NCBI GenBank assembly: GCA_014377305.1
Contig: JACMPW010000004.1
Location: forward strand, 1 to 64,000
Source of the DNA: Candidatus Altimarinota bacterium
Lineage (GTDB): Bacteria; Patescibacteriota; Gracilibacteria; BD1-5; UBA2023
DNA length: 64,000 nt
Reading direction: 5' to 3'
Numbering within the stretch: the first letter of the stretch is position 1; the number at the start of each line of letters is the position of its first letter. Below, one piece after another: positions 1-64,000 of the stretch. The position numbers were made by a program, and so were the translations under genes. The notes under the pieces are model-generated. The model saw only the letters and a list, made by a program, of their open reading frames with translations, ran no database searches and had not been told where the DNA came from.

Positions 1-264
1 CCGATATGCTGGATCAAGCTTTTCGCTCTTATAGTAGTCAGATGTTTTCTTTCAAAAATATGAAAAAAAATTTTCAAATACCTCAGGCATAAGATACCAT
101 GAAGGTCACATATCGAAGGTATATCATGCTTCTTGGAAGAGACCCGATCGTCATCAGAGTTGATTATTTTTCTCATATAGCTGCACCTTATAGCCTGCTT
201 TCGCAAGATAACAAGCGATAGCCAGTCCACTTATGCCAGATCATATCACAAGTGCTGTCTTCAT
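1..264 (-). CDS. crtI: Phytoene desaturase/dehydrogenase-like FAD protein (CrtI family), N-terminal part
   Basis: The first 88 codons of a gene that runs off the left edge. The start is ATG at 264. The protein opens with the FAD-binding Rossmann motif VIGSGISGLAIACYLAKAG, then a GGRSG-type turn and MGPSWYLMPEVFENFF, the typical beginning of CrtI-type carotenoid desaturases. Known members oxidise phytoene or a related polyene with FAD at the membrane. Six of the ten glycines are encoded by TGA, including the first Gly of GxGxxG and both Gly of the GG pair, so the frame only makes sense with UGA = Gly. The exact substrate cannot be told from this part; a related CrtO/CrtN-type or other FAD oxidoreductase is possible. 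Confidence 0.8.
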
Positions 265-618
265 ATTTATAAATAAATTCTTAAACTCAGAATGTATACT
301 TTAGTGCAAATCAGAAATCGAGAATAATAGTATCAATTCTCTCAGGAAAATCAAATGTAAACTTTGTTTTGTGACTTTTAAAAATACCTACAAATTTTTA
401 TTTCAATACTTTTTTCTATAAAAAAACTAGTGGAAAACTTTCTAAAGTAGAAGATTATAGTGGAGATGCTGTTGATGAAGTTACTGATTTACGAAATTGA
501 ATAATGTTAAAAAGTACTCCTGTATAATTACAGTAATAATTAATTACAACCCATTATGATCCTCATCATCATTGGAGGATTTTTTGGTCTTTCAAGAATT
601 TCTTGAGAAGATATTTTT
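265..618. other. AT-rich intergenic region with a gene remnant and a terminator
   Basis: No complete gene is visible. On the plus strand an open stretch at about 387-528 ends in TAA and encodes a plausible tail (KLSKVEDYSGDAVDEVTDLR), but it has no start codon and looks like the relic of a gene. It is followed by a hairpin with a T run at 558-586. Confidence 0.4.
558..586 (+). terminator. Rho-independent terminator
   Basis: ATCCTC and GAGGAT pair around a loop of about ten bases, followed by six T. It lies downstream of the gene remnant and points away from crtI. Confidence 0.6.
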
Positions 619-1053
619 TTAGGTTTCGTGAATTATGAGCAAAACTATTTGTAGTTTGCAAGCATATGTTAGAGTAGTTATTTGGAGATTCTTCTTCCTG
701 AGGTACTGTTCTACTATCTTCATCTCTTGTTCGTCAGTCATTTCAATATTGTCCTGTATTACAATATTTATTATTTTAGCTTCATCAAGATTTGATTTTA
801 GTATGGTTTTTCCATAGATTCTATCGAGAATTTTCTCAACAGTTTCAAATCCCTTAATAGATAATAATCGAGAGGCAATAATCTTCATAATCATAGGAAA
901 TTTATCGCACCTTTCGATTCTTTTGGGTTCTTCTTCTGAGAGTGAAAGAAGAAGTCAACATAACTCCAATATTTCAGAGTCAGAAGGGCATTTATATATC
1001 AGAGATTTTCCACCTCTGAGAGTATCACTGAGAATTGCTTTCGTGGTCTTCAT
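619..1053 (-). CDS. Hypothetical protein, 144 aa
   Basis: Not recognised. Starts with ATG at 1053 (MKTTKAILSDTLRGGKSLIY) and ends in TAA. One in-frame TGA falls in the N-terminal third (ELCGLLLSL). The protein is soluble and lysine/glutamate rich, with alternating predicted helices (SLSEEEPKRIE, MTDEQEMKIVEQYLRKKN) and no signal peptide. It stands alone between two gene-poor stretches. An attenuator-like or regulatory role would be a guess; confidence that it is a gene rests on the uninterrupted code-25 frame and normal codon use. Confidence 0.55.
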
Positions 1054-1387
1054 CCTCTATTGATATTCTGAGGATTGGCATCAAATCACTTTCATTGTAG
1101 ATATTCTATATTTCAGGACATAGGAGTATATTTTAGGTAGTAATTAGGTAGTTATGAAGTGTGTTCTAGTCCATACCTGGAGTATATTAATTTTAATATT
1201 CTGTGTTTCCTTTCTTTACCATATAGGATTACTGAGTCTTTTAGTTCTAGATAAAAAGGACCTTCTAGGAAGTATGATTAAATTGTATAAGCATGCTTTT
1301 CCTTTACTCTATCGTAATTCTCCACGAATTCCTTTATAGCAGTTCGTGTATGTGCCGTATTTATAGCACCATTTAATTTATAGAAAA

Positions 1388-1415
1388 CCCTCAGATTTAT
1401 ACACTGAGGGCTTTA
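1388..1415. terminator. Weak bidirectional terminator
   Basis: CCCTCAG/CTGAGGG inverted repeat with a nine-base loop, flanked by A-rich and T-rich sequence. Confidence 0.4.
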
Positions 1416-1422
1416 TAATATG

Positions 1423-1450
1423 TTGACATTATCTATTATTAGAATAATGT
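1423..1450 (+). promoter_or_regulatory. Promoter for the secreted protein at 1485
   Basis: TTGACA at 1423-1428, a 16-bp spacer and TAATGT at 1445-1450, 34 bases before the start codon. Confidence 0.5.
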
Positions 1451-1484
1451 ATGTAAAACTATTACCTATAAATCCTACTATTTT

Positions 1485-2150
1485 ATGAACAAAGATAATA
1501 TATCTCGTGAGATCAGTATACCTCATCACACCAATAAGAGTATCTCTACAATACATCAGTATAGAGTACTTATAGGGGGACTGGTTGTGGCAATTTCATC
1601 TACAGTATGAGCTCAGAATCGGGTAGTAGAAATACCAAAAGTGAGTGATTTTTCCCTATGAGAGAGTTGCACATATGTACGCAATGATAATCGCGGTGGT
1701 AATATAGAAATCGCCAGGCCCATTCGTACTGTTGTACAATGAAAAGATTGATTAGAGTTTTCTGACGGGAAAAAAAATAGATCAATAGAATGAGACTATA
1801 TTGGTAGACCTGAGTCGAATAGAACCTGGAGAAAGTGGCCACTCAAAGTCTGAGCAACTTGGGAATATAGAGAAGACTGGAAAAGAGCAGATGGTACTAC
1901 AGTAAATACAACTCAAAATGTTACTGTAGTATGAGAGGAGGAAGTGGTGACACCTGCTGGAAAATTCCAAACATTCAAAATAATATACGATGGTTGGTAT
2001 AAAACTACTAACTGAGTTAATGGTAGACAATTGGATATATACTGGTATTCACCTGAGGCAAAAGCTGATGTCAAGCGTATGCATGATGATAGATCTAATA
2101 TGTATACGCAGCAAATGGTCGAATGTAGCAAATGAGAATCTCGACAATAA
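1485..2150 (+). CDS. Secreted protein of unknown function, 221 aa
   Basis: After a long charged N-tail (about 28 residues) comes a hydrophobic segment ending in STVGAQ, which fits a signal peptide or membrane anchor. The exported part contains WPLKVGATWEYREDW and VVTPAGKFQTFKI. This pairing of a 'vGatWeY' strand with an 'aGkF.tfki' strand is seen in extracytoplasmic proteins of unknown function with a lipocalin-like or DUF3108-like fold; that link is inference. Eight or so in-frame TGA codons, all in place of Gly. Own promoter upstream and own terminator downstream, so probably monocistronic. Confidence 0.7.
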
Positions 2151-2160
2151 ATCAAATCAA

Positions 2161-2190
2161 GAATCATCTCCTCATAGGAGGTGATTTTTA
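2161..2190 (+). terminator. Rho-independent terminator
   Basis: Ten-base stem ATCATCTCCT/AGGAGGTGAT with one G-T pair, a three-base loop and a short T run, directly after the secreted-protein gene. Confidence 0.65.
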
Positions 2191-2263
2191 TAGTCGGATA
2201 TATTGCCTCTTTTTTATTTTTTGCTATACTAGTTATATATCTATAATCTAATACTACCATCAT

Positions 2264-3034
2264 ATGTGACGCTGACCGACTGTTGCCGCAACCAAAGAAA
2301 AATGAGACAAAGCTAAGGCTAAAATCTATAATATGCACTCTAAACTGATCACGATCGCTGCAGAGAAGTGAGCTGATCCGAGCATCAATGGATCACTCCA
2401 TGATGCGATCTACTCGGCAAAGCGAGATGGCGTGAGCTCCGATGTGATCGATCGAGCTATACGGCGAGGATCTGGACTCGATAAGGACTCAAGTAAAGTA
2501 GAAGAAGTCTACTACGAGTGATATGCCCCTGGGGGTGTCGCAATCATAGTCAAGGCTCTGACTGACAATCGCAATCGTACTGCACCGAATATCAGACATA
2601 TATTCTCTGGATATGGCGGATCACTCGGTGAGACGGGTTCAGTTTCGAATTTTGCATTCGACTATGGAGGCGAGATCCATATAGTCACTCCAGACGATAT
2701 AGATGCTTTCGAGATGATGATACTCGACACGGATGCAACTGACTATAGTAGAGTGGGGGGCGAGATAGTAGTACTCACAACTTGAGAAGAATATACTCGT
2801 GTCAAAAAATCAATCGAAATAGCAGGATATCCAATTCTATCAGCTACTCACGGCTATAGGGCCAAAAATTATACTGAGATCACAGGTATGGATAAGGCAC
2901 TTCAGATCTACAAGATGCTCGAAGAGTTCGAGGCAGATGAAGATGTAGAGACAGTCTGGAATACCGCGGATATCTCCGATACTCTCTGGCAAGAGGTCAT
3001 CGAATTTGCTGAGAAGAGAAAATTTCGAACATAA
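2264..3034 (+). CDS. yebC: YebC/PmpR/TACO1 family protein
   Basis: 256 residues, the usual family length. It begins [19 protein letters not shown], a variant of the family N-terminus, followed by [20 protein letters not shown] and [27 protein letters not shown], the most conserved YebC block. Members bind DNA as regulators or act on ribosomes stalled at proline stretches. The second codon is TGA (Gly), directly after ATG, so this gene cannot be expressed at all under the standard code. A small hairpin (GCTATAC/GTATAGC, 3042-3060) follows the stop but lacks a T run. Confidence 0.93.
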
Positions 3035-3142
3035 TGAATGCTATACTCTGGGGTATAGCGAAGTTGTATAGTCTGGCCTATAAAAATCTTTTGTGTTTTG
3101 ACTCGAGTCGTCTATAATACTCTCAAATCCTAAACACAGCTT

Positions 3143-3595
3143 ATGTCTGATTCTACTACTCCCGTAACCAATCCTGTAGTTACCAAAACAGGGAGCAATC
3201 CTCCGCCAATATCTCCAAGGGCAAAAACAAGCAACGATTGACTCATACCCAAATTCATGATACATCCACTCACGACGTTCATGGAGATGAATTTCATAGA
3301 TCTCCTCGAACACTCTCTCTCGCTCTCAACATTCGAGAAAAAAAGAGTGATCGATGCTATACCAACACTCTCACAGTTCCAGATAGATGAACTCGTGAAA
3401 GTATTCGAAGATGAGCGTGTCGAATTCCGTAAATTGATGCCGACAGAAGGTGAAATCATCAAGTGACTTGTAGCAAAGGCCCAGAATGAATGGGAACAAC
3501 TCAAAGATATCTATATCGAAGAGGAACGAGTTCTTGTCAGGGCAAATGCAGATGCACAAAAAGCAGATGAGATGAGAAAAAGTCTCGGACTCTAA
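3143..3595 (+). CDS. Conserved-looking hypothetical protein, 150 aa
   Basis: No known family recognised. The first 30 residues are Pro/Thr/Asn rich and probably disordered. The rest is a helical domain with regular charged repeats (FIDLLEHSLSLSTFEKKRVI, QIDELVKVFEDERVEFRKL) and a C-terminal coiled-coil-like stretch (EWEQLKDIYIEEERVLVRAN). Two TGA codons. Cytoplasmic, no signal peptide. Starts at ATG 3143 and is followed at once by a strong terminator, so it is a single-gene unit. Confidence 0.75.
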
Positions 3596-3609
3596 AAATA
3601 TATCCAAAC

Positions 3610-3637
3610 TAAAAAATCTGCTTCTGAGCAGATTTTT
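3610..3637 (+). terminator. Strong Rho-independent terminator
   Basis: AAAAAATCTGCT/AGCAGATTTTTTT stem with a four-base loop, 15 bases after the preceding stop codon. Confidence 0.85.
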
Positions 3638-3707
3638 TTATATGATTTTAGATCGACTTTTTCATGGTTTTCCATAGAATAACATCACTTTTTTAGCAAT
3701 TTCTTTC

Positions 3708-4595
3708 GTGTCTTTTTTTGTCTCTATCATCCCATTCGACCACTCGATCGGTATAGCTCCACTCCTCTATAGTGTATGAGATCTCACTCGAAGTGACCTA
3801 AGAATAGGGCAAATCGTCGAGATACCCTATGGGAACAAGCGAGAAAATGGAATCATAGCAGAGATATACGCTGAGTGTCCGATCGATGAGTTGAGTGAGG
3901 CATATGCCAGGATCAAACCGATAAGCCACATAGTCACTGATAAAATTCTCCTGACACCCTATCAGATCAATATGATAGTAGCGATCGCAACTCGCTATAT
4001 GATACCGATCCACCGGGTTCTCGCCATATTCCTCACGAGACCACTCCTCTCTCGGCTAGAACGTAAGAACTATGAACAACTTGTGAATACAGAAGTGATA
4101 GTGCAAGAGGAAAGATCTCGGCAAACTCATATAGTACAAGATACTATCGTCACCCCAGAACTCGTAGAAACCTATACTCAGGAGTGACCAACCATCGTGA
4201 TACTCCCTGATGATTATGCGATGATACCATACAAAGAGTACTGTAAGGACCGGAAAGATATTCTCTTTGTATCAAGCGATATGACGGATGTATGAAAGGC
4301 CCAAGCATGGATTGATATTGTGAATGGAAAATTTAGAGTCATCTATTGAACTCGTCGTATTATCTACTATAACCTATCAGAATATACTCATATTCTCTAT
4401 ATAGAAGATGCTCTGGGCCCGGACTATTGGCACTATCCGATCCGTATCAACTATAGTGATATCCTCGATATATTTCGGGTGGCAAACCCAAACAAAAATA
4501 TCATCATACTCACGAGTATGGCGACACTCTCTACTCTAGTAAACTTTAGAAACTATCCGATAGAAAACATATCTGCTCTATGAAAAAAAATCTAG
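3708..4595 (+). CDS. PriA-like protein lacking an obvious helicase core
   Basis: About 295 residues. The N-terminus resembles the 3'-DNA-binding domain of primosome protein PriA (IAPLLYSVGDL, then QIVEIPYGNKRENGIIAEI). Later come FRVIYGTRRIIYYNLSEY and ILYIEDALGPDYWHYP, which match the position of the PriA Walker B region ('GtRsAlf.P...L.lIivDEeh..syk'). I see no P-loop and no Zn-binding cysteine cluster, so it is probably a degenerate PriA that binds DNA but is not a working helicase. The start is uncertain: there is no in-frame ATG upstream and GTG at 3708 is the best candidate. Its end overlaps the PBP start by 16 bases, which suggests translational coupling. Confidence 0.65.
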
Positions 4596-6940
4596 AAATC
4601 CTCATCTCTCGTCTTATTCGATATATCATACACCTCGATCGCATTGCGATACTTTGGTATATGCTCGTTGCTTGGATAGGTATTATTTTGGTGACAACTT
4701 TTGGGTATACAGTACTCGATCATACCTATTTCGCGAGAGCGGCAGAAAAGCAGCAAAAAGCAACAATCAAAAATCCGGTATCACGTGGAAATATACTCTC
4801 ATCAAACGTATCACTCCATGGCATACTCGGTGTATCAACCAATCTCGGTACTCTCGCAATAGATCCCACACAATCAGGATCGATGACACGACTCCTCCCA
4901 TTTTTATCAGATATAGTATATCGTGATTCGTGTGAGTGACGACTCATGGTTGATTGTATAGTCGGTATCGGCAACTATACTAGAATTGATCTCACATGAG
5001 AAAAATGACTGAGCGAAGAAAAACTCAAAGATCAGATCGAAGCATATATTCAAACTCGGATATCGACTCCGATAGAGAGCATATTGATAAAAGAAGCACT
5101 CGATGAATCTACGATAACACAAATCACTGATATCGGTGAACCAGCTCTATTTTTTGTCGTAAACAACCTCTACGTCAATCCAACTAAGGTAACAAATTCT
5201 GGAGCACTTGCCAGTCGATTGTCCACAATTCTCTGAGTATCATCCGATAGTCTCGAACCTCTTTTTGTTGTTCGTAAACGTCGTCACCTAGAGATTCTCC
5301 GCAAGATGAATATTATCAGTCGAGATATCATTAAGAAACGAATCGATATAGAAAAAGCAGCTCTAAATAACATACCTACCAAAGATCATGCTCGTGAAAT
5401 CTGGACTCTAGATAATGCTGTATTTCCATTTCTCAAAATCGAGGACAATCTTGTCAGGTATTATCCCGAGTGACAAGCTCTCGGACAAATTACGGGTTAC
5501 GTAGATACTGAAGGTAAATGACGTTATGGAATCGAGGGATACTTCGAGGATGATCTCCAGTGAGAGAGTCCTATACAATATATCACCAAGGATATACAGG
5601 GACGTCCTATACGGGACTATGCCTCATCTGGATCTATGATTCTCAAAAACGGTATCGACGTGACACTCACAGTAGATCGTAATATTCAAAAAGAAATATC
5701 GAAACGGTTGGAGAGTGCAGTGACAAGATTCCGGGCAAATCGTGGCAGTGTTGTGGTCATGGATCCTACTACTGGTGCAGTTATAGCTATGGTAAATTAT
5801 CCGAACTATGATCCAAATAATTACACCAATGTCTATGATATGGAGCCAGTACTCTATGTGAATTATCCGAATCCATCTATCGATCTATTTGGTTACCCTC
5901 TCTTCATCGTCGACTCTGGGAGTGGGAGTACACTCTCAACCAATATCGATGGCAAGCGAATCAAGATGCGGAGTGCGACAGAGGATGAAGTAGCGAATTT
6001 CGCGATAACGAAATACAAGTTCAAAAACGGATTCTGAGTCGGAAACTATAAAAATGATGTAGTGGGGTCGCTCTATGAGCCTGGATCAGTATTCAAGGCA
6101 GTCACGGTAGCTATCGGTCTCGATACGGGTGAGATACATCCAGATGATCGCTACTATGACCGAGGTTATGTAGAACTCGATCTCGGTGGTGGTATCAAAC
6201 AACGAATATCGAATATCGCTCACCAATGTCTCGGGAACAATACCTACTCCAACGCCGTGAACTGGTCATGCAATGTTGGTATGATCAACATAATAGAAAA
6301 AATTGGAAGGTCACTCTTCTCTCGATATGTGAGTGATTTTGGATTCGGACAGAAGACAAATATCACCATAGATGGTGAGGTATTTTCTCAAATTAGCAAC
6401 TATGAGAAGTGGTCTCGTATCCAATTTTTTACGATGTCGTTCGGGCAAGGTATCAATGCTACACTACTCCAGATGGCTGCTGCATACTCAGTACTCGCGA
6501 ATGGTGGAGTCTATATGCAACCATATATTGTCGAACGGATTGCGTACCCAAATGGCAAAATCATAGATAGTGTACCAACTCCTGTAAGACGAGTAATCAA
6601 GGAAGAAACATCAAAAACCATCACCGCTATGCTGGTCGATAGTGTGAAGTATGGTTTCGCAAAAAGAGGATGAGTCGCAGGCTATCTCATAGCCTGAAAA
6701 ACAGGTACATCCCAAATTCCATATCGTGGTACGTATGAAAATATATATTTCAAGCAAGATATTGGACATACCATAACATCATATGGATGATATGCACCAG
6801 CATATAATCCGAAGTTTGTACTCATGGTATCTATAGAGCGACCTCGTACTGGCATTTATTCAGAGACGACCTCATCAGCGCTCTTCTCCGAGATAGCCGA
6901 ATATCTGCTCGGATACTACAAAATCCCGAAGAATAAGTAG
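4580..6940 (+). CDS. Class B penicillin-binding protein (FtsI/PBP2-type transpeptidase)
   Basis: 786 residues. One N-terminal membrane segment (about residues 25-47), a dimerisation/pedestal region starting with VSRGNILSSN, and a C-terminal transpeptidase domain. All three catalytic motifs are visible: S503-V-F-K (SxxK nucleophile), S563-C-N (SxN) and K707-T-G-T-S (KTG box). It cross-links peptidoglycan in the periplasm, either for septation or elongation. About ten in-frame TGA codons; the residue just before K707 is Gly from TGA. The domain is larger than most FtsI because of an insert around residues 420-480 (5837-6040) containing YPNYDPNNYTNVYDMEPVLY. Confidence 0.92.
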
Positions 6941-6981
6941 AAAACGTCTCTCCATATTCGAAGAAACTCTGTAGAGGCTAT

Positions 6982-7581
6982 CTATAGCCGTATCCAACTC
7001 GCTATCTTGATAACAATAGGCGTAAAATACATGGCTACTCTATCTATAATGGGACGCAAAAAATAAGCACCGAGAGCACCGAATATGATTCCTGCAATGA
7101 TGTCACCAGGATAGTGGACTCAACCGATAATACGAGCAGTGAGAGTGATGAATCATATAATCAATGTCAAGACAATAACTCAGCTCCGGGGATAATAGCG
7201 ATAGAGAGCCGCAAGGAGTGCTCCAGCAAAGAGAGCATGTCAAGATGGAAATGAGTTATCGATCGGATGAGGAATGAGCGGAGCGATAGCACCAGCTATC
7301 TCTGTAGCACCTGGCCTCCACTTTGGTAGTGCTAGATTGATTATAGCATAGAGGACAAATACTGATATGATAGTGATAAATATGGCGAGAGCTATTTTCT
7401 TATAATCATTATTCTTTTTGTATACTCCATAGAGCCAGATTCAAACAAGGAGTATAGCACCATAGATAACGATAAGTTCACCAGCAATCTGGACGAGGCG
7501 AGCATATTCTGGAGATACGAGGGTACGAGCCCATTCGAGGAGAGAAAGATCGAGTGCAAGGAGTTGATTGATAGTATTCAT
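6982..7581 (-). CDS. PAP2-family membrane phosphatase
   Basis: 199 residues, about six membrane segments. The three phosphatase motifs are present in order: K-W-R-P, then F-P-S-G-H, then A-R-I-I-G-G-V-H-Y-P-G-D with the catalytic His. Known relatives dephosphorylate undecaprenyl diphosphate or other lipid phosphates at the outer face of the membrane. The Gly of PSGH and one Gly before the catalytic His are TGA codons. The start is taken as ATG 7581 (MNTINQLLALDLSLLEW), typical for the family. Convergent with the PBP gene, with which it could cooperate in cell-wall lipid recycling (inference). Confidence 0.88.
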
Positions 7582-7672
7582 AGTAGGAAGATTGTATCTG
7601 ATGAGTAATAAAATACCAAAGAAAAATAAAATAAAAGTTTGACTATTAATTATTAGTACATAAAATGTATAA

Positions 7673-7996
7673 ATGAAAATATCGGGATCGCCATTACTCT
7701 CTGGAGAAATAGAAAGTGCCATACATCCAAAAACTTATTTTTTGAAAAATACGAGCAAATATATAATCGCCAGTATTTTAGCAGTGTCTCAACAGTATTC
7801 TGATCCAGATACCCTAAAATCAGCCCAGATAAAATCAAATTTACTGTGGCATACTATCAATGAAATATATAGTCCAGCATTTGGTAAATGTAGTTCTGAA
7901 AATCAACTTCAGTGAATACAAAGACCTAATACTCGAACTCTACAAGTTATCAACTGTAAAAGTGGAAAAATTCTAGTAGAATGAATCCTTCGGTAA
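7673..7996 (+). CDS. Hypothetical protein, 107 aa
   Basis: Not recognised. Starts MKISGSPLLSGEIESAIHPK and ends ILVEGILR. A cytoplasmic mixed alpha/beta protein with two TGA codons near the C-terminus and three cysteines. It is divergent from the PAP2 gene and ends at a bidirectional terminator shared with rplT. Confidence 0.5.
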
Positions 7997-7998
7997 AA

Positions 7999-8042
7999 AA
8001 TAAAAATCTCTTTCAACTAATTGAAGGAGATTTTTATTTTTA
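7999..8042. terminator. Bidirectional terminator between the 7673 gene and rplT
   Basis: AAAAATCTCTTTCAA/TTGAAGGAGATTTTT stem with a four-base loop, A-rich on the left and T-rich on the right; it can end both convergent transcripts. Confidence 0.8.
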
Positions 8043-8050
8043 ATATCATA

Positions 8051-8395
8051 CTATTTCACAAATTCGACTACTTTTGCAAATACCTCTGGATGACTGATAG
8101 CCATATTTGAGAGTACCTTTCGATTGAGAGCTACACGACGTATATACATCGAGTGTATAAGAGTCGAGTAGTTCATACCATTGAGACGAGCTGCATTGTT
8201 GAGACGAACTGTCCAGAGTTGGCGAAACTGTCTCTTTTTGAGCTTACGAGAGATATATGCATTTGATCCTGCCTTCATGATAGCATTTTTTGCACGAGAG
8301 TATACATTACCATTCATACGGCGAAATCCTTTGGCAAGAGCAAGGATATTTTTATGTCTTTTGTGTGTCATTACACCACGTTTTACACGAGTCAT
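8051..8395 (-). CDS. rplT: Ribosomal protein bL20
   Basis: 114 residues, normal length. Begins MTRVKRGVMTHKRHKNIL and contains GSNAYISRKLKKRQFRQLW and LIHSMYIRRVALNRKVLSN, as in bL20, an early 23S rRNA assembly protein. Last gene of the rpsT-infC-rpmI-rplT unit, 35 bases after rpmI. No TGA codons. Confidence 0.97.
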   Translation of the reverse strand: MTRVKRGVMTHKRHKNILALAKGFRRMNGNVYSRAKNAIMKAGSNAYISRKLKKRQFRQLWTVRLNNAARLNGMNYSTLIHSMYIRRVALNRKVLSNMAISHPEVFAKVVEFVK

Positions 8396-8430
8396 AGGAG
8401 AGAGATTAGGAGATGGATACTGAACAGGGA

Positions 8431-8628
8431 TTATCTACCGTATGGGAGAGAGAGTCGAGCCTCGAGTTGATTCGTGACATGGAGTACATGTCCATACGCA
8501 TCACGACCCTTTGCTTTACTACTCTTATCTTTGAGGAGATGTCGTTTAGCAGTTTTTGCAACGATATATTTGCCAGTTCCAGTGATTTTGACACGTTTTT
8601 TGGCTCCTGAGTGGGTCTTGAGTTTCAT
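8431..8628 (-). CDS. rpmI: Ribosomal protein bL35
   Basis: 65 residues, [20 protein letters not shown], then [11 protein letters not shown], the bL35 signature of the 50S subunit. Lies 18 bases after infC in the classical infC-rpmI-rplT order. No TGA codons. Confidence 0.97.
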
Positions 8629-8646
8629 GAGAGGAGAGGTTAGATA

Positions 8647-9186
8647 TTATTTTTTGGGATAGAGAACGAGATTGAATGTATTCCCTTGTTTGAGTATTTT
8701 TGATTTTTCATCCTTACGGTAGAATCATTCCATAGATGCAACGAATTCATTGATTTTTGCCGTTGCGAGGTCCTCATACTGGTTTTCTCTACCACGGAGT
8801 TGGAGAAATATTTTCATAGGATTTCCATCCTTTGCCCACTTTTCTGCTTGATTACGTCTGACATCGAGATCATGATCACCTATTTTATAGGTCAGTTTCA
8901 TTGTCTTGAGTTCTGTTTTCTTCGTATTACTCTTATTTTGTGATTGTTGTTTTTGTTGTTTGAACACCATCTTACCATAATCAATGATTTTGGTGAGTGG
9001 TATACCATCTTGCATACCGATTTCTACGAGATCCAGATCTTGCTCTCATGCGAGAGAGAGGGCCGCATCACGAGTCATCTTACCGAGTGATTCACCAGTA
9101 GCTGTTATTACCATGAGCTCACGAGCAATGATCGTTTCATTCATTCGCTTATCATTTTTTTTCGGAGGGAATCCTCTTTTTTGCAT
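8647..9186 (-). CDS. infC: Translation initiation factor IF-3
   Basis: 179 residues. The N-domain has MNETIIARELMVITATGESL and EQDLDLVEIG; the linker is Lys/Gln rich (VFKQQKQQSQNK); the C-domain has VRRNQAEKWAKDGNPMKIFL and a short tail ending YRKDEKSKILKQGNTFNLVL. IF-3 binds the 30S subunit and proofreads the start codon. The start is ATG at 9186 rather than a rare codon as in E. coli. TGA encodes Gly in SLAGEQD and in MEGFYRK. Overall a normal-size IF-3. Confidence 0.94.
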
Positions 9187-9193
9187 ACTTGAT

Positions 9194-9466
9194 TTACGCT
9201 GTTATAGATTTTAGAGCCTTTGCATATGCACTTTTTTTACGAGCTGCATTATTCTTATGGAGAACATTCTTTTTTTCGAGTGTATCGATACGAGAGTAGA
9301 CGAGTGAGAGAGCCTCATTGATCTTTTTCATATCTTTTTTTTCTTCTCCAAGGAGAGCAACAAATGCTTTGGTACTTTCTTTGAGGAGAGCTGAGAAATG
9401 ACGATTACGAGATCGTTTTTTTTCACTGACCTTGAGAGCTTTTTTAGCTGAACTAGTGATAGGCAT
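9194..9466 (-). CDS. rpsT: Ribosomal protein bS20
   Basis: 90 residues, MPITSSAKKALKVSEKKRSR with LHKNNAARKKSAYAKAL at the end, a typical all-helical bS20 of the 30S subunit. First gene of the ribosomal unit, seven bases before infC, behind the promoter at 9514-9541. No TGA codons. Confidence 0.93.
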   Translation of the reverse strand: MPITSSAKKALKVSEKKRSRNRHFSALLKESTKAFVALLGEEKKDMKKINEALSLVYSRIDTLEKKNVLHKNNAARKKSAYAKALKSITA

Positions 9467-9513
9467 AGAGAAGATAGCAGATTAAAATAGTGGCGTACTG
9501 GAAAAGTGGGTGC

Positions 9514-9541
9514 ATTGTATAAAAAATGGCTCTCTTGTCAA
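9514..9541 (-). promoter_or_regulatory. Promoter of rpsT-infC-rpmI-rplT
   Basis: On the minus strand TTGACA (9536-9541), 16-bp spacer, TACAAT (9514-9519), 48 bases before the rpsT start. Confidence 0.75.
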
Positions 9542-9551
9542 ACAAAAATGA

Positions 9552-11204
9552 TTAAATAGAGCGTCTTCGCATCAGTAAAGCTCCAAATATAGCAGAAATG
9601 ATCACAATAATCGCTACCATACCAGGGCCTGATTGTACACGAGACATTGATGAATACTCTTTTGACTCAGTAGAGGTATCACAGAGAGCTTTGACGACAA
9701 AATTTTCGTATGTCACAGCTCCTGATGAAAGATAGAGTGTATAGGTAGGATCTTTAGTATTTTGAAATATAGAATAATCTCCAGCTGCCGAAACACGATA
9801 GAGATTGTATGATATGGCCCCTGAGAGTGCAGCCCAAGAGATAACACTCTTGGATGTATCAGTTGCAACAGTAAGTCCTGATACATTTCCAATAGTACAT
9901 GAATCTTTGCCTACGGTAGCTACAATCGGCTCAGAAACGAGTGCAGATATAAGGGTACCTGATGCGGTACGACCAAATATTTTGAATGTATACGTATCAG
10001 GAGGAACATTATCAACATACCATGTATAGCCTCCCGAATTGGTCTTGGATGCTATCTTATCCATGGCTAGAGTAGTGACCTCTTGAGAAAGACTATCTGC
10101 ATTTTTACCATATGCAATCTTGAAACTCGTGAGATCAAGAGGTGCATTATCAACGGAAAAATCAAATACTACCCGAGATCATACTGTTGTGGTTCTCACA
10201 TTTTTGAATGTAGGGGAAACAGTAGGAGCCATGAGCTTCTCAGTGACTGTGAGAGCAGTAGGAGAATCAGTGGTTTTAGATTGTCCGAGTGAGTCTTTTT
10301 GACTGATTTTCATCGCATATACTCCTGATTTCTGTGGTGCTACCGTCTTGATACTATATTTTCCAGGACTTGCCTCTGTAGTGATGAGGATAGATCCATC
10401 GAGAGAAACACTGATCTCAGAAAGACCTGGAGTTGCATCGATAATGATCTCCAATGGAGCACTCATCTCAAGGGTAGTAGCTGGTAGTATGGTAACTCCG
10501 TAGGTAGTTGCAGGAGCAAGTATACGACCGAATCGTATCTCTGGAGAGGTTGCAATAATAGTGTTAGTACCATCAATCAGATTGGCGACTAGGATATTTG
10601 CCTCTTGGGTAAGTCAGGTGAGATTTTTGGTAAATATACCACTATCATCAGATACGACTGTTCCTGCATCCTGTCCATTGAGTAGGAGAGTGATTTTACT
10701 ATTTTTACGAGTTTTACCACTTACCATGAGCATATCTGCAGCAATCTTTGTATTATTTTCTGGTGTGATGATCGTCACACTCTCATCGAGAGTTGGTTGA
10801 GTCACTGCAGCAGCATCAACCATTATAGTCGCCTCACCCATGATATCATCTGAGACATCTGAAACATAGATTTTTTGCTTTCCTGATTTTTTGAAAATGA
10901 GTGCTTTAGAGAATTTTTTTTCACCATTGTCATCAGCCGTGAACACTACTGTCTTGCCTGGTGCTGGTACCGTATCTCAGATATTATCTGTATTAAATAT
11001 TACTGATCCTCGATACCCAGTCACCGTTTTTTTGTCCTTATCAACAGCTCTAACAGTGATATCAATAGCCTCACCGACACGACTCGTTGTATTGGCTATG
11101 ATCTCAAGTGCAACAGTACCTCCAGTGGCAGCAGAGAGAGAGAATGGAACAAATATGCTCGAGAAAATAGCAACGAGTGCAATCAAAGAAATGAGTTTTG
11201 ACAT
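9552..11204 (-). CDS. Secreted multi-domain adhesin-like surface protein
   Basis: 550 residues with an N-terminal signal peptide (LISLIALVAIFSSIFVPFSL, then SAA). The body consists of repeated beta-sandwich modules: an Ig-like domain (RVGEAIDITVRAVDKDKKTV), later modules with SKITLLLNGQDAGTV and APLEIIIDATPGLSEISVSL, and a fibronectin-III-like domain (SWAALSGAISYNLYRV). The C-terminus is SGPG, a single membrane helix and MRRRSI, an arrangement like sortase- or exosortase-type sorting tails, though no LPXTG is visible. It probably sits on the cell surface. It follows recF by 38 bases and may share its transcript. Confidence 0.75.
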
Positions 11205-11242
11205 AACAGATAATAGATAAGATATGATACTTGTGATGTATT

Positions 11243-12346
11243 CTAGTCATTCCCGAGATTTATGCAAGCGAAATCCTGGTATTTTTCGTGATTTGGAAGA
11301 GGTTTCTGACTTGTCAAAATAACCTGATATTGCATAAGAGAACTCAGAAATATATGAGAGTTCTCTTCATCGAGTTCAGCAAAGATATCATCGATGAGGA
11401 GAATAACTCCAAGATTGAGTGTTGTAGCGATGAACTGCCTCTCGATCATCTTGAGTCCGAGGAGGAGCATCTTCATCTCTCCACGCGAGAGATAGGACTC
11501 AACGGGAATAGGCTCCTCTCATTTTTGTATAAGGCGAAATCCCCAATCATCTCGATGTGGACCAATATGCGTATGCCCCGTGAGGATATCTCGTTCTCTA
11601 TTTTCTCTCAGGTATTCAACGATAGTCTCTGATTCTGTTTTCTTGTTTCTTGTTTCTTGTTTCGTCATTCGTCATTCGTGATGATTCTCTACGCTACTCT
11701 CATAGTGAAATGCTGGGGTATATTTCGCAAAAAATGTCGGAAACTGCTCCATAGCATAGCGAACATAGGCCACATAACGAGCACGATAGAGTCCATATGA
11801 CTCAGCGACTTCGGCGAACTTGCTATCCCAATAGTCGAGGTCTTCTCGTTTTGATAGACCTTCCCTGATACTTTTGAGCATCGCATTGCGTTGCCGCATC
11901 ACGAGATCATAATCCCTCTTGATCCCTGGAAACTGAGCATAGGTCCGCGAGAGGATAAGATCGATATAGTCACGACGCATCGCCGGGGCAAAGTAGAGCA
12001 GATTCATATCAAACGGCGATATATGTACTGTCCGCCATGGGAGGGCGGTCATATATTTGAGTTTCGTGATCTTGGCTCATTGTATCGCATAGTACTCCCG
12101 AGTCTCATCTCGCACCATACGATGACTCTTGCGGAGCCCTGAATCAAGAAAAATCCCCTCGAACTCACTCCCAGATTCGAGTGTCGCATCACCATAGAGT
12201 GGTCTGGAGCCCGAGAGCATATGGATAGCATCGAGGATATGCGTTTTGCCAGAACCATTGGCTCACTGGATATAGGTATGTTCACCCAGTATGAGCGTCA
12301 GACTAACGATACCACGCCACGATGTGAGTGAAAAAGAAGAGAGCAT
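11243..12346 (-). CDS. recF: DNA replication and repair protein RecF
   Basis: 367 residues, SMC-like ATPase fold. Walker A GANGSGKTHILDAI (first Gly from TGA), GPHRDDW of the lid, signature LSRGEMKMLLLGLK, and Walker B ILLIDDIFAELDEENS. RecF loads RecA at gaps with RecO and RecR. A stretch of about 20 residues before the conserved ETIVEYLRENRERD (11636-11690) is built from short tandem repeats and looks inserted. The gene begins five bases after gatC. An alternative AAA-type assignment is very unlikely given the lid motifs. Confidence 0.92.
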
Positions 12347-12351
12347 ATGTA

Positions 12352-12630
12352 TTATTCTCCCACCATGATACCTCCGAGTACTATCTGATGAGCTGCTTTC
12401 TTCTGCTGAGAACAAGCAAGGAGACTATCCGCAATACCAGCATCGATGACTATATCAGGACGCAGATCGAGTGAGCCTTGCCCACTACGAGAGATAATAG
12501 CTATATGAGAGGTATCGATACGCGAAAGAGAGGTAAATGAGTCGAGTACACTCGAGATCTCCAGTCAATCCTGTGATGTGAGGGATGTGAGCTTCGCGAG
12601 ATGAGCAATTTGAGCTTGTGTGAGTGACAT
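12352..12630 (-). CDS. gatC: Asp/Glu-tRNA amidotransferase subunit C
   Basis: 92 residues, normal for GatC. MSLTQAQIAHLAKLTSLTSQ and LDSFTSLSRIDTS follow the family pattern, and the tail contains LRPDIVIDAGIADSLL. GatC stabilises the GatA-GatB complex that converts misacylated Glu-tRNA(Gln) or Asp-tRNA(Asn). gatA and gatB are not in the window. Adjacent to recF, five bases apart. Confidence 0.8.
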
Positions 12631-12665
12631 TTTTGTATATAATTGGCCTAAAGTATATAAAAAAT

Positions 12666-13022
12666 ATGTCGAAAATCAAGGATATCCTCGAAAAAATGAA
12701 ATCAACTCCTCGGGAGTATCATGATCTCTCACTCCTGATTGCCAAGAGAGTATGGCTCCTGATTGCAAGCCTATACTATCTCTCACTCCTATTCACTGTA
12801 GGATGATTTTATTATGGTCCATTTTCACTCGATGTACTCTCACTTATCACCTATCATCTCTACTCTGTACTCGTGATAGCAACAGCATGGTTCGGCTACT
12901 CACTTTGCGAATATGCTGTTACTATATATGTACCGCAACAATCCTGGATGAAGTGGGTGTGACTTGGCATTGCTATAATATTTTCGCTCATTAGTCTTGC
13001 AGCTCATCTTACGATTATTTAG
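12666..13022 (+). CDS. Small integral membrane protein, 118 aa
   Basis: Family not recognised. A short charged N-tail (MSKIKDILEKMKSTPREYHD) is followed by three hydrophobic helices, roughly residues 30-52, 60-82 and 94-117. Two TGA codons. Divergent from gatC with 35 bases between, so the two starts share a short control region. Thirteen bases before the lipoprotein gene, probably co-transcribed. Confidence 0.65.
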
Positions 13023-13035
13023 CATTTTCACTTCT

Positions 13036-13578
13036 ATGATCTCACGTATTATCATCTCACTCCTCTTCTTGAGTTCCTGCTCGATCCTTCCTGGTACTCA
13101 GGTCGAGGTACAGGACAATGCAATCCTATCATCTGGGAGTGGATTTTCGATGCAGACGCCAGCACTCTGGAAGGCCAATACGGGTACTACAGGACCGAGT
13201 CCTCGATCTGGCACACTCGAACTCGCTCTCATCTCTCCTGATACGAGATATGGATTCTCGAACAATCTGGTTATCATGCGAGATAGTCTGGGTGGGATCA
13301 TCACATCGAGTAGATATGCTGAGCTATCTAGCGTACAATCGAGCAAGAACTATCTCGAATATACCAAGCTCCAGGACGATCCGATCATATTCTCAGATAC
13401 AGATACATCTCGGGTGTCCGTATTCGAGGCAAAGTACAATCCATCGACTCCACGACTAAAGTTCATCCAGACAGCGAAGGTATGCGGTACGAGCGTGTAT
13501 CTCATACATTTCTCTATAGCTCTCGATAAGTCACCGGATGCGTATATCGCTCTTGCGAAGACATTTACGTGTAAATAG
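13036..13578 (+). CDS. Lipoprotein of unknown function, 180 aa
   Basis: Signal peptide MISRIIISLLFLSSC with lipobox L-S-S-C15, so the protein is probably lipid-anchored. The mature part is a beta-rich domain (FSMQTPALWKANTGT, LELALISPDTRYGFSNNL) resembling PsbP/DUF1795-like folds; this is inference. It has a C-terminal pair of cysteines (KVCGTSVY and TFTCK). No TGA codons. The start chosen is the ATG that gives a well-formed lipoprotein signal. Confidence 0.7.
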   Translation: MISRIIISLLFLSSCSILPGTQVEVQDNAILSSGSGFSMQTPALWKANTGTTGPSPRSGTLELALISPDTRYGFSNNLVIMRDSLGGIITSSRYAELSSVQSSKNYLEYTKLQDDPIIFSDTDTSRVSVFEAKYNPSTPRLKFIQTAKVCGTSVYLIHFSIALDKSPDAYIALAKTFTCK

Positions 13579-13584
13579 AAAAAC

Positions 13585-13611
13585 TTGCTTTTTGCAGCAT
13601 TTGTCTATAAT
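13585..13611 (+). promoter_or_regulatory. Promoter of tRNA-Cys
   Basis: TTGCTT, 15-bp spacer, perfect TATAAT, ending 13 bases before the tRNA. Confidence 0.75.
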
Positions 13612-13624
13612 ACACCTGTCTCGT

Positions 13625-13702
13625 GACACCATGGCAGAGTGGTCAATTGCAAGAGCCTGCAAAGCTCTAAAATCGTCGGTTCAAATCCGACTGGTGTCTC
13701 CA
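13625..13702 (+). tRNA. tRNA-Cys (anticodon GCA), CCA encoded
   Basis: Acceptor GACACCA pairs with TGGTGTC; anticodon stem AGAGC/GCTCT with loop CTGCAAA; T arm GTCGG-TTCAAAT-CCGAC. U73 and anticodon GCA are tRNA-Cys identity elements. Confidence 0.93.
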
Positions 13703-13720
13703 CTATAATAACTACAAAAG

Positions 13721-13755
13721 AACAGTCCCGAGAATTCGGAACTGTTTTTATTTTT
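13721..13755 (+). terminator. Terminator of tRNA-Cys
   Basis: AACAGTCCCGA/TTCGGAACTGTT hairpin followed by a T-rich run, just before the next start codon. Confidence 0.7.
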
Positions 13756-13763
13756 CTCATACT

Positions 13764-14177
13764 ATGATCGAAAACACTCTCAAATGGAAAAAACCCGAAC
13801 GACAATGAGCGAGGTCAACCGTCAGATTCAACGGTAACTATAGGGCCGAACTCCAGAAGACGATCGATATCCTCGAGCTCTATTTTGAGGCTGAGCTCCC
13901 GAAGTCATTTTTTGTCGACTCGGTGATCGCCTGAGGCTATGAGATCAAAATCCGTATCAATGATGAGGAACAAAATATCAGACGAGTTATCAACTGCATA
14001 TTCCGCTATCATCATGATGAGCAGAAGTTTGGTAATATCAATATCGAGCTCGGATCATACGAACTCTCGAAAAAGACAATGGTATTCTTCGTTGGGACAT
14101 TTTCTATCATCGACCGTGAACGAATCAAGCGAGTCCTCCTAGCAGATGTGATCGGGTGTGCAAGAGCGATATACTAG
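13764..14177 (+). CDS. Hypothetical protein, 137 a-a, possible nucleic-acid-binding fold
   Basis: Family not recognised. Starts MIENTLKWKKPERQGARSTV, contains AELQKTIDILELYFEAELPK, then a beta-rich part (GYEIKIRINDEEQNIRRVIN) and a hydrophobic strand TMVFFVGTFSIIDRERIKRVL. Two TGA codons. Cytoplasmic. The Arg/Lys-rich first 25 residues might touch nucleic acid, but that is a guess. It sits directly behind the tRNA-Cys terminator and has its own terminator. Confidence 0.55.
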
Positions 14178-14180
14178 CAG

Positions 14181-14214
14181 AAATGCTCATTCTTCCACGG
14201 AATGGGTATTTTTA
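14181..14214 (+). terminator. Imperfect terminator
   Basis: AAATGCTCATTC/GAATGGGTATTT with two mismatches and a T5 run after the 13764 gene. Confidence 0.5.
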
Positions 14215-14297
14215 TGAAACGAATATGTCTTGTATTTGTATTTGCTATTATCAGAAATAGGATAGTATGGATATGTCTATATTATAACTCCAATACT

Positions 14298-14651
14298 ATG
14301 AATATTCTCATAAATCTCCTCATCTCAGCCCTCGCTGTAGCTATCGCCGCCTACATCACTCCTGGGGCATCTGTCGATGGATATCTCACGGCGATCGTCG
14401 TTGCAGTTGTACTCGCTATAGTCAATAGTACTATCGGTCCACTATTGAAGATCCTGACTCTCCCGCTCAACATCCTGACACTCGGGCTCGTATCCCTCAT
14501 CATCAATGTACTCATGGTACTCTTGGTCGCAAAAATAGTTCCAGGATTCGGACTCAATGGATTCTGGACAGCTCTTGTATTCGCTGTGATCCTGGCTCTC
14601 GTGAATATGGTATTGGGTGGTGGGGTGATCAGCAATCAATCTCGACAGTAG
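14298..14651 (+). CDS. Four-helix membrane protein of the phage-holin IV type (PF04020-like)
   Basis: 117 residues, four membrane helices. MNILINLLISALAVAIAAYI, the central NSTIGPLLKILTLPLNILTL turn, and VPGFGLNGFWTALVFAVILA match the widespread superfamily-IV 'holin' proteins, most of which are chromosomal membrane proteins of unknown role. Start at ATG 14298, not at the upstream in-frame ATG. No TGA codons. Ends at a long hairpin shared with the convergent tlyA gene. Confidence 0.75.
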   Translation: MNILINLLISALAVAIAAYITPGASVDGYLTAIVVAVVLAIVNSTIGPLLKILTLPLNILTLGLVSLIINVLMVLLVAKIVPGFGLNGFWTALVFAVILALVNMVLGGGVISNQSRQ

Positions 14652-14660
14652 TGACTCACG

Positions 14661-14703
14661 AGCAAAATCCTGAGACCATTCTAGATGGCCTCAGGATTTT
14701 GCT
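14661..14703. terminator. Long bidirectional terminator overlapping the tlyA 3' end
   Basis: Perfect 14-base arms AGCAAAATCCTGAG and CTCAGGATTTTGCT with inner pairing CCAT/ATGG. It ends both convergent transcripts; the right arm encodes the last residues of TlyA. Confidence 0.8.
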
Positions 14704-15421
14704 GTAGCATATAGATCCATTCTTGATTCCCTGCCTCTCCTATCAGAGAGGATTTTTCTTCTTTTAGGGTATTCATATTGCGATGAGTGAGTAATAGTTC
14801 GAATTCTTTCATCTTCGATTCTACTATTTTCATATCCTTTGGGACTCCTGTTTTTCTCAGATTGGCTCGTCCGACCTCGAACTGTGGCTTGTAGAGAACA
14901 ATGAGTAGAGTATTACCCGAAGCAAGAGCTATCATAGCATCGAAAATCAGAGCGAGTGAGATGAACGAGGCATCACAGACGATGATATCGTACGGGTCGT
15001 GTTTCGATTTTGCAAATTCTCGGATATCTGTCTGTTCATACGACCTCACTCGTGGATCTGACCTGAGTGATGGATGGAGTTGATCCGTCCCGACATCAAC
15101 TGCATCCACATGACTCGCCCCATATTGGAGCAAGACCTGGGTGAATCCACCAGTAGAGGACCCGACATCAAGACAATTTGATCCAGATATATTCATAGGA
15201 ATATCGAGTCACTCTATGAATCCAGCAAGTTTCTCAGCACTCCGTGATACCCACTCTATCCGCCGATCAACTATGACCTCGATAATAGTATCATCCAAAA
15301 CCTGGAATGATGCCTTATTACATACTCGGTTATTCACAAAAACGAGATCAGTCGCTATGAGCTGTTGTGCCCTATTGCGAGTTACTCCGTGATGTATAGC
15401 AAGATAGATATCTAGTCGCAT
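14681..15421 (-). CDS. tlyA: TlyA-family rRNA 2'-O-methyltransferase
   Basis: 246 residues: an N-terminal S4 RNA-binding domain ([20 protein letters not shown]) and a C-terminal FtsJ-like methyltransferase with SAM motif CLDVGSSTGGFTQVLLQYGA, DVGTDQLHPSLRSDPRV and ICDASFISL-type loop (IIVCDASFISLALI). Members methylate cytidines in 16S and/or 23S rRNA; some are linked to haemolysis or capreomycin sensitivity. The start overlaps the pth stop by ten bases, so translation is probably coupled. Only one TGA (IEGLDIP). Confidence 0.92.
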
Positions 15422-15942
15422 AACCACTTTATAATATATTCCTCTACTTTTGTTGTGACTTCTGTAGCAATGATCTCTTTTTCAGATTCTGTGAATCGAG
15501 AAAGTACCCAGTCACTCACCTCATAGCGGTCATCTCGTCCTACCCCAATCTTGATACGAGCGAATTCACTCGTTCCGAGTTTTGCGATGATATCTCGGAG
15601 TCAGTTCTGTCCTCCATGACTGCCCTCACTACGATATCTGACCTTGCCGAACTCCATATCGATATCGTCCGATATGACGAGGATATCTTTTCTGGGATCG
15701 AGTTTATAAAAAGATACCAGAGTTGCTACAGCATCTCATGACAGATTCATATACGTTTGAGGTTGGACACATAGAATAGGGGATATTATAGTCAAAAAAG
15801 TCGGATTTTTCGAAATAAGTGATTTCACTTTCAGATCTTCTCGCCAATCTGTGAACATATTCTCCACGATCTGATATCCCACATTGTGCCGAGTGTGGTG
15901 ATAGCGAGGACCAGGATTACCGAGACCGATGATGAGTTTCAT
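15412..15942 (-). CDS. pth: Peptidyl-tRNA hydrolase
   Basis: 176 residues. [20 protein letters not shown] carries the conserved catalytic His of HNVG; QTYMNLSG and [20 protein letters not shown] contain the Asn and Asp of the active site; GGQNGLRDII follows. It frees tRNAs from peptides dropped by the ribosome. MKLI at 15942 is used as start although six codons of open frame precede it. First gene of the pth-tlyA pair. Confidence 0.95.
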
Positions 15943-16051
15943 TGCATATAGAATATACAAATTACCTGATTTGTAAAATAGAAATGTAGTGTCAGAATTT
16001 GCTTTTTTGATACGAAATATGATAGAGTACTCGTGTTACTAATTTCTCTCT

Positions 16052-16924
16052 ATGAAAAAATATATATCAATAATGACTCTCTGCATGCTCATGGCATCCC
16101 AGGTAGCATATGCACAGAGTGGTGATATCGATAGCGAACTCTCTCTGATCAATGCGAGTATCACAGATAGCGTGAGTCTCGAATCAGCCCCAGTACCCAT
16201 AGAGAATCCAAATATATATACCTCATGGGAACTCATGCATCGTGCACCGATGCTCGATGGATTCCAATGGAGTGGTGAGATTGCCAAGTTTATCACACCA
16301 CGGATGTATATAGGTACTCCATTTGGAGATAACAAAGAGTCTATATCATGATCTCCTGCTATCTCGAGTTTTCTCGTGAAAGATGCCACTACATATAGTG
16401 AATGTCTTCAAAATGAATCATATCTCTCGTACGGACTCGGTGAACGTCTCGAAAAAACCGATATCCTCGAGCTCAAGGCAATTGCCAAAACGTGTGCTCA
16501 GCAATTCTATGGTACATACTTCGATGCAAAAACCTATACCACTCGTGAAGAATATATCATGATGCTCATGACAATGTTCGGAGAAAAAATCTCTCTCGCA
16601 GGTGAATTCACCAAAGATGGAAGATTCGTATCATCAGGACCCGGAGTCGAGAGTGGATTCCAAAATGTGAAAGCAACAGCCTGGTATAGTCCATATCTCG
16701 CCTATGCGGATGAGATCGCCATACTCACGACTGGTGAGATGAACTGGAATGTAGCCAAATCTATAACTGATACAGAAGCTGTGGAAATGCTATCACTCTA
16801 TACGGCATATCGTATGGGATATACTGGAACTGATGCACTCCAGAAGGGTATGATACAGACGGAAAACCTCAGATATAATATAACTTTCACTGGAACACAA
16901 TCAGTAGAAATCAAAGTACAATAA
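16052..16924 (+). CDS. Secreted protein with an SLH-like repeat
   Basis: 290 residues with signal peptide MKKYISIMTLCMLMASQVAYA cut before QSGD. The C-terminal half contains a TREEYIMMLMTMFG segment and FQNVKATAWYSPYLAYADEI, the pattern of S-layer homology domains (a 'F.DV....WY..Y...A' strand-helix), which usually bind cell-wall polymers. Two cysteines (YSECL, KTCAQQ) may form a disulphide. Only one or two TGA codons. Directly followed by pilT (21 bases), so possibly part of a pilus or surface operon. Confidence 0.7.
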
Positions 16925-16945
16925 TACTATCCCAACTCACGAGCA

Positions 16946-17986
16946 ATGGAAAATACCAAATTTATCTCTCTCATCGATGAGGTAATCAAGATGAATATAT
17001 CTGATCTCCACCTCACTGGAGAATGTGTCCCATACATACGAAACAAGATCGGAGACATCGTAGCCGTAGATAAATATGGTGTGATTACCGGGTTTGATAT
17101 CGAGGAGATATGTGAATTCCTACTCGGGAGATGATTTGATGAGAAGACTCTCGATATCTCATACGCTCAGGGGATCGCAAGATTCCGTGTGAATATGTCT
17201 CGTACCATCAAGGGTATCACGATCGCTATGCGAATGATCCCCTCTATTATTCCAACTCCAGCTGAGATTTCTCTCCCACCATCTATACTCAAGGCTGTCA
17301 CTGCAGATAAGTGAATTATTCTGATCACTGGTCCCACAGGATCTGGGAAGTCCACTACCATGGCTACACTCCTCGACTATATCAATGCGAATAGTGCGAA
17401 ACATATCATCACGCTCGAAGACCCTGTAGAATTCGTCTATCAGAATCGTAAGTCACTCATCCATCAGAGAGAACTGTGAAAACAATTCTATACATTCGGT
17501 GAGGGTATCAGGTCTATACTCCGTGAAGACCCGGATATCATCGTGATCGGTGAGATGCGTGATCTCGAGACGATGGAAGCAGCAATCACACTCGCAGAAA
17601 CTGGACATCTCGTGTTCTCGACACTCCATACCAATGATACTGTTCAGACAGTCGACCGTATCATACAGTCATTCCCGGCAACATCACAGAATCAGATTCG
17701 TATGCAGTTTGCTCTCTCGATGCGAGCCATCATCTCTCAGATACTACTCCCAAAAAGTGATACTACTGGTATGATCGTGGCTCGTGAAATCATGTTCAAT
17801 AATGATTCTGTACGCAATCTCATCATCAGATGAGAGACTCAAAATCTCTATAGTGTCCTCGAGCTTGGCAAGCAAGATGGCATGATACTCATGGATGAAG
17901 CACTCATGAATCTCGTGAGAGATCATAAAATATATACCAAAACTGCCCAACTCTTCATGCGAGATCCTTCAAAACTCGATATTTAA
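16946..17986 (+). CDS. pilT: Type IV pilus retraction ATPase PilT
   Basis: 346 residues. Walker [16 protein letters not shown], Asp box [20 protein letters not shown], Walker [21 protein letters not shown] and His box [18 protein letters not shown] are all present. It powers pilus retraction, hence twitching and DNA uptake. The C-terminal half has [20 protein letters not shown] as in PilT. No other pilus ATPase or platform protein is adjacent; pilin-like genes lie at 41297 and 47985. Confidence 0.95.
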
Positions 17987-18012
17987 AAATAAAATATATA
18001 CTTTGCCAATAT

Positions 18013-18046
18013 AAAATCTACCATTCTTAATGGTAGATTTTGCTAT
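18013..18046 (+). terminator. Terminator of pilT
   Basis: Perfect AAAATCTACCATT/AATGGTAGATTTT stem with a three-base loop and T-rich tail. Confidence 0.85.
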
Positions 18047-18075
18047 TTTAAAATGGTATGTGTTACACTGGTGGT

Positions 18076-21000
18076 ATGCCAGTACTCAGGTACATCTCAA
18101 TCATCATACTCAATCTGCTCATCATAATCGAGTCGAGTGCTATGAGTGTCGTCGCTCTCACATCTGAGGATATTGCTGTGAACTCCCTCGATGCACTCTC
18201 ACTCCCTACAGAAACGATAGATCAAGATATTGCAAGTAATGTGAGCACGAAAAACATCAGTGAAATCAAACCAGAGCTCAAGCTCGATATCCAGAGTCTC
18301 CTCGAGGCTAATAGAGCGTATAGAGAGAAAAATACTGGAACCAATGAAGAGATAAATAGTACTATAGAAGAAGCTATAGCTACCACCGATATATTCTCTG
18401 TTCTTGGCATGGGGGATGTATTTGGAGATTTTCTGATGACATCAGATACACAACTCCTCGACTGAGTCAAATGAACCAAAATCAAGCTCGATCACCGAGC
18501 ATATACAGAAAAAAAAATAGCAGGCACCCGCGGTACAATTACAGTCAGTATGGCAACAGGAACCATCATCTCTGGTGCGTCTGGTGATATAATCGATCCT
18601 AGTACTATCGGTATATTCATAGCCTCAGCAATCGAGACATCCAAAGCGAATGAATACCATACAAAAAAAATCAAGAAATCAAAGTCCAAAAATGGAAAAA
18701 ATGAGATAATCAACAGTTCTGATGTATTCCAATTCGGTATACCGGGAACACACCTCATATTCTCCGCTCCTGTAGAAATAACCATCCTCACTCCTACTAT
18801 GAGTGATGGAAATATAGTAGATCTGGCGGTTTTGCATGAGAAGGATGTCGAATTCAATACGCAGGGACTGTCAGTCACGAGTGATACGCTCTGTGGAACC
18901 GATGGATCCGCATCAAAACCAGGATCACAGGCAATAGTACGAGGTGGCAAGATTAGATTCTATACTTGTGGAGCGTCGAGTTTCACGATGAATCCTACAG
19001 GTGGAACGGCAGGATCCAATGATCTACGTATCATCATCGGGGACTGTGCCCAAGCTCAAATCTATTACAATAATCTCGCTCAGATTGTAGGTGGTAATCC
19101 TCCTGCTACTGGTTGTACAGGTCCAAGTGTTTTGCCTATACTACGTATCGGAAATACGAACTATGGAAATGGATATACTGCTTGGAGAACAGCATCCACA
19201 ACTTCATCTGTGAATGGAAATACGTTTATAGCTACCTCCACTATGACAGCAAAGGTTGGAGCTCGTACATATAGTCTCATCATTGATTGGGTACATACCG
19301 CTCCCAATAAGTACTTCACATGGTCGTATAGAGTCGTAGTTCCCGCTGGTAATACATCCAATATCAAGCTATATTATGGTATGAATAGTTCCGTGGCAGG
19401 TGATGACGCCAATGATATTGGCTATTATACCAATACTGGCGGTCAAACAGTAGGAGTTTCTGATACAGTAGGAAATATTGTTTCCGCATTTCGCTATCTC
19501 AGTGGGGCTGTTTGGACTGGTTATGAAGCAGATCCTTTTGGAACGCTTCAAACTAATATTACTAACTGAGCCAATTTCTCTAATATTATACAATCTGGTG
19601 TTGGGGATTTGGGATTTGGAGTCAATTGGGATTTTGGAACCAATGCCAATATTACCTATTCTGGAGCCGTCGAATGGAGAGTAATGCCCTATGTTGCGAC
19701 GAGTGTTGTGGACCTGATCCCTGGTATCGGTCAGCCAATATGAGCTCTTGCAGTAAATATAACCTCTCAACTTCCCATCACTATTACTAATGTAGGGAAT
19801 ATGACTTCGAGTGGATTACATACTACAGTTTTTACACTTCCAGCCAATATATCAGTTCCTGGAACGGGATTTGTGAGTAATGGCTGGTCTTGTGGAGCCG
19901 TAGTAGGAAATACGGTAACATGTACCAAAACCACCAATATTGCCTTTTTAGCGAATGATACATTCTCTATACCCGTCATCCCTCTTCCGGCTGCTGGAGG
20001 AACTTCTGTGACATTCAATATAGCCATCACTAATTTGGGTGACTCCAATACGGCGAACAATGGCGCTTTTGCTACCAATGCTATTGTAGCAGCAACTCCC
20101 TATGCACCAGGATGAGTGCGAAGTATGACATTCTGGAGCAAAGCAAACTGATGAAAAAACTGTAGTACGAACGGTTGTACCATCACGAGTTGGACCAACA
20201 GTGGAACCCTTGGGGCTGTAGCGAATGCCGTAACGGGACTTGGTACTGTTACCTATGATACGACTAATCAGATCAACTATAATCCGACCCTTTACTTCAA
20301 TAATGCATCGCTCAATACCAATAGTAGTCTAAATCTCACAACCGTAACGGCCTCAGTCTATACAGTGACTCGTATTGCTTCTGGAGGATCATTTTTGATT
20401 GGACCTCAGACGGCCGTCTCCAACAGCTTGGACTTGAGTACAACGCCTACGGCAGACAAATTTTGACTCTTTTGAGGGACCACTTTTTATAATGGAGCCA
20501 ATGGACGTACCGCTAGTAAGGCAAATATAACCTCGAAAATCAGATCAAGTGATGGAACCGCACTCAATAGAACTGATGGGTTGCAGATACTGACTGGTGC
20601 AGCTGTGGCTACCAGTTTTATTGGGGCCTCAATCGGCATCGGACGCAGTGTAACTACCAATTCCAGTTTAGCAAATGTGGCTGAAGTCATTATCTACCCT
20701 ATTTGACTTACTGCATTCGAATCTAGCAAAGTCGAATCCTACTTAGCACTCAAGTATGGCATTACACTGAATCAAACTACTTCCCAAGACTATTTTCTTT
20801 CCAATAATTTATCGGCCTGGAATTCGTTTGCTGCTGGCCTGATAAATAATGATATTGCAGGTATCGTACGGGATGATATCTCCAGCATCAATCAACCAAA
20901 GTCACAATCCATCAACAATATGGGAGATATTATCGTAAGTAGTATCGGTGCAATAAGTTCAGATTTTCTATCCCTTATTTGGGCCAATAATGCGACGGCT

Positions 21001-22020
21001 ACAGGGAGTTTCACCAGTACTGACGCTCCATCTGGATATACTCGTATAACTAGAGAATGGCAACTTCAAGAAAAAAATGGAGATATAGGAAGTATAAAAA
21101 TCGCCTATCCTGTGTCCTCGGTTGCAACAGGAGCGAGCGGTTCACTTTATATGTTTGTAGATGCGGATGGTGTATTTGCAGCGTGAGCTACAGCGTATAT
21201 GGGAACTCTCAATGCGGGAAATTGGGAATTCACGGTGAGTACAAACGATATGGACTATATTACCTTTGGGCAAGTAGGAGGAGATATCACTCCACCATCA
21301 ATCAACTCCATCTCTCGTGCCTCCGGGAGTCTTATGCCGATTGGGAATTTTCCATTGGTAATTACTTATACTGATACCTGATCCAATATCAATCCTTCAT
21401 CCTTCACATGACAGATCTACGCTTGGGACGGCGTGAGTGCTTGGAGCGTCACTAATATTGCACCTACCTATATGACCCTCTCAGGAACCGCCACGACCTC
21501 AACAGGAAATCTCACGGTTGCTGGACTCCCCTTCGGAAAATACCGATTCGATATATCTGTTGCTGATACGGTGGGTAATACTCAGACACAGAGTGTCATC
21601 TACTATGTCGATGCAATCGACTGGAGCATCTCATCTGATACCTATGATATCGGTACGCTCTCGCCTGGTCTGCAGATATTCGGCACTGGGGAGATGATCG
21701 TCACAGTACGGACGGTGGGTGCCGCGTTCATCCTGAGTATGTTGGCTACGAACACTCTCACCAAGTGAGTTGAGACCATCAACTACTGGGATGGCACACT
21801 CGGATGGGGATATGATCAGTGGAATGGATCAGCATTTCTCGGGACGATCATATCTACGGGTACGACAGGTACACTCGCAAATCAAGCAGCGAGTATCAAT
21901 ACAAACTGACTCAAGAATACCTACACCTACAGAATTAAATACGGGAGCAAGATCAGTGCCGAGCAAGCAGCAGGACTTTACAACGGTAGTATGAAAATGG
22001 ATCTGGTGGCGAGTTACTAA
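18076..22020 (+). CDS. Giant surface protein with lectin-like and DUF11-like modules, 1314 aa
   Basis: A single code-25 frame of 1315 codons with many TGA. An N-terminal signal helix (LRYISIIILNLLIIIESSAM) is followed by a helical linker, a beta-rich region with NYGNGYTAWRTAS and a DUF11/CARDB-like module (ITITNVGNMTSSGLHTTVF ... ITNLGDSNTANNG). The middle has a LamG/ConA-like domain and the segment KVESYLALKYGITLNQTTSQ with IAGIVRDDISSINQPKSQS, a signature common in surface proteins of Bacteroidetes. The C-terminus is VETINYWDGTLGWGYDQWNG and no cell-wall anchor is visible. Probably an adhesin; the ligand is unknown. Base composition changes near 19.4-21 kb (fewer GATATC/CTC codons), suggesting modular acquisition. 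Confidence 0.75.
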
Positions 22021-22022
22021 AT

Positions 22023-22047
22023 AATCCAAACTAAGTTGGGATTTTTT
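22023..22047. terminator. Terminator after the giant surface protein
   Basis: AATCCAAAC/GTTGGGATT hairpin followed by T6. It lies over the last codons of the convergent ATPase gene. Confidence 0.6.
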
Positions 22048-24520
22048 CTTCATTCAGTTTTTTTCGTTCACTCTCCTTGTATATTTTCATCTTCGCCACG
22101 TTAGGAGTCTGTGACTCCACACTCTCTCAGAGAGAGTTCTGTTTTCTTTCCATATCTTTTTTGATCTTTAATCCCTCTTTATATTCCTCTTTTTCTTTGC
22201 AATATTTTTTTTCATCATCGGAGATCTTGGCAGCATATTCGAATATCTTTTTCTCTACATAGTCTCGCTTCTTGGTATACTTTTCACGAGAGACCTTCAG
22301 TAGGATATCACGAGACTGCTGTGGTGGCGTATCGATCCGTTCATGGAGTGGAGCATAGGTCGTCGCTGAGAAAACGGGTGATGGCATGCCGTCTATCAAT
22401 AGCTTGGTATAGATATCGTATTTTCTGAGATTGGTCAAATCATGTGGGGTGATGACATCCTCTCCACCGAACACCTCAGCGAATTTCATCGCATCATCGT
22501 GTCCGACCTGGAACGATATGAGCGATCCCACATTCCCAAACACTGCACCCTGTACCGTCTCAGGCATCTGAGCGATATACTGATTCGCCATCGTGAGTGA
22601 GAGCTTGTATTTGCGAGCCTCGGATAGGATCGTCGCGAACGAGTCAGTCGCGAAGTTCTGGAACTCATCGACATACAGTCAGAAGTCCCGACGCTCGGAT
22701 TCTGGAGTATCTGCTCGAGTCATCGCCTCGATCTGGAACTTTGTCACCATCATCGCTCCGAGCAGTGCGGATGCATCTTCTCCGATCTTTCATTTTGAGA
22801 GATTCACGATGAATATCTTCCCATTATCCATGATCCACCGCAGTGAGAATGGATTTTTCGGTTGGCCAAGAATATTTCGGAGGATCGGGGATGAGAGGAA
22901 CTGTCAGACCTTGTTGAGGATCGGATTGATCGCCTCGCTCATCTGTGCGGGAGCCATCTTCTCGAACTCGTTTGTCCAGAACTGTATCAGGATCGGATCC
23001 GTGATCTTCGACACGACTTTGCGTCTATATGACTCATGAGTCAGCATCAGAGGGATCGAGATCAGTGTCGTATCTGGGATGAGAAGGAGAGTCAATATAG
23101 TATTGCGGAGGATGTATTCGAGTCGTGGTCCCCAGCTCTCGGCGAACATCTTTTTGAAAATAGAAACGAGACCAGATGCAACGATCGGACGCAGTTCAGG
23201 GTTCGGATTGTCCAGCATATTGAACGCGATCGGATACTCAGTATCAGATGGGTCAAAGAGTACAATATCATTGGTTCGAGACTTCGGGATATTGGCGAGG
23301 ATCGTATCAGCGAGATCTCCATGTGGATCGATGAGAGCGATACCACGACCGGATATGATATCAGAATAGAGCATATTTTCCAGAAGTGTGGATTTTCACA
23401 TTCCTGTTTTGCCTATGATATAGGTATGACGAGCTCGATCGACTGGCTGTATGCCGAATTCCTCCGTAGAACCACGAAAATTCGATAGTCCAATCGGAGT
23501 GTTAGGATCGAGAATATGAGGCAAATTATGTGGTGGCTCGAACCGGCGAGTCATGACCCAGTTGACTCCTGGAGTCCGGACATAGATCGTCGGCATATGC
23601 ACGAGTCCTGCGAGCTCTGTCACCGATAATATACTCCGATATTTGGAGTATGACTGGAGTGTGGATGCGTAGGTAGTCAGCTTGGGTCTGGAGATAACGA
23701 GCTTAGCTCCGTTGGGTTGAGAAAAAATATGCAGACTCGATGCGAGTTCTCTCGTGGCTGATGATGTTTTTCCTATTGACGCGAGTATGATCTGTGTCGA
23801 GTAGCCATAGCTATCGAACTTGCTTTCACTCGATTCTCGTTTTTCTTTTTTATCTCCTGTAGCGTGCTCATCCTCTGATTGCGATCCACCCGTGAGGAAC
23901 GATGCTATACTCGCGAGTAGGGTAAATGGGAACGCGAGCAAACGGATCCACCACCAATTCGAGAGGAGGAACACCTTGGCAAAATCAGGAATATGCATCT
24001 CGATGATCGATCTCTCAGTATGCTCACGCCAGTCGTGATCAGACAGTGGAGCGAAATCAACTCTGAGAAATACCGTCTCAGTCTTCGCAGATTTCGCGAG
24101 GACTGAAGTAATTCCAGACAATGGATCGATCCCCTCTTTCTCAGTACGATCCTTGAGATTGGCATAGAGCTTGATAGTGTCTCCCGAGATATGAGAGAGT
24201 CTCGCCTCCTGCATGGATATCTCAGCATCATGAGCAAAAGGGAGCACCGCCTCTGTGATCTCGATATCACTATAGTGAGCATAGAGCTGACTCTCGAGGA
24301 ACTGTCGATGCTTGGTCGGAGTCTCGAGGAAGAATCTGATCCGACTCTGGTGGTGCACGACAAAAAACCGAAACTGTGGGCGGTGATGGGGAAGGATATC
24401 CCACCAGGCGGTATGCGAGTCATGGAGGGTATCATGGAGGGTCGAGAGCATCTCACGAGCGACGAACACTCACTTCTCATTGGCCCTATCCACTGCGATT
24501 TCGAGGATCACTGTATTCAT
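22031..24520 (-). CDS. VirD4/TraG/HerA-like type IV secretion ATPase, 829 aa
   Basis: An N-terminal domain without known motifs, then a membrane segment (WWWIRLLAFPFTLLASIASF, about residues 180-205) and the ATPase domain: Walker A IIGKTGMGKSTLL (Gly375 from TGA), IALIDPHGDLADTILANI, VNLSKGKIGEDASALLGAMM, Walker B LYVDEFQNFATDSFATIL. It ends in a long charged coiled coil (EKEEYKEGLKIKKDMERKQ). Relatives couple DNA or protein substrates to type IV secretion channels. A paralogue lies at 52086-55064. No relaxase or full T4SS is nearby, so a role in DNA uptake or segregation is open. Confidence 0.8.
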
Positions 24521-24529
24521 AGGGGATAT

Positions 24530-24556
24530 TTTATAGAAAAGGGAGAAAAAAGCCAA
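24530..24556 (-). promoter_or_regulatory. Promoter of the 22031-24520 ATPase gene
   Basis: Minus strand TTGGCT, 15-bp spacer, TATAAA. The -35 touches that of the divergent sufD promoter. Confidence 0.65.
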
Positions 24557-24584
24557 TTGCATTTTTGCATATTTTTCCTATAGT
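24557..24584 (+). promoter_or_regulatory. Promoter of the SufD-like gene
   Basis: TTGCAT, 16-bp spacer, TATAGT, seven bases before the ATG, so the mRNA is nearly leaderless. Confidence 0.6.
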
Positions 24585-24590
24585 GCACCT

Positions 24591-25286
24591 ATGCAAACTA
24601 TCGAGATAACAAGTGCGAATATTCGCATCAACGAAAACTGTCATATCTATGACAGAGGTCTTATCGATCATGTCGATATCCTCATTGGCGAATGAGTACA
24701 CGTCGAGTATTGTTTCGTGGCTCCTGCTATTCCTGTCACTTCAAAGAATGAAGCAATCCAGGTTCCTGCAGCCACAATCAAAGATAGCAAAAAATATTAT
24801 CGCCATATTACCATCGGTATGAACTCAACGCTCATAGGAACTGGTGTGATGATGGACGAGATCGATATCGAGATCATCACTGAGATCGTAGGAGACAACG
24901 CGACATCTACACTCGATCTCCTCGCTCTCGCAACCGATGAGGCTCGGATCTCTGTCGAGGGAGTAGCGAGAGTCGCATCGCCATATCGCCAGGTATCGAC
25001 TCGTGTCGATCAGACCAATATCCTCATCGGTACTGGTGCCAGAGTTCGTGGAGTCCCACGACTCGAAATCGCCACAGATGACATCGAGTGAGGACACTCG
25101 TGTCGGATGCATCGTCTCGGTGGAGAGTCGCTGTTCTACCTCACCTCTCGTGGACTCAGCCATCAGAGTGCTGAGACACTCCTCCTCAACTCGGAGATCC
25201 TGAGACACTTGAGAACTATAGATGAAAATGAAAGAGAAACAATCTGTTGTGAGATACATAATCGTCTGATCAAAAAACCCGCCTAG
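24591..25286 (+). CDS. SufB/SufD-family Fe-S assembly protein (SufD-like)
   Basis: 231 residues, about half the size of SufB/SufD, keeping the beta-helix core: VRGVPRLEIATDDIEGGHSC corresponds to the 'PqLeI.aDDVkcsHGat' block and LFYLTSRGLSHQSAETLLLN to 'FYL.SRGI....A...L'. The usual His of the CsHG motif is kept (GGHSC). In known systems SufB-SufD-SufC build Fe-S clusters; neither SufC nor a cysteine desulphurase is in the window, so a solitary scaffold is suggested. The TAG stop codon lies in the loop of its own terminator. Confidence 0.8.
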
Positions 25287-25298
25287 GCGGGTTTTTGA
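25270..25298. terminator. Bidirectional terminator over the sufD-like stop codon
   Basis: AAAAACCCGCC/GGCGGGTTTTT with the TA of the stop codon in the loop; also ends the convergent DUF805 gene. Confidence 0.85.
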
Positions 25299-25317
25299 TT
25301 GAAGAAAAGCTTCTGAA

Positions 25318-25869
25318 TTACCCAAGAAATGTAACTTTCGTATTGATCGGATCACTACCAAACTCATTATCTCATTTTTTTCCTGGCTGTAGCAAACAAA
25401 CAAGTCATACAAAACCTGCAACCATATAGAGTGGCCAACTTATGAGTGTGAGTATACCTGACAAAAATGAGCTTACCTCAATGCCAAAAAAGAATAAAAG
25501 AATGAGCAGTAAATAATTGACAAGTCATACAATAATCGAAGTAGTATACACACCTACTTCCAGATTACCATTTCGTCCAATATCACGACATCGTTTTCGA
25601 ATCAGTGTTTTTATTGGAAAATATTGAAATATCTGAAATAAAAAAGAAGAAATGATTGTCCCATAAAATAATCATTTAAAACCAAATATATTTCCCCAAA
25701 GCATTCCGAAGAGTGAAAAAATAATCAGATACAGTACTACACCTATAGTAAGGCTACGAGCAAAGTATTGATATCTACGAATTCTTCATTCAGGTAGTAC
25801 TGTGATGAATTTATCATGTAAACTATAAGAAACCTTTTCTAACTGTGGTGGATTTGTGGTATTTTCCAT
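25318..25869 (-). CDS. DUF805-family membrane protein
   Basis: 183 residues with four membrane segments. The cytoplasmic loop KTLIRKRCRDIGRNGNLEVG corresponds to the DUF805 'R.hD.g.sGw' motif, and the C-terminal GKKGDNEFGSDPINTK matches the family's 'pGt.g.NrYGpdP' tail. Function unknown; some relatives sit beside secretion or stress genes. Five or so TGA codons. Start ATG 25869; the upstream control region is cut off by a C10 tract and the IS30 element. Confidence 0.82.
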
Positions 25870-25916
25870 ATAAAAATGGGTGAAGAAATAAAACTACAGA
25901 AATTCTATCATAATTA

Positions 25917-25926
25917 CCCCCCCCCC
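25917..25926 (+). repeat. Homopolymer C10 tract
   Basis: Ten consecutive C in an otherwise AT-rich spacer, 48 bases upstream of the DUF805 gene and 20 bases left of the IS30 end. Confidence 0.9.
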
Positions 25927-25945
25927 GTCAAATATTTAACCCTAG

Positions 25946-27055
25946 ATTCTAACATCAAACGCCACACCTTAGAAACTATTTCACCAAAATAATGGATTGG
26001 AGTAAAGTAGAAGTCATTCTATTTTACTTTCTTACATTGTTTCGGTTATGTCTCAACTTACAGCTCATCAACTTCACAGTATAGAGGATAAAATCCAAGA
26101 AGGACATAACAACTCTCAGATAGCTTCATTCATCAAAAAAGATAGATCTATTGTGGTGCGCCTCTTCAGAAAATATCCAAGAAATACTTTTCATGCTGAA
26201 ACAGTTATACAAGAACGATTTAAAACAAAAAGTATTGCCACACAATCCCATATTCGAATAGAGCTATGAGGAGAGCTTGCACTCTATATTTATGAAAAGT
26301 TTTTACTCGATTGGTCACCAGATCAGATCGCGGAAAGCTGGAAGGAAAAGCAGAAAGAGGAACACCGAAAAACAGTGAAACTCTCCAAGGACACTATCTA
26401 TGATTGGATATATACAGAGTATGATCCAAAGTTACTCAAGAAGCATCTTAGAAGAAAAAACAAAGAGTACCGAGATCGAAAGAAAGAAGCATCTCTTGGA
26501 TGAAAATATCAGATAGCCGAACGAATCATGATCGACGATCGAATCATAGATCATCCAAAATGTGAGACACGAGAAGAAATTGGACACTGGGAATGAGATA
26601 CCATCATCTGAAAAGATCGAAAGTGAGCCATACTCACCCTCGTAGAACGCAAGACATGACAGACATTGATTGGAGAGCTCCCGCTAGGAAAGAATGCCAT
26701 ATGAGTCACTACAGATCTCATGAGACTTGTATCTCATATTCCAAGAGATAAAATCAAAACAATCACCTTCGACAATGGACGAGAATTTGCAGATCACAAG
26801 ATGATGAGTTTTGAACTGCAGATACAGATATATTTTGCTCATGCATACCACTCTTGGGAACGAGGAACCAATGAAAATACCAACTGACTCATCAGACAAT
26901 ATATCCCAAAGAAGACAGATTTTAGTACCATAACACAAAAAGATTTGGATAAAATCCAAATCCTCTTAAACTCAAGACCAAGAAAAAGGCTCAACTATGC
27001 TACTCCAGATATGATGTTTTGGTGAAATGAAAAGTGTGGCGTTTCAGAATAGAAT
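25946..27055 (+). mobile_element. IS30-family insertion sequence
   Basis: About 1.1 kb. Inverted ends: ATTCTA-n5-AAACGCCACAC on the left (25946-25967) and its mirror on the right (27034-27055), with further similarity inside (CACC AAA, ATTTCACCAAAA on both sides). Encloses one transposase gene. I cannot define a clear target duplication; the exact outer ends may differ by a few bases. Confidence 0.85.
26048..27052 (+). CDS. IS30-family transposase
   Basis: 334 residues. N-terminal helix-turn-helix (HNNSQIASFIKKDRSIVVR), then the DDE domain: D184 in GHWEGDTIIG, D242 in TFDNGREFADH and E276 in WERGTNENTNGLIRQYIPKK, with the D-57-D-33-E spacing of IS30. The tail is LLNSRPRKRLNYATPDMMFW. About nine in-frame TGA codons, so it can only be made by a code-25 cell. 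The TAG stop lies inside the right inverted repeat. It appears intact. Confidence 0.95.
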
Positions 27056-27078
27056 TTAAGAACCGCTTTTTCTAGAAA

Positions 27079-27112
27079 ATCCCCAACTTCTTGCGAAATC
27101 AGGGATTTTTCT
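27079..27112 (-). terminator. Possible pyrG terminator
   Basis: AAAATCCC/GGGGATTTT arms with an 18-base loop downstream of the pyrG stop; weak T tract. Confidence 0.45.
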
Positions 27113-27117
27113 ATATT

Positions 27118-28818
27118 TTATCTCTTCTCTATCATCGCTCTCACGAGTCCTATGAACAGTGGATGAGGTCGAGATGGACGAGAGATGAGCTCGGGATGAG
27201 CCTGAGTTGCGATCATATATGGATGATCTCGGAGCTCTACGATCTCTGCGAGTGATCCATCTGGTGATGTCGCTGATACGATGAATCCTGATGCCTCCAT
27301 AGCTTCGCGATATGTAGGGTCGAACTCGAATCTATGACGATGCCGCTCGGTGACTATAAGGGATTCCTTTTGTCCCTCCCCTGAGAAGGGGAGGTTAGGA
27401 GGGGTTACATTACTATGAATTCCTTTTTGTGTAACCCCCTCTAGCTCCCCCTTCTCAGGGGGAGAACCCGCTCCATATACCCGTTCTGCGAGTGATCCTG
27501 GACGAATAATACACTCATAGCTCCCGAGTCGCATATTCCCTCACTTTGAAGTAAGTCATTTTTGGTGTTCCATAATATGGATGATATTATGGACTCATGC
27601 TGGAGTGAATTCTTCACTCGATGCATCAGCGATACCCAGCACATTGCGGGCGTACTCGATCGCCATGATCTGTGATCCAAGACAAATTCCGAGGTATGGG
27701 ATCCGATTCTCTCTCGCATATCTCGCCGTCTCGATCATCCCCTCAGTTCCACGAGTTCCGAATCCTCATGGTATACAGATGCCATCGAGATTTTCGAGAA
27801 TAGTAGTTCCTGATTTTTCTATATCCTCTGCATCGATGAATTGGAGTTTTACTTTTTTCGAGTGAGCAAATCCGGCACACCGGAGTCACTCATTGACCGA
27901 GTAGTAGGCATCTTCGAGATCAGTATATTTGCCAACCATACCGATAGTGAGGATATCTGTCGAATTCTCGATATGTGTGACGAGTTGTTCCCACTTGGCC
28001 ATATTCGGTTTCACAACATCAAGTCCCATTTTTTCGAGAATCTTGGTACTGACTCCCTGAGTAGCGAACGAGAGAGGCACCTTGTAGATCGAGTCGAGTG
28101 TCGGTGCTGCGATGATATCGTCCCGCTGGAGTCCCGATTTGGATGCGATCTTCGCGAGCATCTCCTCAGGAACTATTTCATCAGACCTGACGACGAGGAA
28201 ATCAGGCGATATCCCATATCCCATGAGAGTACGGACAGAGTGCTGGATTGGTTTAGATTTGAACTCTTTCGATGCTCAGAGAAATGGAAGGAGTACCACA
28301 TGGACGAATATTACATTATCTCTGCCGAGACGATGCTGGAGCTGACGAGCAGATTCGAGGAGATACTCGTTCTCCATATCCCCTACCGTTCCACCGATTT
28401 CGATGATCGAGACATCTGCATTCGCAGTTTCATATCCTGTTTTTATTTTTTCCTGGACGAGATCCGTGAGATGTGGGACGATCTGGACAGTTCATCATAA
28501 AAAATCCCCACGACGCTCCCGAGCAATGAGCTCCTCATAGAGACGACCCGAGGTGAACGATGAGAATCGGTTCATATCCGTATCGAGAAACCGCTCATAG
28601 TGCCCGATATCGAGATCCGTCTCAGCTCCATCCGCCGTGACAAATACTTCTCCATGTTGAGTAGGATTCATTGTTCCTGGATCGACATTGAGATACCCGT
28701 CGAATTTTTGACAGTATACTCGCTGATCTGATGCTGCGAGGAGTGCGCCGATCGATGCGGCGGCTATACCTTTTCCGATGCCTGAGAGGACACCTCCTGT
28801 GACGAATATTATTTTCAA
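27118..28818 (-). CDS. pyrG: CTP synthase
   Basis: 566 residues, UTP + glutamine + ATP to CTP. N-terminal synthetase domain: [21 protein letters not shown]-loop, [16 protein letters not shown] (both Gly of GG from TGA), [12 protein letters not shown]-terminal glutaminase: [13 protein letters not shown], nucleophile Cys379 in [10 protein letters not shown], and the His of ERHRHRFEF. About 36 extra residues (roughly 448-486) between ERVYG and ERHRHRFEF are encoded by a palindromic DNA element (27361-27475). The start codon is TTG at 28818, the only start giving the family N-terminus. A hairpin lies in its leader. Confidence 0.95.
27361..27475. repeat. Palindromic element inserted in frame in pyrG
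   Basis: Two long imperfectly complementary arms (27373-27409 and 27428-27464), each with its own small hairpin (CCTCCCC-tgagaa-GGGGAGG and CTCCCCC-ttctca-GGGGGAG). A direct repeat GRATTCCTTTTkT starts at 27361 and again at 27418. The segment is GC-rich compared with its surroundings and codes, without stops, for [15 protein letters not shown] and [15 protein letters not shown]. Confidence 0.85.
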
Positions 28819-28840
28819 GTGAGTATAGGAGTAAGAAAAT

Positions 28841-28867
28841 AAAAAAGAGGGGTCATAAAAACCTCTC
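28841..28867 (-). promoter_or_regulatory. Terminator-like hairpin in the pyrG leader (putative attenuator)
   Basis: In the mRNA sense AGAGG-loop-CCTCT followed by T6, 23-29 bases before the pyrG start and about 50 bases after the promoter. An overlapping palindrome TCTCATATGAGA (28868-28879) could compete with it. Confidence 0.45.
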
Positions 28868-28916
28868 TCTCATATGAGATGATACGGGTTGTATATCTCT
28901 GCGATTGCATATGATG

Positions 28917-28943
28917 AGTATAGGAAAAAATCGAGAATTGCAA
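28917..28943 (-). promoter_or_regulatory. Promoter of pyrG
   Basis: Minus strand TTGCAA, 15-bp spacer, TATACT. Confidence 0.6.
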
Positions 28944-28979
28944 GTCTACTTGTCTTGAAAATTTCTTGTATGTTTTGCT

Positions 28980-29006
28980 TTGAACTTGTGGAAAAATATA
29001 TATAAT
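28980..29006 (+). promoter_or_regulatory. Promoter of dps
   Basis: TTGAAC, 15-bp spacer, perfect TATAAT, 28 bases before the ATG. Confidence 0.7.
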
Positions 29007-29034
29007 GTGTATCTTATTTGCTAATATCACACCC

Positions 29035-29472
29035 ATGAAAAATAATCCATCTCTCACAGCTCTCAATCATCTCATTGCCCTCTATACGGTCACGGCACAG
29101 AATGCGAGATTCTGCCATTGGAATGTCGTCGGACCCCACTTCGAGGATGATCACGAGTTCTTCGGAGATATCTATAGTGAGCTCTCAGATGAGACTGATC
29201 TCTTCGCCGAGCGGATCCGAGCTCTCCGTATGAATCCCCTATCAGCTATCTCAGATCTCCTCGGAGAGGCTCAGCTCATCGAGTATGCCCTCCCGATGAC
29301 CGCTCGAAATATGCAAAAAAATATGCTCGCCGACTACGAGAAAATATCAGCAAAAATGACGCAATTCGCAGAAACAACAGCGAATGATGCTGTCACACAA
29401 GATATCATCGTCGGATCGCAGCGACAGATCGACAAACGAGCTTGGATGCTCCGATCGATGCTCGGTGAATAG
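29035..29472 (+). CDS. dps: Dps-family ferritin-like DNA-protection protein
   Basis: 145 residues. The di-iron ligands at the subunit interface are visible: H in ARFCHWNVVGPHF and D/E in DDHEFFGDIYSELSDETDLFAERI. Such proteins form dodecamers that oxidise and store iron and shield DNA from peroxide. No TGA codon, typical of strongly expressed genes here. Placed just before ahpC, an oxidative-stress neighbourhood; no Fur-type box is seen in front of dps itself. Confidence 0.92.
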   Translation: MKNNPSLTALNHLIALYTVTAQNARFCHWNVVGPHFEDDHEFFGDIYSELSDETDLFAERIRALRMNPLSAISDLLGEAQLIEYALPMTARNMQKNMLADYEKISAKMTQFAETTANDAVTQDIIVGSQRQIDKRAWMLRSMLGE

Positions 29473-29479
29473 ATTTATT

Positions 29480-29496
29480 ATGAGAATAATTCTCAT
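29480..29496. promoter_or_regulatory. Fur/PerR-type operator upstream of ahpC
   Basis: Perfect palindrome ATGAGAATAATTCTCAT containing the 7-1-7 box TGAGAAT-A-ATTCTCA. It ends seven bases before the ahpC -35. A near-identical box overlaps the trxB promoter region at 57901-57915. Confidence 0.65.
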
Positions 29497-29502
29497 TTTA
29501 TC

Positions 29503-29529
29503 TTGATTTAAATATAAAATCTATATACT
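29503..29529 (+). promoter_or_regulatory. Promoter of ahpC
   Basis: TTGATT, 15-bp spacer, TATACT; directly downstream of the palindromic operator. Confidence 0.6.
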
Positions 29530-29578
29530 CATATCGTATTCATTATTGAATCATTCTTAATCTCTAATTTTCAACCAT

Positions 29579-30211
29579 ATGTCTTGCTGACACGATCACG
29601 ATACTCACGAAGAATATAACTACGAACAAGTAAAAATCGACACTCTCGCTCCAGGATTCGACCTCCCAGCGTATGATCCAATCAAGGATGATACAACCAA
29701 TATCTCCACTCATGATCTTCATGGGAAGTGGAAGGTACTGTTTTTCTACCCTGCTGATTTCACGTTTGTCTGTCCTACAGAGCTCAAGGATATGGCAGGA
29801 GCAAAAGCCAAGTTCGACGAACTCGGAGTCACAGTACTCGCAGCCTCTACTGATACAGTCTTCTCTCATAGAGCATGGGTCAAACACGAGGGTCTCATGA
29901 AGGGATTCCCATACTTGATGCTCGCCGATCACAACACTGAGATCGCCGCTGCATACAATATTCTCGATGAGGAATCAGGGATTGCGGGTCGTGGGACATT
30001 TATCATAGATCCAGAGGGGATCTGCCGAGGTATCGAGGTGACATCTGGTCCCCTCGGTCGCAACTCTGACGAGCTCATCCGCAAGATCGAGGCTCTCCAG
30101 TTCATGGCAGCACATCCTGGCACCGCTTGTCCTGCGAAGTGGGCAGTGGGATCCAAGACACTCACTCCATCAATCAAAATATCTGGAGAAATTGAAGAAC
30201 AACTTAAATAA
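29579..30211 (+). CDS. ahpC: Typical 2-Cys peroxiredoxin (AhpC)
   Basis: 210 residues. Peroxidatic Cys65 in FYPADFTFVCPTELKD and resolving Cys184 in HPGTACPAKW. An N-terminal His-rich tail (MSCGHDHDTHEEYNYE) precedes the thioredoxin fold. It reduces H2O2 and organic peroxides; the reductant is probably the thioredoxin system, since trxB at 57938 shares its operator and no ahpF is present. One TGA, at residue 4. Followed by a strong terminator. Confidence 0.96.
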
Positions 30212-30216
30212 GTTTA

Positions 30217-30256
30217 AATAAATATCCCCTTCAGAAATGAGAGGGGATATTTATTC
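30217..30256 (+). terminator. Terminator of ahpC
   Basis: Perfect 14-base arms AATAAATATCCCCT/AGGGGATATTTATT. Confidence 0.85.
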
Positions 30257-30351
30257 TAGAAATTCTCTCATCTACTTTGCTTGTCTTTCATTTGTCTTTG
30301 TTATTATGATAACATAAAATATACTTTGTTTAGCTATTTAAATTAAATAAT

Positions 30352-30543
30352 ATGGATAATCCAAATAATGATTCTGGGATCAATACAATTCTTATTGTGA
30401 TCATATTATTAATAATTGTAGGGGCCGCCGTATGGTTCTACACTAAAGGTTGAGTAACTCCGACTCAACAATGAATACCCAAGGTCAATGTAGATGTCAA
30501 TATGCCTACAATCCCGAATATTCCTACTGGTAGTGGTCAGTAA
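30352..30543 (+). CDS. Small single-pass membrane protein, 63 aa
   Basis: MDNPNNDSGINTILIVIILL leads into one membrane helix ending GAAVWFYTKGG, then a polar tail rich in Pro, Asn and Val (VNVDVNMPTIPNIPTG). Two TGA codons (KGG and QQG) hide this gene under the standard code. Function unknown. It has its own terminator and is convergent with fusA. Confidence 0.6.
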
Positions 30544-30552
30544 AAGAATATA

Positions 30553-30586
30553 GAAAAATCCCCCACTTTCGTAGGGGATTCTTTTA
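30553..30586. terminator. Terminator between the small membrane protein and fusA
   Basis: AATCCCC...GGGGATT hairpin flanked by A5 and T-rich sequence; usable from both sides. Confidence 0.65.
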
Positions 30587-30595
30587 TTCATATTT

Positions 30596-32740
30596 CTATT
30601 CCTCATCGTCTTCCTCGAACTTCACTCCGCGTTCTGCTCGGATTTTTTCTGTGATATTGTTCGGAACCTGAGAATAGTGAGCAAACTCCATAGCATAGGT
30701 AGCTCGACCCTGAGACGATGAACGGAGATCTGTCGAGTAACCGAACATCTCAGAGAGAGGAACATGAGCTCGGATGATCTTCGCCATACCTCGCTCAGTC
30801 ATCTCGATGATCTGGCCTCGTTTTGAGTTGAGATTGCCGAGGACATCACCCATATACTCTTCTGGAGTATTGACCTCGACGAGCATGATCGGCTCGAGGA
30901 GAGCAGGCTTTGCCTTGCGAGCTGCCTGACGAAATGCCTTGATAGCTGCCATACGAAATGCGAGCTCGTTTGAGTCGACATCATGGTACGAACCGAATGT
31001 GAGAGTGGCCTTCACATCTACGATAGGATATCCAGCGATGATACCACGAGTATAGGCGGTCTTGAGACCCTTCTCGACTCCTGGGATGAACTCTCGAGGG
31101 ATGACACCACCGACTACCTTGTTGAGGAATACTGTCTCATCAGCGAGACCCTCTGGATCAGCGATACGCTGCTCTGGAGTGATCGGCTCGAATGTGATCA
31201 CTACATCACCGAATTGTCCTCGTCCACCTGATTGTTTCTTATGTGTCCCTCGCTCATCAGTCACTGTAGCAGTGATCGTCTCACGGTAGGCAACTTGAGG
31301 AGCACCGACATTGGCCTCGACCTTGAACTCACGTTTCATACGATCAACGAGGATCTCGAGGTGGAGCTCACCCATACCTGCCATGATCGTCTGTCCAGTC
31401 TCTGGATTCGATGATACACGGAACGATGGATCTTCTTCGGCGAGCTTATTGAGTGCCATACCCATCTTTTCCTGATCTGCTTTAGTTTTTGGCTCTACAG
31501 AGATCGAGATCACTGGCTCAGGGAATACCATACGCTCGAGGAGGATCGGACGGTTAATATCACAGAGGGTATCTCCGGTCTTCGTATCCTTGAGTCCGAT
31601 GATAGCTCCGATATTACCAGCTGGGATCTCATCGATCTCAGTTCGAGTATTGGCGTGCATCTGGAGGAGACGACCGATACGCTCCTTTTCTCCGGTGACA
31701 GAGTTGAGGACATATGATCCTGACTTCAGAGTACCTGCATAGACTCGGACAAATGTGATACGACCGACAAATGGATCAGTCATGATCTTGAACGCGATCG
31801 CACCAAGAGTCTCATTTGGATCCTGTTTGAGAGAGATCACTGTATCAATATCATCTGGATCAACACCGGTTGCCATACCACCCTTGACATCAAGAGGAGA
31901 TGGGAGGAGATCTACGACGGCGTCGAGGACGAGTTGTACACCCTTGTTCATGAGGGCAGATCCACACATGAGTGGATAGACCATATCGGATATGACACCC
32001 TTACGAAGACCCTGTATGATCTCTGCTTCTGTAAGTGTACCATTCTCGAAGAACTTGTTCATGAGATCATCATCTTGCTCTGCTGCCTTCTCGACGAGAG
32101 CGGCATGCCACTTGTCTGCATCAGCCTGATGTGATGCTGGGATCTCCATCTCTATCACCTTCTCACCCATCTTCCCATCAAAAGTATACGCCTTCATATT
32201 GATGAGATTGATGATACCAGAGAACTCATTCTCCTGACCGATAGGGAGTTGGATAGGGATGACTTTGTTTCCAGCGAGACGCTTGATGATAGACTCGTAT
32301 GTCATCATGAAGTTACCACCTGTCTTGTCCATCTTGTTCGCGAATGCGATACGAGGCACTCCGTATTTGTCAGCCTGTTTCCATACAGTCTCTGACTGAG
32401 GCTCGACACCCTGAGATGCGTCGAATACGGCAACCGCTCCATCGAGAACTCGCATAGAGCGCTCTACCTCGATCGTGAAGTCCACGTGACCTGGAGTATC
32501 AATCAGATTGAGTTGTACCCCATTCCATGTCGTTGTAGTAGCCGCCGAAGTAATAGTAATACCTCGCTCCTTCTCCTGCTCCATCCAGTCCATCGTCGCA
32601 CCACCATCATGTACCTCACCGATCTTGTGGGTGATACCAGTATAGAACAAGACACGCTCAGAAGTGGTAGTCTTGCCGGCATCGATGTGGGCACAGATAC
32701 CGAAGTTTCGGATATTTTTGAGATCCTTGGAAATCGCCAT
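30596..32740 (-). CDS. fusA: Elongation factor G
   Basis: 714 residues. G1 [20 protein letters not shown]2 [10 protein letters not shown]3 [10 protein letters not shown]4 NKMDKTGG, followed by domains II-V with the usual order. It translocates tRNA-mRNA on the ribosome. Despite a large number of glycines there is not a single TGA codon over 2.1 kb, unlike almost every other long gene here. Own promoter at 32782-32809. Confidence 0.98.
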
Positions 32741-32781
32741 AAAATGTAAAATAAAGAAATAATACTACTGAAATCGTGGAG

Positions 32782-32809
32782 ATAATATGGAAAAGGGGTC
32801 AAATGTCAA
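32782..32809 (-). promoter_or_regulatory. Promoter of fusA
   Basis: Minus strand TTGACA (32804-32809, at the edge of a long palindrome), 16-bp spacer, TATTAT. Confidence 0.65.
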
Positions 32810-32844
32810 AAAGAGTTTTCATATATGAAAACTCTTTTTGACAT
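32803..32844. repeat. Perfect 42-bp palindrome upstream of fusA
   Basis: ATGTCAAAAAGAGTTTTCAT followed by its exact mirror, with A5/T5 tracts. It can serve as terminator for the gene at 32860-33675, and its end supplies the fusA -35 box. Confidence 0.8.
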
Positions 32845-32859
32845 AATATACTTTTAATA

Positions 32860-33675
32860 CTATTTCCTAACAATCTCCAATGATCAGCCAGTATCTACCC
32901 AATTATACAAATGAGTTACCAACATATTATAATCTTTTTCTGAGAGTTGTGATTGATAATTCTGAAGGAGTAAATCTCGTACTTCAGAAAGTTCTCATGC
33001 AGAAAATGATGTTTTACCGGTTTTCTGGTAACAATATACAGCAATGGACTTGATAGAATCAAGATTCACCTTATAGGATTGTCCTCCATTTTCATGAAAA
33101 TGGATATATTCTATATCAGAGATGTCAATTTTAGAAAACTTATCCTTAAGAGAGGATGAAATGGAAGTATTATTAGTAATATAGTTATTATATGGATTGC
33201 TTGATATACTTTTTTGCATTTTCTGTTCATGAAAATGCATCTTAAAAATCCAAATAATAGTACAAACTAATACAATAAAGAATAAGAAAAGTAATATACC
33301 TGATGTATCCAAAATTAGAAGTGAGATACCTACGAGGTACAAGAAAAATGACCAACAAGGTAAGGCTAGAATATATTTAACATATAAGTTATTTACCATA
33401 CTAGGCAATGTGATAATAAGGGGTAGTATGAACAGTGGTGCAAAATAAAAAAGCATACCAAATATAATTGCATATACTACAAAGTTTGATTGTGCGCATC
33501 ATAGTTCTCCATGCTGTAGGCTTGATCATCCAACAGATATACTTGGACATGAGGAAAAAAATCAAGATGCAATCCATATATATAATATAAGCGGTATGCC
33601 TATACTACATATAGTATGCATAAAGAGGTAAGTCTTATATAATATAGATTTTGATTGATACCATTCCTTAAACAT
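32860..33675 (-). CDS. Multi-pass membrane protein with a cytoplasmic tail, 271 aa
   Basis: Family not recognised. A short N-tail, then about five hydrophobic helices (e.g. HTICSIGIPLILYIWIASG and ILLFLFFIVLVCTIIWIF) with a Cys-containing loop (FFSSCPSISVGGSSLQHGEL) that may face outside. The last 130 residues are soluble, with KFSKIDISDIEYIHFHENGG and a helical C-terminus. AT-rich with unusual codon use compared with neighbours. Ends at the 42-bp palindrome. Confidence 0.55.
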
Positions 33676-33746
33676 AAGAGTTATTATTTAAACTAAAAAA
33701 TCTACTTTTTGTAGTGTACTATACTTTATCAATTTAATCAAGAAAT

Positions 33747-33774
33747 TTGCTTTCTGTTCTCTTTTTTCTATAAT
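33747..33774 (+). promoter_or_regulatory. Promoter of the tRNA-Leu pair
   Basis: TTGCTT, 16-bp spacer, perfect TATAAT. Confidence 0.7.
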
Positions 33775-33790
33775 CGGCTCATCCCGAATA

Positions 33791-33831
33791 GGGTGGTGGA
33801 ATGGTAGATGCTCGGGTGGTGGAATGGTAGA
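33791..33831 (+). repeat. 23-bp tandem repeat at the 5' end of tRNA-Leu
   Basis: GGGTGGTGGAATGGTAGA occurs at 33791-33808 and again at 33814-33831 inside the tRNA; the repeat unit is 23 bases. Confidence 0.85.
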
Positions 33832-33894
33832 CACGTACGTTTCAGATGCGTATGCCCTATGGGTGTGTGGGTTCAAGTCCCATCTCGAGCACCA
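33810..33894 (+). tRNA. tRNA-Leu (anticodon CAG)
   Basis: Acceptor GCTCGGG pairs with CTCGAGC (one G-U), anticodon loop TTCAGAT, long class II variable arm, T arm TGGG-TTCAAGT-CCCA, encoded CCA. Confidence 0.92.
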
Positions 33895-33939
33895 ATTCAG
33901 TAATTTCAAGATGAAAAGTTGATAGATCCAGACATATTT

Positions 33940-34023
33940 GCCCAGGTGATGGAATGGTAGACATGACGGTCTTAGAAGCCGTTGCCGCGAGGTGTAGGAG
34001 TTCAAGTCTCCTCCTGGGCACCA
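33940..34023 (+). tRNA. tRNA-Leu (anticodon UAG)
   Basis: Acceptor GCCCAGG/CCTGGGC, anticodon stem ACGGT/GCCGT with loop CTTAGAA, class II variable arm, T arm GGAG-TTCAAGT-CTCC, encoded CCA. Forms a pair with the CAG isoacceptor. Confidence 0.93.
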
Positions 34024-34094
34024 GTAAAATATTAAGAGCTTTATTCGCAAGGATAAGGCTTTTCTTTTGTACAAAAATCCCTACAATATCTCTC

Positions 34095-35303
34095 ATGCAA
34101 TCCCTTTTCTCTTCATCCATCACGCCTCTCGCATCAGTCCTCAGGCCTGAGCAAATCGACGATCTCGTAGGGCAATGACATTTGATCGGCGAATGAAGAG
34201 CAATCCGCAAGTTCATCGAGGCAGGCAGACTCCCATCGATCCTCCTCTGGTGACCTCCAGGATGTGGCAAGACCTCACTCGCTCGTGTCATCGCGAACTC
34301 GCTAGATGCTGAGTTTTTTCATCTGTCTGGTGTACTCTCGAAGAAGGAAGATGTCGTGAAAATCATTGCCCGAGCCCAGAAAAACTACGAAGATGGGAGA
34401 CAGACAATACTATTTCTCGATGAGATACATAGGTGGTCGAAGTCACAACAAGATGTCCTCCTCCCATGGGTAGAAAAAGGAATCATCACGCTCATCGGAG
34501 CCACCACCGAAAATCCCAGCTTCACTGTGATCAACGCTCTCCTCTCTCGATGCCGCACCTATATCCTGGAGCCAATCACACCGACAGAAGTAGTCGAATT
34601 CATCGATAAAAATATGAGTCGAATCCACGAGAGGTATCCAAAAATTGAGTTCTCAAAGAATATACTAGATCTCATTGCTAATCTCTGAAATGGCGATCTC
34701 CGCAATGCACTGGGTCTCCTCGAAACAGCTTGCATATTGCAATGAGAATGAGTTCTCACACGTGAGACAATCCTCGAGGCTGGGAGCAAGTCACTCAACT
34801 ATGACCAGGATGGTGAGGAGCACTACAATCTGATATCAGCCATGCACAAGTCACTCCGAGACTCTGATGGTGATGCTGCGATCTACTGGATAGGTCGTAT
34901 GCTCGCAGGTGGTGAGGATCCGAGATACATCATGCGTCGTATGATGAACTTTGCCTCTGAAGACATCTATGATCCTCAGGCAATCATGCTGACCAATACC
35001 GTCTACGATATCTGCGAGAAGATGGGCATGCCCGAGTGTGAGCTCCCGATACTGAACGCTGCGTACTATCTTGCTACTGCACCCAAAGATAACTCGATCT
35101 ATAGGGCGATGCAGATGATGCACTCCGATATCCACGAATATGGCAATCTCTGAGTTCCCCTCCATCTCCGCAACGCCCCAACAGCACTCATGAAAGAGGC
35201 TGGATACGGGAAATGATACGAATATACCCATGATCTCGCAAACAAAAAAAGTACCCAAGAGCACTTTCCGGAAGAGTTACGCGGGAGGAAGTATAGAAAG
35301 TAA
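34095..35303 (+). CDS. rarA: Replication-associated recombination ATPase RarA/MgsA
   Basis: 402 residues, clamp-loader-like AAA+ ATPase. LRPEQIDDLVGQGHLIGEGR, Walker A WGPPGCGKTSLARVIA (first Gly from TGA), Walker B ILFLDEIHRWSKSQQDVLL, sensor 1 IGATTENPSFTVINALLSRC with Arg finger. The tetramerisation/lid part has LRDSDGDAAIYWIGRMLAGG and RRMMNFASEDIYDPQAI. Acts at stalled forks. The B motif carries RWSKSQQD where most RarA have RFNKAQQD. Confidence 0.95.
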
Positions 35304-35319
35304 GGTTCTTCTAGCTAAT

Positions 35320-35694
35320 TTAAGTATTTTCTACTTCCTGAGGAACAACATTGAAATCCACCCAAGAAATACCAGGATATGAATTATTATGATATATGTG
35401 TATTGGACTACCTATAATGAAATTATTTTCATGTATGCGATCACTCGTATATAGCACGCCTGTTTGATTGTCTTTACAGACATAATCATATCACCCACCT
35501 TTTCATGTGAAAGTCTTCATCTCTATAATTACTCAAACTGTATAACTTTGCATAGATTGCATCTTTTCTATTGCCTCTTTCCTTTTTCTACTCTTCATAT
35601 AAGTATATATACCTGTGATTATAGCAATAGGTGGCAAGAACATTGCTAGTATCATCCATACTATATCCGTTAGTACAAATGAATTTGATAGCAT
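35320..35694 (-). CDS. Single-pass membrane protein, 124 aa
   Basis: Family not recognised. One N-terminal membrane helix (DIVWMILAMFLPPIAIITGI) followed by a basic stretch (YMKSRKRKEAIEKMQSMQ) and a soluble beta-rich domain (GYDYVCKDNQTGVLYTSDRI ... HIYHNNSYPGISWVDFN) that could be a small OB- or SH3-like fold. Two or three TGA codons. Convergent with rarA. Confidence 0.6.
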
Positions 35695-35782
35695 TTCTTG
35701 ATTTACCAAAATATACTTTTTATCACCAATTTTATTACACGGATTGCCGTGCCTACATTTTCACATATTATTACTTGTAACG

Positions 35783-36064
35783 ATGTATTTATTTCATTCA
35801 TACAAAAATTCTATGCTGGGGCTATCTAAATACGATACTATTTGTCATAATTCAATTGATGTTTTAGTAAGAGATACATTATATAAATTTGTGAATGTTT
35901 TACTTCAGCCTGCCAAATTCCAAAGTGTAATTCCACTAAATCAAAACATTATTATTAATATAATATGTATTATTCCCTTATCTTTCGGTATATATTTCAT
36001 AAGTTATGAATTACTGATAAAAATCAACCATACAATAACATATCTACACAGGAAATGCAAATAG
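35783..36064 (+). CDS. Possible small membrane protein, 93 aa
   Basis: Starts MYLFHSYKNSMLGLSKYDTI and has one strong hydrophobic segment near the end (IIINIICIIPLSFGIYFISY). AT-rich, no TGA, no recognised family and no clear promoter. The open frame continues upstream without an ATG and partly opposes the gene at 35320-35694, so it may be chance. Confidence 0.3.
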   Translation: MYLFHSYKNSMLGLSKYDTICHNSIDVLVRDTLYKFVNVLLQPAKFQSVIPLNQNIIINIICIIPLSFGIYFISYELLIKINHTITYLHRKCK

Positions 36065-36087
36065 CCTAATTTATGAAACCAAAATAC

Positions 36088-36114
36088 TTGCTTTTTTCTA
36101 CTTTCCTCTATAAT
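36088..36114 (+). promoter_or_regulatory. Promoter of nusA
   Basis: TTGCTT, 15-bp spacer, perfect TATAAT; identical in design to the tRNA-Cys promoter. Confidence 0.7.
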
Positions 36115-36131
36115 GACTCCAAGTGAAATAG

Positions 36132-36160
36132 GACCTGCCAAATTGGCGAGTCTTTTTTTT
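36132..36160 (+). promoter_or_regulatory. Hairpin plus T8 in the nusA leader (putative attenuator)
   Basis: GACCTGCCAA/TTGGCGAGTC hairpin with two mismatches followed by eight T, only about 12 bases after the expected transcription start and 64 bases before the nusA ATG. Confidence 0.5.
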
Positions 36161-36224
36161 GACCCAATGTTCCCTTGTTCCATAACTTATAATTCTTCAT
36201 TCATAATTTATAACTATTTTCCCT

Positions 36225-37319
36225 ATGTTCGATATCGCAAAAATCAAGGCTGCTATAGAGCAGATCGCCGCAGAGAAAAAAATCGGTAAAGAAAAACTCG
36301 TCGAGATCATCGAATCAGCGATCAAGACTGCCTACAAGCGTGACTACGCGAGCAAGGATACCAATGTGAATGTCAAACTCGATATGGTCACGGGCAAGCT
36401 CGATGTCTCAGTCGAGAAGACGATCGTCGAGACGGTCGAGGATGAAGATATCGAGATCAGCTATGAGGATGTTGGTGGAGAAGAGTCAGGATTTGTCATC
36501 GGTGACACCGTCGAGATCGATGTGAGTGAAGAGTTCATGAATAGTGAAGGATTCGGTCGTATTGCCTCTCAGGCAGCCAAGCAGGTCATCGTACAGAAGA
36601 TCGGCGAGACGGAGAAAGAAAAACTCTATCATCTATTCAAAGATAAGGTCGATACGATCGTAAATATGCGAGTAGAGCTTGTCGAGAAGAATCGGGTAGT
36701 ATTTGATTACAATGGTCATCAAGTAGTCCTCCCTCGGAGCGAGCAGAACTCATCAGACAAGTATATCCCAGGTCAGCGTATGAATCTCTATATCCGTGGA
36801 TGCGAGATCGATCCCGTGACATGACCTCGCGTGATCCTCTCTCGCAAGGACAAGGAGCTCGTTGTGAAGCTCTTCGAAATGTCTACTCCAGAACTCGAAG
36901 AGGGTGTTGTCGAGATCGTATCTATTGCTCGTATGCCAGGAGTGAAGACCAAGATCATCGTCGCCTCTGATGACGAAGATGTAGATCCAGCAGGATGTCT
37001 CATCGGACCAAAAGGAATGCGAGTCCGTACTATCGTGGATGAGCTCTTCGGTGAGAAGATCGATATCCTCAACTATACCACCAATCAGAAAGAGATGGTA
37101 CGTCGAGCTCTCGTTCCTGGTATCGTCGAGGATATCGAGATCGACGAGGAGACAACGACTATTCGAGCAACGGTAAAAGATGAGGAAAAGGCCAAAGTCC
37201 TTGGTCGAGGAGGAACTAACATCAATATAGCAGGCGATCTCCTCGGATATCGTATCTCTCTCACAACCCTTCCTCCATCTGACATAGTAGCAGCGGTTAA
37301 CGAAACTATAGAATCATAA
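36225..37319 (+). CDS. nusA: Transcription termination/antitermination factor NusA
   Basis: 364 residues. N-terminal RNAP-binding domain (EKLVEIIESAIKTAYKRDYA), S1 domain, then GPRVILSRKDKELVVKLFEM (Gly from TGA), ELEEGVVEIVSIARMPGVKT, and two KH domains with GPKGMRVRTIVDELFGEKID and LGRGGTNINIAGDLLGYRI. No C-terminal acidic repeats, as in many non-proteobacteria. Preceded by a leader hairpin that may allow autoregulation. Confidence 0.96.
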
Positions 37320-37334
37320 ATACAAACTCCCTAC

Positions 37335-37373
37335 AAAAAATTCCATTTCGATATATCGAAATGGAATTTTTTG
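37335..37373. terminator. Bidirectional terminator between nusA and the CNNM gene
   Basis: Perfect AAAAATTCCATTTCGAT/ATCGAAATGGAATTTTTT hairpin with a two-base loop. Confidence 0.9.
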
Positions 37374-37378
37374 ATCCC

Positions 37379-38671
37379 TTACTTACGTCGACACTCGACA
37401 CGCTCTATCACATTATCATCAACTGCGAGTACTTGGAGTATGAGTCGAGTAGTATCTCAGAAAGATACAATATCTCCAATATTCGGGAATCACTCTTCTT
37501 CAGCCATGAGCACGTATGAGAGTGTCTCACTCATATATTCTTCTGGGAGATCGATCATATCTGGGGTCATATCATATTCTTCGAGGATGTCATCGATGAG
37601 TACAGAGCCAATAGCCTCGATAGATCCATCTTTTCATTTTTTCATATATATCTCTTCTCGATCTTTCTCATCTTTGATATCTCAGAATACCTCCTCGAGT
37701 ACATCCTCCATTGTCACTACTCCGGCTGTCCCACCGTGTTCGTCGAGTACGAGTGCGATATGTCGTCTCGAGCGTTGGAACTTTTCGAAAAGATCATCGA
37801 GTGCTTGAGTCAGAGATACTTTCATGATTTTCTCGAGATCAAGTGATGAGAGATGAGCTGATCCGTGTCACTCACGCTGGAGATGAAATGCTTCTCGAAA
37901 TGTCATAACAGAATCAACATCATCAGTACTATCACCACAGACGGGAAGACGAGAGTGTGATGACTTCATCATAAAATCACATACTTCATCAACCGTCATA
38001 TCGAGAGAGAGGAATTCTACATTTACCCTGGGAGTCATCACAGAATCAGCAGTCATATCTGAGAGATTCAGGAGATTTTTGATCTGGCGTTTTTCGTCTT
38101 CCTCAACTGCACCACCCGCATGGGACATATCTATGAATGCATCGAGTTCTTCTTCACTGACTGTAGATCCATGCATATCTAGCTTACCTCCTGTAATCCA
38201 TCCGAGAACCTTGACGAATTGTTCTACAATCCATGTCAGAGGCAACAATATCCATACTATCATCTGATACACAGGAGCAGCCATGAGTGCAATTTGATCA
38301 TTAAATCTTACCCCGAGTACTTTTGAGGTGATCTCTCAGAAGAGAAGGACAACCATAAATGAAACAATATACACAAATAAGGAAGTTGCCTCAGGAGACC
38401 CTCCGAAAATCATTATCATTTCAGGTGTAATATACTTTTCAGCAATAATCATTGGTGCACTCGTCACAAAAAGTGTAGCAATAAGATTGGTAATCAGAAG
38501 TCTCTCATTTTTCTTTTTGAGTTTAGCAAGGGTACGTGCACCCCAACGCTTTTGTCGAATAAATCATTCGAGCTTGTGTCCGCCGACTGACATGAGTGGG
38601 ATCTCTGTACCTGCAAAGAATGCAAGAGCAAAAACAAAAATTATAAACAAAAATATGGGAAAAGGATCCAA
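37379..38671 (-). CDS. CNNM/CorC-HlyC family transporter-like membrane protein
   Basis: 430 residues: DUF21 membrane domain (FFAGTEIPLMSVGGHKLEGF, KKKNERLLITNLIATLFVTS), two CBS domains (SDMTADSVMTPRVNVEFLSL; RRHIALVLDEHGGTAGVVTM) and a CorC/HlyC C-terminal domain (ILQVLAVDDNVIERVECRRK). Relatives export Mg2+ or are linked to metal and haemolysin phenotypes. The start appears to be TTG at 38671 because no ATG precedes the first helix after a TAG. Note the usual MSLS of 'EmAlmS' is E-I-P-L-M-S. Confidence 0.9.
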
Positions 38672-38824
38672 GATATAGGAAAATAGGAATAAAATATGGT
38701 AGCAAAACTACTAATTGCTCCGTATTATATAGATATTCTCTGAAAAGCAAATGCGTCCAATTCTCTAGTTGCGATTTTAGCTTTCTCGAATATACTCACC
38801 GTAACTATCACTAATGATATACTT

Positions 38825-39250
38825 ATGGAAAAATCTATCCAGGAAGAGCAACAGATCAAGAAAATGTCCACAAAAAAAGCAACTTTGATCAAGAAAATGC
38901 CAAAAAAACAGCAAGAAGAAGTCGAATGACTCATCGATGCCATCGGAGCTGTCGGTCTCGAGGAGTTCATCGAGTATATCAGATCTCCCTGGAAGATGCT
39001 CTGGCCCAATTTCATCGCCGGAGTTGCTAGAGGATTCGGGGCGTTGGTCTGAGCAACGATAGTCATTGGTCTCGTCGGATGGTCACTCGCCATCATCATC
39101 GACCTCCCTCTCATCGGACAACGACTCGAGCCATATGTCACACATATACAGACTGAATTCAAAAAATATACCGAGGCTACCAACTACAATCCAAAATTTG
39201 ATAGCATGGAGCGTATACTGATTGAGATACGAAACAATACAAAGAAATAA
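38825..39250 (+). CDS. DUF5665-like membrane protein, 141 aa
   Basis: A basic N-tail (KKATLIKKMPKKQQEEVEGL), amphipathic helix, then EEFIEYIRSPWKMLWPNFIA with GVARGFGALVGATIVIGLVG and a second hydrophobic segment. The 'YlrsPwkilw.NfiaGiarG.G...G' block is the DUF5665 signature, found widely in Firmicutes and CPR with no known function. Two TGA codons. Strong terminator follows. Confidence 0.78.
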
Positions 39251-39284
39251 AAAACCCCTCTGAATGATTCAGAGGGGTTTTTTA
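39250..39284 (+). terminator. Strong terminator
   Basis: AAAAACCCCTCTGAAT/ATTCAGAGGGGTTTTTT hairpin directly after the DUF5665-like gene. Confidence 0.9.
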
Positions 39285-39326
39285 TTTCTAGTACAGAGAT
39301 ATGTACTACTCTCAAACAAGAAGTTG

Positions 39327-40511
39327 CTACTTTTTGTTATTCACATACCACTGCTGAGCAATCACAAACAGTGTCCCGATGAACCAATATAGTGCGATAC
39401 CAAGTGGGAAAAAATATGACGATACCGCGAGCATAACAGGGAGCATATAGAGCATCATCTTCTGCATCATCTCAGGATCGAGGATTGCTTCTGGAGAGGT
39501 CGGATCAACTTCTTTTTTAGGTTCTTGCGTCTCTTTTTTCGTTTTTATAGTATAGTGGAATGACATATACGCCTGGACCCACTGCGTTCATCCGAGTATC
39601 AGACCAAATATGATTGCCGTAATGCCTCAAATCTGAGACAGATTGAGTCCAAAAAAAGTTGTAACAATATTCGATGGTTGGAATGACTCGAAAATAGGGT
39701 AGAGATGATATAAATTGGATGGGTCAGTGATACCAGATATAACCCAATAGAGACCAATAAGAATCGGCATCTGAATAAGGAGTGGGAGACAGGATCCCAT
39801 TGGATTGACTCACTCCGTCTTGTAGAGCTCCATCATCTTTTGTCCGAGTACAGCCTGATCAGTCTTGAATTCTTTTTGGATGGCTTTTATTTTTGGTTGG
39901 ATTTTCTGGAGTTTTTTCTGACTCTCGAGCATATGCTGTTGTGGTACGAGGAGAATGAGACGAATGATGAGCGTGATAATGATTATAGCCCAGCCAAGAG
40001 AGTGTCCAGGTACCCAAGTAAGGAGTGCGATGAACAGATTGTAGATAGGCTCATACACGAGAGTAGATGCCACAGATCGAAATGAACCAGGTAGAGCTAG
40101 AGAAAATGCAATACTGCGATCTCACAGGGGAGTTTTGATCGTCACTACATATTTACCAGGTTGTGTCGCAAATACTCGATACAATGGAGCAAATAGGATG
40201 AGGTGTATCTGAGATGGGGCAACAATAATAGGGGCACAAAATCAAATCGCTGTCTCTCGGATTCCAGTAACTAACTTGGAATCGAGTGATAGAGTGATAT
40301 CATCACATGGATTTACTGTGATAGCACCAGTTGTGGTATTATGAATAGTAATCTTGGGAATGTTGGGCACTATGATGTTCTCAGATTCTACTGATATGTA
40401 GACATCAGGGAGTATAGGAGGAGTGACTTGTTTTGGGAAAAACCAATACTGTACGAGGAGCGATACAAGAAATGCTATGGCAAAGAGATTGAGAATACGG
40501 AGTTTGTCCAT
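39327..40511 (-). CDS. yidC: Membrane protein insertase YidC/Oxa1
   Basis: 394 residues with N-terminal anchor (LNLFAIAFLVSLLVQYWFFP), a periplasmic region and the Oxa1 core: GHSLGWAIIIITLIIRLILL with the conserved Arg in the first core helix, KKLQKIQPKIKAIQKEFKTD, GSCLPLLIQMPILIGLYWVI, and PVMLAVSSYFFPLGIALYWF. Inserts membrane proteins with or without SecYEG. About six TGA codons. Third gene of rpmH-rnpA-yidC, 27 bases after rnpA. Confidence 0.93.
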
Positions 40512-40538
40512 GTGATAGAGGGAAATGAGTGAATAAGA

Positions 40539-40904
40539 TTATTTTTTTATTTTCGAATTGTATTCTTCCTGTATCTTGCGGTACAAGAATTGTATATTTT
40601 TTTCGAATTCTATAATATGTTCGTTATTTTTGTAGTCGAGTATGGTTCCTTTTTTTGGGACGAGTACTACATCAAAGGAGAGATTATTGAGGGGGAAGAG
40701 AGATATATCATAGAACTTGCGTCTCCAGTAATTACGATTCACACTTCCCTTTGTACACTTGGATGATAATAAGATTGCACATCTACCATGTGCAATCTTA
40801 TTTTGCATAGTATTAGCGATCCAAACATACGAAAAGAAAGGTTTTTTTCGATTCAAAACCTTTCTGAGTTCATTTTCTGTAAGACGATATTCTTTGGAGA
40901 TCAT
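40539..40904 (-). CDS. rnpA: Ribonuclease P protein component
   Basis: 121 residues. EYRLTENELRKVLNRKKPFF, then a GRCAILLSSKCTKGSVNRNY stretch that matches the conserved 'vSKKvgkAVvRNriKRrlRE' RNR motif (here SVNRNYWRRKFYD). Binds RNase P RNA for tRNA 5' processing. The ATG at 40904 is used; three codons upstream there is an in-frame TTG. Located as usual between rpmH and yidC. No TGA. Confidence 0.88.
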   Translation of the reverse strand: MISKEYRLTENELRKVLNRKKPFFSYVWIANTMQNKIAHGRCAILLSSKCTKGSVNRNYWRRKFYDISLFPLNNLSFDVVLVPKKGTILDYKNNEHIIEFEKNIQFLYRKIQEEYNSKIKK

Positions 40905-40964
40905 ATTTTGCAATAGCTAATGCGGATGCAGTTATACTCTACCCAGAGGACAGTATTAGAATGA

Positions 40965-41222
40965 TTATTTTGCTGTCTTGTTTGATCCACGAAATCTCTC
41001 TGTGAGTCCAGGAACAGTGACAATACGAGCAGTACCACCAGCTACATTATGGTGTTTACTTTTACCTCGGATATTTTTGTATCGATTGAGATAGCTCACG
41101 GTGAGTACATGTCGACCCTTGCGGCGACGTGCACGGAGTACCTTTTGTCCATCTACTGTGTTCTTGCGAGCGAGGAATCCGTGTACACGGAGTCGTTTTC
41201 TCTTCTTGAGTTTTCCTATCAT
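40965..41222 (-). CDS. rpmH: Ribosomal protein bL34 with a C-terminal extension
   Basis: 85 residues, about 40 more than usual. The first 43 are a normal bL34 ([34 protein letters not shown]). The extra tail ([20 protein letters not shown] ... [10 protein letters not shown]) is basic and Gly/Asn rich, suitable for contacting rRNA. No TGA. First gene after a strong promoter. Confidence 0.92.
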
Positions 41223-41254
41223 ATGATATTATTTTTTATGAAAAAAGCTCCGGG

Positions 41255-41282
41255 ATTGTATAGAAAACTGTCTGCTTGTCAA
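41255..41282 (-). promoter_or_regulatory. Promoter of rpmH-rnpA-yidC
   Basis: Minus strand TTGACA, 16-bp spacer, TACAAT, 33 bases before the rpmH ATG and 14 bases after the preceding pilin stop codon. Confidence 0.75.
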
Positions 41283-41296
41283 CCGATTTTTATAAT

Positions 41297-42499
41297 TTAA
41301 TCAAAGTCCGAAAGTGAGACGCTGGTCGATATGGATATAGTTGGATCTTCATTTCGAAGAATACGCCTCTTACCAGCTGAAAATCACATTTCCAAGTTGA
41401 GACGAACATAGGGATGGATAAATGGACTAATCTGGTTACTTCCTTGGATTGCATCTTGTGCAGACCATGAGAGCCAAGGATCCTTGGTTGGATATACCTG
41501 GAGTGAGAGATATTTGATATTGATTGTAGCAGGAAATAGATTCACCCACTCAGCATCTCATCAAGTTGCCAGGATACTAGTATCTAGGAGAGTGGCTCCA
41601 CTACATTGTGTTTTTTCGATACATGCCCATGTGTCTATAACTCCATCATAGGCACTACGATCGATGGTTCATCCTGAATGTGTGAAACCAAAATCAAGTC
41701 ATTTTGTTTTCAGTACTTGAATATTCCCGACACAACCACTCCCCGTCAAGAGTTTTCAGCTTGCTGTTGTAGGAATAGGGAAACAAGAAATAGCGAGATT
41801 ATTTGGATCTTGAACAATATTCCACCGGAAATATGTTCTCGTTTTTGCTCACTTATTGATGAGGTAGAGTTCTTGTACTGCTCCCGTGAATACATCTGGA
41901 ACATCTCCTGTTAGCCGATCATCGTCATCTCCTATGATACTCCCACTTGCATCACCATCTTCATCACCAAGATCATTATCAATATTACCATTATAGTCAG
42001 TAAACTGAGCCAGATATTCTCCATATCGTTGTGATGCTCCACTGAAGTTTAGAGGAGATCCAACCAGATAACTTGATGCACCATTATTATTATTTGTGAG
42101 GCATCATCCTGTTCACATAGTTGTACCGCTATTAGATCTACAGAGGTAGAGTGATGCACCATAAGTATATGATCAGAGAGATCCACCCTGTCAGTAGTTA
42201 CCGAGTCATGTTGGATTTTGATAGTGTCCACTTTGTGTAGCCACTCATATGGATTTTCGATTCCAGTATTCCTCATAGTCAAGAGTTCATCCATCTTTGA
42301 TACCGGTAAAGAGTTGTTCTGAGAAAAAATACAGTTCCTCAAGAAGTGCTACTCGATTCAATGTCTTGGTACGGGCGATCATGAGACTCTGTACAGCGAG
42401 AATCACACTCGTGATGATCATAGCAAAGAGCGTCATGGAAATCATGAGCTCAAGGATAGTAAATCCTGTTTTATTCCGGAGATTCTGTTTTGCGATCAT
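41297..42499 (-). CDS. Type IV pilin-like protein with N-methylation motif, 400 aa
   Basis: Short leader MIAKQNLRNKTG followed by FTILELMISMTLFAMIITSV, the prepilin peptidase site with Glu5 and the hydrophobic helix. The large C-terminal domain is Gly/Asn/Ser rich with several Cys (YLCRSNSG, GCLTNNNN, ISCFPIP, GSGCVGN) and an Asp-rich stretch (DNDLGDEDGDASG) that may bind calcium. Size and shape fit a minor pilin or pseudopilin of the PilW/GspJ type. Many TGA codons. Upstream of rpmH on the same strand. Confidence 0.85.
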
Positions 42500-42772
42500 A
42501 GATATGGAAAATGAGGAGTAGTGGAATAAATAAGGCTCTTCATATTTTGATGGCTCGTGGTTCGCGATCAAATGAATGGGGGCCTATAGAGATGATTTCA
42601 TGGATTATTTGGTATTCTTTGGATTTTTGTAGAGATAATCTTCATACAAAAATATAGATACACAATTTTGAGATAGTACGTATATATGATCCAATAATGA
42701 GAAATGTACTAATCCATATATTTTTTGTCATATCTATTTGAAAAAAATGAAAATATCTCTATCATACCCAAT

Positions 42773-43408
42773 ATGAATGATTATATTACAAATTCCAAAA
42801 ATCGAAAATTAAAAACAAAAATTCTATTATTTTTGTCACGAATAAATATATGAGCTGGGAAACTTCCTCTCTCAGGACGAGTTATTATATTGATGGAGTC
42901 TGTTTTAACAGGTTCTCTTTTTTTTCCATGGATACACATGGTACACCTCGATGGTTCTATTCATAATCATTATGCATTCTCTCAGTTTTGTTTTTATATA
43001 GGATACTGGATTCTGCTAGTATGAGCTCTTACTCCGTTTTTTCTTCTCTCACATACCAAAAAAGAAAGAATCAGAGCATTGCTCCCATTTCGTTTATCAG
43101 ATACTCAGGCGATCATTTTTATATTCACCGTACTACTCGTGAGTATGATCAATCTCATTATTATCAATGGTCTTTATACCACTCAGATAGCGGCTCAAGG
43201 TTCTACTCTTGGCTGATGATTTCGTATAGCATTTTCGAGTATAATCTTGATTTTTATAGCGACATACTACCTTTCCAGAACGAATAAGGTAATTAATACA
43301 GATATGTATTATCTTGATCACCAGACGGATGATGAGTTGTCCAGATATAAAAATATACTTTCAAGTGAAAATGAGAGTCAAAAAAAGAATATGAGTCTCC
43401 CAATTTAA
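42773..43408 (+). CDS. Four-helix membrane protein, 211 aa
   Basis: Family not recognised. Basic N-tail (NSKNRKLKTKILLFLSRINI), four hydrophobic segments (around VIILMESVLTGSLFFPWI, FYIGYWILLVGALTPFFLL, AIIFIFTVLLVSMINLIIIN and FRIAFSSIILIFIATYYL), with a polar C-terminus. Four TGA codons. It ends immediately before the promoter of the sigma/HARE gene. The 273 bases before it hold no other gene I can support. Confidence 0.6.
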
Positions 43409-43410
43409 AC

Positions 43411-43437
43411 TTGACTTTGCTTAAAAAACTATATTAT
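43411..43437 (+). promoter_or_regulatory. Promoter of the sigma region 4/HARE-HTH gene
   Basis: TTGACT, 15-bp spacer, TATTAT; a small hairpin TGCTCT/AGAGCA lies in the leader at 43451-43466. Confidence 0.55.
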
Positions 43438-43493
43438 TAGTCAAGTAAGTGTGCTCTGTAAAGAGCATAAATTATTTTCATAATTCTCAAACT

Positions 43494-44534
43494 ATGTCCA
43501 CTGTAGCAACAGAGATTCAAAATACATTCGAGACTATTCTCGCCTCTCTCGCTGAGAAAGAAAGATCAGTCATAACTCGTCGTATTGGACTCAAATGAGA
43601 ACGTGAAACTCTCCAAGAAATAGGTGATACCTATGGAATTACCCGTGAACGAGTTCGTCAAATCGAGGATGTCGGAATCAAGAAAATTGGACGTATCATG
43701 CGTACAAGTCCTCTCATGCGTATACAAGAAGCCGGGGAGAAAATCCTCCAAATGCATGGCGGCATCATGACTCGCGATCGTCTGATATCAGCTATTATCG
43801 CTGATATCGGTATCGAGTGAGCTATTAACAATAATATCATCGACGTCCTCCTCCAGGCAGACTACAACCTCCAGAGATCAAAACCTCAACTCGGTACAAA
43901 TACCTATTTCCATTTCGCAGAGGTAACAAAAAAAATGGTGGAAGCAGTACATAAAGAAGCTCTCAAACTACTCAAGAAAAAAGGTGATATCATGGAGTCA
44001 ATTGTACTCTACGATGCTATTCATCTCGCACTCTTTGCTCAATTCGGAAATCTATCGAATATTATATTGGATTCGGTTATGGATATATTCCTCGATATTG
44101 TAAAAGGTGAAGAGAAATTCATAGGGCTCGAAAAGTGGAAAATTCTCAATCCAGCGACACTCAAGGACAAGGCAATATATGTCCTTAAAAAGAAAAAAGA
44201 GCCTCTCCATTTTCTGGATATAGCAGCGGCTATCACCGAGCGATTTTCAGAACCGGTCAAGACATCTACTATCCACAATGAGCTCATTCGTAATTGAGAA
44301 TTCGTACTCATAGGTCGTGGTATCTATGTACTGAAAGAATGGGGATACAAAGATGGTACAGTACTCGATGTGATCCTAGAAATATTCAAAAAAGCAGGAG
44401 TACCTCTCTCAACCGAAGAAATCACTGATCGTGTCCTCAAGGTCCGTCAAGTCAAAATCACAACCATCTATATGAATCTACAAAATAAGAAACATGTAGA
44501 ACGAGTTGGTCGAAATCTCTACACCGCAAAATAA
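43494..44534 (+). CDS. Sigma-70 region 4 domain fused to HARE-HTH domains, 346 aa
   Basis: Residues about 20-75 form a sigma region 4 helix-turn-helix: LAEKERSVITRRIGLKGERE, then TLQEIGDTYGITRERVRQIE, as in primary sigma factors. No regions 1.2-3 are present, so it is not a complete sigma factor. The rest contains winged-helix modules of the HARE-HTH type seen in the RNAP delta subunit: LKDKAIYVLKKKKEPLHFLD ... LIGRGIYVLKEWGY and VILEIFKKAGVPLSTEEITD. It may be a transcription regulator that touches RNAP or -35 DNA. Three TGA codons. Confidence 0.8.
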
Positions 44535-44537
44535 TAT

Positions 44538-44567
44538 AAAAACTCTCCAAATATGGAGAGTTTTTTC
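44538..44567. terminator. Terminator between the sigma/HARE gene and the wzy-like gene
   Basis: AAAACTCTCCA/TGGAGAGTTTT hairpin with T6; can serve both convergent genes. Confidence 0.8.
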
Positions 44568-44576
44568 AAAAAATCC

Positions 44577-45752
44577 TTAGTGTTTTACTGATTTGCAGGT
44601 CAATACGATCAAGAGACTAAGAACTATAATATGTGTTATCACAAAAACATTGAGTGCAAGGAATAATAAACCAAGGATGGCTGCAATATAGAGTTCTTCA
44701 GGTTGATTATTCCAATAACGATAGACGGATCATCCAATCAAAAAGAGTGGTAATACTCCATACTGAAAAAGTATATCAATGAAGATATTATGGGATGAGT
44801 CTATGAGGCTCGTAGGAGGAAAATAGGCATCTATAGCACTCGATCGAGCCGTAGAGAAATATGTGAGCAATGAATCAGGGCCAAATCATATCAATAATGA
44901 GATCGGCTCTCGAAGCATAATCGATAGACTCTCTCGCATCAAGATGAATCGACTCATAAGTGATAACATTTTATCAGGATCGAGAGAGAAGCTCCCAATA
45001 TATATACTCCCGATGGTTCATATACATACTACCAAAAATGAATATACAGCAGACACCCCCAGATAACGAACGAGAGAGTAGAGGAAATACCCTCCCAAAA
45101 GAGCAATCCCGATATAACTCCCTGTTGTCAGGATAGCAATTATCAAGAGTCATAGGATGATCCATCGTTCAGACAGACGCAATCTAGTACAGAGTGGCAA
45201 AAATATCAACAAATATCAAGCTACATAATTTGGATTGCCAAGGGTACTCACAGATCTTCCAGGATATGCTGATAGTGATTCATGCCTACTATAGATATCT
45301 CATATGCCTCCTATATATTCTCATATGGCCACTAGAGCAACGATCACTGCAGCATATATACTCCATCTCAGATATGATCTGGTATACTCTCTCGATGTTA
45401 CCATCAGTAGGAGAATAAGCGAAATCACACCAAAATAGAGAATGTATCAGTGATGTTTCTCATAACTACCAAATAACCAATCATTATCGAGAGGGGTAGT
45501 AAAATAGAGAGCCGACACAACTGGTAAAAGAAGTACCGTCGCAACCATAGAGAAATATCTACACAAAGTGTCCAAAATACGCTCTGGAAAACGAATCAGT
45601 ACTTCGATATATGCAACTATAAGTAAAATCAGAAATAAGTATACTTTGTACCGCTCAAACGAATAACTCTCTCATATTATCACACCAACTGGTGAGAGTA
45701 CATGAGAAAAGTAGAGTGGAAGTGAAAAAAAAAGGATACGAAGTGAGTACAT
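44577..45752 (-). CDS. O-antigen ligase/polymerase-like (Wzy_C) membrane protein
   Basis: 391 residues, about ten membrane helices. Family landmarks: SVSTLGNPNYVAGYLLIFLP in the middle, GFGPDSLLTYF in the large outer loop, and DSSHNIFIDILFQYGVLPLF near the end, matching the 'N.f....a..l.P', 'G.G..s' and 'sHN.yl......Gi.gl' motifs of Wzy/WaaL. It transfers or polymerises lipid-linked glycans, or glycosylates pilins (PglL/PilO type). The pilin-like gene in the same operon makes pilin glycosylation attractive (inference). Last gene of the nine-gene operon. Confidence 0.8.
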
Positions 45753-45755
45753 ATG

Positions 45756-46220
45756 CTATATACTTTGTTCAAGTTTTACTACAATTCCTGCTAAAAATTG
45801 GGATATATCTCTGCGAATATTTACTTGCAATTCGCGGGTTTCTTGAGCGATATTGATACGAGTAGCGATGTCAATAGCCCCTAAACGATCTATGAAGTCA
45901 TACCATTTATTTTGTATATTATTCGTATCTAACAATATTCTACTTGCCTTAGATATGGCAACTGAAAGTCATGTATAGGAAGGATGAGTACATACAATGT
46001 TAAATTTATTACGTGGACACAGCTCTGTGGGTAAAATAGGTGTATTAAATCTAACTCGATATTCGTGTTGAACTCAACAAATAACAGTATTATTAAGAAA
46101 ATTTTTAAAAAAATCAACTAACTCCATAGAAGAAAACTGTTCTATCTTGCTAATTTGATCTCTTGCGATAGCTTGTGTTTCAGGAAAATTGCCTCATATA
46201 GGATATACAGATATTATCAT
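45756..46220 (-). CDS. Hypothetical protein, 154 aa
   Basis: Not recognised. MIISVYPIGGNFPETQAIAR, then QFSSMELVDFFKNFLNNTVI, a Cys-containing middle (ELCPRNKFNIVCTHPSYTGL) and a helical end (ARINIAQETRELQVNIRRDI-like). Cytoplasmic, no signal. Ends three bases before the wzy-like gene. Confidence 0.5.
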
Positions 46221-46230
46221 ATCACTCTAA

Positions 46231-46437
46231 TTATTTCCCGAGAAACTTTTCGATGATCATCATGGGAATCTTTTCAAGTTCAGAAGTATATCAGATGATA
46301 CGATCAGCAAAACCGAGAATCCTCTCAACACGATCCATCATCTTGTAGGTTCTATAGAGAATCATAGCGAGGAGAGTTCCAATAGGAAGGAGGATGATCG
46401 CGAGGACCATATACAGGATATCGAGAGCGTTGAACAT
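46231..46437 (-). CDS. Small membrane protein, 68 aa
   Basis: MFNALDILYMVLAIILLPIG with one N-terminal membrane helix (about residues 5-28), then an amphipathic charged helix (YRTYKMMDRVERILGFADRI) and EKIPMMIIEKFLGK. The shape resembles small DUF948-like or membrane-scaffold proteins. One TGA at the centre. Unknown role inside the operon. Confidence 0.6.
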
Positions 46438-46455
46438 AGGAGAGAGTATTATATA

Positions 46456-46941
46456 TTATTTTCCAGCAAGGGGATCACTTATTAGTTGTTCTTTTGGTTC
46501 GGTTTTTGTATATGTTGGATTTTGCCACCAGGCCTTGATATCTGAGATATCTGTAAAGTGGGCTGTCTCCTCTCAGGCAAACCTGACTCGCATATCAATC
46601 GGACTCGTGAGTCCCAGGGACCCTATGAGATCTCGAGACTCGATAAGTGAGATATACCTGAGACGAGCCGTATCCATGAATGCTCGTATGAGCCATATAG
46701 GCGAAAGGAGTCTGATATCGTCAGTTATTGGGTCAGTCTCATCATAGGCTATGATAATAACTCGTTTATCCGTGATAAGTAGATCATACTCCGCCTGAGA
46801 ACGTATAAAAAGAGGTGTCGCTTGGACTTGTTCCTCTGCGAATTCCGCAGCTTTTTTTCCATATCACTTTGCCATATCCAAATAAGGATCTATCTTGGCG
46901 ATATAGGGACTGAGAGAATCAGTGATATTTTTCCAGTCCAT
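46456..46941 (-). CDS. Hypothetical protein, 161 aa
   Basis: Not recognised. MDWKNITDSLSPYIAKIDPY start, a predicted alpha/beta domain with EYDLLITDKRVIIIAYDETD and LSPIWLIRAFMDTARLRYIS, and a flexible C-terminus. No membrane segment. Two TGA codons. Twelve bases after the RluA gene and 18 before the small membrane protein. Confidence 0.5.
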
Positions 46942-46953
46942 AAGATTGAGTGA

Positions 46954-47985
46954 TTATATTTTTATTATATCAGGAGAGCGTGTTTGTTGCAAATCTTTTT
47001 TATTATATTCGAAAATATGAAGAAAATCAGCAGGATATGGTGCCTGGATTGTGAGCTTATTTCAGGTTTTTGGATGTACAAAGGTCAGAGACTGAGCATG
47101 GAGGATTTGGCGAGTGATACCGAGATCACGGCGGACATAGGAGTTAATACTCCGATCACCATAGGCTCGATCAGCGAGTACTGGGTGTCCAATATGAGCC
47201 ATATGAACTCGGATCTGATGAGTACGTCCAGTCTCAATACGACATTCAAGGAGTGAGAAAGATTGATTGATGGCGAATGTCTGTAAAACCGTATAATGAG
47301 TGATCGCACTCTGCCCTGCCTCATCGACTCGGACTTTGGCTTCATTTTTGGCATCAGGGATTCTGAGCAGTCTAGCCCTGATAGTATCTTGGCTCTTGGC
47401 CGGAATACCGACCACAATAGTGTGATATATCTTCTCCATATCATGGGCCTGGAGCTCAGTGAGGAGAGTCTCGAGTACTCACTTATTCTTGGCAATGAGA
47501 AGACATCCACTGGTATCTCGATCGATACGATGCACGAGCGAAGGTCGGAATGTGAGACTATCATATCGCCCCTGCAGATAATCCTGTACCTGATCGATGA
47601 TATTAGACTCTGTCGTCTTATGATCCCCTGCGTGGACATTGATCCCGGGTGGCTTATTCACTACCATGAGGTATTCATCCTCATAGAGGATGGCGAGCCT
47701 TGATGTCTCATCTTCTATATATCATGTATCTATTTTTTCATTCTGGATTTTTCATTTTGAATCTTGCACAAATCCCTCCATCTCCCTATCTGTCAACCAG
47801 AATGATACCTCATCTCAGAGTTCCAATTTATAGGTCCCGTCTTTCTTTTTTGTATTTACCTTGATCTTGCCAATTCGGAGCATCTTAAATATACCCCCAA
47901 GTGGAGCACCAGGGAGGTATTTTCGAACAAAGCGGTCGAGTCGTTGTCCGGCATCAGCAGGATGAGAAATAGGAACAGAAATCAT
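46954..47985 (-). CDS. RluA/RluD-family pseudouridine synthase
   Basis: 343 residues. N-terminal S4 domain (PADAGQRLDRFVRKYLPGAP ... FKMLRIGKIKVN), catalytic Asp in SLVHRIDRDTSGCLLIAKNK, and the family motif RIETGRTHQIRVHMAHIGHP with VLADRAYG. Isomerises uridines in 23S rRNA (or tRNA). An extra linker of about 25 residues (VQDSKGKIQNEKIDTGYIED) separates S4 and catalytic domains. Its ATG overlaps the stop of the PilX-like gene by one base (TAATG). Confidence 0.93.
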
Positions 47986-48905
47986 TATTGTAGTACGGCG
48001 AAGTCAGTAGCAGTGTTGCTAGTAATCTGTGGAATACGTACCTGGCGGGATCTGATATATCCGTATATAGATGAGGTGGAATCTACTACCATATACTGAC
48101 TTGGTACTCTTGTACCGAGAGGAAATTCGATTTGATATTCAAGGAAGGAGAATGACTGTCAACCGAGAGTCAAAAATGGACGAATCATAGAAAGCTTGAG
48201 AGTACATTGGAATCCATTACACTTTGCTCAACTGGTTCATAATCAACTTACGAGATCAGCATAAAATCAGTTAAACGTAAAACTAGATCCAGTACTGGTA
48301 ATACCATTGAATCATGCGATCGATCTATTCGATCCGGTGATATCACTTCCCCTGAAAACCTCCATTTCACCACTTGCATAGAGTGATGCTCACGAGGAAC
48401 CAAAAGTCCAAAGAATAATACCAGAATTACTCGCACTGCCAGTATTACTACTTCCAGGTATATTAGCTACTCTGAAGCGAAAACTCACACTTCACCAGGA
48501 AACATTCTCAGGTATAACAATCTGTACTGGTTCACCAAGGGCAATAGTATTCCAATTTTTATCGAATTCACTATTTCATTTTCATACGAGTCATCCAACT
48601 CATTGCTCTGGTATGAGATTACCACCAGTATATGCCGAGAGGGTCCGTCCAGTAAATACTCCAGTATCAACGCGAGTTTGGATATTCCAGGGTGCCTGTC
48701 GTGTCATATTCGATTGCATGAGCTGTTCCTCGACGAGTCCTGTTGCAAGTGTATATGCCTGAGCTGAGTTACCGATGGCACCACTGGTCCTTCAGAGACC
48801 GAGTATTTTTTCTAGAAAACTCGTTGTAAGTATAGTAAGTAGCACTACGATAATGAGTCCAACAAGGAGAGCTGATCCTCTATGTGATTGAGTAGAATTA
48901 TACAT
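47985..48905 (-). CDS. PilX-like type IV pilus assembly/minor pilin protein, 306 aa
   Basis: HRGSALLVGLIIVVLLTILT is the N-terminal helix typical of PilX/GspK proteins, preceded by a short polar leader (MYNSTQS). The exported part is beta-rich, Gly/Ser rich, and has two Cys (AKCNGFQCTLKL). Many TGA codons (over a dozen). No fully canonical prepilin peptidase site, so the class is inferred. Overlaps the VirB4-like gene by eight bases. Confidence 0.65.
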
Positions 48906-50838
48906 TTGGCTTGGTGGTGATGATTTTCTCTTCAAAATAAGATGATAATATCTCGATACCGACATGTTCTCATCCAGCAAAAAACAGACCGGTACCAACT
49001 GAAGCATTGAGTAAAATATATTTCTCTTGTTCTGTGAGCTTGAATACGTTCTGGAGAACATCGATAGAGGCAGGAGATTGTTTAAGGAGGAGTTGGATCG
49101 ATGAATTCGTCACGATAGCCTTACCATATGACGACCCCATGAAGTCCTCAACATCCTGAGTGATCGTAGTGACACCGAGCCCATACTTGCGGGCTCGTTT
49201 CACGAGTCCAAAGAGGAACTTCGCAGAATCCTCATACTGCATGATATTCCATGCTTCATCTACTACGAGAAATCGTTTCTTTTCGCTCGATCTCGCTACA
49301 TTCCATACATAGGTAAGGAGGATATACATGGCGATAGGACGGAGAATATCATCCAGATCTCGTACTGAGAAGACGACGAGTCATCACTTGAGATCGACAT
49401 TGGTCGGTCGTGAGAATACTCAGGCAAATACTCCGGTGACGTATTTCTCGAGGCGATTGACAAGACCAGATGCACCGTCCATGGTATCGAGTACTGATGA
49501 GAGATCTTTGAGAAGTGGTATCTCTTTACCATCAATCGAGTCATCATCCATTGTTATACCCTTGAGTGAGTAAGTGGTGATGATCGCTTTCTCCAGGAGT
49601 GCCTCTTCATTGGGAGTGATGACACCTAGCATCAGACGCAGGAGTCATATCATATTGACTATAGCGCCTCGCAAAAGATCACCAACATGGGTCTCTGAAT
49701 CTTTGAGAGATCGTGGGAGGTCGAACGGATTGATTTTCTCATTAGAGTTGAGAGATATATTGAGGTAGGTTCACCCGACCGTATCTACGAGTGCCTTGTA
49801 CTCATTCTCAGGATCGAGAACAATGACATCGATTCCCATCATGAGTGCTCTGAGAATCTCAAGTTTCACAGCAAATGATTTTCATCATCCTGACTTCGCA
49901 AATACGCACATATTTGCATTTTCAGATCGGAAACGATCAAAAATAATAAGTGACTTATTGTGTGTATTGATACCGTAGAATATGCCATCATCCTGAGAAA
50001 GAGAGTTTGAGGAAAATGGAAATGTTGTTGAGAGCCCCTTCGTCGAGATATTGCGAAACACATTGACCTCATCACGAGCAAATGGCCCCGTTGCAATAAA
50101 TCCTTGTTCAGCCCTAAGGAACGTCTGTTTGGTTAAGATATTACGGCCTGCAAGCATCATATCGAGCATATTGGTGAGTTTTTTCATCTCATCTTCGCTC
50201 TCAGCATATGTCGTGATATAGAGTGAAAAGTGGAAATACTTCTCCTGACCACGCGTGAGATATTGTTGGAGCTCTTCCACATCTTGGATCTGAGCATCAA
50301 GATGTGGATCACCAATGAGTCATTTTCCATTATTCATAGCTCGTTGTGAGCCGAGTTGAGTGAGACGTTTACGGAGAAACTTCATCACACGAGCTGAATC
50401 TACTGGGTAGACATACATCGATATATCAAATTTTACATCCCAATTGATGAGAGGTGAGAGCCAATTTCCTTCGAGCACATCTGGATACGCATAGGTGAAT
50501 ATTGTCCGAACATAGGTATCACCAATTTGGAGCTTGGTTGCATCAATACGAATCATAGCGGGTGCGATTGCATCCTTGATAAATGCAAGTGACTCATTAT
50601 ATTCTTTTTCACTCTCTTTGAGTTCCATAGCCTCTTCTCGTGTGAGCTTGCGGTCAGTATCTGAAATATAACCAGGAACTAGGGCAGTAGTACTAGTCTC
50701 ATTTAGCGAAAGTGTCGCAGTTGGCGATACACGGGCGATCTGGCTTGGCAAAGATGAGACTAAATTAATAGTCTCAAGTCATTCGACATCTCAGGTATAG
50801 TTTTTGGTGATGAGTTCTGCGAGGGTAGCAACAGGCAT
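48898..50838 (-). CDS. VirB4/TraC-like type IV secretion ATPase, 646 aa
   Basis: The N-terminal half is a VirB4-type partner domain (VRTIFTYAYPDVLEGNWLSP). The C-terminal ATPase has Walker A FAKSGGGKSFAVKLEI at about residue 315-325 (two of the three Gly from TGA), VIVLDPENEYKALVDTVGGT, Walker B FLVVDEAWNIMQYEDSAKFL and GLGVTTITQDVEDFMGSSYG. Such ATPases power T4SS pilus assembly or DNA transfer. No VirB6/VirB8/VirB10 homologue or relaxase is evident in the operon. Confidence 0.88.
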
Positions 50839-50876
50839 AGGAGATATATATGAGGCTGAATGAAATAGAGAGTATA

Positions 50877-52076
50877 TTATTTTTTATTTTTTCCGATTCA
50901 CCAGTTCCATTCTGTTATATTACTATAGTCAATACGATCTTGGATGTCAAAAAGAGTTTGTGGAGACTTATTGAGAGTGTTATATTCAACAACAATCAGA
51001 GAGATATCATCATATTGTTTATATTTATACCCCATCCAAGCAGAGAGATCGATTGTGATCTTACGAAATATATTTTCAGCAGATTTATCATCGAGTCGTA
51101 TGATGGACTCAATAATACGATCGACGGAAAACAGGAGTCCATTCTGCTCAGATCTATATCTCGCTTCTGTGATACCATCAGTATAAAGAATGATGAGATC
51201 TCCTGGATCGAATGCTATTCTCTGCTCTTTGAGGATTTTTGATGAGTCCTTCACCATACCGATGGCAACACCACCACTTTTGAGCTTATATATCTTATTT
51301 TCTTTGAGCTTATAGACAAGGATAAACTCATGTCCTGCACCAGTATAGTACATCTTCTGAGAAGTAGCGTCCCACCGGAGCATCACGGCCGTCATCATCA
51401 TATTTTGCTTGATACGTGGCTTGAGGATAGCATTCGTCTTAACGAGGATATTCGCACCGTTAGATTCAGAGATAGAGAATGCTGATATCAGAGCATTAAC
51501 CATCATCATCACGAATCCTGATGGCACACCATGACCAGTAACATCACCAACATAGATATAGTGATTATTATCACGACCGGCTATGATATCGAGAGAGTCA
51601 CCTCCTACTTCTGTTGCTGGAGTCGTCGCCATAGCAATAGTAAGACCTGGAACAATGCTATGATCCAGACTCAATGTCTGGGCCTGTATTTCACTGGCGA
51701 TATCGACTTCTGATCTGAGTTTACGACCATCTCTGAGTTCTTGTTTGAATACTTTCAGAATCTGGAGGGACTTAATAAAGAAAGTAATAGTACTATTCAT
51801 CCCATCACTCCAAGAGTTCGGTTGAATCTCAGGTTCTTCTGCTATACCAGTCATAAACCTGGCGATATCCTGAGTCAATACCTGAATCGGCCCTATATAC
51901 GCCTTATAGAGTACAAAATATAGGAGAGGAAACTGTATAACGACGAATCAGGCCGTGAGTATAGTATTCCAGTGGGTGATTCAGATAAGTGGTCCTCGCC
52001 CACCAAGTCCGAATAGTATAAAACCATCCAGAACGACCAGAAGTATAACGACGATGAATATGATTCGGTGTAACAT
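50877..52076 (-). CDS. Membrane SpoIIE/RsbU-type PP2C serine phosphatase
   Basis: 399 residues: two N-terminal membrane helices (IIFIVVILLVVLDGFILFGL and a second near 52-75), a coiled linker, and a SpoIIE domain with VGGDSLDIIAGRDNNHYIYV, GDVTGHGVPSGFVMMMVNAL, and DLIILYTDGITEARYRSEQN. The metal-binding Asp residues are kept. Relatives dephosphorylate anti-sigma-factor antagonists. Here it may regulate the secretion/pilus operon it sits in. Ends GIGKNKK with a TGA near the end. Confidence 0.9.
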
Positions 52077-52085
52077 ATATATATT

Positions 52086-55064
52086 TTATAGAACTATTGA
52101 GGGATCTGGTTGAGTCTGATTAGCAACTGATTCTTCTTCGCGAACGATACCCATACGGGCCTCCAGTTCCATATCCACATATTCTTTCTTACGGCCATAC
52201 ATTTTTCGGGAATACTCTTTGATGATCTTGGATACTTCAGCGTTCTTATAGGTATTGTCCCAGAGCGTTTTCATATCAAAGGGTCGAGTGGTTGCATTGT
52301 CGATATTGAGCTTGCAGTAGGTAGTGAAGTTCGCAATACCGATGATATCCTGTTGTGAGAGGAGTGGGGCATATTCCTTTTCCAGGTATTCTGCATCATC
52401 AGCTCCCACCTTGAACGACATAATTGTTCCCACATTTCCGAACACCGCATCCTTGATAGATGGTTTATCTCCTTTTTTAGCCCCATTACCACCGATCTGA
52501 GCGATGAACTGGTGGGCCATGATGAGGGCGAGTCGATACTTGCGAGCCTCCGAAAGGATCTCACCAAATGTATCGGTTGCAAAATTCTGGAACTCATCTA
52601 CATAGAGATAGAAGTCCTTGCGGAGTTCTTCCGGCATATCTGCTCGACTCATCGCTGCCATATTGATCTTGGAGACCATTATGAGACCAAGGAGCTGCGC
52701 ATTGAGATCTCCTATTTTTCCTTTTGAAAGATTCACCATGAGCACCTTTTGATCGTCCATGACCTTACGGAGATTGAATGCTGATTTCGTCTGACCGATG
52801 ATGTTTCGCATAGTCGTATTCGTGATAAACGGACCAAATTTTGCTGAAAAAAACGGTATCATCTCTTGTTTCTCACGATCTCCTGTTTGGGCATATTCAT
52901 GTTCCCAGAAAGCCTTTACCATAACATTTTTGATTTTCGATACTTTGTATTTCATAAATGCTTCATCCACAAAGAGTCGTGGCACATCAATAAGAGTACC
53001 ACCATCCTCAGCGTCATCCATGAGAGTGAGACACCCATTACGAAAATAATGCTGAATACGAGGGCCAAATATCTCATCTCCATACATCTTGATGAATATA
53101 GAGGTAGCATCAAGTGCAGCTCGATCTTTCTCTATCGCCTGGAGAGCAGGTTCTGTAGCAATCAGATCGAGCATATTGAGTCCGAGTGGTCGCTCATAGT
53201 CTGACGGATCAAATATGATCATATCTTGAGCTCGCTCTTTTGGTGTAAATGCGAGAACATCCTCCACGAGATCTCCATGCGGATCGATCACACAGAGTCC
53301 ATTGCCATTCCAGAGATCCTGACGAGCCAGATATCCGATGAGGACTGATTTTCACCCTCCTGATTTACCGATGATATAGTGATGTCTGCCTCGATCCTTG
53401 CGATCAAAATATATCGGTGTCTTCATATTACGGTATTCGTTCCAGCCCATCAGCACCGCCTCCTTGTAGAGGGGAAATCCTCCGAGAGTTCGCTGAGAAT
53501 CAATCTGTACAGGAGTCTTACCTGCATCTATCGGCTTACCCGTATCAGCTCCTTCTGAAAACACGGAAACTGGCATACCACCGACGAGTTGGAGATTTTT
53601 GCTCGAGTCACGCCATAGATTTTTATTCTTATCTACCTTGAGTAGTGAGCCATCAGTTGTAAAAATAGAGCCCGACGCATCCCGCTTATAGTCTTTGAGG
53701 ATAAGGGGAATCTTTGGGAACTTCAGATTCTGAGGGATAGAGAGCATCTTGTAGTCAAGCCAGGCGATGATCGGTGACTTGTTGTACTTGATATCAGGAA
53801 AATGGAATATAGTAGACATCTCATCCGATGAGAACCGAGATACCTTCTGAAAAATACCGATTAGTCGATATGAAAATGCAAAATACCGAAGTGGCGTAAA
53901 CAGAATACGTAACATATCCTCGATCATTTGTGGATTGTCGAGTTGATTATTGTACTCATCAGTGAATATCGAAGTCGCAGCCACGAGAGACTGGAGGCCC
54001 TGGTGAGCTGATTCACGAGTATCAGAGGATACGAGGATACGGATCGACGCCTCGAATCCTGGTTGTCCTGCAGATTCTCCCACCATCTTCTGTGATTCTG
54101 TTTCTGCCTGGTTAAATATCTTGTATGAGTCTCCACTGCTGGCGCCTGGAGCATTGGATGCTGTCTCCTCATTTGATATAAAACGCGAAAAAAACCAAGA
54201 TATTGGTAGCAATATAAAATTGAGTCCTGATATAAGAAGTCCTCATTTAAGTCATTTTTTGTATTCTCATTTAGCCACCATTCCTGCAGCCTTCTTGGCT
54301 TTGCGATTCCAACTATGTCAGAGTGGTTTCATTACTATCTGTATAGCTGCAACATCAGTTTTTTTGAGTGAGCCGAAGTTGTTGGTAAAAGACGAAAGTG
54401 GATCATCCTCGAAGTATTTATAGGTCTTGAGTGGATAGATATCATCATTTCGTTTACTGATAGACGCTGCCTCGAGTGCATATCCAAATGGTTTGATTTC
54501 TGGAAGATCCTCTCGTGCTACCAGCTTTACCTCGGCATCTGGATAGTTGGAGGTGACCTGCTGCGTGATCAGAGTCATATGCTCCTGATAGGCTGCCAAG
54601 TAAAAATGTACCTGACCACTTGAGTATATCATCTCGAGTGATATCTTCGCATGGCAGAATATGAAGTTGAGGATAGTATTCCAGGCACTGATAGTAGAGA
54701 TCTTGTGTACACTCTTGTAGAAGAGAGTCATTATACCAATCTTTTCTTTGAAGTCTTTTTTGGTATCTTGTTCCTTATCGAGCTTGGAATCAGCTCGTGG
54801 GAGAGTCACCTTCATATATCGCATCCTTGGTGTCATTATGACCTCATAGGTGAGTCGCATGAGACGAATACAGATCCAAAATATGATGATAGCAACTATG
54901 ATATTGATCATATTATCAGTGAACCAAACAATACCATCCCAAATCCCAGACCAGGTACTCACCGTGACTTGTTCCGAGTGCGTAGCTGTCCTGACACTAA
55001 TAGCAAGAACAGAGTTATATGATGTGAGCAATATCACGAAGATAGCAGGCAGGAGTCGATTCAT
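52086..55064 (-). CDS. VirD4/TraG-like coupling ATPase with long membrane N-terminus, 992 aa
   Basis: A single frame. Signal/anchor (LLPAIFVILLTSYNSVLA), a second helix (NMINIIVAIIIFWICIRLMR), a soluble region, a hydrophobic hairpin near residue 275-300 (LLISGLNFILLPISWFFSRF), then the ATPase: Walker A IIGKSGGGKSVLIGYL at about 566-575 (Gly571 from TGA), CVIDPHGDLVEDVLAFTPKE, VNLSKGKIGDLNAQLLGLIM, Walker B LYVDEFQNFATDTFGEILSE. Clearly paralogous to 22031-24520 over the ATPase domain. First gene of the nine-gene operon. Confidence 0.85.
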
Positions 55065-55233
55065 TCTTTCATAATACCATATACAAGCTTTTTCACAAAA
55101 TAAAACAGAACTTTTTGCTTTACAATAGAGCGAAATCGTGCAAAAAAGATGATATAAAAGTATATCAAATATAAAAGTCTATTTTTTCGGATATGTGATA
55201 CTTGCATTTCGATGTCGGATATCTACAATACCC

Positions 55234-55261
55234 TTGTCTACAATACCCTCAAAGCTATAAT
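55234..55261 (+). promoter_or_regulatory. Promoter of comM-tsaB
   Basis: TTGTCT, 16-bp spacer, TATAAT, eight bases before the comM ATG. A 15-base direct repeat (TCTACAATACCCT) lies around the -35 at 55222-55249. Confidence 0.55.
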
Positions 55262-55269
55262 ACAATACT

Positions 55270-56784
55270 ATGCAAAAACTCTTCTCCTCATCGATCTATG
55301 GTATATCTGGTCATCTCGTAGAGGTCGAGGTGGATGTCATCACGGGCATGGGACAGTTCACGGTTGTCGGACTCGGAGATGCAGCGATACAGGAGAGTCG
55401 AGAGCGAGTACGGAGTGCTGTGAAGAACTCTGGTTATGCATTCCCAGGCGGAGCTCGCATCACGGTGAACCTCGCACCAGCTGATCTCAGGAAAAAGTGA
55501 CCCGTCTACGACCTCCCAATTGCCCTATGAATTCTTGGGAAGGATATAGATTTTCGGACAGATATAGTATCATCATCGCTCTTTCTATGAGAACTCGCCC
55601 TCGATGGACTCGTGAGACCGATCCAGTGAGCCCTCCCTGCTACGATCCTCGCGAGAGAACTCGGAATGAAACGGATATTCATCCCCGTAGAGAACGCCCT
55701 CGAAGCATCCGTCATCCCAGATATCGATGTGATCAGGATCGCGAGCCTCTCGGATGTAGTAGATATCCTCACAGGAGATAGTCCTATCCCAGCTGGAGCT
55801 ATCAGACCAGAGCCCATAGCGAGTGAGCTGCGAGTCTACTCTCCTGACTTCTCCGATATCATCGGCCAGGAACATGCGAAGCGAGCCCTCCTCATCGCCG
55901 CCGCATGAGGACACAATATCCTCATGCAGTGACCACCAGGATCAGGCAAGACGATGCTCGCCAAGGCTATGGCAGGCATCCTCCCCGAAATGGAACTCGA
56001 AGAGCAAATCGAACTATCCAAGATATACTCTGTAGCTGGACTCCTAACTCGAGACCTCCCGCTCATTATAGATCGTCCGTTCCGAGTGATACACCATACA
56101 GCGAGTGAGGCATCGATCATTGGTGGTGGACGAGATGCGAGACCGGGCGAGATATCACTCGCACACAAGGGGGTATTATTCTTGGATGAGTTCCTTGAGT
56201 TCTCGAAATCAATCCTCGAAACGCTGAGACAACCTCTCGAAGATGGTGAGATCACGATCAATCGTGTCAACCAATCGTGTCGATATCCTGCCCGATTTGC
56301 ACTCGTTGGAGCTATGAATCCCTGTCCCTGTGGCTATATGGGAGATCCTGAGAAGCCTTGTATCTGTTCGCCAATAGCGATCGACAAGTACCGATCTCGT
56401 CTCTCAGGGCCGATCCTCGATCGTGTCGATATATTCATACAGGTACCTCGGGTCAAGACCGGAGAACTCGGGGAAAAACGATCTGGACAGACCAGTCGAG
56501 AACTCAAGGATACCGTCATGCGAGCCAAAGAAATGCAACATACCAGATTCGCAGGCAAAAAAATACACTCCAATGCCGAGATGTCGAATGTCGAGATCGA
56601 GGCACTCGCGGGTATCAGTGAAGATGCGAACCGTATCGCCATATCATCGACAGAAAAACTAAAACTCTCAACTCGTGTCTACTATAGAATACTCCGTGTT
56701 GCTCGGACTATAGCAGACATTGATAGCTCGCCATTTGTCGAGGTTCGCCATATTCTCGAAGCACTTTCTTATCGTGGTAGCTAA
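55270..56784 (+). CDS. comM: ComM/YifB-family Mg-chelatase-like AAA+ ATPase
   Basis: 504 residues. LonC-like N-terminus ([40 protein letters not shown]), Walker [21 protein letters not shown] (first Gly from TGA), [20 protein letters not shown], Walker [21 protein letters not shown], and CYS-rich [19 protein letters not shown]. ComM is a hexameric helicase that drives branch migration during natural transformation. It is co-oriented with tsaB, one base apart. Confidence 0.95.
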
Positions 56785-56785
56785 T

Positions 56786-57337
56786 ATGAATACTACTCTC
56801 TACATCAATCCCCTCACTCCTGATATCCATTTCCTGATTTTCCAGTGAAAACAGACGATCATGAGAACTCTCGTGAAAGATCTCGACACAGCGTCGACAT
56901 TCCCGAAGATGCTCGTCGCTATTGTCGATGAATATAAGATCACAGATATCTATTGTGTTACTGGGCCTGGACCATTTACACTCATGCGTGTCGTGACATT
57001 GGCGATCAATGCAATTGCCTATACACGAGATATCACGGTGCGGTCGTGTCATTTTTTTGATCTCATCATGAGTGGCAATCAGCCAATCATCGAGGCCAAT
57101 CCACGAGAGTATCTCATCAGACAAGGTGGCGAAGTGGTGAGTACGACGAAGTGAGATCTCCCATGGGGAGTATATGAAGGTATATTCGCGGGTATCGGCT
57201 CGACAGTAGGAGAAAAATCAATACAATATATGGACAATCAGGAACATATCACTCAAGTATTTGAAAATAAAAATCCTGAAACTCGTATCTCACCCATCTA
57301 CTTCAAACCACCTCATATCACATGCCCAAAATCATAA
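56786..57337 (+). CDS. tsaB: TsaB-like tRNA t6A modification protein
   Basis: 183 residues. The conserved TGPGPFTLMRVVTLAINAIA matches the 'GPGSFTGLRiG...akgLa' block of TsaB/YeaZ, and the end ISPIYFKPPHIT matches 'PlYlr.p..t'. TsaB scaffolds TsaD for threonylcarbamoyl-A37 formation. The N-terminal actin-like half is divergent (LYINPLTPDIHFLIFQGKQT), lacking the usual DTS. Two TGA codons. Confidence 0.8.
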
Positions 57338-57867
57338 ATATGACATCTCAGATCCGTCCAGGAGAGCATGTCATCATGATGCTCCATCGTCATTGGATCG
57401 TATTTGCATTCAAGATTGGATATATCCTCGGGCTCATTATCACAACTCTAGTGATATGGTTTATGAAGTCCAAGCTCATATTCATCTTCGGAACTGCGAT
57501 ATTCTGGGGTGGCCTGAGTATTTATTGGATGCTGTTTCTCACATTCATCCTGCTCTCATGGATCAATGATGAGCTCGATCTCTTTATCATCACGGATCAG
57601 CGGATCATCGGGATAGATCAGGTATCATCTCTCTCTCGTCGTGTCACCGAGTGTGGACTCGATAGGGTGCAAGAGGTCAATGCTGAGATCACCGGCATCC
57701 TCCAGACTGTTCTCGGCTATGGCCATGTTCATATACATACCGCGAGTGAGCACTCCGATATGATCGTCGGATATGCTCCCAATCCAGTAGAAAATGGAAA
57801 TAGGATCAACTCTATCATCAGTGAATACCGAGCTCATCATCCAGCCAACAGAGCACCAATCATATAA
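57322..57867 (+). CDS. Membrane protein with bacterial PH domain (PH_2/YdbS type)
   Basis: 181 residues. Two membrane helices (VFAFKIGYILGLIITTLVIW; IFIFGTAIFWGGLSIYWMLF), then DELDLFIITDQRIIGIDQVS, SLSRRVTECGLDRVQEVNAE and GYGHVHIHTASEHSDMIVGY, typical of the PH_2 domain ('vT.rRii...g...r....ipl..I..V'). Function unknown. Overlaps the tsaB end by 16 bases; an alternative start (ATG 57340) avoids the overlap. No TGA. Confidence 0.8.
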   Translation: MPKIINMTSQIRPGEHVIMMLHRHWIVFAFKIGYILGLIITTLVIWFMKSKLIFIFGTAIFWGGLSIYWMLFLTFILLSWINDELDLFIITDQRIIGIDQVSSLSRRVTECGLDRVQEVNAEITGILQTVLGYGHVHIHTASEHSDMIVGYAPNPVENGNRINSIISEYRAHHPANRAPII

Positions 57868-57874
57868 AAAAAAC

Positions 57875-57901
57875 TTGTATTTTTACATCTTTTCATATAA
57901 T
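57875..57901 (+). promoter_or_regulatory. Promoter of trxB
   Basis: TTGTAT, 15-bp spacer, TATAAT; the -10 abuts the operator box. Confidence 0.7.
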
Positions 57902-57917
57902 GAGATTTATTCTCATT
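57899..57917. promoter_or_regulatory. Fur/PerR-type operator overlapping the trxB start site
   Basis: TGAGATT-T-ATTCTCA (57901-57915) in a longer repeat AATGAGA/TCTCATT; 14 of 15 positions equal the ahpC box. Its place just after the -10 suits a repressor. Confidence 0.65.
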
Positions 57918-57937
57918 ATTTTTTAAAATCAATTCCC

Positions 57938-58861
57938 ATGTCCCAAATATTCGATACGATCATCATCGGTGCCTGATCTGCATGACTCCCCGCTGGGATG
58001 TATGCGAGTCGGTACAAGCTCTCGAACATCATCATCGGTGAGATGCCTGGTGGAGCACTCGCCACCAGTCACTGTGTCGAGAACTGGCCAGGAGTACTAT
58101 CTGCTACAGGGGGCGAGATCATGGACGATTTCCGCAAACATGCAGAGGCAGCTGGATCGACAGTACTCCAGGAGCGTGTCGAAATAGTAGCGAAAGATGG
58201 CGAATATAGCTACATAGTCACGACGAGTATGGGTAAGGTGTACCAATCTAGAACAGTGATACTCGCAACAGGGAATAAGTACAAAAAACTCTGAGTCCCT
58301 GGCGAAGCAGAACTCATCGGACAGGGGGTATCATATTGTGCGACTTGTGATGGCAACTTTTTCCAGAATCTAAAAGTAGCAGTCGTGGGTGGTGGTAATA
58401 CAGCAATCACCGAGGCGCTCTATCTCGCCGAGATCTGTAGTGAGGTACACATACTGATCCGCACAGATCGGATCAGGGCTGAGGACATCTGGGTCGACAA
58501 GGCAAAAAAACACTCAAATATAATATTCCACTACTTCACCGAGGTGGCCGAGATCCAATGAGGAATGATGGGAATGACTGGGATCCTCTGCAAGGATGGA
58601 TCAATACTCGCACTCGATGGGATATTCATCGCTGTAGGTAACGAGCCATATACTGGCCTAGTAGATCACCTCTCCCCTGAGAAAGACTCAGAGGGATGCC
58701 TCGTCGTCGACAAGCGACAAGAGACGAGTGTGAAATGACTCTATGCAGCAGGGGATGTCACGACGAACTCGAATAAGTTCCGACAGACGATCATGTCAGC
58801 AGCAGAGGGGTGTCTCGCTGCCAACTCAGTTCATGAGGATATATTGAGGATGGGGGAGTAG
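57938..58861 (+). CDS. trxB: Thioredoxin reductase
   Basis: 307 residues. FAD motif IIIGAGSAGLPAGMYASRYK (two of its Gly from TGA), redox pair Cys134-A-T-Cys137 in YCATCDGNF, NADPH motif VAVVGGGNTAITEALYLAEI, and GLYAAGDVTTNSNKFRQTI. Transfers electrons from NADPH to thioredoxin. The NADPH motif GGGNTA lacks the usual Ser ('GGGnSA'). Likely reductant source for AhpC, with which it shares an operator. Confidence 0.95.
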
Positions 58862-58874
58862 ATTTTACTATATC

Positions 58875-58907
58875 AAAAAGACCCTAGATTTACTGTAGTC
58901 TTTTTTT
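58875..58907 (+). terminator. Terminator of trxB
   Basis: AAAAAGAC-cCTA / TAG-TCTTTTTTT hairpin with T7. Confidence 0.7.
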
Positions 58908-59063
58908 ATTTCTCTCCTGCCAATTTCTTCGCATCCGCCTCTTGTTGTCTCTTGAGCTTGGCGATATCAGTCGATGGTGGGAGATTCTCAGGAATGATAC
59001 CGCTCTTCACGAGGAACTCTCGGACTCATTGATGACTTTTTACGCTCGCTCGTAAAAAGTCTT
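58906..59063 (-). pseudogene. C-terminal remnant of a DinD-like gene
   Basis: An open stretch of about 50 codons without start codon reads GVREFLVKSGIIPENLPPST, then DIAKLKRQQEADAKKLAGEK and TAA. This resembles the C-terminus of DNA-damage-inducible DinD proteins ('vR..i...G..pEnLP...dIkKle...k'). Upstream the frame is closed by TAA inside the uvrA terminator, so only the tail remains. Confidence 0.5.
59034..59061. repeat. Hairpin GACTTTTTACG/CGTAAAAAGTC
   Basis: Perfect 11-base inverted repeat with a six-base loop, seven bases from the uvrA terminator hairpin. Confidence 0.8.
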
Positions 59064-59101
59064 AAAAAAGACCATTTTGTTGACGTCAACAAAATGGTCT
59101 T
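59064..59101 (-). terminator. Terminator of uvrA
   Basis: Perfect 34-bp palindrome AAGACCATTTTGTTGAC/GTCAACAAAATGGTCTT followed by T-rich sequence on the minus strand. Confidence 0.85.
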
Positions 59102-59123
59102 AAGTCTATTTTGAGCCAACTCT

Positions 59124-61955
59124 CTACTTCCCTCTTTTCTCCATATATTTCCTGAGTGCCTTCGCGGTATAGCTATTCTCGACGGTGAGGATCTTGTCAC
59201 GAGGACCTGCGAATACCAGATTCCCTCACTTGTCGCCACCCTCTGGGCCAATGTCGATGATGGCGTCAGCATTGGCGATAATGTCGAGATTGTGCTCAAT
59301 GACAAGTACCGAATTCCCTTTCTCTACAAGTCTGTCGAGGATATCGAGGAGCTTCTGCACATCAGAGAAGTGGAGTCCCGTGGTTGGCTCATCGAGGATA
59401 TAGAGAGTACGACCTGTCGATCTCTTGGCGAGGTCGAACGCGAGCTTGATACGCTGAGACTCTCCACCTGAGAGCGTCGGTGCGGATTGCCCGAGAGTGA
59501 TATAGCCGAGACCGACATCGATGAGGACATCGAGAACACGCTTGATCCGTGGGAAGCTGACAAAAAAACTACTCGCATCTTCGATCGTCATATCGAGCAC
59601 TTCGGAGATATTTTTTCACTTGAACTGTACCTGGAGAGTCTCATTGTTGTATCTCGATCCACCGCACGACTCACACTCGACATAGACATCCGGGAGGAAG
59701 TGCATCTCGATTTTCTTCGTTCCGCTCCCCTCACAGATCTCACAGCGACCACCCTTGGTGTTGAACGAGAAACGTCCAGGGCCAAATCCTCGCTTCTGAG
59801 CATCGAGAGATGCGGCGAATACTTCACGCACATGAGTGAAGAGTCCCGTATAGGTGGCAATATTAGAATGTGGGGTTTTGCCAATAGGGGACTGATCGAT
59901 GATGATCGTCTTATCGATGTTCGCTACACCTTCAACACGGTCATGGCGACCAATCTGGCGACTACTCGGATAGAAGTGGTTCATCAGGTAGTTCGATAGG
60001 ATATCGATGATGAGTGATGACTTGCCTGATCCCGAGACACCAGTGACGACCGTCATACATTCGAGTGGGATTCGGACATTGATATTTTTGAGATTATTCT
60101 CGACTGCTCCATATATCTCGATGAATTTTTTTGGTGATTTTATCACTGGATTGCGTCTCGTGACATTTTTGCGGAGCGAGAGGTAGTCTGCGGTCTGTGT
60201 ATCTGATTTGAGGAGGTCTTCATATTTCCCAGAGAAGAGTACCTCGCCACCATGAACTCCAGCACCCGGCCCGATGTCGATGATATGATCACTCTCTCTC
60301 ATGATATCCTCATCATGCTCGACGACGACGACGGTATTACCGATGTTCGCCAGTCGTTTCAGATTGGCGATGAGCATATCATTGTCACGGGGATGGAGAC
60401 CGATCGAGGGCTCATCGAGGACATAGATGATCCCCTCAAGTCGTGTACCAATCTGTGTAGCCAGTCGTATTCGCTGAGACTCACCACCTGACAGAGTACC
60501 GGCCCGACGAGCAAGGGTCATATACTCGAGACCAACACCCGAGAGGAACTCAAGTCGCTCGACGATATTCTTGAGTATCGGCTTGGCGATATGTTCTTCT
60601 GACTTGGTCAGTGAGAGTGAGGAGAAAAACCCAAGCGAATCTTCGACACTCTTCATTGATAGTTCGCCAATATTCTTGTCAGAGATCCTGATACTGAGAT
60701 AGGGCTTCTGGAGTCTATATCCCTCACAAGATCGACAAATCTGCTCCGTGGCGAAATTGGCTATTCGTTTGAAGTAGGCATCATGCTGGCTATCTGCCTC
60801 ACTATGTCGACGCTCCAGATTGGGAATGAGTCCCTCGTATCTTGACTTGTGTATTTTGCCATCTTGATGCTTGCTAAGATAGGCGAGTTCAAAAGATCCA
60901 GCTACGCCATAGAGGATTTTTTGGCGATCTTTGGGCTTCATCAGTGACCATGAGGTATTCCTCGGGATATCTTCTTTGGTACAGACAGCCTCGAGGAGGA
61001 GTGTATAGAATGGGTGCTCTTGCCATGGGAGGAGAGCTCACTCTGCGATCGTGAGTTCGCTTTTGACAATATCAGCCTCGAGGAATGTCGTCGATGAGCC
61101 GAGTCCATGACAGCTCGTACAGGCACCACGATGGGAGTTGAATGAAAAATTCGAAATAGAGAGATTGTCGATCTGATAGTTACAGATAGGACAACTCGCA
61201 TGGAGAGAGAAGTGGTGATAGATATCTCAGTTGGATATAGATACTCGTCCACTTCACTTCTCAAGTGCGATACGGATGGAGTCAACGAGACGCGTGTCGA
61301 AGTTCTCATCTATTTTTTTGATGAGACGATCGACAACGACATATACTGTATCGTCTTCATCTACTGATATATCCAGTGGATCTGCTACGGAGTAGGTCGT
61401 CTCGCCAATCTGGAATCTGACAAATCCTATATCTGTGACTCGCTTCGCCAGTTGTTCGCCAGTCATATCTTCTCCGTCGAGGGTAAGAGGCATGAGGATA
61501 TGGAACCGATCTCCTTCGCCAAACTTCGACACATGTTCGACAATATTTTTGAGGCTATCTTTTTTGAGTGGTATCTCTTGATGATTGATACAATATGGCG
61601 TACCGATACTCGTGTAGAGGAGCCGATAGAAGTCATATATCTCAGTGATCGTTCCTACGGTGGATCGTGGATTGTTCGACACCGTCTTTTGATGGATGGC
61701 GATCGTAGGTGAGAGCCCCCTGATCTCACGGACATGAGTCGCCTCAGAGATATCTGATATGATCGTGCGAGCATAGGTCGAGAGTGACTCGAGATAGCGT
61801 CGCTGCCCCTCAGCATAGAGTGTATCGAATGCGAGTGATGACTTCCCAGAACCCGACACTCCCGTGATGACAGTGAGAGTATTTTTGGGGATAGAGACGG
61901 AGATATTTTTGAGATTGTGGGTTTCAGCTCCGATGATCTCGATAGTTTCTGACAT
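59124..61955 (-). CDS. uvrA: Excinuclease ABC subunit A
   Basis: 943 residues, normal. N-terminal ABC half with [20 protein letters not shown], first zinc site CPIC...CTSCHGLG, then [20 protein letters not shown] signature and Walker B. C-terminal half: [20 protein letters not shown], zinc module [20 protein letters not shown] with CESCGG, and [20 protein letters not shown]. Damage recognition in nucleotide excision repair. Few TGA codons. Third gene of pepA-comF-uvrA, 75 bases after comF. Confidence 0.97.
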
Positions 61956-62030
61956 GGGGAATAGGGGTGAGGATGCAATCCTCCTATTCTACTCAATAGA
62001 GATGAGAATACAATTATTTTTCTGAGAAAA

Positions 62031-62654
62031 TTACTGATTCGAAGCAATGAATACTCCATACACCTTTTCTACACCTGCCGATTTCAGTATTTTGGCACAG
62101 GAATTCGCCGTCGATCCTGTCGATATAATGTCATCGATAAGTATTACTGTTTTTGGGGGTAGTATTCCTGATCTCAGTACAAAAGCATGTTCTCTGTTTT
62201 TCATTCGTTTCATCTTCGACAACTTCGATTGTCTATGGGTCCAGTATGCTCGTATTGGTTTTATTTTGTGTATTCAGAGTCTGTAAGAGAGTCATGAAGT
62301 GAGGAGATCAATATGGTTGAATCCTCGTATCATATAGCGACTCCAGTGCATCGGGACACTCACGAGTGCGATATCATCATGGGACAAGAGATCATATTTT
62401 TCGACAATCCTCGCCAATAGATCGACATATTCTCACACATGTTGGCGATCTGATCGATATTTGTATGCCTCGATCGTATAGGATATATCAGAGTAGTTCG
62501 CTGCTATATAGACTCCATCGAGTGTTGAGTACACAAGTTCACCCCTATAGTGTTCAGTGAGATCTTGAGGATTGTATATATTCTTGGCTCTTTCGCCATA
62601 TGTCGACATCTCGAAGAATATATTCATGATTACATGCGAGATTTTTTGGATCAT
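62031..62654 (-). CDS. comF: ComF-like phosphoribosyltransferase-domain protein
   Basis: 207 residues. The PRPP-binding loop VILIDDIISTGSTANSCAKI is the diagnostic motif; IEAYKYRSDRQHVGEYVDLL and LVSVPMHWSRYMIRGFNHID match ComF. The N-terminal zinc finger of B. subtilis ComF is missing. ComF is needed for transformation in several species. Starts five bases after the aminopeptidase stop codon. Several TGA codons. Confidence 0.88.
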
Positions 62655-62659
62655 GTATG

Positions 62660-64000
62660 TTATTTACTTCATTGTCCAATTAAGAATTCTGAGAGAATTT
62701 TTACTCCCCATCCTGTTCCTCATTTTGGCATATATCCATAGGTTGTTTCACGATAGGCAGGACCTGCGATATCGAGATGAGTCAGTTTCGCAGCTCATTG
62801 GAAATATGTGAGAAATGCCCCACCTTCGGATGATCCGGCTTTTTCAGAACGAGCAATATTTTTGAGGTCAGCGATATCTGCTTTGAGTGCTTTTTTCATC
62901 TTGTCATTGAGTGGGAGTCTCCATACTGACTCATATGGCGATCTATTGGCGATGAGTGTCAATATAACCATCTCATCATCACCCATGATCCCTGCGATAT
63001 CATGTCAGAGAGCATGGATACAGGCACCTGTGAGGGTAGCCATAGTAATAATATGATCGACATGATGTGTCATCTCGATATACGACATGACATCAGCGAG
63101 CACAAGGCGTCACTCTGCGTCAGTATGATGTATTTCTACGGTAGTACCATTGTACGCCCGGTAGATATCGAGTGGTCGAAATGCTGATCCACCCGTCATA
63201 TTCTCAGTGAGCCCAACTCCTACAATCAAGTTGACCGGTAAGACGTCGAGTGTATCGAGATACATCGCCACACCGATCATCCCAGCCGCTCATGACATAT
63301 CACACTTCATATCGAGCATAGCAGTATCTGGCTTTATCTGGAGTCCTCCAGCATCAAATGTTACTCATTTACCGATAAGTCAATATTTTTCTCATTTTGG
63401 AGGATTTTTTGGCTTCAATACAACCATATACGGTGGCATATCACTCCCAGCACTGACAGCGAGGAGGAGGTTACACCCGAGTCTTTCGAGTTCTTTTTTA
63501 TCGTAGACTTCTACATCAAATTGTTTCCATTTATAGTCTTTTATAGCTGCTACGATACCGGCAGGATTGGCATCTTTTGGTGGCATATTGATCATATCAC
63601 GAGCCCATACAATAGCCTCAAGAAGCTTCATTTTTTCTCAGATAGTCTCTATATTTTCAGGTGATATCAAGAGAGTATATTTCTTATTTTCTGGTTTTGA
63701 GAGATAGGATTCGTATGAGTAGGTAGCGAGTGCCATGGATTCGAGTGCGTCTGCCTCATAACCCTCTGGAGCAAATATAGAGTTTTTTTTGAGACCTACA
63801 AATAACTCAGCTCGATCATCCATCAAGGATATTGTTGGAAAAAAACAGGTTACAATATCGTATTCAGGAGAAATATGAGAAAATATCATGGTTTTCTTTT
63901 GGTTTTCTTTTGTTATAACAATATTTTCTCGTATCTTGACAATCTGTAGTTGGGAAAATCCATACTGATAAAGGCTCTCTATACGAGATTGCGAACGGAT
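62660..64000 (-). CDS. pepA: Leucyl aminopeptidase (M17 family), N-terminus beyond the window
   Basis: 447 codons visible; the frame is open to the right edge. Catalytic domain: [20 protein letters not shown] (metal Lys/Asp), [20 protein letters not shown], and [20 protein letters not shown], which corresponds to the NTDAEGRL box (here H-H-T-D). Di-zinc exopeptidase of the cytoplasm. An ATG at 63889 would give a 409-residue protein, but coding continues upstream ([20 protein letters not shown]), so the true start lies outside. About eight TGA codons. Confidence 0.93.

Follow-up and report, generated by a model that had tools for sequence, protein, structure and literature searches.

Can a reassigned stop codon confine an insertion sequence to the bacteria that share the reassignment? 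The question is raised by an IS30-type element in the window (the whole stretch of 64,000 nucleotides analysed here), whose transposase gene carries in-frame TGA codons in a genome that reads UGA as glycine. A code barrier to gene transfer has already been proposed in print: UGA recoding was suggested to isolate these bacteria genetically in both directions, as a speculation citing Campbell 2013 (PMC8080830), and the passages of that paper used here share with the present case the general idea of the barrier and differ from it in holding no test on mobile elements. A related pattern is described for phages of Gracilibacteria and Absconditabacteria, among which those using code 25 are dense in in-frame TGA and the others avoid TGA and fit both codes (PMC10746230). 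As far as the parts of that paper used here go, these phages resemble our element in being mobile DNA with dense in-frame TGA tied to UGA=Gly hosts, but they are phages and not insertion sequences, and the word stem "transpos" is absent from the paper's main text. Isolation of gene exchange by a changed code has been argued, in the passages of the cited work, without a test on natural insertion sequences; among the titles returned by our literature search, none dealt with insertion sequences recoded in UGA=Gly bacteria, and the recoded IS30 adds a new case.

The host genome and its genetic code

The genome that contains the window (917,877 bases in 16 contigs, 93% complete) is that of a UGA=Gly member of the Patescibacteria, probably from Gracilibacteria/BD1-5; the class fits Gracilibacteria in the wide sense, a name that we infer. 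Its rpoB domain has 3 TGA codons and no RF2 match passed the cut-off, an absence that is not absolute in a genome 93% complete. Among 11 genomes tested, the RF2 cut-off was passed in two (G270 and G308), both of them standard-code; eight UGA=Gly hosts each gave one weaker match to the RF2 model, as expected for RF1, and the standard-code G315, an incomplete genome, gave two partial matches only. A tRNA-Gly(UCA) was not among the 29 tRNAs found, a set that also lacks tRNA-Met and hence reflects an incomplete search.

Host code was assigned per host family, with families f1 (to which the window genome belongs), f3 and f5 taken as UGA=Gly. The rpoB domain was matched in 61 of the 68 IS30-bearing genomes of the class (7 had no match), and it contains TGA in 20 of 22 matched hosts of these three families versus 0 of 39 others. 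Two f1 genomes, G020 and G002, have an rpoB domain without TGA, yet carry in-frame TGA in other long frames. In the window itself the gene for elongation factor G (30596-32740) has 0 TGA among 62 glycine codons and some less conserved open reading frames (ORFs) have 40-60%, which may mean that highly expressed genes avoid TGA. One further genome, G061, has two rpoB domains that are 86% identical (L135 on contig C40 and L136 on C5) and may be a mixed bin.

Structure of the element

The element occupies positions 25943-27058 of the forward strand, on which all the parts described here lie, and is bounded by inverted repeats found in a repeat search: the left one of 28 nt at 25943-25970, and the right one at 27031-27058, overlapping the 3' end of the transposase ORF. 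The repeats are 79% complementary (22 of 28 positions match), and the ATTCTA-type start of the left repeat is common to the ends of several relatives. The ORF (26048-27052) encodes 334 amino acids under UGA=Gly, with nine in-frame TGA codons and a TAG stop, and its product scores 243.6 bits on the NCBIfam profile transpos_IS30 (NF033563), well over the cut-off of 80 bits, with E 2.9e-72. The original prediction had recognized an IS30 element at 25946-27055, within 3 nt of these ends.

Transposases of the IS30 family combine an N-terminal helix-turn-helix with a DD(33)E catalytic triad, in which 33 residues separate the second Asp from the Glu; the elements end in inverted repeats, some 20-30 bp long and near the ORF, and make short target duplications of 2-3 bp. 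The window element is like the family in its transposase profile, DD(33)E spacing, N-terminal helix-turn-helix, length of about 1.1 kb, single ORF and terminal repeats, and unlike it in having nine glycine codons as TGA. The predicted structural model places the helix-turn-helix at about residues 6-42 (26063-26173; helices 6-17, 22-28 and 33-42) with pLDDT of 81-96, in a whole model that reaches a mean pLDDT of 75 and a pTM of 0.52 only; by Foldseek the best PDB matches of the model are retroviral integrases. In an alignment of seven rows (the window transposase and six recoded relatives) the catalytic residues D184 (26597-26599), D242 in the motif TFDNGREF (26771-26773) and E276 in the motif GTNENTNG (26873-26875) are invariant, and 33 residues lead from D242 to E276.

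The window element is an intact, ordinary IS30-family insertion sequence in recoded form, and its family membership predicts movement through standard DDE chemistry at its inverted repeats. Its current transposition is unproven, as the genome has a single copy with imperfect repeats and the signs of a target duplication are uncertain: a 2-bp TA flanks the element on both sides if the outer two repeat bases are counted as target, which chance would explain. A clean empty site was sought beside pyrG in the congeners G006 and G008 and was not found; both are without the element, and G008 has another gene there.

Several features of the neighbourhood were recorded in passing. A run of ten C lies at 25917-25926, just upstream of the left repeat. 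On the other side, the CTP synthase gene (27118-28818, reverse strand) contains in frame a palindromic stretch (27358-27470, 76% self-complementary over 27378-27461), which corresponds to about residues 451-488, has no counterpart in matched relatives and is single-copy in the genome. At 22031-24562 lies a gene for a type IV coupling-protein or HerA-like ATPase (TrwB_AAD_bind, TraG-D_C and DUF87 domains), which is a possible DNA-transfer part.

In-frame TGA codons are read as glycine

The in-frame TGA codons of the transposase, about nine according to the original prediction, are exactly nine (G74, 152, 183, 188, 193, 204, 219, 280 and 326), and they include the one said to encode the glycine of GHWEGD: G183, encoded by TGA at 26594-26596, immediately N-terminal of D184. 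Under translation table 25 the frame is open throughout, with neither TAA nor TAG inside it; a standard-code reading breaks off at codon 74, ahead of the catalytic domain, which bears out the claim that a standard-code cell could not make this protein. Three of the nine TGA stand at columns that are mostly glycine in 70 standard-code relatives (G183 in 46/70, G188 in 41/70, G280 in 52/70), and because of these three the pattern of TGA is not one of chance; the remaining six are at columns where the commonest residue is not glycine. The same assignment emerges from the recoded copies at large in a test that covered only columns where the standard rows agree on Gly, Arg or Trp: at columns with at least 60% agreement, TGA falls on Gly in 81 of 83 cases and on Trp in 2, and at columns with at least 50% agreement on Gly in 87 of 98, on Arg in 9 and on Trp in 2.

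TGA makes up 9 of the 18 glycine codons of the transposase; for the window's remaining long ORFs taken together the figure is 233 of 1289 (Fisher p 0.002). This high share could be read as the mark of a recent arrival from a TGA-richer donor, but two other ORFs of the window reach shares of 0.62 and 0.50 and several lie at 0.42-0.45.

IS30 copies divide by host code

IS30 matches were found in 74 of the 353 genomes of the class by profile and in 68 of 353 by another search. Among near-full copies, defined as covering at least 200 of the 267 profile positions and tallied by hand, TGA is present in 17 of 19 in UGA=Gly hosts (7-15 TGA each) versus 0 of 34 in standard-code hosts (Fisher p 5e-12). 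TAA also occurs inside 3 of the 17 recoded near-full copies (that of G020 and both of G126) and inside 1 of the 34 standard ones (G136). The two TGA-free near-full copies in UGA=Gly hosts, G108:C84 (L109) and G113:C27 (L116), were considered as fresh arrivals and set aside, for their contigs look misbinned: G108:C84, 4 kb long, has a TonB-dependent receptor as its other long frame, and its IS30 nests among copies from Bacteroidota, and G113:C27 has a GC content of 0.51 and 0-2 TGA per long frame. Misbinned contigs of this kind would give a false sign of recent entry.

Below the length rule the division is less sharp. Pieces with TGA occur in the standard-code hosts G243:C247 (192 positions, with one TGA and four other stops), G166:C147, G129:C37 and G240:C34 (two pieces), and UGA=Gly hosts have TGA-free pieces, such as those on G002:C133, G115:C23 and G080:C42; fragments lacking TGA include L003 (G002) as well as L108 and L114 (both G115). 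Among 379 genomes drawn from the phylum, 45 had IS30 matches, and among the listed rows from outside the class four contain TGA. In G357 it is the terminal stop; G649:C5 (L063) has one internal TGA close to residue 315, and G599:C43 has one where Trp 181 is conserved, neither at a glycine, so that both look like nonsense mutations and not glycine codons; in G510:C24 it lies in a piece with four other stops. Three further candidates for standard-code copies with an internal TGA (L060, L064 and L019) were rejected, as their TGA is the last codon aligned and serves as the stop.

The extent of recoding follows the host. For recoded rows that span 140 codons or more and whose host rpoB was retrieved, the TGA share of glycine codons in the insertion sequence correlates with that in the host rpoB (Spearman 0.63, p 0.004; 19 copies in 14 hosts, among which copies from one host and kin copies are non-independent), and it is the higher of the two in 18 of the 19 copies, which fits a drift within the host under less restraint than that on a highly expressed gene.

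The search for close standard-code relatives

No near-identical copy of the window IS30 was found in standard-code genomes across the class, the phylum sample, the named genomes, plasmids and phages, in line with the original prediction. Among standard-code matches that span most of the transposase, the best has 45% identity (G308), and a 68-residue C-terminal fragment in the standard-code G270 has 66%. A pattern-limited search of named genomes gave 10 loci, the best segment at 49% identity; plasmid matches were all below 60% identity, the 20 listed of at least 5000 reaching at most 37%; and 44 phage matches reached at most 43%. A profile scan of IMG/VR kept 80 of 95 loci; of the 79 that were counted, 77 lack TGA and 2 have a single one, although one of its two patterns demands GGN glycine codons and so biases it against recoded copies. 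A scan of IMG/VR with the window protein alone gave no match; of the patterns specific to TGA, two each recovered a viral contig, L275, and another gave five contigs without an IS30 match.

Phylogeny and crossings of the code boundary

From 115 loci, 20 were left out of a first tree (12 short, 8 duplicates) and a further 8 (2 misbinned, 6 short) of the careful tree of 87 rows, onto which the host code was mapped. The window copy groups with those of G059, G061, G032 and G016 in a clade (support 100/86) in which 5 of 5 copies are UGA=Gly and which spans two host families. A wider clade of 12 rows (100/99) adds five f5 copies and the standard-code G308 and G315, whose placement beside the window's group is weak (93/70). 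Constraining the ten recoded rows of this wider clade to be one clade was tolerated (AU p 0.39), and constraining all 19 recoded copies to be one was rejected (AU p 0.00028), which rules out a single origin of all recoded IS30. The label of host code changes about 7 times on the tree (6-7 in bootstraps), at least 4 of them on starred branches, in counts that carry no direction.

On the tree IS30 has crossed the code boundary repeatedly, each recoded copy being confined as it stands. The claim that the element evolved inside code-25 lineages agrees with the supported clade of five, but is not supported as a single locked history, as the recoded copies are not one clade; the claim that its spread is limited to such lineages stands for the window copy as it is, but not for the IS30 family with its changes of label. 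The position of G308 and G315 inside the 12-row clade fits either an exit from recoded hosts or two entries. Several recoded clades could also stem from several IS30 lineages that predate the code change.

The form of the standard copies bears on direction. The stop is TAA or TAG in 38 of 73 standard loci, and a later stop was seen in 30 of the 34 copies ending in TGA, whose tail gained by read-through would have a median of 17 codons and a range of 2-292. A standard copy could work on arrival if its stop is TAA or TAG or its tail is short. Crossing is therefore probably asymmetric, with an easy entry and an exit that needs every TGA reverted, the direction being argued from mechanism.

Possible spread among UGA=Gly hosts and possible carriage by a phage

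The transposases of G032 (f3) and G016 (f1) are 75% identical, and the rpoB of the same pair are 78% identical; the CTP synthase of the window genome (f1) has 53% and 40% identity to those of two f3 genomes, and no CTP synthase was found in G016. By these comparisons the two transposases seem to be more alike than vertical descent would suggest. A possible vehicle is L275 (1-5759), a viral contig of 5.8 kb with six phage-type ORFs and 31 TGA versus 77 GGN codons; four of the six match PHROGs (major head, head-tail adaptor, tail completion and portal). In-frame TGA lie within its head and portal genes. At its end is an IS30 fragment of 95 codons, with 7 TGA and no GGN, that has 59% identity to the window transposase, 65% to those of G059 and G061 and 62% to that of the standard-code G546. 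Because the contig end cuts this fragment, a recoded phage as vehicle of IS30 is only suggested. A comparable arrangement exists in the Spiroplasma phage R8A2B (code 4), which likewise carries an IS30-type transposase with reassigned TGA (7 in 322 aa), but there TGA is Trp, the host is of another phylum, and the identity is 31% over residues 178-327.

A possible second reassignment in one host family

Codetta has assigned CGA and CGG to Trp in Absconditabacteria and CGG to Trp in some Gracilibacteria, according to the parts of that work considered here (PMC8629427). At columns conserved at the 50% threshold, CGA in f5 copies falls on Trp 4 times (L039, L079, L103 and L104) and on Arg once, in copies of f1 and f3 on Arg 14 times and on Trp never (f5 versus f1 and f3, p 0.0013), and in standard copies on Arg 99 times, on Gly 4 times and on Trp never; the counts are small, and the test was devised after the pattern was noticed. 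The window copy uses CGA as Arg at its conserved columns and has no CGG. A single CGG was seen at a conserved Trp column, in L028 of the f3 host G038. The rpoB copies of f5 contain neither CGA nor CGG and hence give no reading of CGA. Family f5 is probably Absconditabacteria, and the placement of CGA at conserved Trp columns in its copies suggests a second lock on IS30 nested within the first.

Discussion

We think it probable that the code boundary acts as an asymmetric filter on IS30 and that the window element is an intact copy, recoded along with its host and usable only under UGA=Gly. Glycine codons of an IS30 copy would drift to TGA under the mutation and decoding of the host, a cause to which the correlation with host rpoB points; once TGA is present, translation in a standard-code cell would break off at codon 74, before any catalytic domain is made, as follows from the code. 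Elements from standard-code cells whose stop is TAA or TAG, or whose read-through tail is short, could enter UGA=Gly hosts, become recoded there and then pass between lineages that share this code, perhaps carried by phages, and by the same mechanism leaving would require the reversion of every TGA. In one host family the further reassignment of CGA to Trp seems to add a nested filter. The fuller scheme that joins these steps (nested one-way filters, with repeated entry of IS30, recoding paced by the host, code-confined spread partly on phages and a second lock by CGA=Trp) is put forward tentatively, as a proposal that falls somewhat short of probable.

Two other histories would place the same copies behind the boundary. 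A lineage that arose once inside UGA=Gly hosts and never left them would agree with the well-supported clade of five recoded copies, with the tolerance of the AU test for ten as one clade and with the lack of near-identical standard-code copies in our searches; it is nonetheless unlikely, since the same test rejects all 19 as one clade and the standard-code G308 and G315 lie within the 12-row clade. Alternatively, the common ancestor may already have carried several IS30 lineages, which gathered TGA by drift after the code had changed, so that no barrier is needed. The deep branches that separate the recoded clades and the way in which the TGA share follows the host are what such descent would leave, but presence is patchy (68 of 353 genomes of the class, and in the window genus one of five with a substantial copy and one more with a 59-residue remnant), two congeners lack the element beside pyrG, and the 75% identical pair spans host families; we regard this history as quite improbable.

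That the TGA codons are instead nonsense mutations of a dying pseudogene would suit a single copy with imperfect repeats, and nonsense TGA do exist in a few standard-code relatives. We reject this explanation as having hardly any chance of being right: the DDE triad is intact in a frame free of TAA and TAG, three of the TGA occupy conserved glycine columns, the same pattern recurs in many relatives, and the TGA of recoded copies fall overwhelmingly on glycine at either threshold of column agreement. The occurrence of IS30 on both sides of the code boundary within one class makes the frequency, direction and delay of crossing measurable from sequence alone, and, if the nested-filter scheme is true, the time that a copy has spent behind the barrier would show in its proportion of reassigned codons.
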